DNA from: Bacillota bacterium
GTDB taxonomy: Bacteria; Bacillota; Limnochordia; Darwinibacteriales; DTU012
Assembly: GCA_012521185.1 (NCBI GenBank)
Contig: JAAYMV010000020.1
Coordinates: 1 to 33,667, forward strand
Reading direction: 5' to 3'
Length of the DNA: 33,667 bases
The position numbers and the translations under genes were made by a program. Below are positions 1 to 33,667 of the stretch, one piece after another (position 1 is the stretch's first letter; every line of letters begins with the position of its first letter). The notes beneath the pieces were generated by a model that did not search any database, was not told the origin of the DNA, and worked only from the letters and a program-made list of their open reading frames with translations.

Positions 1-540
1 AATGATACCAACTAACACAATCATAAACGGTAAAAGAACTCGAAATAAATCTGGCAAAGAACTTAATAGTTTGGAGTATTGCTGAAGCAGTTCCTCCGTA
101 ACTCCTAAAGATTGCCAAACATTCAAAGCCTGTTCAGCGCTGAGTTCTAAGGTTTTAGTAAGTTCATCAAGCACATTAAAGCCTGCTATGGTAGCATAGG
201 CAATAAATTTAAGTACAGTTGCAATCACAGAAGATATTACGCCAACAATAAACAACTGACCAAAACCAAACTTTTCTTTTAAGGCTAAACCTATAGCAAC
301 ACCCATAATACCCACTATCACGAGTTCTAAACCAACAAACAGTGAGTTTAAAACTAACGTGCATAAAATTGCAGATACTAAGGAAACTATAATCCCACTT
401 CTAAGTCCATGGCGATAAACTAGGATACTTAAAGGCACTGGGATAATTAAATATGCAAAACTAAAATATAAGCCTAATAAGGCAAGAATAACTGTAACAG
501 CTGACAACATGGCCCCTTCAGTTACGGCACGAGTTTGCAA
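1..540 (-). CDS. yybS: YybS-family (DUF2232) membrane protein, 3' end outside window
   Basis: About 180 codons are visible, reading off the left edge, so the C-terminus is missing. The protein is a run of hydrophobic segments. Its N-terminus has the TEGA motif typical of DUF2232 (YybS) proteins, followed by transmembrane stretches (roughly residues 12-32, 42-66, 70-105). The start is taken as TTG at 540-538, because a stop lies immediately upstream and a GGCGG-type ribosome site precedes it; an internal ATG at 510-508 would cut off the TEGA motif. yybS sits next to rpsF-ssb-rpsR in Bacillus, matching this position. Function is not established; in-frame homology is by pattern only. A terminator separates it from rpsR. 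Confidence 0.75.
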   Translation of the reverse strand, partial: MQTRAVTEGAMLSAVTVILALLGLYFSFAYLIIPVPLSILVYRHGLRSGIIVSLVSAILCTLVLNSLFVGLELVIVGIMGVAIGLALKEKFGFGQLFIVGVISSVIATVLKFIAYATIAGFNVLDELTKTLELSAEQALNVWQSLGVTEELLQQYSKLLSSLPDLFRVLLPFMIVLVGII

Positions 541-627
541 TTACCATTCACCGCCTTAACGAAATATTACGGATCAAAATTTACTTCTCTATTACTTAGT
601 ATTTGTCCTGCTGTTAACCATAGTCGT

Positions 628-654
628 AAAAAAAAGGCAGCGTCGCTGCCTTTT
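628..654 (-). terminator. Rho-independent terminator after rpsR
   Basis: A GC-rich stem (GGCAGC paired with GCTGCC, extended by A/T pairs) lies four bases past the rpsR stop and is followed on the minus strand by eight T residues. It ends the rpsF-ssb-rpsR transcript before yybS. Confidence 0.85.
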
Positions 655-657
655 CAA

Positions 658-888
658 TTACTCGATTGTATATGGCATTAATGCCATTTGCCGTGCCCGC
701 TTAACGGCAACGGTTAATTGACGCTGGTGAATTGCACAATTACCAGTAATTCGTCTTGGCATAATTTTGCCACGTTCAGTTACATAGCGGCGCAAACGGC
801 CGGCTTCTTTATAGTCAATCTGTGCGATTTTTTCAACACAGAAAGCACACACTTTTCTTCTACCTCTGCGACCTCTTTCTCTGGCCAT
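658..888 (-). CDS. rpsR: 30S ribosomal protein S18
   Basis: S18 is a small-subunit ribosomal protein that pairs with S6 on the platform of the 30S particle. The 76-residue length and the segment reading [15 protein letters not shown], followed by the KRAR helix, are diagnostic. It keeps the cysteine-containing N-terminus (CAFC plus Cys51), the zinc-ribbon-like form found in many Firmicutes. The ATG start has a strong GGAGG 7-8 bases upstream. It is the last gene of the rpsF-ssb-rpsR operon, separated from ssb by 24 bases and closed by a terminator. Confidence 0.98.
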
Positions 889-912
889 TTTCCTGCCTCC
901 AAATCTATTTAA

Positions 913-1299
913 TTAAAATGGAACATCATCAAATCCTGAGTCAGGCGGACCAGCAAGATCCATATTATCACTAATATCGTCGCGCCAATCTAAGAAACGA
1001 ACTTGATCGGCTACTATTTCAGACGCTTTACGCCTGATACCATTTTGATCATCATATGAACGGATTTGCAATCGGCCTTCCACTGCAACTAATCTACCTT
1101 TATTTAGATGATTAGCACAAGTTTCAGCCAACTTACGCCAAGTTACAATATCAATAAAATCCGCTTCCCTTTCACCATTCTGCGTTGTATAGGGACGGTT
1201 TACTGCTAATGTAAAACTAGTAACTGCAATTCCGTTTTGGGTATAGCGCAACTGAGGATCTGCCACTAGACGCCCGATAAGGATTACTCTGTTTAACAA
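913..1299 (-). CDS. ssb: Single-stranded DNA-binding protein
   Basis: SSB coats single-stranded DNA during replication, repair and recombination. The 128-residue protein opens with the OB-fold pattern MLNRVILIGRLVADPQLRYT and carries the NRPY and DFIDIVTWRKLAE segments. It ends in the acidic tip DDVPF that recruits partner proteins. The linker between OB fold and tip is very short, so total length is below the usual 160-170 residues. Start is TTG at 1299 with an AAAGGGTGA ribosome site. It lies 18 bases after rpsF and shares its promoter. Confidence 0.97.
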   Translation of the reverse strand: MLNRVILIGRLVADPQLRYTQNGIAVTSFTLAVNRPYTTQNGEREADFIDIVTWRKLAETCANHLNKGRLVAVEGRLQIRSYDDQNGIRRKASEIVADQVRFLDWRDDISDNMDLAGPPDSGFDDVPF

Positions 1300-1317
1300 T
1301 ACCGTTCACCCTTTCGC

Positions 1318-1608
1318 TCATTCTTGGTCTTTACGAACGAGCAGAAAACGAAGTACTTCATCGGTAATCCGTAGAACACGTTCGACTTCAGTGGTCGCTT
1401 CGTTATCTGCATTAAAATCGATTACCACATAGAAGCCTTCGGTGTTATCCTTGATCTCATAAGCTAGTTTGCGCTTACCCCATTGATCTACATTTGTTAC
1501 TTCTCCATTTGCTGAAGTAATAATTTTAGTAACTCGATCAATAACTGCTTGAACAGCCTCTTCTTCCAATTCTGGTCTGATAATTAACATAATTTCGTAA
1601 GATCTCAC
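1318..1608 (-). CDS. rpsF: 30S ribosomal protein S6
   Basis: S6 binds S18 and 16S rRNA on the 30S platform. The sequence begins RSYEIMLIIRPELEEE and contains the WGKRKLAYEIKDNTEGFYVVIDF strand pattern of S6. I place the start at GTG 1608-1606, giving 96 residues, because AGGAGGTGA lies about 8 bases upstream and the family starts at the RSYEIM segment. The open frame extends 15 codons further up (to 1653), but that would run through the ribosome site. First gene of rpsF-ssb-rpsR. Confidence 0.95.
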   Translation of the reverse strand: MRSYEIMLIIRPELEEEAVQAVIDRVTKIITSANGEVTNVDQWGKRKLAYEIKDNTEGFYVVIDFNADNEATTEVERVLRITDEVLRFLLVRKDQE

Positions 1609-1671
1609 CGTAGGCTCACCTCCTCCCTCTGGACTATTGGCCCTAAGATTCACTTAGAGCAGGGCAGGTTA

Positions 1672-1701
1672 ATTATATCACTTTGATAAGATATCTGTCA
1701 A
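1672..1701 (-). promoter_or_regulatory. Sigma-A promoter for rpsF-ssb-rpsR
   Basis: Perfect -35 TTGACA (1701-1696) and perfect -10 TATAAT (1677-1672) are separated by 18 bases on the minus strand, about 65 bases before the rpsF start. The -35 overlaps the ychF stop codon. The short leader contains a CTAAG/CTTAG hairpin just upstream of the ribosome site; S6:S18 autoregulation through rpsF leaders is known in bacteria, but I do not see enough to call that motif here. Confidence 0.9.
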
Positions 1702-2789
1702 ACATTGAAGTGAAATAAAATTACGTCTCCATCTTGTACAGGATAATCACGGCCTTCTAGCCTAACTAAGCCTTGTTCTCTAGCTTTAGCAAGAGAACCA
1801 CAGCCCAACAACTGCTCCCATTGAATTACTTCTGCCTTAATAAATCCTCGTTCAAAATCAGTATGTATCTTTCCGGCAGCCTGCGGTGCTAAAGTTCCTC
1901 TAGGCACCAACCAAGCCCGTGTTTCATCCCCTTTGATCGTATAAAAGGTCACTAAATCTAATAATTTTAGACCACCTTTGATTACTTGCGTTAAACCTGA
2001 TTCTTCGATACCTAACTCAGCCATAAACTCTTCTGCTTCTTCAGTAGGTAATTCTACTATCTCAGCTTCTAAAGTCGCTGCCAATATAATTAACTGGCTA
2101 TTATCAGCTTGTACTTTATCAATTAAGGGTCTAATCTCACCTAATAATTGCTCTTTGTCTAATAGATCTTCTTCCGAGACATTTAAAACATAAAGGATAG
2201 GCTTAGCTGTTAAAAGCCGTAAATCATTTGGTAAATTCCAAGTTCCCCGCCGGACAGGAATTCCTTGATCCAAGCTATCCCGCACTTGGTTTAATACATC
2301 TAATTCTTCTCGATACTTACGCTCGCCAGTTTTTAATAACCGTTCCGTACGTTCAATTCTTTTCTCTAAGGTTTGTAAATCAGCTAAGGTCAATTCTGTA
2401 TCAACGATTTCAATATCAGTTAAAGGGTCAACACTTCCTTCTACCTTTGATACATTGGGATCCTTAAAATATCTAACAACGTGTAAAATCGCATCAACTT
2501 CTCGAATATGCGCCAAGAACTGATTTCCTAGTCCCTCACCTTGGCTGGCGCCTTTTACTAAACCAGCGATATCGACGAAACGAATTCCCGCTCCAGTTAC
2601 TTTTTTCGGTTTTACTAAATCTGCTACTTTGAGCAGTCGTTCATCAGGAATCATTACAACTCCCACATTTGGTTCAATCGTACAAAAAGGATAGTTTAAT
2701 GCTGGTACATTAGCCTTAGTCAAGGCATTAAATAATGTTGATTTTCCAACGTTAGCCAAACCTACAACTCCAATTTCTAATGATGACAA
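1698..2789 (-). CDS. ychF: Ribosome-binding ATPase YchF/OLA1
   Basis: YchF is an Obg-family P-loop protein that prefers ATP and associates with ribosomes. The 363-residue protein has G1 GLANVGKST near residue 9-17, the G3 segment FVDIAGLVKGAS, and a coiled-coil insert around 130-180. Its C-terminal TGS domain includes TRAWLVPRGTLAPQAAGKIHTDFERGFI and ends EQGLVRLEGRDYPVQDGDVILFHFNV. Length matches the family. The start is TTG at 2789 with GGGAGGA upstream. It lies between rpsF and a double P-loop ATPase, the usual ychF neighbourhood near oriC. Confidence 0.97.
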   Translation of the reverse strand: MSSLEIGVVGLANVGKSTLFNALTKANVPALNYPFCTIEPNVGVVMIPDERLLKVADLVKPKKVTGAGIRFVDIAGLVKGASQGEGLGNQFLAHIREVDAILHVVRYFKDPNVSKVEGSVDPLTDIEIVDTELTLADLQTLEKRIERTERLLKTGERKYREELDVLNQVRDSLDQGIPVRRGTWNLPNDLRLLTAKPILYVLNVSEEDLLDKEQLLGEIRPLIDKVQADNSQLIILAATLEAEIVELPTEEAEEFMAELGIEESGLTQVIKGGLKLLDLVTFYTIKGDETRAWLVPRGTLAPQAAGKIHTDFERGFIKAEVIQWEQLLGCGSLAKAREQGLVRLEGRDYPVQDGDVILFHFNV

Positions 2790-2813
2790 TCCTCTTCCTC
2801 CCGTACATTACAT

Positions 2814-3905
2814 TTATGTTCTTGCCGCTAAAGCTAAAATCTCCTGAATGATCTCTGCTTGTTTTAGTTCCAACTTAGCAAAATCCATTGCTGGAGCATA
2901 ATAACTTTCTAATTCTTCGTGAATAGCCTTAGCTAGCCTTAATTGAACAAACACCTGATCTAGCATGCCTTCAAATAAAGCGGTGCTTTTCTGCAGCATT
3001 TCTTCACTGCTTTGCCTTTGCTGATGATCAAGGTAATCATCTAAATTTATAATTAAAGCTCCTTCAGCTTCATAAATATGGGGCGCTTGTGAAGTAATTA
3101 TGGCAACACCTAAGGAATCAATCACCAGATGCTCTAGGCGTGTTGGATCTAATGGACAATGAAAAACATCAACATTTAATCCTCGCTCAATGGCATGACG
3201 GGCTACGCGCTCTACCATAGTAGATTTGCCTGTTCCAGGTTCACCTTTTAAAATAATCTTCCTTTGATATCCACTAGTAATACTTGGCAATTCATTAACT
3301 GGGCCCTGAGGTGTAATAGCGGTAGCGAATAAATGCCTAGCTTTTCCTAGTTGAGAGCTTACTGGTAAATCACGGAAAATTTCATAAAGCAGATTATTTA
3401 CCAATTGGTTTACCTTACCAAAATTCATAAAGCTCTGGTTAATTACTTGAATATCTTCATAAACCAATTTAGCAGCCTTAAGCAGCCGGTAGACTCGAGG
3501 ATAGGCGTTTGCTTTAGCAGCTGTCAACTGTTTAATCTGTTTTAAGTCCGCACTAATCAAATCACTTGCTAAATAATCACTGAGATTTATTACTTGATCA
3601 ATAGATCCTGGAAATTTCGGTTCAATTACATGAGGAGCTGTACCATCCACAATGGCCACTTTTAAACTTGGTACGGCTATGGCGTCTAAAGAATCAACAT
3701 CTGAGCTACAATGAAATACTTCTAAATCAAAACCTTTCTCCTGTAATTGAGCAGCAACGCTTTTCATTAAAGTGGACTTACCAGTACCTGGCCCACCTTT
3801 CAGGATATAGAGACGACGAGCCTCTCCGGAAATAATCTCATGGTAAAATGAGTAAAATCCTTGAGAACTATTTCCACCAGCAAACATCCTTCTGATACGA
3901 CCCAT
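2814..3905 (-). CDS. Double P-loop ATPase of unknown function (PRK06851-like)
   Basis: The 363-residue protein has two similar halves, each with its own Walker A: GGPGTGKST at residues 37-45 and GEPGTGKST near residues 218-226. Each Walker A is followed by a similar stretch: VFHCSSDVDSLDAIAVPSLKVAIVDGTAPHV in the first half and VFHCPLDPTRLEHLVIDSLGVAIITSQAPHI in the second. This is an internal duplication, and the pattern matches an uncharacterised clostridial ATPase family I know as PRK06851. No signal peptide or membrane segment is seen. ATG start with AAAGGAG upstream, 24 bases from ychF, so the two are probably co-transcribed. Biological role is unknown. Confidence 0.8.
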   Translation of the reverse strand: MGRIRRMFAGGNSSQGFYSFYHEIISGEARRLYILKGGPGTGKSTLMKSVAAQLQEKGFDLEVFHCSSDVDSLDAIAVPSLKVAIVDGTAPHVIEPKFPGSIDQVINLSDYLASDLISADLKQIKQLTAAKANAYPRVYRLLKAAKLVYEDIQVINQSFMNFGKVNQLVNNLLYEIFRDLPVSSQLGKARHLFATAITPQGPVNELPSITSGYQRKIILKGEPGTGKSTMVERVARHAIERGLNVDVFHCPLDPTRLEHLVIDSLGVAIITSQAPHIYEAEGALIINLDDYLDHQQRQSSEEMLQKSTALFEGMLDQVFVQLRLAKAIHEELESYYAPAMDFAKLELKQAEIIQEILALAART

Positions 3906-3978
3906 AACCTTTGCTCCTTTCTAATTGGCACCTACCTCATACTATATGCCATAAATAATTAGATGTGAATTTTGCTGT

Positions 3979-4161
3979 TTATGTTATGGTGTCCAATTTT
4001 TCCTTAATTTGCTTTAATAATTTAACTCGTGGAATTAATACTACTCGCTGGCAAGTGAGACACTGAATCCGCATATCTACTCCGGCTTTTAAAATTTGCC
4101 AGCGATCATCACCACAAGGATGTTTTTTTCTTAAACGGATATATTGACCATTCTCAAACAT
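3979..4161 (-). CDS. DUF951 small protein (YyzM-like)
   Basis: A 60-residue protein with the DUF951 layout: an N-terminal strand pair with NGQYIRLRKKHPCG, then DRWQILKAGVDMRIQCLTCQRVVLIPR. The CxxC plus the earlier HPCG suggest a small metal-binding or nucleic-acid-binding fold, which is inference. DUF951 genes commonly sit next to ychF. The frame is open to TTG at 4170, but GGGGG at 4175-4171 is correctly spaced for the ATG at 4161-4159, which I chose. Function is not known. Confidence 0.8.
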   Translation of the reverse strand: MFENGQYIRLRKKHPCGDDRWQILKAGVDMRIQCLTCQRVVLIPRVKLLKQIKEKLDTIT

Positions 4162-4184
4162 CAACATCAACCCCCATGTATTAC

Positions 4185-4213
4185 ATTATAACTTAATAAT
4201 AGCAATATTTCAG
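4185..4213 (-). promoter_or_regulatory. Possible promoter for DUF951 gene
   Basis: A perfect -10 TATAAT (4190-4185) lies about 24 bases before the start, with a 17-base spacer to a weak -35 CTGAAA. It could also drive the ATPase and ychF downstream. Confidence 0.4.
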
Positions 4214-4230
4214 CTATCTTTTAAATGACC

Positions 4231-4252
4231 GGCAGGTATTCGGCAGCCTGCC
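4231..4252. repeat. GC-rich inverted repeat between divergent genes
   Basis: GGCAGG and CCTGCC flank a 10-base loop, in the AT-rich gap between the divergent DUF951 and foldase genes. There is no following T-run, so it is not an intrinsic terminator; it could be an operator or a leader hairpin of the foldase mRNA. Purpose unknown. Confidence 0.4.
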
Positions 4253-4307
4253 ACGAATAGTATCAGAGATAATCAATAAAATATCTCGAAGAAGGGAAGA
4301 TGGATCT

Positions 4308-5162
4308 TTGAAATTCCAAAAAATATTTACCGTACTAATCTTATTGATCGTACTCTGTACACCTACAGTTTTAGCAGCTGATGAAGAAATTGTTGCTTCT
4401 GTCAATGGCAAGCAAATTACTTTAGCTGAATACTATCAGCGGTTAGAGCAAGAAGCTGGTGCTATTATTTTAAACCAAATGATTATTGAAGAGCTATTAC
4501 TACAAAAACAAATAGAAACTAATATTGAAGTTACTGAAGACGATTTAAGTATGGCTTTAATTGAAATAATCACGCAAGTAGGCGGTTTTGAGGGACTACA
4601 ATACTATTTATATCAAACAGGTATGAGCGAAGACGAATTCTTAGCACAATTAGAACTTAACATCTTGATTTCTAAATTAGCTGAAAACGAAGTCCAAGTT
4701 ACTGATGAAGAAATCGAAGCCTGGTTCTATGAAAATAAAAACTTGTTTGCTTTTGAAGAAGAAGTCGAAGCCAGTCATATTCTAGTAGATACCGAAGCTG
4801 AAGCATTAGAAATTATGGAACTGCTTAATAGTGGAGCTGACTTTGCTGAATTAGCCAGAACCAGATCGCAAGATACTTATTCAGCGATTAATGATGGACA
4901 GCTAGGTTATTTCAGTAAAGGTACTATGGTAGAACCATTTGAACAAATGGCCTTCTCTTTAGATATTAATGAATTAGGTATGGTAGAAAGTACCTTTGGT
5001 TGGCATATCATCAAAGTTACAGACAAGCAGGAAGCTAGAGAAGCTACTTTAGAAGAAGCTTGGGAACAAGCTAAGCGATCTTTAATTGCAGCTAAAACTT
5101 TAGATCCATACGCTTACATCGATAAATTGCGTCAAGAAGCCGAAATTGAAATTTATCGTTAA
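4308..5162 (+). CDS. Secreted parvulin-type peptidyl-prolyl isomerase (PrsA/SurA-like)
   Basis: A 284-residue extracytoplasmic foldase. Residues 1-22 form a signal peptide with a cleavable VLA-A site and no lipobox, so it is probably not a lipoprotein as PrsA is in Bacillus. Residues 25-135 resemble a SurA N-terminal chaperone domain (VASVNGKQITLAEYYQRLEQE). Residues 150-245 are a rotamase domain with EASHILV, GADFAELA, GQLGYFSKGTMVEPFEQMAF and FGWHIIKV motifs. The start is TTG at 4308 after GAAGGGAAG; the nearby ATG at 4300 is out of frame. It is on the plus strand among minus-strand genes, so it is transcribed toward oriC. Substrate unknown; it likely helps secreted proteins fold at the membrane face. 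Confidence 0.88.
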   Translation: MKFQKIFTVLILLIVLCTPTVLAADEEIVASVNGKQITLAEYYQRLEQEAGAIILNQMIIEELLLQKQIETNIEVTEDDLSMALIEIITQVGGFEGLQYYLYQTGMSEDEFLAQLELNILISKLAENEVQVTDEEIEAWFYENKNLFAFEEEVEASHILVDTEAEALEIMELLNSGADFAELARTRSQDTYSAINDGQLGYFSKGTMVEPFEQMAFSLDINELGMVESTFGWHIIKVTDKQEAREATLEEAWEQAKRSLIAAKTLDPYAYIDKLRQEAEIEIYR

Positions 5163-5169
5163 AATCAAT

Positions 5170-5196
5170 AAAAAACGACCTCTAGGGTCGTTTTTT
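5170..5196. terminator. Bidirectional terminator between foldase gene and gcvPB
   Basis: CGACC pairs with GGTCG, flanked by A6 on the left and T6 on the right, so it works in both directions. Its right arm reaches the gcvPB stop codon at 5195-5197. Confidence 0.85.
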
Positions 5197-6658
5197 ATTT
5201 GGCTTGCCGCCTTAAAATCGGATTTCGTGCCGCTTGGGTTTCATTCAAGCGACCAACAGGCGTAGTTGTCGGTGCTGCTTTAACTGCCTCTGGGTTATCT
5301 TTTGCTTCTTCTGCAATGGTAAACATTATTTGAATAAATCGATCTAAAGTAGCTTTACTTTCTGTTTCTGTTGGTTCAATCATAATTGCTTCCTCAACAA
5401 TCAATGGGAAGTAAATAGTCGGTGCATGAATGCCATAGTCTAATAAGCGCTTGGCAATATCTAAAGTGGAAACTCCGAACTCTTTTTGCCATTTTCCAGA
5501 TAAAACAAATTCATGCATACAAGTTCGATCATAAGGTAAATGGTATGCATTTTTTAAGTGATGCATTAAATAGTTTGCGTTTAAGACCGCATTCTCGCTA
5601 ACTTGACGCAAGCCTTCAGCGCCTAAATGACGAATATAAGCATAAGCTTTCACTAGCACGCCAAAATTACCATAAAACGACTTAACTCGTCCTATACTCT
5701 TTTCTGGAAAAGCCAGATAATAACCCTCCTCAGCTTTTTCCACTACTGGACCAGGTAAAAACTGGACTAATTCTTCGCTAACTACAATTGGACCTGCTCC
5801 TGGACCGCCGCCACCATGAGGCGTGGAAAATGTCTTATGCAAGTTAAAGTGCACTACATCAAATCCCATATCTCCAGGTCTAGTAATCCCTAATATAGCA
5901 TTAGCATTTGCCCCGTCATAATAAAGTAAACCGCCAGCGTCATGAACAATTTCGGCAATTTCAACAATATTATCCTCGAATAATCCTAAGGTGCTTGGAT
6001 TAGTTAACATCAACCCAGCCGTCTGTGGGCCTACTAATTCCTTCAAAGCTGCTACATTAACACCGCCTCGCTCATCAGAAGGCACAGTTTTTATAGTAAA
6101 GCCTGCCATCATAGCACTAGCAGGGTTTGTCCCATGAGCAGAGTCAGGGACAATAATTTCCGCACGCTGTTCTCCCTCGCCTCTAGCTTCATGATATGCT
6201 TTAATAATCAATAAACCAGCATACTCGCCCTGGGCACCAGCTGCTGGCTGCAAGCTAGATTTCGCTAAACCAGCGATTTCGGCCAAATATTGATCTAACT
6301 CATACATTAGCCGCAGGGCACCTTGAACAGTATGTTCTGGCTGATAAGGATGAATCCTACTAAATCCTGGCAGTGCGGCAATGTCCTCGTTCATCCTTGG
6401 ATTATATTTCATTGTGCAGGAACCTAATGGATAAAAGCCGACATCAACACCGTAATTTCGGCGTGATAGATTAGTGAAATAACGAACTACTTCTACTTCA
6501 CTTAATTCCGGTAACTGCGGTTCTGTTTCTCGAAGCAAAGATTCTGGTACTAATTCTGTCAATTCAACTTCAGGTACATCTAATTCAGGTAAAGTATAGC
6601 CTGTTCGATCTGGGGTAGAAATATCTAATAAAAGAGGTATCTGCTGATTAAACTCCAT
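5195..6658 (-). CDS. gcvPB: Glycine dehydrogenase (decarboxylating) subunit 2
   Basis: C-terminal half of the split P-protein. With GcvPA it decarboxylates glycine and passes the aminomethyl group to lipoyl-GcvH. The 487-residue protein contains the PLP-binding lysine in [20 protein letters not shown] (Lys275), plus [10 protein letters not shown] near residue 80 and [10 protein letters not shown] near 173. Its ATG overlaps the end of gcvPA by 11 bases, so the two subunits are translationally coupled. Last gene of the gcv operon; the stop codon lies at the edge of a bidirectional terminator. Confidence 0.97.
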
Positions 6659-8003
6659 TACTATACCTCCTTAGTAAAGCAACAAATTCATCGATTTCAG
6701 CTTTGGTCCGGGCTTCTGTTACAGAAAGCAAGACACTATCAGCTAACTTTTCGTCAACTACTGCGAGGGGCAATCCACCCAAATAACCGTGTTCTAAAAG
6801 TCTTTCATTACATTTCTGCCAATCTAGCTCTGCTTGAACTACAAACTCTTTAAAAGTTAGGCTATTAAAACGTAACTTAAAGCCAGCCTTTAATAGACTC
6901 TGTTTTAAGTAATTTGCTTTTTGAATGCACTGATAACCTACTTCCTTAATACCGGTTTTTCCTAATAAGGCTAAATAAATAGTTGCTATTAAGGCATTTA
7001 AAGCTTGATTTGTACAAATATTGGAGGTAGCTTTTTCACGACGAATATGTTGTTCACGGGTTTGTAAAGTTAACACATACCCTGTATTCCCCTGAGCATC
7101 TGTGGTAGCACCAACTATTCTACCGGGCATTCTGCGGACTAAATTTTTCCCACTAACAGCAAAGAAACCTACAGAGGGTCCGCCAAAACTAATTGGACTA
7201 CCTAAACAACCTGCATCTCCTACAACAATATCTGCCCCAATATCACCAGGAGCTTTTAGCAAGCCTAGACTTAAGGGATCAACTGCCATAATTAATAATC
7301 CGCCAGCATCCTTAACACGAGCAGCAACCGCACTAACATCCTCGAGACCTCCAAAAAAGTTAGGTTGGGCAACAACAATTCCTGCTAACTCTGACACCAA
7401 TTGCGGATTTAAGGCAGCTAAGTCAATTAATCCAGTCTCCAGTTGATAAGGAATTTCTATAACCTCTAAATCCTGGCTTTCTAAGTATACCTTCACGATA
7501 CTAAGCCATTCTGGGTGCAAGTTCTTAGGCACACCAATTTTATCTCGTCTAGTATAATTACAAGCTAACAAAGCTGCCTCCGCTAAAGCTGAAGCCCCAT
7601 CATACATAGAAGCATTAGCTACCTCCATATTCGTCAGTTCAACAATTAAAGTTTGGAACTCGAAAATAGCTTGTAAAACACCTTGGCTAATTTCTGCCTG
7701 GTATGGTGTATATGCTGTTAAGAACTCTCCGCGGCCTACTAAATGCTTAATTACACTTGGGACAATATGATCGTAAGCACCTGCTCCCAAAAAGGAAACC
7801 AGATGATCCAAATGCTTATTTTTACTGGCTAATCCAGTCATATACTTGATTAACTGGTATTCAGCCAGTGGTTCTGGTAAATTCAATGGCCTTTTTAGCC
7901 GTAACTCCTCAGGGATATCCCCAAACAAGTCTTCAATAGTCGAACAACCAAGCGTTTTCAGCATTTCTAGCTGTTCAGCTTTTGTATTCGGCACAAAACC
8001 CAT
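6648..8003 (-). CDS. gcvPA: Glycine dehydrogenase (decarboxylating) subunit 1
   Basis: N-terminal half of the two-subunit glycine decarboxylase. The 451-residue length is normal. It begins with [29 protein letters not shown] and contains [28 protein letters not shown] and [15 protein letters not shown], all hallmarks of GcvPA. It starts one base after the gcvH stop and overlaps gcvPB by 11 bases. The split gcvPA/gcvPB form is usual in Firmicutes and differs from the fused P-protein of E. coli. Confidence 0.97.
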
Positions 8004-8004
8004 T

Positions 8005-8385
8005 TTATATCTCCCTTATAAAGTCTTCGTATTCTTCCGGAGTCATTAAACCTTCTACCTCAGTGTCATCTAACTCCACTTCGATAATCCAGCCTTCATC
8101 ATATGGTGATTCATTGATTAGTTCAGGGCTATCCTCTAAATCCTCATTAACGGCTGTAATTACACCTGTTACTGGCGAATATACATCAGAAGCAGCCTTT
8201 ACCGATTCTACAACTGTAAAAGGTTCATCTTTAGTTACCGGATCATCAACACTTGGTAATTCTACAAAAACCACATCGCCAAGTTGATCCTGTGCATAGG
8301 CTGTAATGCCTATGCGAGCTATTGAGCCAGTTATTTTCACCCACTCGTGATCCTGACTGTAAAGTAATCCTTTTCTTACCTCCAT
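8005..8385 (-). CDS. gcvH: Glycine cleavage system H protein
   Basis: Lipoyl carrier that shuttles the aminomethyl group between P-, T- and L-proteins. The 126-residue protein has the lipoylation lysine in ESVKAASD (Lys63), the HEWV start block, GIT.YAQDQLGDVVFVELP and the GWI segment near the C-terminus. It lies 12 bases after gcvT and 1 base before gcvPA. No lpd (L-protein) gene is present in the window, so dihydrolipoyl dehydrogenase must come from elsewhere. Confidence 0.97.
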   Translation of the reverse strand: MEVRKGLLYSQDHEWVKITGSIARIGITAYAQDQLGDVVFVELPSVDDPVTKDEPFTVVESVKAASDVYSPVTGVITAVNEDLEDSPELINESPYDEGWIIEVELDDTEVEGLMTPEEYEDFIREI

Positions 8386-8397
8386 TTAATTACCCTC

Positions 8398-9489
8398 CTA
8401 ATATTTTTTTCTTTTCACAGTGACAAATCTACCCTTAACAATTTTAGCAACTAAACTTTTTTGTCTAACTTGAATATTAATAGCTTGATCAACTTTTGCA
8501 TATTGGCTATCTACATAAGCCAAACCAATCGCCTTACCTGTACTAGGAGATAATGTACCACTAGTTACTACACCAATCTGCTGGTCATCTTTGGTAATAG
8601 TATAACCAGTACGAGGCACTCCTCGATCGATCATTTCAAAACCAATTAATTTACGCTCTACTCCTTTTTCAATTTGTTCTACTAATGCCTCTTTGCCAAT
8701 AAAATCTTTAGTTAAATCAACAAACCGGCTTAAACCTGCTTCGATGGGCGTTGTTTCCTCTGTCAACTCATTACCATAAAGAGGCATGCGCATTTCCAGC
8801 CGAAGAGTATCGCGAGCTCCCAAACCTATTGGTTTTATCTGGCTTGTCTTACCTTTCGCGAAAATAGCTTGCCAAAAATCTACTGCTAAATCATTAGGAA
8901 GATACACCTCTAAGCCATCTTCACCAGTATAGCCTGTCCGTGATATACGAATCGTTTGCTGCTTATATTGCAAATCAATAAATTGATAATATCCTAAACC
9001 ATCTAATCGCATATCTAATACTTGCTCAACAATGGAATTTCCTGCTTTTCCCTGAACAGCAATTAAAGATGTAGTATCAGATAGATCTGTAAAAGTAACA
9101 TCACCTGAAAGATGTCTAGTTAGCCATTCTTTATCTTTTTCAATATTAGCAGCATTAACTACCAAATAATAACCTCGTGGCAAGCGATAAATTAGAATAT
9201 CGTCAATGATACCACCTTTTTCATTGGTCAAGATATTATACTGTACATCATTTATAGCCATGTTTTCTAAATTATTGGTCAGTAAATAATTTAAAGCCTT
9301 GGTAGCATCAGGACCTTCTACCAAAAACTCACCCATATGAGATAAATCAAAGACCCCTGCTGTTTCCCGCACGCAGCGATGTTCCTCTACAATCCCAGAA
9401 TACTGTAATGGCATTAAAAATCCATGAAAGTCCACTATTTTAGCACCTAAATCAAGATGTTGCTGATAAAGTGGTGTGCTCTTTGCCAT
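8398..9489 (-). CDS. gcvT: Aminomethyltransferase (glycine cleavage T protein)
   Basis: Transfers the methylene group from aminomethyl-lipoyl GcvH to tetrahydrofolate and releases ammonia. The 363-residue protein has the N-terminal TPLYQQHLDLGAKIVDFHGFLMPLQY block, the folate-site FDLSHMGEF, SRTGYTGEDGLEVY near 195 and the GLGARDTLRLEMRMPLYGNE segment. ATG start with GGGAGGATCAGC upstream. First gene of gcvT-gcvH-gcvPA-gcvPB. In anaerobes the operon can run as glycine degradation or, reversed, as glycine synthesis; the sequence cannot tell which. Confidence 0.97.
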   Translation of the reverse strand: MAKSTPLYQQHLDLGAKIVDFHGFLMPLQYSGIVEEHRCVRETAGVFDLSHMGEFLVEGPDATKALNYLLTNNLENMAINDVQYNILTNEKGGIIDDILIYRLPRGYYLVVNAANIEKDKEWLTRHLSGDVTFTDLSDTTSLIAVQGKAGNSIVEQVLDMRLDGLGYYQFIDLQYKQQTIRISRTGYTGEDGLEVYLPNDLAVDFWQAIFAKGKTSQIKPIGLGARDTLRLEMRMPLYGNELTEETTPIEAGLSRFVDLTKDFIGKEALVEQIEKGVERKLIGFEMIDRGVPRTGYTITKDDQQIGVVTSGTLSPSTGKAIGLAYVDSQYAKVDQAINIQVRQKSLVAKIVKGRFVTVKRKKY

Positions 9490-9536
9490 GCTGATCCTCC
9501 CTCAAACTTTTTTATTATTGTAGTCCATTTGTCACC

Positions 9537-9564
9537 GTTTTTCATCTAAACTCATACCATATTA
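9537..9564 (+). promoter_or_regulatory. Possible forespore-sigma (F/G-like) promoter
   Basis: CATATTA at 9558-9564 matches the -10 pattern of sigma-F/G promoters (CATAHTA). It is preceded, 16 bases upstream, by GTTTT, four of five bases of the sigma-F -35 pattern (GYWTA). It lies 35 bases before the ATG of a 31-codon ORF. Short degenerate motifs occur by chance in AT-rich DNA, so this is tentative. Confidence 0.3.
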
Positions 9565-9598
9565 TCCAAGCAAATATTCCTAATAAAGGGGGGTAGAT

Positions 9599-9694
9599 AT
9601 GTTTAAGCTATTAAAATCGTTTGTCGACCCCATCCTGAAAGCCCAAAAGAAAACAGTAATCTTAATTTGGAAACCAACACGACGGAAAAATTAA
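9599..9694 (+). CDS. 31-residue cationic amphipathic peptide, unknown function
   Basis: A short frame starts at ATG 9599 behind a strong AAAGGGGGG ribosome site and ends in TAA at 9692, directly before a terminator hairpin. The peptide begins MFKLLKSFVDPILKAQKK: hydrophobic residues at 2, 4, 5, 8, 9, 12 and 13 and lysines at 3, 6 and 14 would form an amphipathic helix. Then come a hydrophobic VILIW patch and a basic tail (RRK). Ribosome site, stop and terminator together suggest a real gene. It is divergent from gcvT and head-on to replication. I recognise no family; a membrane-surface peptide is an inference, and it is not SpoVM by sequence. Confidence 0.5.
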   Translation: MFKLLKSFVDPILKAQKKTVILIWKPTRRKN

Positions 9695-9700
9695 TCAACA

Positions 9701-9725
9701 CCCCAGCGTTTGCTGGGGCCTGTTT
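9701..9725. terminator. Terminator hairpin between small ORF and TPR gene
   Basis: CCCCAGC and GCTGGGG form a perfect 7-pair stem with a GTTT loop (9701-9718). T-rich tracts lie on both sides (CCTGTTTAATTT on plus, TGTTGATTAATTTTT on minus), so it can end both convergent genes. Confidence 0.75.
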
Positions 9726-10248
9726 AATTTCGTAAAAGAAAATAAAACACCACGATAATCACTATGAGCCAAAAGACAAACCATACTCCAGCTTGCTTTT
9801 TGCCTACATGCTCTTCACCAGGAAGGGGCTGTTTTTTCTGCAATGACGTAGCTTTTTTCAGATATTTAATTCCCTCACTAATGTTACCTTGTTGTTTGTA
9901 AAGTACACCTAAATTGTGATGAACTGTCGGGTTTTCTGGATCGATTTCTAATGCTTTTTTGTAAATTCGCATGGCTACATCAAATTGTTTTTGCTCTAAA
10001 AAGATATTACCAAGATTACTATAAGCACTTACTAATTTGGGATTAAAGTCAATCGCTGCTTCAAAATATTCTGCAGCTTCCTCAAATTTTTGCTGATTAG
10101 CACAAACAATCCCAAGTTTATTAAGAGCCTCAGCATCTTGCGGATGGTTTTCTAGATGGGCTTTAAAGCATTGTTTAGCTTCATCTAGTTGCCATTTTTC
10201 TAGATGTTTCAAGCCATTTTGAAATAGTTCACTTTGGTCAACCTGCAT
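9724..10248 (-). CDS. Tail-anchored TPR protein
   Basis: A 174-residue protein of four tetratricopeptide repeats (about residues 5-138) with typical A..LG....Q..F..A...F..A....P spacing. A lysine-rich linker follows, then one C-terminal membrane segment at about 156-172 and a two-residue tail (RN). No signal peptide is present, so the repeats should face the cytoplasm, anchored by the tail. TPR domains bind proteins; the partner is unknown. ATG start with GAGGTGATC upstream. It follows a YkvI-like gene by 30 bases and ends at a bidirectional terminator. Confidence 0.8.
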   Translation of the reverse strand: MQVDQSELFQNGLKHLEKWQLDEAKQCFKAHLENHPQDAEALNKLGIVCANQQKFEEAAEYFEAAIDFNPKLVSAYSNLGNIFLEQKQFDVAMRIYKKALEIDPENPTVHHNLGVLYKQQGNISEGIKYLKKATSLQKKQPLPGEEHVGKKQAGVWFVFWLIVIIVVFYFLLRN

Positions 10249-10272
10249 CTACGATCACCTCACGTTCCCTAT

Positions 10273-10302
10273 ATTATACTAGGTTTTACCATCATAACGC
10301 AA
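10273..10302 (-). promoter_or_regulatory. Probable promoter for TPR gene
   Basis: A perfect -10 TATAAT (10278-10273) sits 25 bases before the TPR start, with TTGCGT 18 bases further upstream, inside the 3' end of the YkvI-like gene. Confidence 0.45.
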
Positions 10303-11274
10303 TAACCGATATATTAAATAAATTCCAACAAAACCAAACAACGGATAGGCAAAGCTAATCAAAAGCACAAAGCCTGCACGACTAACTAAGCAAGCTAAAA
10401 ATACTACGATTATAGAAATAGTAGTCCATGATAAATCAACAATCGGTTTTAATCTAGTAGCAACTGCTAAGCCATTGGCTACAGCGGTAGTATACATAGC
10501 TATCCATAATACTATTCCATAAACCAAACCTGTTGATTTGCTAATTCTTTCAGCAATAAATAACATCGGTACCGGACTACTTAAGGCTATTGCTGGCCCA
10601 CTCCATAAAGTTAGGAGCATCAAGCCAATCAAGCCACCTAACACTAATCCTCCAACAATCCCGCCATAAAAAGCAGTTTTCTTATTAGGTAGTAAATCGG
10701 CAATACTAGCAAAGATGGCCAAAGCAAAACCCAGATTAAATCCTGGATATAACAAGCTATACGGTATACCAAAATTAATCGATTCTTGAGGTATTCGAAG
10801 CCCATTACGAACAAGCATCGTTCGTCCGATAAACAAGATATAACCGATTAAAAAAGGAATTAATAATGCACTAGCATTCAAAATTTTTTCTGGTCCACGA
10901 ACAAGCAAATAGACTACTGCAAGAGCTGTAATATATTGTCCTCCAGGTATACCAAATAATGTATAAATAGTCTCTTTACTTCCAGCTAACATGATTGCTA
11001 AGCCAGCTAATAAAAAAGTTGTGTATAGCAAATCAAGAAAAGCAGCCTCTGTTCCACTAACTTTGAATAGCAAAGCTTTATAATCACTAGTTTTTAATTC
11101 ATAGCATTTCTTAAGAATCAAACCACCTAAAATACTTAAAGCTAAAGTCGCTAATATCAATCCAATTAGGCCTGCACGCCCAAAACGCTGAAAGAATTGA
11201 ATTATTTCTTGACCAGATGCAAAGCCTGCACCAATCACCGCAGCAATATACAATGAGGCTACTTTCCAGATCAT
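10279..11274 (-). CDS. YkvI-family membrane protein (probable transporter)
   Basis: A 331-residue protein with about ten hydrophobic segments. It opens with WKVASLYIAAVIGAGFASGQEIIQFF, the signature of YkvI-like proteins distantly related to LeuT/APC-fold transporters; the small-residue break IGAGFASGQE is the typical unwound helix 1. Cargo is unknown. ATG start with GGGGGGATC upstream. It is divergent from yyaC, and the 111-base gap must hold both promoters; I see no convincing sigma-A promoter for it. The neighbouring TPR gene may be co-transcribed in part. Confidence 0.82.
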   Translation of the reverse strand: MIWKVASLYIAAVIGAGFASGQEIIQFFQRFGRAGLIGLILATLALSILGGLILKKCYELKTSDYKALLFKVSGTEAAFLDLLYTTFLLAGLAIMLAGSKETIYTLFGIPGGQYITALAVVYLLVRGPEKILNASALLIPFLIGYILFIGRTMLVRNGLRIPQESINFGIPYSLLYPGFNLGFALAIFASIADLLPNKKTAFYGGIVGGLVLGGLIGLMLLTLWSGPAIALSSPVPMLFIAERISKSTGLVYGIVLWIAMYTTAVANGLAVATRLKPIVDLSWTTISIIVVFLACLVSRAGFVLLISFAYPLFGFVGIYLIYRLLRYDGKT

Positions 11275-11311
11275 ATAGATCCCCCCTGTTCCATGCTATG
11301 AAAGAACATCG

Positions 11312-11341
11312 TTACATATTCTGCTATAAAATTGCGTATAT
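11312..11341 (+). promoter_or_regulatory. Possible sporulation promoter before yyaC
   Basis: ATATT (around 11316-11320) and CGTATATT (around 11335-11342) are separated by 14 bases. This loosely resembles a mother-cell sigma-E/K promoter (ATATT, 14-15 bases, CATACANT). It is two mismatches from the -10 pattern and may be chance. yyaC expression is sporulation-associated in Bacillus. Confidence 0.2.
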
Positions 11342-11385
11342 TACATGGGAACGAACTTTATCTCAAGGGAATTAGGGGGATTTAT

Positions 11386-11967
11386 ATGCTTAATAAAATT
11401 GATCCTACAATTGTTCGTGTACATATTGATGATCCATTAGCAGTTGAGACATTGGCTGCTGAAATGTCAAAGGTTTTTCATAATCGAACTGTAGTAATTG
11501 TTTGTGTTGGAACTGATCGTTCAACAGGTGATTCATTAGGCCCATTGATTGGCACCGAGTTGAGTAAAGAAAACTGGCCAAACGTAACGGTTTATGGTAC
11601 CTTAGATGAACCTGTACATGCTCTCAATTTAGATCTATTCGTAGCCAAAATAAAAGACAAACATCCTGATAGCATAATTCTTGCCATAGATGCTTGTCTT
11701 GGAAGAGTCGAAAATATCGGCTATATATCATTAAAAGAAGGCCCTTTACAACCTGGTACAGGTGTTAACAAGGCTTTGCCCAGCATTGGTGATTATCATA
11801 TTATCGGTATCGTAAATGTTGGCGGTCTAATGGAATATTTTGTTTTACAAAATACCCGACTCAGTTTAGTTATGAAAATGTGTCATGTGATTGCTAATGG
11901 AATTAAATCTAGTTTATGTGGGTTCGTAACTGATGAAGAAGATATTGGTGAGTCTGCCTTGATTTAA
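11386..11967 (+). CDS. yyaC: YyaC-family (DUF1256) spore protein
   Basis: A 193-residue member of the YyaC family, structurally related to the germination protease Gpr and found only in spore formers. Diagnostic segments are VVIVCVGTDRSTGDSLGPLIG, ILAIDACLG, GPLQPGTGVNKALPSIGDYHIIGIVNVGG and the C-terminal hydrophobic helix. I start it at ATG 11386 because TAGGGGGAT lies just upstream; the frame extends to 11332 without a ribosome site. It is divergent from the YkvI-like gene and convergent with the MinD-like gene. Only 26 bases, mostly a parS site, separate its stop from that gene's stop. Role in the spore is unknown. Confidence 0.9.
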   Translation: MLNKIDPTIVRVHIDDPLAVETLAAEMSKVFHNRTVVIVCVGTDRSTGDSLGPLIGTELSKENWPNVTVYGTLDEPVHALNLDLFVAKIKDKHPDSIILAIDACLGRVENIGYISLKEGPLQPGTGVNKALPSIGDYHIIGIVNVGGLMEYFVLQNTRLSLVMKMCHVIANGIKSSLCGFVTDEEDIGESALI

Positions 11968-11972
11968 TTCAA

Positions 11973-11988
11973 TGTTCCACGTGGAACA
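11973..11988. promoter_or_regulatory. parS centromere site
   Basis: TGTTCCACGTGGAACA is a perfect 16-base palindrome and differs by one base from the Bacillus parS TGTTCCACGTGAAACA. It fills most of the 26-base convergent gap between yyaC and the MinD-like gene, about 1.2 kb from parB. ParB loads here to organise the origin with ParA. I found no second copy in the window. Confidence 0.93.
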
Positions 11989-11993
11989 TTTGC

Positions 11994-13130
11994 TTATTTA
12001 ACAAAGTTCCACAGGCGACTAAGCACATTAAATGAAGGGTTAATTGCAGCAGCTGTGTCAGTATCTAGCTCCTTGGCGATTTCTAGGAAAGCCTGACTAG
12101 CATTGCAATAAGGGGCTAACGATAAAACTGGAGTTTGCATAATAATTGAATCTCTAACTTTCCGATCTTCTAATATGCAACCAACATACTGTAACTCTAG
12201 ATCCAAAAACCGTTCAGCGGCAAATTGAACCCGTTCAGCTACTTCGACTGCTTCTGATTTAGAATAAACTCGATTTACAACTAACTTTAGATTAACTTTG
12301 CTTTTTTGTTCCTTGACAAGAGTCTTCAATAAAGCGTAAGCATCGGTAATCGAACTGGGCTCGGGAGTAATGATTAAATAACCAGTCCCTGCTGCACGAA
12401 CGAAATTAGTAACGCTGCGCGAAATTCCAGCACCAGTATCAACAATTAAGATCTGAAATCTTTCGCTAAGCTGATCAAACTCTGTTGCCAAATAATTATA
12501 CTCAAAGTCACTCAGTTCAGTGATGCGCTGCAGCCCGGAACAGCCTGGTAAAACGGAAAAACCATACTCGCTATCGACTAGGATATCATTTAAATGACGC
12601 TGACCAGCAATAACATGTGCTAAATTATAACGGGCAGTAATACCTAAATGGACATCTACATTAGCAGTTCCTAATGACGCATCTAAAACGCATACTCGCT
12701 TGCCTAACTTACTCAAAGCCATCGCTAAATTAATCGTAAAGGTGGTTTTCCCAACCCCACCTTTTCCAGACGTAACCGCTAGTAGCTGTAAATCATCATA
12801 GGTTTGATAATTAATCAACTCTGCAGCATTACTATATGCAATTTGTAATACTAAACAACGATTTTCACCATTAGTTCGATCAATAACTGTAAAGTTTTCT
12901 AGCCAATCATTACTGCCAGCTAAACGCAATTTAACATTGGTGCCAACTGGTACTAAAACTAATTTACCATTAGAGGTGGGGAATGATATTTGGACAATCC
13001 CCAACCTTGTATTACATCCAATAACTTGACTATGGTAGGTATCTCTTAGTAAAGCAGAGCTAGTTTGAAATTCTACTTGGTCCCCAATATTAAGGGTAAT
13101 TCGCTTAAACTGCTTACCATTATGAAACAT
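11994..13130 (-). CDS. FlhG/MinD-like ATPase with N-terminal YcgR-N-like domain
   Basis: A 378-residue two-part protein. Residues 1-100 resemble the flagellar-brake N-domain (IGDQVEF, YHSQVIG, ISFPTSNGKLVLVPVGTNVKLRL) but lack the RxxxR c-di-GMP-binding PilZ half. Residues 115-378 are a deviant-Walker ATPase of FlhG type: SGKGGVGKTT (121-130), LGTANVDVHLG, ILIVDTGAGISRSV and TPEPSSITDAYAL. The second aspartate of the usual DAD motif is serine (Ser152, LDASLG); in MinD the matching Asp40 is needed for ATP hydrolysis. The C-terminal FNVLSRLWNFVK looks like an amphipathic membrane helix. FlhG sets flagellar number and placement. Here it sits 21 bases after parB, away from flagellar genes, so a role at the pole or origin is an inference. 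Confidence 0.8.
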   Translation of the reverse strand: MFHNGKQFKRITLNIGDQVEFQTSSALLRDTYHSQVIGCNTRLGIVQISFPTSNGKLVLVPVGTNVKLRLAGSNDWLENFTVIDRTNGENRCLVLQIAYSNAAELINYQTYDDLQLLAVTSGKGGVGKTTFTINLAMALSKLGKRVCVLDASLGTANVDVHLGITARYNLAHVIAGQRHLNDILVDSEYGFSVLPGCSGLQRITELSDFEYNYLATEFDQLSERFQILIVDTGAGISRSVTNFVRAAGTGYLIITPEPSSITDAYALLKTLVKEQKSKVNLKLVVNRVYSKSEAVEVAERVQFAAERFLDLELQYVGCILEDRKVRDSIIMQTPVLSLAPYCNASQAFLEIAKELDTDTAAAINPSFNVLSRLWNFVK

Positions 13131-13151
13131 TGTCTGCCCTCCAGACGTTTC

Positions 13152-13991
13152 CTAACCTCTCATAAAATCAAGTATTCTCTCTAATTCTTCATCTGAATAA
13201 TACTCTATTTCAATTTTTCCTTTTCCTTGATGATAATCTAAACGAACCTTAGTACCTAGCACTCTTTGCAATTCTTCTTGCAATACCTTAACCTCTGGAT
13301 TCTGTTCCCTTTTTGTTGGTTTAGGTTTCTTAGATTTACCTTTAATTATTTTTTCTAGCTGTCTTACAGACATTTCTTCTTTAATCACTCGTTTTGCCAA
13401 ATGCTGTCTTTCGGCAACATCCTCTATGCTAAGCAACACTTTGGCATGGCCTTTACTTAACTGACCGCTACTAACTAAAGACTTTACTTGCTGATCTAAA
13501 TTGAGCAGTCTTAAAGCATTAGTAATAGAAGACCTTTTTTTGCCAACAGCTTCAGCCACTTCTTCTTGCGTTAAATTAAATTCTTCTAATAGTAAGCGAT
13601 AACCTTCTGCTTCCTCAATGGCATTTAAATCTTCCCGCTGCAAGTTTTCAATTAAAGCTATTTCTGTCATCTCTTTATCTGTTAGGTCTTTGACTATGGC
13701 AGGAATGCTTTCTAGCCCGGCTAATGAACAAGCCCGCCAACGCCGCTCCCCAGCAACAATTTGATAACCACCGTTATATCGACGAACTATAATCGGCTCT
13801 AACACCCCATGCTGTTTTATAGAATCGGCTAGCTGTTGTAACTTTTCTTCATCAAACTCCTTACGCGGTTGAAATGGATTAGCAGTAATTAGATTTAATT
13901 GAATATGGCTAACTCCTTGTTTGTCGCCAGATATTTCATCCATTTGCGGAATTAATGAACGCAATCCTCGGCCTAAAGCTTGCCTACTCAT
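13152..13991 (-). CDS. parB: Chromosome partitioning protein ParB (Spo0J)
   Basis: CTP-dependent DNA clamp that loads at parS and spreads. The 279-residue protein has ITANPFQPRKEFDEEKL, the CTP-binding C-motif GERRWRAC, ENLQREDLNAIEEAEGY and an HTH with VGKKRSSITNALRLLNL. SKGHAKVLL and a C-terminal dimerisation domain ending YYSDEELERILDFM follow. The arginine in KKRSS and the glycine in SKGHAK are parS-type residues, unlike the Gln and Arg in the neighbouring Noc. Its ATG overlaps the parA stop (ATGA), so the pair is translationally coupled. Confidence 0.97.
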   Translation of the reverse strand: MSRQALGRGLRSLIPQMDEISGDKQGVSHIQLNLITANPFQPRKEFDEEKLQQLADSIKQHGVLEPIIVRRYNGGYQIVAGERRWRACSLAGLESIPAIVKDLTDKEMTEIALIENLQREDLNAIEEAEGYRLLLEEFNLTQEEVAEAVGKKRSSITNALRLLNLDQQVKSLVSSGQLSKGHAKVLLSIEDVAERQHLAKRVIKEEMSVRQLEKIIKGKSKKPKPTKREQNPEVKVLQEELQRVLGTKVRLDYHQGKGKIEIEYYSDEELERILDFMRG

Positions 13992-14752
13992 GATTCTAGC
14001 ACCTCCTTGGCTAACTCTTCATAGGCAATGGCTCCTTTAGATTTAGCATCATAGAGAGCAATTGGTTGACCAAAGCTAGGTGCTTCACTTAACCGTATGT
14101 TTCGAGGAATGACCGAGTCATAAACTTTAACCTGTGATTGAAAGTAATTTTTTACATCCTGGATGACTTGATAGGATAAATTGGTGCGAGAATCGAACAT
14201 GGTCATTACAACCCCTTCCCATTCTAAATCTGGGTTAAGGTGTTCTTGAACCATAGCAATAGTGCTCACCAACTGACTTAAACCTTCTAAAGCATAATAT
14301 TCGCACTGAATTGGCACTAAAACACTATTGGATGCTGTTAAGGCATTGATTGTTAATAAACCTAAAGAGGGCGGAGCATCGATTAGGATATAATCGTATT
14401 GATCAGCTATTGTGTCCAAAGCTTTTTTGAGGCGAAACTCTCGTGACATAATCGAAACTAACTCAATTTCTGCTCCAGCCAACTCAATTGTAGCAGGAGC
14501 AACATCAAATCCTTGAATTGCAGTTGGTTGAATGACCCTTTCCATTCTTTCGCCCTCAATAATTGCTGAGTATACGCAGCGTTCAATTTTACTTTTATCG
14601 ACACCAACACCGCTAGAAGCATTGCCTTGCGGATCAATGTCAAATAGCAAGACCCTCTTGCCAGCTAAGGCCAAATAAGCACCTAAATTAACTGCAGTGG
14701 TACTTTTACCTACACCGCCTTTTTGATTAACGATGGAAATAATTCTTGCCAT
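13988..14752 (-). CDS. parA: Chromosome partitioning ATPase ParA (Soj)
   Basis: A 254-residue ParA ATPase that works with ParB-parS in origin segregation; in Bacillus it also controls DnaA. The deviant Walker A KGGVGKSTT (11-19) follows IISIVNQ. The standard catalytic LFDIDPQGNASSGVG is intact, in contrast to the MinD-like neighbour. YILIDAPPSLGLLTINAL and SVIPRNIRLSEAPSFGQPI are diagnostic. The start is ATG with GGAGGGAGC located in the end of noc; the gap to noc is 2 bases. Confidence 0.97.
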   Translation of the reverse strand: MARIISIVNQKGGVGKSTTAVNLGAYLALAGKRVLLFDIDPQGNASSGVGVDKSKIERCVYSAIIEGERMERVIQPTAIQGFDVAPATIELAGAEIELVSIMSREFRLKKALDTIADQYDYILIDAPPSLGLLTINALTASNSVLVPIQCEYYALEGLSQLVSTIAMVQEHLNPDLEWEGVVMTMFDSRTNLSYQVIQDVKNYFQSQVKVYDSVIPRNIRLSEAPSFGQPIALYDAKSKGAIAYEELAKEVLES

Positions 14753-14754
14753 TA

Positions 14755-15615
14755 TTATTGCTCCCTCCTCTCAGGCTTCTTTATCAACACAGTTACTTTA
14801 TAATAATCATCCTCTTCTTCCTCTTGATAATCAACTGTTAAACCACTAGCTTGTAAAGTACTAGTTAGCTCTTTAACACTATTGGTAAATAAGCGAATAT
14901 CTTTAAAAATCATTTTCCTAACGCTTTTACCTTTTAATTCTTCTCCTTTTGTAAGAAACTTAGCAATAAATTCCTCAGTTTGCCGAACATTTAACGACTG
15001 CTTTACCACAGTTTCAATGATCTCTAGCTGCTCTTCAGTAGACTCTAATTTTAACAATGCACGAGCATGTCTTTCAGTTAACATTTCCCGGGAAATTACT
15101 TCCCGCACCTGCTGATCCAAGCGCAGTAACCTTAAACGGTTAGCAATGCTGGATTGGCTTTTACCTAGCCTTTTAGCTAACTCATCTTGAGTTAAATTAA
15201 ACTCTTGCAGCAGTTTATTATAACCTTCAGCCTCCTCGAAAAAATGTAGATCGCGACGCTGAAGATTCTCAATCAAAGCCATTTCTGCTGTTAACCGATC
15301 ATCTAACTCTTTAACTATTGCCGGAACGGTCTCCCAGCCAAGTTTCTTACAAGCGCGCAAACGCCGCTCCCCTGCTACTAATTGATAGCCTCCCTCAGTT
15401 TTGCGCACCACTAATGGATGAAGTATTCCATGAGTCGCAATGGATTCAGCTAATTCATCTAATCCATGACTTTCAAATTCAACTCGAGGTTGAAATGGAT
15501 TAGGTTCAATCAATTCTATCGGCAATGATTGAACTTCCTCCTGCCACTGATGTTCCGTACTAGTATCGTTTTTGTTACTTCTTCCCATAGGCCGCAAAAT
15601 ATCCGTAAGCTTCAA
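14755..15615 (-). CDS. noc: Nucleoid occlusion protein Noc (ParB paralogue)
   Basis: Noc binds dispersed sites and the membrane to keep the division septum off the nucleoid. The 286-residue protein has the ParB fold with NPFQPRVEFESHGLDELAESI, GERRLRACKKLGW and ALIENLQRRDLHFFEEAEGY, then an HTH with GKSQSSIANRLRLL and TERHARALL. The C-terminus KDIRLFTNSVKELTSTLQASG..VDYQEEEEDDYYKVTVLI is typical of Noc, not Spo0J. The first dozen residues (MKLTDILRPMGR) could form the membrane-targeting helix. The start is TTG at 15615 with GAGGTGATGA. It lies upstream of parA and downstream of rsmG, as in Bacillus, and contains a perfect Noc-binding site. Confidence 0.93.
   Translation of the reverse strand: MKLTDILRPMGRSNKNDTSTEHQWQEEVQSLPIELIEPNPFQPRVEFESHGLDELAESIATHGILHPLVVRKTEGGYQLVAGERRLRACKKLGWETVPAIVKELDDRLTAEMALIENLQRRDLHFFEEAEGYNKLLQEFNLTQDELAKRLGKSQSSIANRLRLLRLDQQVREVISREMLTERHARALLKLESTEEQLEIIETVVKQSLNVRQTEEFIAKFLTKGEELKGKSVRKMIFKDIRLFTNSVKELTSTLQASGLTVDYQEEEEDDYYKVTVLIKKPERREQ
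15083..15096. promoter_or_regulatory. Noc-binding site (NBS) inside noc
   Basis: ATTTCCCGGGAAAT is a perfect 14-base palindrome, identical to the Bacillus subtilis Noc-binding consensus as I know it. It lies in the noc coding region over the codons for ISRE, just before the TERHAR motif. An exact match by chance in 33 kb is very unlikely. Confidence 0.75.
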
Positions 15616-15636
15616 AAAATCATCACCTCGAAATCT

Positions 15637-15642
15637 ATTATA
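15637..15642 (-). promoter_or_regulatory. -10 element of probable noc-parA-parB promoter
   Basis: TATAAT lies 22 bases before the noc start; no clear -35 is seen 17 bases upstream. It follows the terminator of the rsmG operon, so noc-parA-parB needs its own promoter here. Confidence 0.45.
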
Positions 15643-15710
15643 CGTTATTATTCGTTATTTCCCTTGTCCTTCCTTCCAGGAAATGATTTTCTTGCCATCT
15701 TTCGTATGAG

Positions 15711-15757
15711 AAAAACCGCTAAATGTCTAGCTTATGCTAGACCAATTAGCGGTTTTT
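15711..15757. terminator. Bidirectional terminator at the 3' end of rsmG
   Basis: A long stem (AAAAACCGCTAA with TTAGCGGTTTTT) encloses an inner stem (TCTAGC/GCTAGA). T-runs follow in both directions. The last rsmG codons and its stop (15732-15734) lie inside the hairpin. Confidence 0.85.
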
Positions 15758-16466
15758 TGTTCGGAATGCCTGCTTTTCTTGGATATTCTGCAGAAACATG
15801 AGACTTTTTATGAAAAACTAGAATGGAACGTTCACCCATCTCAAAGGGTAAAGAAAAGTGTGCTACACTAATCAGCTCTAAGCCAAGCTCTTTCATGGCA
15901 AACTTCGATTCACTTAGTTCTGCTTGAATATCGCCAGCTTTCATTGCAACAAAATGCCCATTAAGCTTAACAAAGGGTGAACAATACTCAATTAAAGTTG
16001 GTAAAGCAGCTACAGCCCGAGCAGTAACCCAGTCATAAGTCTCACGATGTTCAGAATCCCGTGCTAAATCTTCTGCCCGGTGATGTAAACAACTGACCCT
16101 TGCTAGTCCTAGCTTGTCTTTTACCAATTTCAGAAAATTTATTCTTTTGGCGAGAGAATCTAATAATGTAATTTCTGCCTCGGAGTAATAGCACGCCAAA
16201 ACTACACCTGGAAATCCAGCTCCAGTGCCAATATCAATCCCACGGCTGTTAAAGTTAATGCCTACTTTAGCTAACAACAAACAATCAACAAAATGCTTAA
16301 TTGCAAACTCTTCCATAGAGGTAATTCTAGTTAAATTCATAGTTTTATTAGTTTCCAAGACTAAATCAGCATAATCAAGTAATCTAGTTAGTTGAATCTC
16401 AGTCAAAGAAATCTCGGCTTGTTCACAGCCCTTAATTAACCACTCTTTTAATAAGTCTCTATCCAT
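15732..16466 (-). CDS. rsmG: 16S rRNA (guanine-N7) methyltransferase RsmG (GidB)
   Basis: Methylates N7 of G527 in 16S rRNA, a site linked to streptomycin sensitivity. The 244-residue protein has NLTRI, the SAM-binding DIGTGAGFPGVVLA (78-91), TLLDSLAKRINFLK and VTARAVAALPTLIEYC. ATG start with GGAGAG upstream, 8 bases after the mnmG1 stop. The C-terminal tail of about 20 residues (from SHVSAEYP) runs into the terminator hairpin and looks like an extension beyond the conserved domain. Confidence 0.95.
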   Translation of the reverse strand: MDRDLLKEWLIKGCEQAEISLTEIQLTRLLDYADLVLETNKTMNLTRITSMEEFAIKHFVDCLLLAKVGINFNSRGIDIGTGAGFPGVVLACYYSEAEITLLDSLAKRINFLKLVKDKLGLARVSCLHHRAEDLARDSEHRETYDWVTARAVAALPTLIEYCSPFVKLNGHFVAMKAGDIQAELSESKFAMKELGLELISVAHFSLPFEMGERSILVFHKKSHVSAEYPRKAGIPNKKPLIGLA

Positions 16467-16474
16467 AGACTCTC

Positions 16475-18349
16475 CTACTTTTCTTGTACTTTTTTCATCT
16501 GCTCAATATAAACCAGTAATACAGAAATATCAGCTGGACTTACTCCAGAAATTCTTGAAGCTTGTCCTAATGTTATTGGCTGCTGCTCAGACAGCTTTTC
16601 CACCGCTTCCCTTGATAACCCCTTAACTTGTTTATAATCAATAACAGGAAGTTTTAGATTTTCGGTTTTTCGGAACCGAGCGATAGCTTCTTCTTGTTTC
16701 TTCAAATATCCTTTATATTTAATACTAATTTCCACCTCTTTAATTACTTCAGGTGGTAAATCAGGTAATTCATCTAAGTGAGCTAAATCCTGATAGCCAA
16801 TTTCTGGGCGTCTTAATAATTCAGCCAGAGTAATTCCGTGTCGAATTTCAGTTGTACCAAGCTTTTGCAAAATTTCGTTAGTAGCCTGATTAGAACGTAA
16901 TTTAACATTTTCTAATCGTTCAATTTCTCCTTCAATGTTAGCCCATTTTTCCTGAAATTTGTCATATCTTTCTTGAGAAATTAAACCTAACTTATATCCT
17001 AAAGGAGTTAAGCGCTGATCAGCATTGTCAGCTCGTAAAAACAAGCGATATTCGGCTCGAGACGTCATAATCCGATAAGGCTCATTAGTACCCTTAATAA
17101 CTAAATCATCAATTAACACTCCAAGGTAAGCTTGAGAACGGTCAATGGTAAATAAATCTTTTCCATCAACATATAAAGCAGCATTAATTCCAGCAATTAG
17201 TCCTTGGCCAGCAGCTTCCTCATAACCTGAGCTACCATTAATTTGACCTGCAGAAAATAAACCTTTAATAGATTTAACTTGCAAATAAGTGTTCAATAGT
17301 CGTGGATCAAAACAGTCATACTCAATAGCATAGCCAGCACGCATAACCTCAACGTTTTCTAAACCAGGAATAGTACGTAAAAACTGGATCTGCACATCAA
17401 CCGGTAATGAAGTAGCTAAACCACTTAAATATCCTTCGGAAGTGTTCCAACCTTCAGGTTCTACAAAAACTTGATGGCCAGTCCGATCCGGGAATTGCAC
17501 TACTTTAGCTTCAATTGATGGACAATACCTTGGACCAGGTCCTGTAATTTGCCCACTATATAAGGCGGCTCGATGCAAGTTGTTCCGAATAATTTGATGG
17601 GTTTCTTCATTAGTATAGGTTAACCAACAAGGAACTTGTTTTATATTCAATTCTTTTGTTTCAAAGGAAAATCCGCCAATATTTTCATCTCCAGGTTGAA
17701 TAGTCATCTTGCTAAAATCTAAAGATCTTAAGTTAACCCGAGCTGGAGTACCTGTCTTAAAACGTACTAATGGCAAATACTTTTCTAAAGCTTTACCCAT
17801 TTCATTAGCTGGGCACTGCCCTTGTGGAGCTAATTGATAAGTTTCTTCGCCAATATGAATTACTGAACGCAAATAGGTTCCAGTAGCTAAAATAACTGTT
17901 TTACCTCTTACTTCTCTCGGACCAACTTTTACTCCTAAAACTGTATCATCTTTAACAATTAAGTCTGTGACAACGCCCTCTTTCAAATATAAATTAGGGG
18001 TATTTTCCAAAACCTGCTTCATATACCGCTGATATAACTTCCGATCTAATTGAGACCGAAGGGCTTGTACAGCAGGCCCTTTACTAGTATTTAACATCCG
18101 AATCTGCATCAGCGTTTGATCGATGGTTTTGGCCATTTGTCCGCCAAGAGCATCAATTTCTCGCACCAGGTTAGCTTTAGCGGGACCACCAATAGAAGGG
18201 TTACAAGGAAGTAAGGCAACATTATCTAAATTTAAAGTCAATAACAATACAACTTTACCCATCTTAGCAGCAGCCAAAGCAGCTTCAATGCCAGCATGTC
18301 CAGCACCAACAACAATTACATCATATTCCATGCCTTTAGGCTGATACAT
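16475..18349 (-). CDS. mnmG: tRNA uridine 5-carboxymethylaminomethyl modification enzyme MnmG, copy 1
   Basis: FAD enzyme that with MnmE adds the (carboxymethyl)aminomethyl group to U34 of certain tRNAs. The 624-residue copy has the FAD motif GAGHAG and both conserved cysteines ([24 protein letters not shown]). It also keeps [54 protein letters not shown] and the C-terminal KYKGYLKKQ and [21 protein letters not shown]. It resembles the Bacillus type and looks intact. The start is ATG 18349 with GGGGGAGAA; an internal ATG seven codons in is also possible. It overlaps the second mnmG by 14 bases. Confidence 0.93.
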
Positions 18350-20210
18350 CCTTATTCTCCCCCTTCAAAAGCACCATTAACACACCAATATCTCCAGGAG
18401 AAACACCTTGAATTCGAGCTGCTTGCCCTAAGGATGTTGGCTTGATGGTTTGCAATTTCTCTCTAGCTTCTAATCTTAATCCAGTTACTTTTTCGTAATC
18501 AAAGTCTTGTGGAATCTTAATAGCTTCTAACCTATTAAATTCTTCTACCTGTCTAACTTGGCGTTCAATATAACCTTTAAACTTACATTCAATTTCAACT
18601 TGTTCTATGATTTGAGGCTCCAAATCGGGCAAGGTAGTAAAATGTGCTAAATCAGCAAAGCTTAATTCTGGTCTTTGTAAGATCTCATGCAGGGTTACTG
18701 CTTTCTTTAGATCACCGGAACCAAGACTAATTAATTTTTCGCGTACTTCTTTAGTAGGTGAAACCTGGACACTTTCCAGCCAAGCTAAAGTTTCTTTAAT
18801 TTTGTTCTCTTTGTCAACAACCTTTTGGTAACGTTTTTGATCAATTAAACCAATTTTATAACCTAAGGGACGCAACCGCAAATCAGCATTATCTTGCCGT
18901 AATAACAAGCGATATTCGGCTCTAGAAGTAGTCATTCGATAGGGCTCATCAGTTCCTTTGGTTACTAAATCATCAATTAAAACCCCAATATAGCCTTGAG
19001 CCCGACTAATAATCACAGGTTCTCGACCTAAGATACTATGAGCTGCATTAATACCAGCAATAATACCCTGTGCCGCAGCCTCTTCATAACCAGAAGTGCC
19101 GTTAATTTGACCTGCTGAAAATAAACCGCTGATCAATTTCGATTCTAAAGTTGGCTTAACTTGCGATGGAATAATAAAATCGTATTCTACTGCATAGCCT
19201 ACTCGCATTATCTGGGCATTTTCTAAGCCTGGTATAGAACGAACTACCAATTTTTGCAAATGTTCCGGCATGGCGGTAGTTAAACCAAGACAATAAATTT
19301 CTTTAGTATATTCACCTTCAGGCTCCAAGAAAATTTGATGATCTAATTTGTCAGGAAAACGCAATACTTTCCGATCAATGGAAGGACAAAACCGCGGTCC
19401 TTTGCCAGAAACCGCTCCGGTTTTAATCGGTGAATGCTCTAAATTTTCTCTTACCACTCTAATAGTTTCATCAGTTGTCCGTGTGTACCAACAAGGCATT
19501 TGTTCCCGTTGATTTAATGGTGAATCAAATGAGAATCTAATTGGACGTTCAGAACCAGGCTGTTCCGTTAACTTAGTATAATCAACACTATCTGCATGAA
19601 CTCTAGGCGGAGTTGCAGTTTGAAAACGAGATAACTTAAAACCTAAATCACTTAAGTTTCTCGATAATTGATCCGCACTAGGCTCCCCTTCTCGTCCTCC
19701 TGGATAACGGGCATCACCAATTACAATCATACCACCTAAGAAAGTTCCTGTTGCCAAAATTACCCGTTCTCCTGGAATAATAACGCCGCTCTTGAGCTTT
19801 ACTCCCCGAACTTGTCCATCTTCAACCACTAATTCAGTAACTGTTCCTTGTCTAACATGTAAATTTTCTTGAGATTGTAATGTCAAACTCATAATAGCTG
19901 TATATTTTCGCTTATCAGCTTGAGCCCTTAAAGCATGTACAGCTGGACCCCGACTAAGATTTAGCATGCGAATATTTAAAAATGACTGATCAATCACTTT
20001 ACCCATTTCGCCGCCTAAAGCATCTATTTCCCTTACCAAGTGACTCTTAGCCGCTGGTCCACCAATTGCAGGATTACACGACAACTGAGCAATGGTATCT
20101 AGGTTCATAGTTATTATTAAGGTTTTACATCCTAAACGAGCAGCTGCTAATGCTGCCTCACAGCCCGCATGGCCTGCGCCAACTACTATCACTTGATAAT
20201 TACTACTCAT
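18336..20210 (-). CDS. mnmG: tRNA modification enzyme MnmG, copy 2 (divergent tandem paralogue)
   Basis: A second full-length MnmG of 624 residues directly upstream of copy 1. FAD motif GAGHAG, both cysteines ([27 protein letters not shown]), [18 protein letters not shown], the [18 protein letters not shown] block and the [10 protein letters not shown]-terminal domain are all present. It differs at FQTATPPRV (usually FKTGTP), has one extra residue in GPAAKSH and carries a GGREGEPS loop like the proteobacterial enzyme. By eye it is roughly half identical to copy 1, so not a recent duplication. I start it at ATG 20210 (AGGG upstream, 7 bases after mnmE); the frame is open to 20255 but would overlap mnmE. 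Confidence 0.9.
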
Positions 20211-20217
20211 TTTTACC

Positions 20218-21588
20218 CTACTTTCCAATACAAAATTGTTCAAAGATCCGATCAATCATATTATCACGGACAGTTTCACCAGTAATTTCACCTAAGTGTT
20301 CTAAAGCGCCTTGCAAGCCAATAGCAATTAAGTCAACAGGTAGATTATTGCTTAAAGTTTCCTGAGCTTGCTCTAAATCAGCTAATGCCAATGATAATAA
20401 TTGTTTATGTCGACTGCGTGTAATAATTGCCCCTTCTTGTTTTTGTTGTACATAACCACTTTTGATCAATCCTATTATAGTGTCAATCACTGGGTCAAGA
20501 CTATCACGTACTAGGGAAGTCTTAACAATTTTGGCATCCTGTGGTAATACATCTATACTCCATTTCTCGGGCAAGTCAATCTTATTAACGATTAATACCC
20601 GTTGCTTTTTAGCGGTTTTCTCTAATAAAGAAAAATCATCCTCAGTCAATTCACTACTGGCATCTAATACATGCAAAACCAAATCCGCTTCATCAATTAA
20701 TTGAATTGCTCGTTCCACACCCATCTGTTCTACTAAATCATCAGATTCTCTAATGCCTGCTGTGTCCAATAAGCGAAGGGGAATCCCTTGCAAATTTAAA
20801 ACTTCCTCAATTACATCCCGTGTCGTACCAGGTATATCCGTTACTAAAGCCCGATTTTCATTTAATAATCGATTTAATAAACTGGATTTACCAACATTCG
20901 GTTTTCCAGTAATCACTGTTTTCAGACCTTCTCTTAAAACTTTACCACTATCAGCTGTAGCTAACAGCCTAGTAATATCCTGATGAATATCTGCTAATAT
21001 TTCCTTCATCTCTGAGTATTCTACATCTGGAATATCATCCTCAGGAAAATCAATTGAAGCTTCTATCCGAACAATAATATCATATAATTTTTCTCGCATT
21101 TCTTGAATGCGATTACTTAAACTGCCCTCTAACTGCTGAACCGCCAAATCTAAGCTTAATTCCGTTTTGGAACGAATTACATCTATAACTGCTTCTGCTT
21201 GCGATAAGTCAATTCGACCATTGAGAAATGCTCTTTTGGTAAATTCCCCTGGTTCAGCTAGACGTGCGCCATAAGATAACACTAAATCTAAGATTTTTTG
21301 AATGACCACTATACCACCATGGCATTGCAATTCTACAACGTCTTCGCCTGTATATGATTTAGGTTTTAACATTACTGCAGCTATTACTTCATCAACAACT
21401 TTTTGATCTCGATCAATAATCTTACCATAAGCCAAAGTATAAGTGGGCAAATTTTTTAACTTTTTATTTTGTTTAGCTCGAAAAACCTGATCTCCAATTT
21501 TTAAAGCATCAGGACCACTTAAACGAACTATGCCAATGCCGCCTTCACCTAAGGGTGTAGCAATAGCAGCTATTGTATCATTGTACAT
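20218..21588 (-). CDS. mnmE: tRNA modification GTPase MnmE (TrmE)
   Basis: GTPase partner of MnmG in wobble-uridine modification. The 456-residue protein has an N-terminal folate-binding domain (TIAAIATPLGEGGIGIVRLSGP), then EFTKRAFLNGRIDLSQAEAV. The G domain inserted in the helical domain has GKPNVGKSS at 228-236, DIPGTTRD, DTAGIR and NKID. It ends in the conserved FCIGK (452-456), whose cysteine belongs to the family signature. ATG start with GGTGGGAT. It heads the mnmE-mnmG2-mnmG1-rsmG segment, just after a weak hairpin that follows jag. Confidence 0.97.
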   Translation of the reverse strand: MYNDTIAAIATPLGEGGIGIVRLSGPDALKIGDQVFRAKQNKKLKNLPTYTLAYGKIIDRDQKVVDEVIAAVMLKPKSYTGEDVVELQCHGGIVVIQKILDLVLSYGARLAEPGEFTKRAFLNGRIDLSQAEAVIDVIRSKTELSLDLAVQQLEGSLSNRIQEMREKLYDIIVRIEASIDFPEDDIPDVEYSEMKEILADIHQDITRLLATADSGKVLREGLKTVITGKPNVGKSSLLNRLLNENRALVTDIPGTTRDVIEEVLNLQGIPLRLLDTAGIRESDDLVEQMGVERAIQLIDEADLVLHVLDASSELTEDDFSLLEKTAKKQRVLIVNKIDLPEKWSIDVLPQDAKIVKTSLVRDSLDPVIDTIIGLIKSGYVQQKQEGAIITRSRHKQLLSLALADLEQAQETLSNNLPVDLIAIGLQGALEHLGEITGETVRDNMIDRIFEQFCIGK

Positions 21589-21610
21589 ATCTATCCCACC
21601 ATTTCTAATC

Positions 21611-21641
21611 TTAAATAAAATAAGCGCACCAATGGCACGCT
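21611..21641 (-). terminator. Weak terminator or attenuator between jag and mnmE
   Basis: An 8-pair stem (AGCGTGCC with GGTGCGCT, two wobble pairs) is followed on the minus strand by TTATTTTATTT. It probably gives partial termination of the rpmH-to-jag transcript. Confidence 0.45.
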
Positions 21642-21647
21642 CATTAA

Positions 21648-22277
21648 CTATCTCTTAGGAACAATTATTACTCGACGATATGGATCCTTACCTTCGCTAT
21701 GCGTCTCTACACCACCAAAATCTTGTAATTCGCTATGAACAATCCTTCTCTCAAGAGCGTTCATCGGATCCAATGCTACTCGACGACCTGTTGATTCAGC
21801 TTTCGAGGCTAACCTTCTTGCTAAACTCCTTAGTGTTTGTTCACGGCGCTGACGATAAGCTTCAACGTCAATAATAACTCTAGCCCATTCGCCGCCTTCC
21901 CGATTCACAACCATACTTGTTAGAAATTGTAAAGCATCTAAAGTTTGTCCTCTTCGACCGATTAATAAACCTAATTGTTCACCTGTAATATTTACTTTGA
22001 TATTATCATCTTCAATAACAGTATCAATTTTTGCGTCTAATTTCATTAAATCAATTATATTAGTCACATATTCTTCAGCAATTCGAACTTTCCAAGTAAT
22101 ATTAGGCTTAATTGTTAAACAAACTTTAGCTTGTCTAGAACCAAGAATTCCAAGAAAGCCTTTGGTGCCTTCTTCAATAACTGAAATTTCTACTTCATCT
22201 CTAGTAACATCTAATTGTTTGAGACCTTCCTCGATTGCTTCTTCAACAGAGCGAGCAACAATCTCTACAGATTTCAT
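21648..22277 (-). CDS. jag: RNA-binding protein Jag (KhpB/EloR)
   Basis: A 209-residue protein with a Jag N-domain (residues 1-50: EIVARSVEEAIEEGLKQL, KGFLGILGSRQA), a KH domain (about 80-145, with GLLIGRRGQTLDALQFL) and an R3H domain (about 150-209, with ERRIVHSEL and the ending YRRVIIVPKR). KhpB binds RNA and affects cell elongation in some Firmicutes. Its ATG overlaps the yidC stop (ATGA) and its ribosome site AAGGAGGTC lies in yidC, so the two are coupled, as is usual for spoIIIJ-jag. Confidence 0.95.
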   Translation of the reverse strand: MKSVEIVARSVEEAIEEGLKQLDVTRDEVEISVIEEGTKGFLGILGSRQAKVCLTIKPNITWKVRIAEEYVTNIIDLMKLDAKIDTVIEDDNIKVNITGEQLGLLIGRRGQTLDALQFLTSMVVNREGGEWARVIIDVEAYRQRREQTLRSLARRLASKAESTGRRVALDPMNALERRIVHSELQDFGGVETHSEGKDPYRRVIIVPKR

Positions 22278-22945
22278 TTGGGTTGACCTCCTTGCGATGA
22301 TATAGGATACTTCCTAGAAATCAACGCTTGCTGTACAATACTAAATGCATTACTTATTACCCAATACAATACTAATCCTGTAGGGAAACTATAACTGAAA
22401 AGACCAATCATTACTGGCATCATAACCAACATGCTCTTTTGTGAAGGATCTGTTGCTGTTTGTTTTGTTTGCAAATAAGTGGTAAGAACAGCTAATGCTG
22501 GTAACAACAAATAAATAAGCCCTTGAACAGCACCCATAGCAGCAGCATCTTTCGCAGATAATGTCAGATCCCATAAACCAAGAAAAGTAACTGTTTCTGG
22601 CAAAGGAGTAATGCTCTGCAATGCTCGTAAAAATGCCCAAATAATTGGTAATTGAATCAGTAATGGTAAACATCCACCAAGAGGATTAATATCATGTTCG
22701 CGATATAATTTTATCATATGATTATTTAACTCTTGGGGATTATCTTTATATTTATTCTGAAGTTCTTGTAACTTAGGCTGTAATTCCCGCATTACTGCCA
22801 TACTTCTTGTTTGCTTTAACGTTAAAGGTACTAAGGCAAGTCTAACTAATAAAGTTACCAATATAATAGCAACACCATAACTCCCTGTTAAGGCTACTAT
22901 TTGATCAAGCATCCAAATTAAACCGTCAACTATAAATTGAAACAC
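22274..22945 (-). CDS. yidC: Membrane protein insertase YidC/SpoIIIJ (Oxa1 family)
   Basis: Inserts and folds membrane proteins, with or without SecYEG. The 223-residue protein has five hydrophobic segments, the catalytic-groove arginine in VTLLVRLALVPLT (Arg35), a cytoplasmic coiled hairpin (MRELQPKLQELQNKYKDNPQELN) and PLGGCLPLLIQLPIIWAF. It ends SFPTGLVLYWVISNAFSIVQQ. No lipobox signal peptide, unlike Bacillus SpoIIIJ but normal for clostridia. The start is GTG 22945 with AAGGGGGA. Only one homologue is visible here. Confidence 0.96.
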   Translation of the reverse strand: MFQFIVDGLIWMLDQIVALTGSYGVAIILVTLLVRLALVPLTLKQTRSMAVMRELQPKLQELQNKYKDNPQELNNHMIKLYREHDINPLGGCLPLLIQLPIIWAFLRALQSITPLPETVTFLGLWDLTLSAKDAAAMGAVQGLIYLLLPALAVLTTYLQTKQTATDPSQKSMLVMMPVMIGLFSYSFPTGLVLYWVISNAFSIVQQALISRKYPISSQGGQPK

Positions 22946-22968
22946 TAAGATATCCCCCTTGCGATAAT

Positions 22969-23190
22969 TTACGGAACAGGATCATATCCGCCCTTGTTCC
23001 AGGGATGACAACGAAATATTCGCATAATTCCAAACCAAAAGCCTTTTAAACCATGGCGCATTAATGCTTGCTTCATATACTCCGAGCATGTAGGTGAAAA
23101 CCGACATGTAGGAGGAAACAATGGAGAAATAAACTTTTGATACAACTTAATCAAGATTAAGGCGAATTTGATCATTATATTAAATGCCAT
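22969..23190 (-). CDS. yidD: Membrane protein insertion efficiency factor YidD
   Basis: A 73-residue protein with the YidD core: [30 protein letters not shown], then [17 protein letters not shown]. It is thought to assist YidC. The N-terminal amphipathic segment would bind the membrane. It lies between rnpA (6-base gap) and yidC (23 bases), the usual order. The start is ATG 23190, although its ribosome site (GGAG 15 bases upstream) is poorly spaced; ATG five codons later is possible. Confidence 0.95.
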
Positions 23191-23196
23191 ATTCGC

Positions 23197-23526
23197 TTAT
23201 GTCATCTCCAATCCTTTAATTATCCGAGAAAGATCTTCTTTTAGCTGCCAATAACTAGCCTTACTAGAATTAGCTTTACAACCGATTACAATAAAGCAAT
23301 TCTCAGGGAGCTCATGATCCAGTGATCTAATAATTTCTCTTAGCTTCCTCTTAACTGCATTGCGGATTACAGCTTTACCTACCTTTTTACTGACTGAGAT
23401 TCCTACTTTAGTAACACTATTATCTTTAGGAAGAAGGTGTACAGCTAAATATTTTCCAAAGATCAATTGACCTTTTTGATATACTTCTCGGAAATCTTCC
23501 TGGCGCTTCAAGCTCCGATCTTTCAT
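23197..23526 (-). CDS. rnpA: Ribonuclease P protein component
   Basis: Protein subunit of RNase P, which trims the 5' ends of tRNAs. The 109-residue protein begins MKDRSLKRQEDFREVYQKGQ and has the diagnostic RNR motif in KAVIRNAVKRKLREIIR (about 52-68). ATG start with GGAGG upstream. It follows rpmH, as in nearly all bacteria. Confidence 0.97.
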   Translation of the reverse strand: MKDRSLKRQEDFREVYQKGQLIFGKYLAVHLLPKDNSVTKVGISVSKKVGKAVIRNAVKRKLREIIRSLDHELPENCFIVIGCKANSSKASYWQLKEDLSRIIKGLEMT

Positions 23527-23569
23527 TAATAATATCCTCCAGCTTCTGTCACCAGTGAAAACAGATATA

Positions 23570-23585
23570 GACCCGTTTCCGGGTC
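23570..23585 (-). other. GC hairpin between rpmH and rnpA
   Basis: GACCCG and CGGGTC enclose a four-base GAAA loop (minus-strand sense), a stable tetraloop. No T-run follows, so it is more likely an RNA-stability or processing element than a terminator, possibly adjusting the L34:RnpA ratio. Confidence 0.5.
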
Positions 23586-23591
23586 GTCAAT

Positions 23592-23726
23592 CTATGCACT
23601 TAGTCTTTTTCTACCTTTTCTACGTCGGTTCGCAATTACACGACGGCCACCTGGAGTACTCATTCTTTTTAAAAAGCCGTGGTTTTTCTTACGCTTACGT
23701 CTGTTTGGTTGAAATGTTCTTTTCAA
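23592..23726 (-). CDS. rpmH: 50S ribosomal protein L34
   Basis: A 44-residue, very basic protein reading [22 protein letters not shown], then [22 protein letters not shown]: an unmistakable L34. The start is TTG at 23726-23724, with GGAGGG 6 bases upstream. First gene of the long minus-strand operon rpmH-rnpA-yidD-yidC-jag. Confidence 0.97.
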
Positions 23727-23777
23727 CTCCAGCCCTCCTTCCACTAATACCCAATCATATCTAGTCATACAATCTTT

Positions 23778-23807
23778 ATTTTAGCTGATCATAAAGACAT
23801 ATGTCAA
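23778..23807 (-). promoter_or_regulatory. Sigma-A promoter for rpmH operon
   Basis: Perfect -35 TTGACA (23807-23802), an 18-base spacer and -10 TAAAAT (23783-23778), about 50 bases before rpmH. Confidence 0.85.
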
Positions 23808-24268
23808 CCCAACCTTATTATTTACTTTGATAACTTTAAATAATCGATTAATCGATCTAAACCGAACAATTTTCCACATAATCCCTAAGACAATATCCAC
23901 ATTACTGTTGATAATCGGTTGTTTTTTTGATAAACTAGCCAAGCACCCTTTCAAAACTGGGTCTTTACTATCCACAGTCTGTTGACAAACCTGTGGATTA
24001 TTTGTTTTTATTATTTTTTCCCGGTTTTTAGCTGGTGGTTAACAAGAAAATCGTTAAAACTTGTCTATATAGGGGTTACAATACATTTTGAACTCGTTTC
24101 TTACCTGTGGATTACTTTGTGGACTATGTGAGTATCGAACATGGAAAACTAAATATTTATTGTGAATTGTTAATTTGTGGATATCTTGTGGATTGTGTGG
24201 ATGGATTTCAAAAACCCTTTATCTGTGAGGGTTACGTTCCCGTGAATAATGTGTAAAATATATCCATC

Positions 24269-24277
24269 TTATTCACA
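24269..24277 (+). promoter_or_regulatory. DnaA box TTATTCACA
   Basis: Exact fit to TTATNCACA, 15 bases before the next perfect box and in the same orientation. Confidence 0.85.
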
Positions 24278-24283
24278 ATCCAA

Positions 24284-24292
24284 TTATCCACA
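24284..24292 (+). promoter_or_regulatory. DnaA box TTATCCACA
   Basis: Exact high-affinity consensus, about 90 bases upstream of dnaA. Confidence 0.9.
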
Positions 24293-24331
24293 ATCATTTC
24301 AGATTATATTTATGTTTTGCAGGCAGGAACC

Positions 24332-24340
24332 TGTGGATAA
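24332..24340 (-). promoter_or_regulatory. DnaA box TGTGGATAA (reverse)
   Basis: Exact consensus on the minus strand, 44 bases before the dnaA start, where bound DnaA could repress its own gene. Confidence 0.9.
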
Positions 24341-24383
24341 ATCAAGAAATAATATAAGGACTGTTATTTAGGAGGAAATTTAG

Positions 24384-25790
24384 ATGGACCAATTGAGCAA
24401 TCTTTGGGACGAGGTTCTAGCAATAATGGCTAGTGAAGTAGCAAAATCTTCATTTGAAACTTGGTTAAAACAAACCGAACCCATTCGTGCGGAAGGGTTT
24501 ACTTTGTATATTCAAGTTCCAAATGAATTCACTAGAGATTGGGTTGAAGCTAGATATGCCTTAGCATTAAAAAAAACCCTACGACATTTAACTAACCAAG
24601 ATTGGGACCTTCGCTTTGAGTTACCAGCACATATAAAGCCCTCTGTTCGCCATGGTAATACAGAGCCTACTCATTCAACATTATCTAATCAACAGATTAT
24701 TGAACCTAGTGGGACGGTTAGCCACACAGAAAACAAGACCACAACTTTAGAAACAAATAATTATCAAACTATTCTAAATCCTAAATATACCTTCAATACA
24801 TTTGTTGTTGGTAATTCTAATCGGTTTGCTCATGCTGCAGCTTTAGCTGTTGCTGAAGCTCCTTCTAAAGCCTATAATCCTCTGTTTTTATATGGCGGTG
24901 TAGGACTAGGAAAAACCCATCTCATGCATGCTATCGGTCATTATGCCTGGGAACAAAATAAAGATATCCGAGTAATCTATGTTACTTCAGAATCCTTTAC
25001 TAACGACTTAATTAATGCCATTGGAAAAAAATCTATGGTCGAATTCCGGGCTAAATATCGAAATGCAGATATCTTATTAATTGACGATATTCAATTTGTA
25101 GCCGGAAAAGAATCTACTCAAGAAGAGTTTTTCCACACCTTTAATGCGCTATATGAAGCTAATAAGCAATTAATTATTTCATCAGACCGACCGCCTAAGG
25201 AAATTCCTACATTAGAAGAACGGCTCAGAAGTCGGTTTGAATGGGGATTAACAACAGATATTCAACCACCTGATTTAGAAACAAGAATAGCAATTTTACG
25301 AGCTAAGGCTCAAAGTGAAAACATTGTAGCTGCACCTGAGGTTCTTTCATACATTGCTAATCATATCCAATCAAATATTCGAGAACTTGAAGGAGCCCTA
25401 GTTCGAGTAGTAGCTTTTGCTAGTTTAAATAAAACACCGATTACTATTGATGTTGCTAAGGAAGCTCTAAAAGATATTATCGGAAGTCAAAAACAAAAAC
25501 CAATTACTGTTGAGCTAATTCAACAGGCGGTTGCTGCACATTATGGATTAAAAGTAGCAGAAATGAAATCAAAGAAAAGAACACGTTCCATCGCATTTCC
25601 AAGGCAAATTGCCATGTATTTAACTAGAGAATTAACTGATTTATCATTACCCAAAATTGGAGAAGAATTTGGCGGAAGAGATCATACTACTGTGATACAC
25701 GCTTATGACAAGATTAAAGAAGAAATGAATTCAGATCCTTCATTACAACTTACTATTAAAGAAATTATCGATATCATTCATCGACAATAG
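24384..25790 (+). CDS. dnaA: Chromosomal replication initiator DnaA
   Basis: AAA+ initiator that binds DnaA boxes and opens the origin. The 468-residue protein has domain I (1-80, [22 protein letters not shown]), a short linker (about 85-128) and the AAA+ domain with Walker [10 protein letters not shown] (171-179), Walker B LLIDDIQF (231-238) and the arginine-finger region [12 protein letters not shown]. The C-terminal HTH has the signature [15 protein letters not shown] (from 430). ATG start with AGGAGG upstream. It is flanked by DnaA-box regions on both sides. Confidence 0.98.
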
Positions 25791-25803
25791 TGGGGATAAA
25801 CTA

Positions 25804-25833
25804 TTGACAAGCCTGTTGAATACCTGTTATCAA
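25804..25833 (+). promoter_or_regulatory. Possible dnaN promoter
   Basis: A perfect -35 TTGACA (25804-25809) and TATCAA (25828-25833) with an 18-base spacer, shortly after the dnaA stop. The -10 is weak, and dnaN may also be read from the dnaA promoter. Confidence 0.35.
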
Positions 25834-25956
25834 CAATTTTATGTTATTCCACGCACTGAGTATTGTGGATATTTTTTTCGATCTGTTCACAACTTATTAC
25901 TTAAACAAACATAGATAAAGACAAGCTTATTATGGTTTTACACATATTCACATGAA

Positions 25957-25974
25957 CTACTATTACTACTACTA
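25957..25974 (+). promoter_or_regulatory. DnaA-trio-like tract
   Basis: CTACTATTACTACTACTA is six consecutive CTA/TTA triplets, 4 bases after the DnaA-box-like ATATTCACA and followed by AT-rich DNA. This is the arrangement of DnaA-trio elements, which in Bacillus load DnaA onto a single strand to open the origin. Confidence 0.65.
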
Positions 25975-26037
25975 TATTAATCTTATTCAATAGGATTATT
26001 TATTTTGGATGTATATTCTTCCACAGGAGGTATAATT

Positions 26038-27138
26038 ATGCATTTTCAATGTAAAAAACAAGATTTATTACCAGCAATTAACTTAGTACAAAAAGCAGTA
26101 GCCACTCAAAGTACATTAGAAATCCTTACAGGGATAAAAATAGAAGCTAAAACTGAACAAGTTATTTTAACTAGTACGAACTTAGAACTAGGTATCGAAA
26201 CGACATTTCCAGCTCATGTAAGCAAACATAATCAAATTGCAGTAGTAGATGGAAAAATATTTGCTGCTTTAGTCCCAAAATTACCTGATGAACCGATAAT
26301 TTTTGAGTTAAATGATAATGTTTTAAATATTAGTGCTGGTACAGTAGAATTTTCCTTAAATGTTTTTATTGGTGATGACTTTCCAAACTTACCAGCAGCA
26401 AATGACTATATTATGACTATTCCAGCTGAAAAATTAAATGCTGCAATTAAGAATGTAATTTATGCATGCGGTAAAGATGATAAAAGACCATATCTTTCTG
26501 GTATTTTATTTGAATTAGAAGATAATAATTTGCGATTGGTTAGTACCGATATCAATCGTTTGTCCTATTATTCACAACCTGTGGCAACTAATACTAATGA
26601 AAAATTGTTATTATTAGTTCCTACAAAAACATTTGCTGAATTACAACGCAGTATTCCTCATGATAAAACTGAAATCAAAATTGGCTATGTAGATAATCAA
26701 ATAATTTTCACTTTTAATGAAACTAAATTTACGTCTCGTTTAATCGATGACCAATTTCCTAACTACAAACATCTGTTCCCCAAAGAGCAACCAATTGAAC
26801 TTACTGTTAAAAAACAAATTTTAGCTTCCGCAGTGGAACGGGCAGCATTATTTGAAAGTGATGGAAATCAAATCGTTATTTTCAATACACAAAATGGCGT
26901 TTTAGAGATTACTACACCTGAAACAGCTAAGGGAAAAATTCAAGAACAAATCAATGTAGAGCATAGAGGGGAAAATGGTTCTGCTGCTTTCCAAGCAAGA
27001 TATATTTTGGAAATGCTAAAAGCCTCCGATGCAGAACAGGTGACTTTTGGCTATAACTCAGATTTAAGGCAATGTCTATTACAGCCAGTTGGCGAAATAG
27101 AACATTTGTATATTTTGATGCCAATTCGTCTACATTAG
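26038..27138 (+). CDS. dnaN: DNA polymerase III beta subunit (sliding clamp)
   Basis: Ring-shaped clamp that tethers the replicative polymerase. The 366-residue protein has three repeated clamp folds. It starts MHFQCKKQDLLPAINLVQKAV, includes DDKRPYLSGILFELEDNNLRLVSTDINRLS, and ends with the partner-binding pocket strand LYILMPIRLH. I start it at ATG 26038 because AGGAGGTATAATT precedes it; the frame runs back to 26005 but that would cover the ribosome site. It is followed almost immediately by the S4-domain gene. Confidence 0.98.
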   Translation: MHFQCKKQDLLPAINLVQKAVATQSTLEILTGIKIEAKTEQVILTSTNLELGIETTFPAHVSKHNQIAVVDGKIFAALVPKLPDEPIIFELNDNVLNISAGTVEFSLNVFIGDDFPNLPAANDYIMTIPAEKLNAAIKNVIYACGKDDKRPYLSGILFELEDNNLRLVSTDINRLSYYSQPVATNTNEKLLLLVPTKTFAELQRSIPHDKTEIKIGYVDNQIIFTFNETKFTSRLIDDQFPNYKHLFPKEQPIELTVKKQILASAVERAALFESDGNQIVIFNTQNGVLEITTPETAKGKIQEQINVEHRGENGSAAFQARYILEMLKASDAEQVTFGYNSDLRQCLLQPVGEIEHLYILMPIRLH

Positions 27139-27151
27139 AATGGGTGAAAAA

Positions 27152-27370
27152 ATGGAAGAAGTTAGAATTAACACAGAATATATAACTTTGGATCAATTGT
27201 TGAAATGGGCTAATATTGTAAGCACAGGTGGTGAAGGAAAACACCTAATCCAAACTGGTCAAGTAAAATTAAATAATCAAGTGGAAACTCGTCGGGGAAA
27301 GAAAGTTTATCCTGGTGATATAGTTTCTGTATTAGACCAGCTGATTAAGGTAACTGGAAATGCGGATTAA
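27152..27370 (+). CDS. rlbA: S4-domain protein YaaA/RlbA
   Basis: A 72-residue S4-like RNA-binding protein always found between dnaN and recF in Firmicutes. TEYITLDQLLKWANIVSTGGEGKHLIQTGQVKLNNQVETRRGKKVYPGDIV matches the family, which is linked to ribosome maturation. I favour ATG 27152 with GGGTGA just upstream; ATG 27140, four codons earlier, has no ribosome site. It overlaps recF by 11 bases. Confidence 0.92.
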   Translation: MEEVRINTEYITLDQLLKWANIVSTGGEGKHLIQTGQVKLNNQVETRRGKKVYPGDIVSVLDQLIKVTGNAD

Positions 27371-28478
27371 TCAACTGTCTTTAAGAAATTTCCGTAATTA
27401 TCGTCAATTGAATATCCAGTTAAACCCTTATTTAAACATTATTGTTGGCAATAATGCTCAAGGGAAAACAAATATTTTAGAATCAATTTATTTGTTGGCT
27501 ACCACAAAATCATTTCGAGCCTCAAAAGAAGAGGAAATGATTTATCATACTGAAGCAAACAGCTTAATCGTTGGAAAAATCCAACGAGAAGCAGAACATA
27601 CGTTAGAAATTATTTTTAATAAGTCATCAGGTAAAAAAATTAAATATAATAGTAAAGAAACAACGCCAGCAAAATTTATTGGAGCTTTTAATGTTGTCTT
27701 ATTCACACCGGAAGATCTATATTTAATTAAAGGTCCACCTTCTGGACGGCGTAGATTTCTTGATATAGAAATCTCTCAAGTTGATAAAGTTTACCGGGAT
27801 TTGCTAGGGGATTATCAAAAAACATTGGTTCAGCGAAACAACTTATTAAAAAACATTAGTTTAAATCGCCAAGACTCGTCTTTATTAGAGATCTGGGATG
27901 AGCAATTAATCGAACTAGGAAGCAAAGTAATAATTAAAAGGGCAGAGATGATACGAAAACTCGGTTTGTTAAGTCGCTTAATGCATCGAAAACTTAGCAA
28001 TGGTCTTGAGGAGTTAGTATTAAAATATCAGCCCTTTTTTATCCAACAAGGGTTTAATATAACTGAATATTCATATCAAGAAGTAACTAAACAATTTCGC
28101 CAAACCTTACTTGCTGTTAGACCAATGGAATTAAAAAGAGGTTATTCATTAGTCGGACCACAACGAGATGATTTTCTTTTTTTAATTAATCAATTAGATG
28201 CCAAGCTTTTTGGCAGTCAAGGTCAACAAAGGACAGCAGTTCTGGCTTGTCGATTAGCTGAATTAGAATATATGAAATCGGAAACTGGAAAATATCCAGT
28301 TATTCTCCTAGATGATGTAATGTCTGAATTAGATCAGTCGCGGAAAAAGTTTTTATTGGAATTGTTACAATCTCGGGTTCAAACTATAATTACAACAACG
28401 AATTTATCCGATTTTAATGATGATATTTTACAGGCGGCTTCGATTTTTACAATTGAATCTGGGAAAATAATAGAGTAA
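27360..28478 (+). CDS. recF: DNA replication and repair protein RecF
   Basis: SMC-like ATPase that helps load RecA at gaps and stalled forks. The 372-residue protein has Walker A GNNAQGKTN (30-38) after MRINQLSLRNFRNYRQL, FTPEDLYLIKGPPSGRRRFLDIE, GYSLVGPQRDDF, the GSQGQQRT signature and Walker B PVILLDDVMSELD. Start ATG 27360 lies inside the end of rlbA, so the two are translationally coupled. Confidence 0.97.
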   Translation: MRINQLSLRNFRNYRQLNIQLNPYLNIIVGNNAQGKTNILESIYLLATTKSFRASKEEEMIYHTEANSLIVGKIQREAEHTLEIIFNKSSGKKIKYNSKETTPAKFIGAFNVVLFTPEDLYLIKGPPSGRRRFLDIEISQVDKVYRDLLGDYQKTLVQRNNLLKNISLNRQDSSLLEIWDEQLIELGSKVIIKRAEMIRKLGLLSRLMHRKLSNGLEELVLKYQPFFIQQGFNITEYSYQEVTKQFRQTLLAVRPMELKRGYSLVGPQRDDFLFLINQLDAKLFGSQGQQRTAVLACRLAELEYMKSETGKYPVILLDDVMSELDQSRKKFLLELLQSRVQTIITTTNLSDFNDDILQAASIFTIESGKIIE

Positions 28479-28494
28479 GAAGGTGATTGCCATA

Positions 28495-28734
28495 TTGTTG
28501 CATATTGGTCAAGATATTAGCATTTTTAGTAAGGATATTGTGGCAATAATTGATTATTCGACCATACAGGAATCAGAAAGCAATCAAGAATTTCTAAAGA
28601 CCGCAGAAGAAGAAGGATTTCTAATGTCCTTAACAGATAAGCCCCATTCTTTTGTGGTAACAATAGATAGGATTTACTTATCGCCTATTTCGGCAATCAC
28701 TTTAGCTAAACGTGTTGGTGAATTTCCAAAATAG
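28495..28734 (+). CDS. remB: Extracellular matrix regulator RemB (YaaB)
   Basis: A 79-residue protein of the DUF370-related RemB family, which follows recF in spore-forming Firmicutes and is linked to biofilm-matrix gene control in Bacillus. Supporting segments are LHIGQDISIFSKDIVAIIDY, KPHSFVVTIDRIYLSPISAITLAKRV. I start it at TTG 28495 behind AGAAGGTGA (8-base gap); the GTG at 28483 lies inside that ribosome site. It ends the dnaA-to-recF gene cluster. Confidence 0.88.
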   Translation: MLHIGQDISIFSKDIVAIIDYSTIQESESNQEFLKTAEEEGFLMSLTDKPHSFVVTIDRIYLSPISAITLAKRVGEFPK

Positions 28735-28745
28735 TTTACTATAAT

Positions 28746-28774
28746 TTGACATTCAAATTGGGTTGTAATACGAT
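28746..28774 (+). promoter_or_regulatory. Sigma-A promoter for gyrB-gyrA
   Basis: Perfect -35 TTGACA (28746-28751), a 17-base spacer and -10 TACGAT (28769-28774), about 100 bases before gyrB. The leader holds a small hairpin (AGAGCA/TGCTCT, 28840-28861) directly before the ribosome site that could modulate translation. Confidence 0.75.
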
Positions 28775-28863
28775 TAAGAATAGAGATTTCATCAGTTATA
28801 GCTGAATTGAACTATATTTTGACCGCTTAAAAAAGAATGAGAGCATTATAAAAATTGCTCTAA

Positions 28864-30795
<1,932 letters not shown>

Positions 30796-30835
30796 CCCAA
30801 ATTCCATTGGAGAATAGTGAAAGAGGAGTGCTGCT

Positions 30836-33277
30836 ATGAGTTTAGAATTTCAAGATGGGAAAATAGTACCAATAAAAATAGAAGAAGAGATGCGTACTTC
30901 ATATATGAATTATGCAATGAGTGTTATTGTGGAGCGGGCTTTACCAGACGTCAGGGATGGATTAAAGCCTGTTCAACGACGTATATTATTTGCGATGGAA
31001 GAGTTAGGCAATAGATGGAATGTACCTCATAAAAAATCTGCAAGAATTGTTGGAGAAGTAATGGGTAAATTTCACCCTCATGGTGACAGTGCTATCTATG
31101 ATGCAATGGTTAGAATGGCACAGCCTTTTTCCTATCGTTATCTATTAGTTGATGGTCATGGAAACTTTGGTAGTGTCGATGGTGATCCACCAGCGGCTAT
31201 GCGTTATACGGAAGCAAGGTTATCAAGGTTAGCTGGTGAATTACTGCGAGATCTGGACAAAGATACTGTTGATTTTATGCCTAACTTTGATGAATCATTG
31301 CAACAACCAACAGTGCTTCCTAGCCGTTTTCCTAACTTATTGGTCAATGGCGCTTCTGGAATTGCTGTCGGTATGGCAACAAATATTCCGCCCCATAATT
31401 TAGCTGAAGTTATAGATGGAGTTATTGCTGTAATTGATAATCCGGATATAACAATCAAAGAGTTAAATAAAATTATTCCTGGTCCTGATTTTCCTACTGG
31501 AGCATTAATCTTAGGCCGGGAAGGTATAAAGCAAGCTTATAAGACTGGTCGAGGTCGAATTATTACGCGAGCTAAATCCCAAATTGAGCAAATGAACAAT
31601 GGTAAACAGCGGATTATAGTTACTGAATTACCATATATGGTTAATAAGGCTAATTTAATTACTAAAATTGCTGAATTAGTTCGCGATAAAAAAATTGATG
31701 GCATTACTGATTTAAGAGATGAATCAGATAAACAAGGAATGCGAATCGTTATAGAATTGCGTCGCGATGCAAATGCTCATGTAGTTATTAATCGTTTGTA
31801 CAAGCATACTCAGTTGCAGACTACCTTTGGTGTGATCATGTTGGCTTTAGTAGATGGAGAACCAAAAGTTCTCAATCTCAAAGAAGTAATTCAGCATTAT
31901 ATTGAACATCAAAAGACAGTGGTAATTAGACGCTCACAATATGAATTAGCTAAAGCAGAAGACCAAGCTCATATTCGTGCAGGCTTACTGATTGCTTTGG
32001 ATCATATTGATGAAATAATTACTCTAATTAGAAATGCTCCAAATGAAGCAACTGCTCGCGAACAATTAATCGAGCGTTTTCAGCTGACTGAAAAGCAAGC
32101 AGTAGCTATTTTAGAAATGCAGTTACGTCGTCTGACTGGCTTAGAAAGAGATAAAATCCAAGCAGAATACGACGAATTGCAAAAAACAATTAGGTACTTA
32201 CGGGAAGTATTAGGTGATATTAACCTAATCTACGGTATCGTGAAAGACGAACTGTTAGAAATTCGGGAACGTTATAAAGATGAGCGGCGTACAATGATTG
32301 TTAGAGATGAGTCTTCCATTGATGTAGAAGATTTAATTGCTGAGGAAGATATTGTCGTAACTCTCACCCATCAAGGCTATATTAAACGTTTGCCAGTAGA
32401 TACTTATCGTTCCCAACGCCGTGGTGGACGGGGTATTACAGCAATTCAGAGTAAAACTGAAGATTTTGTGGAACACTTATTTGTAACAAGTACTCACAAT
32501 TACGTATTGTTCTTCACTAACCATGGAAAAGTTTATCGCTTAAAAGGTCATGAAATTCCTGAGGCAAGTAGAAATGCTCGTGGAACAGCAGTAGTGAACT
32601 TGATTCAGCTTGATCCAGGTGAACGAATTCAAGCTGTAATTCCAATTAGTGATTATTCAGATGACTTGTATCTAGTTATGGCTACATTAAGTGGAACAGT
32701 GAAGAAGACAGTCTTGTCTGAATATGATAGTCCACGTTCTGGTGGTTTGATTTGTATTTCCTTAAAAGAAGACGATGAGTTAGTAAGTGTGAAACTAACT
32801 GATGGTAGCCAAGAGCTAATTATGGTAACAAAGGAAGGTCAAGCAATTCGTTTTCCAGAAGATCAAGTGAGAGCCATGGGAAGAGCAGCACATGGAGTAA
32901 AAGGAATTACACTTGACGACGATGATCAAGTAATAGCTATGGATGTAGTTACACCAGGCGGAGAATTATTAACAGTTAGTGAAACAGGATATGGAAAACG
33001 AACCAGCTTAGAAGAATATCGGATTACTAATCGTGGTGGTAAAGGCGTTAAAACAATGAATCAAACTCAAAAAACAGGTAAACTTGTGGGAGCGCGAGTA
33101 GTTCAAGACCATCACGACATTATGCTAATCTCCTTGCAAGGTATTATGATAAGAATGTCAGTAGCTGACATATCTCAAATGGGACGTAGTACTCAAGGTG
33201 TTATCTTGATGAAGTTACAAGATGAAAATGATAAAATCGTTGCTTTAGCCAAATTAGCCAGTAAAGAAGACGAATAG
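30836..33277 (+). CDS. gyrA: DNA gyrase subunit A
   Basis: Cleaving and rejoining subunit of gyrase. The 813-residue protein has the catalytic tyrosine in [11 protein letters not shown] (Tyr124), the quinolone region [19 protein letters not shown] with Ser85 and Asp89 as in susceptible enzymes, and the QRRGGRGI GyrA-box (527-534) that marks gyrase rather than topo IV. Six beta-propeller repeats follow. ATG start with AGAGGAG upstream. Same operon as gyrB. Confidence 0.98.
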
Positions 33278-33284
33278 AAAAATT

Positions 33285-33316
33285 CTAGGAGCTGTGGGAA
33301 TAACCATGGCTCCTAG
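33285..33316 (+). terminator. Hairpin after gyrA
   Basis: CTAGGAGC and GCTCCTAG form an 8-pair stem, extended inward by TGTGG/CCATG wobble pairs, starting 8 bases after the gyrA stop. Only GTTT follows directly; a T7 run comes about 25 bases later, inside a second small stem (TGCAG/CTGCA). Likely gyrA transcript end, though not a textbook terminator. Confidence 0.55.
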
Positions 33317-33374
33317 GTTTCAGCCAGTGTTGCAGATATTTTTTTGTTTACTGCAAAAAAAATTAAAATATGGG

Positions 33375-33404
33375 TTGACAATTCACTATGATTGGTGGTA
33401 GGAT
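33375..33404 (+). promoter_or_regulatory. rRNA operon promoter P1
   Basis: Perfect -35 TTGACA (33375-33380) and TAGGAT (33399-33404) with an 18-base spacer, about 100 bases before P2. Tandem promoters after gyrA are the usual entry to an rrn operon in Firmicutes. Confidence 0.65.
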
Positions 33405-33440
33405 ATATCTTGTCGTTAGACATTACACGCGAATTTAAAA

Positions 33441-33480
33441 AACATAGTTTTTCACACAAGTTATCACAAAAAACTATGTT
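33441..33480. repeat. 12-base inverted repeat between rrn promoters
   Basis: AACATAGTTTTT (33441-33452) and AAAAACTATGTT (33469-33480) are perfectly complementary with a 16-base gap. The right arm overlaps the -35 of P2 (first two bases). It could be an operator or a P1 attenuator hairpin. Confidence 0.7.
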
Positions 33481-33507
33481 GACACTGGCAAAAAATTATG
33501 TTAAGAT
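33479..33507 (+). promoter_or_regulatory. rRNA operon promoter P2
   Basis: Perfect -35 TTGACA (33479-33484), a 17-base spacer and -10 TAAGAT (33502-33507). It is followed by a leader containing CCTTGAAAACTAAACAG, a sequence style typical of Firmicutes rRNA leaders. Confidence 0.8.
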
Positions 33508-33667
33508 AAATTCGCTGTCAGTCAGACGGCAAAGCGAGAACCTTGAAAACTAAACAGCAGAAAGAACGTAAATGCTCTTGTCAATTTCGGACAAACGGAA
33601 TGTTTGTCAAAAGAGTAAAGTTTACTCAAACTGTTTTCAAGAGAAGACAGTAGTTCAATATGAGCTA
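33508..33667 (+). other. rRNA operon leader, 16S gene not reached
   Basis: This stretch has no ORF. It holds CTTGAAAAC (33542-33550), whose exact complement GTTTTCAAG lies at 33633-33641. It also holds a near-perfect hairpin GAGTAAA/TTTACTC (33613-33627) and a TTGTC/GACAA stem around 33580-33596. Such pairings in the leader are expected for pre-rRNA folding and processing. The start of mature 16S rRNA is not seen before the window ends. Confidence 0.6.

Follow-up and report, generated by a model that had tools for sequence, protein, structure and literature searches.

Noc controls cell division by binding to specific DNA sites. The noc gene of a Bacillota bacterium carries, inside its own coding sequence, a perfect palindrome that is best read as a genuine Noc-binding site (NBS). 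On comparative sequence evidence, we put the probability at roughly 0.8 that this palindrome is a real NBS, selected at the DNA level within the coding sequence of the protein that reads it and located about 9 kb from the replication origin (oriC).

Identity of the palindrome within noc

A search of the whole window, the stretch of 33,667 nucleotides analyzed here, found ATTTCCCGGGAAAT as an exact 14-mer in a single copy (Table 1). Counted from the start of noc, the site begins at base 520 and overlies the in-frame codons ATT TCC CGG GAA ATG (ISREM), the last of which, AT(G), lies only partly inside it. The original prediction of an exact Noc-binding palindrome at base 520 of noc, over ISRE, is confirmed for the 14-bp core, and its estimate of about 0.0001 exact matches per window was reproduced (~1e-4 for a specified 14-mer in 33.7 kb, at 4^-14 per position). 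The full published NBS is 16 bp long, TATTTCCC-GGGAAATA (PMC7383237), and the further claim that this is exactly the Bacillus sequence holds for the core and fails at the outermost pair of the longer site. On the coding strand of noc, the window reads AATTTCCCGGGAAATG, which departs from TATTTCCCGGGAAATA at the outermost T/A pair; the latter is an idealized consensus, and natural NBS vary. NBS and parS are told apart by two positions other than this outer pair, and the window site has the NBS base at both of them (A1 and C6 of each half-site). When up to three mismatches to the NBS were allowed, the window held two matches against 1.9 expected, which is nothing beyond chance.

Table 1. Positions of the Noc-binding palindrome, its reader and associated features in the window.
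Feature	Position	Strand	Basis
Intragenic NBS ATTTCCCGGGAAAT, perfect palindrome	15083..15096	no strand	exact match; synonymous conservation in 72 noc genes
noc (nucleoid occlusion protein); TTG start at 15615, Shine-Dalgarno-like AGGTGA before start	14755..15615	-	TIGR04285, 335 bits; residues QRRR
Codon of Gln154 of Noc (Q173 in Caulobacter ParB numbering), predicted to read adenine 1 of the NBS	15154..15156	-	alignment; PMC7383237
Codon of Arg182 of Noc (R201), predicted to read cytosine 6 of the NBS; 10 bp beyond the site	15070..15072	-	alignment; PMC7383237
parA (soj)	13988..14752	-	ParA-type ATPase models; KGGVGKST motif; synteny
parB (spo0J), paralogue of noc; residues R173, A179, N184, G201 (parS type)	13152..13991	-	alignment; profile scores
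rsmG (gidB), upstream neighbor of noc	15732..16466	-	profile match; order as in Bacillus gidA-gidB-noc-parA-parB
dnaA	24384..25790	+	TIGR00362, 599 bits
Three DnaA boxes TTATTCACA, TTATCCACA, TGTGGATAA; putative oriC, ~9.2 kb from the site	24269..24340	no strand	sequence motif
parS TGTTCCACGTGGAACA, between genes, downstream of parB; no second clear parS found in the window genome	11973..11988	no strand	sequence match

The protein encoded around the site has the features of an NBS reader. The window Noc passes the curated TIGR04285 model with 335 bits against a cut-off of 315, while the product of the neighboring parB reaches only 256 bits. Its four specificity residues, Q173, R179, R184 and R201 in Caulobacter ParB numbering, are of the NBS type: Q173 reads adenine 1 and R201 reads cytosine 6, helped by a lysine or arginine at position 179 or 184 (PMC7383237). 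The CTP-binding GERR motif of the ParB-CTPase fold is present (VAGERRLRA). With regard to an amphipathic membrane helix, what Limnochordia Noc proteins display is a sequence pattern, MKLTD-[I/M/V/L]-L, as a recurrent N-terminus. The gidA-gidB-noc-parA-parB neighborhood is also present, with mnmG and rsmG before noc, and noc lies ~9 kb from dnaA. Two full-length mnmG (gidA) genes stand in tandem on the minus strand (16475-18349 and 18336-20255), overlapping by a few bases; both score far above the TIGR00136 cut-off (836 and 823 bits), and one copy is usual.

The nearest named relatives of the window genome are Limnochordia metagenome-assembled genomes (MAGs). The original prediction had proposed that Noc specificity is conserved into clostridia; clostridial genomes do also have the site, but the window genome is itself Limnochordia-like rather than clostridial. 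The broader point, that Noc specificity is conserved outside Bacillus, is supported by the NBS-type residues, by the genomic excess of NBS and by synonymous conservation, both described below.

Conservation of the site as DNA

Amino-acid searches that left the codons free returned 20 genes in Limnochordia and 28 in a phylum-wide sample, 41 of them distinct. All of these matches (20/20 and 28/28) carry exactly ATTTCCCGGGAAAT, and the codons downstream of it vary. A larger set of 189 pooled noc genes, mostly gathered with a Noc protein-family model that is blind to codons, gives the same picture. Every distinct noc gene encoding ISRE in this set (72/72) uses ATT, TCC, CGG and GAA, and the synonymous change that the original prediction had proposed looking for in homologous noc genes does not occur among them. 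The exact 14-mer is present in 66 of these 72 genes, and the other six have AA(A/G/T) instead of AT(A/G). Conservation extends beyond the four codons: the preceding codon ends in T in 66/72 genes, though 13 different residues are encoded there, and an isoleucine following ISRE is coded ATA in 33/33 cases, completing the 16-mer. Among 112 alignment columns, the four ISRE columns occupy ranks 1-4 by codon identity, at 1.00 versus 0.19-0.50 expected, and the median column shows 0.29 versus 0.26 expected; the median identity of the compared Noc proteins is ~47%. Near-NBS sequence is also found in variants of the segment (nine ISQE, two IARE and one ISRG).

A lone 14-mer in a single genome could arise as a chance match in a conserved gene. 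All of the comparative evidence, including the 72/72 noc codons together with parS in 68/68 parB genes (see below), refutes this explanation and leaves it a vanishingly small probability.

An alternative at the protein level holds that Noc needs ISRE, that its codons are set by local codon preference and that the DNA has no function as a site. The segment does lie in the DNA-binding domain and adjoins a conserved ERHAR segment, yet the neighboring invariant residues (E, R, H, R) vary their codons freely, and codon identity in 72/72 genes stands against a per-gene chance of 0.0063. The ISQE and IARE variants, moreover, retain near-NBS sequence. In noc without the site, residues 175-178 belong to the most variable part of the protein, with entropies of 3.2-3.6 bits (median column 1.68), and in site-bearing noc the entropy of the three residues wholly inside the site drops to 0.1-0.5 bits. 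At the matching place, B. subtilis-type Noc has AIMEKK and not ISRE. Codon identity and the variability of site-less genes refute protein constraint or codon bias as a sufficient explanation, and we consider it highly improbable. Free variation at these positions in site-less noc genes suggests that the amino acids of the segment are dictated by the DNA site. A segment whose residues follow from a DNA site, and not from what the protein needs, matters for how conservation in alignments is read.

Initially, the same ISRE codons seemed to recur in other proteins (43/94 and 25/76), an effect that was gone after limiting the comparison to sequence outside the noc interval. There, ISRE in the same loci has diverse codons and only 3/38 occurrences match those of the site; the three exceptions are NBS themselves, located near noc in loci without the canonical site.

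The self-complementary sequence might instead act in the mRNA, as a hairpin with a 5-bp stem and a CCGG loop. The sequence can form such a stem, but when the surrounding 94 nt were folded, the minimum-energy structure contained it in only 22/73 transcripts, and its flanks are not conserved. The same sequence also recurs in other genes and positions, and the paralogue has parS, which fits the DNA specificity of its own protein. The hairpin reading was rejected on these grounds; the chance that it is correct is slim.

Conservation as an NBS is not universal. The site is present in 84/189 noc genes. Its distribution on the noc tree is patchy, with 16 state changes, so many lineages can do without it, among them those with B. 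subtilis-type noc and two genera from the window's own family. In two noc genes without the canonical site, the linker contains an exact 16-mer NBS, in the same phase and again as xISREI. One genome encodes two different noc genes on separate contigs, both with the exact site, which may reflect contamination (4%) or two copies.

NBS elsewhere in the genomes

The genome-wide search for the 14-mer that the original prediction called for found the site elsewhere in the window's genome and above the control, for which the reversed palindrome was used. There are two exact NBS, 11 at ≤1 mismatch versus 0 control matches, and 28 at ≤2 mismatches versus 8. Across 73 Limnochordia genomes, 276 NBS versus 11 control matches were counted at ≤1 mismatch. 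The sole member of the window's family without a Noc match has no NBS at ≤1 mismatch in a 92% complete assembly, which is consistent with joint loss of the protein and its sites. Of the 15 site-bearing Limnochordia with listed matches, 13 have no exact NBS other than the noc copy. The intragenic site is also an easily searched sequence marker of functional Noc among uncultured Bacillota.

The window's own genome is in 126 contigs, and the distribution of NBS along the chromosome was studied in four complete relatives. In these four genomes, the quarter opposite noc (the terminus) is poor in NBS (7/62, P = 0.006), and the largest gap between NBS lies opposite noc in 3/4. Mean distance from noc is not significantly biased in the same relatives (P = 0.13); clustering toward the origin by mean distance was accordingly dropped, terminus depletion alone being significant.

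These features resemble those of the Noc-NBS systems of B. subtilis and S. aureus. The 14-bp core, the four specificity positions and the gene neighborhood are common to those systems and the window (PMC7383237, PMC4331003, PMC5540599), as is the scattering of NBS over the genome; the scarcity of NBS near the terminus in those systems has its parallel in the four complete relatives. The systems differ in number: there are ~70 NBS in B. subtilis and 41 in S. aureus, whereas Limnochordia often have one to few, the exact copy in noc being the only one in many genomes.

Two further NBS-like sites also lie inside genes. In six genomes of one Limnochordia family, a second conserved site, TATTCCCCGGGAAATA or its complement, is found inside a gcvPA-like gene (glycine dehydrogenase subunit 1), where it is read as D-IPREI, again in the same phase; where both are on one contig, it lies ~10-12 kb downstream of noc. 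In the window's genome, a one-mismatch NBS within secA (G000:C39:8137-8150) is read as ISRAIE, in the same phase as the noc site.

Likely function of the intragenic site

The likely role of the site, judging from its sequence and position, is that of an origin-proximal loading site for Noc clamps that is inseparable from noc. We infer that Noc binds the site in the window organism. In a mechanism modeled on work in B. subtilis (PMC8429893, PMC4331003), a Noc dimer would nucleate on the palindrome and then close as a CTP clamp. The clamp would slide across the noc-parA-parB and origin region and tether the origin region to the membrane, so that the origin-proximal nucleoid would repel FtsZ. Placement within noc would thereby provide for nucleation beside oriC and would tie the site physically to the gene of its reader; nucleation beside the origin, one of the roles suggested in the original prediction, fits the position of the site near the DnaA boxes. 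Because it is the only exact NBS in many Limnochordia genomes, the noc site may serve there as the main loading site, origin-proximal and parS-like. This suggests that nucleoid occlusion in Limnochordia may start at one origin-proximal site, unlike at the dispersed sites of B. subtilis.

Alternatively, the site could serve as an operator through which Noc regulates its own synthesis. Noc sitting at base 520 of the gene would block or slow RNA polymerase, giving negative feedback on noc-parA-parB, and conservation would reflect expression control and not the organization of the chromosome. The site does lie in the first gene of noc-parA-parB, and an inverted repeat before noc (15711-15757) could terminate rsmG transcription. 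In addition, another NBS is found in or near noc in 13/107 loci without the canonical site, versus 0/82 with it. On the other side, no recognizable promoter overlaps the site, NBS also occur in unrelated genes (gcvPA-like and secA), and ParB has parS at the matching codon. An operator is a rather doubtful explanation of the conservation; feedback on the operon, which the original prediction had also suggested, may still occur, and the operator and loading-site roles are not mutually exclusive.

A parS site at the homologous codon of parB

The paralogue of noc holds a counterpart of the site. In 24 parB genes, a parS lies at the codon homologous to the noc site and in the same phase: the parB codons NNT GTT TCA CGT GAA/GGA ACA (x-V-S-R-E/G-T) correspond to NNT ATT TCC CGG GAA ATA/G (x-I-S-R-E-I/M) in noc. 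A free-codon search of 398 genomes found that VSR[E/G]T at the homologous parB codon is parS in 68/68 cases, with no synonymous variant. The two sites tend to occur together, the parB site being present in 17/27 genomes with the exact noc site versus 51/371 others (Fisher P = 3e-8, uncorrected for phylogeny). Noc and ParB separate by a single split on the tree.

Taken together, sequence comparison indicates that the noc site probably descends from a parS inside an ancestral parB, the two specificity bases of each half-site switching together with the protein. The scenario toward which we lean is that this parS lay in codons for the DNA-binding domain and that, once the gene had duplicated, the palindrome and its four reading residues both went over from parS to NBS; the site would thereby have become an inseparable part of the gene, determining four to five amino acids of the protein. 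Position and phase favor descent from one intragenic parS, which is not proven, since Dollo parsimony needs 18 losses in each clade (noc and parB).

The main rival to descent is convergent placement, in which the NBS in noc and the parS in parB were gained independently at a permissive loop codon. In its favor is the patchy distribution of the sites among noc and parB genes alike (16 changes in noc and 25 when parB is included, with the same Dollo losses); the segment is variable and thus permissive, and parB sites are also found in the linker and near the C-terminus. What tells against convergence is the identical codon and phase in both paralogues with a shared x-[V/I]-S-R-E-[T/I/M], the co-occurrence of both sites noted above, and the fact that ~14 specified bases are harder to gain than to lose. 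Convergence is the less probable account, but a serious one.

Cognate sites inside parB-type genes are already known, as are NBS in Bacilli. In B. subtilis, parS-359 lies inside parB (spo0J), near oriC, and is a cognate site in the gene of its own reader (PMC4442127). That site pairs parS with ParB, not NBS with Noc, and placement in the DNA-binding domain at homologous noc and parB codons is separate from it. Its position is presumably the linker of B. subtilis parB. In other parB genes of the present survey, a parS is likewise located in the linker (xVPRGT), and these linker sites appear to represent the parS-359 arrangement. A third intragenic placement is seen in four parB genes of one Limnochordia family, which have parS at the very C-terminus (IVPRGT). 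The megaplasmid of Thermus thermophilus carries its cognate centromere palindrome, parSm, inside parBm (PMC4409726); it differs from the noc site in being another palindrome (AAGGACGCGTCCTT) and in belonging to a plasmid system.

The switch in specificity itself has been dissected by Jalal et al. (2020), in whose ParB-to-Noc conversion two bases and four residues separate the sites and the proteins (PMC7383237). That study traced the path of the protein with supplied sites, whereas here each paralogue contains its site at the homologous codon. This arrangement suggests a joint change of site and reader inside a single gene. Genes of this kind would offer a natural record of a site and its reader changing specificity together; work on that question has until now relied on engineered ParB and Noc. 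Our literature search found no report of an NBS inside noc, of its synonymous conservation or of homologous parS and NBS codons; the primary list of B. subtilis NBS (Wu et al. 2009) was outside that search, and prior mention there is possible.

The parB of the window has no parS at the homologous codon, where it encodes VSSGQ instead. The palindrome of the intergenic parS downstream of parB (Table 1) is located inside a terminator-like stem-loop (11971-11990).
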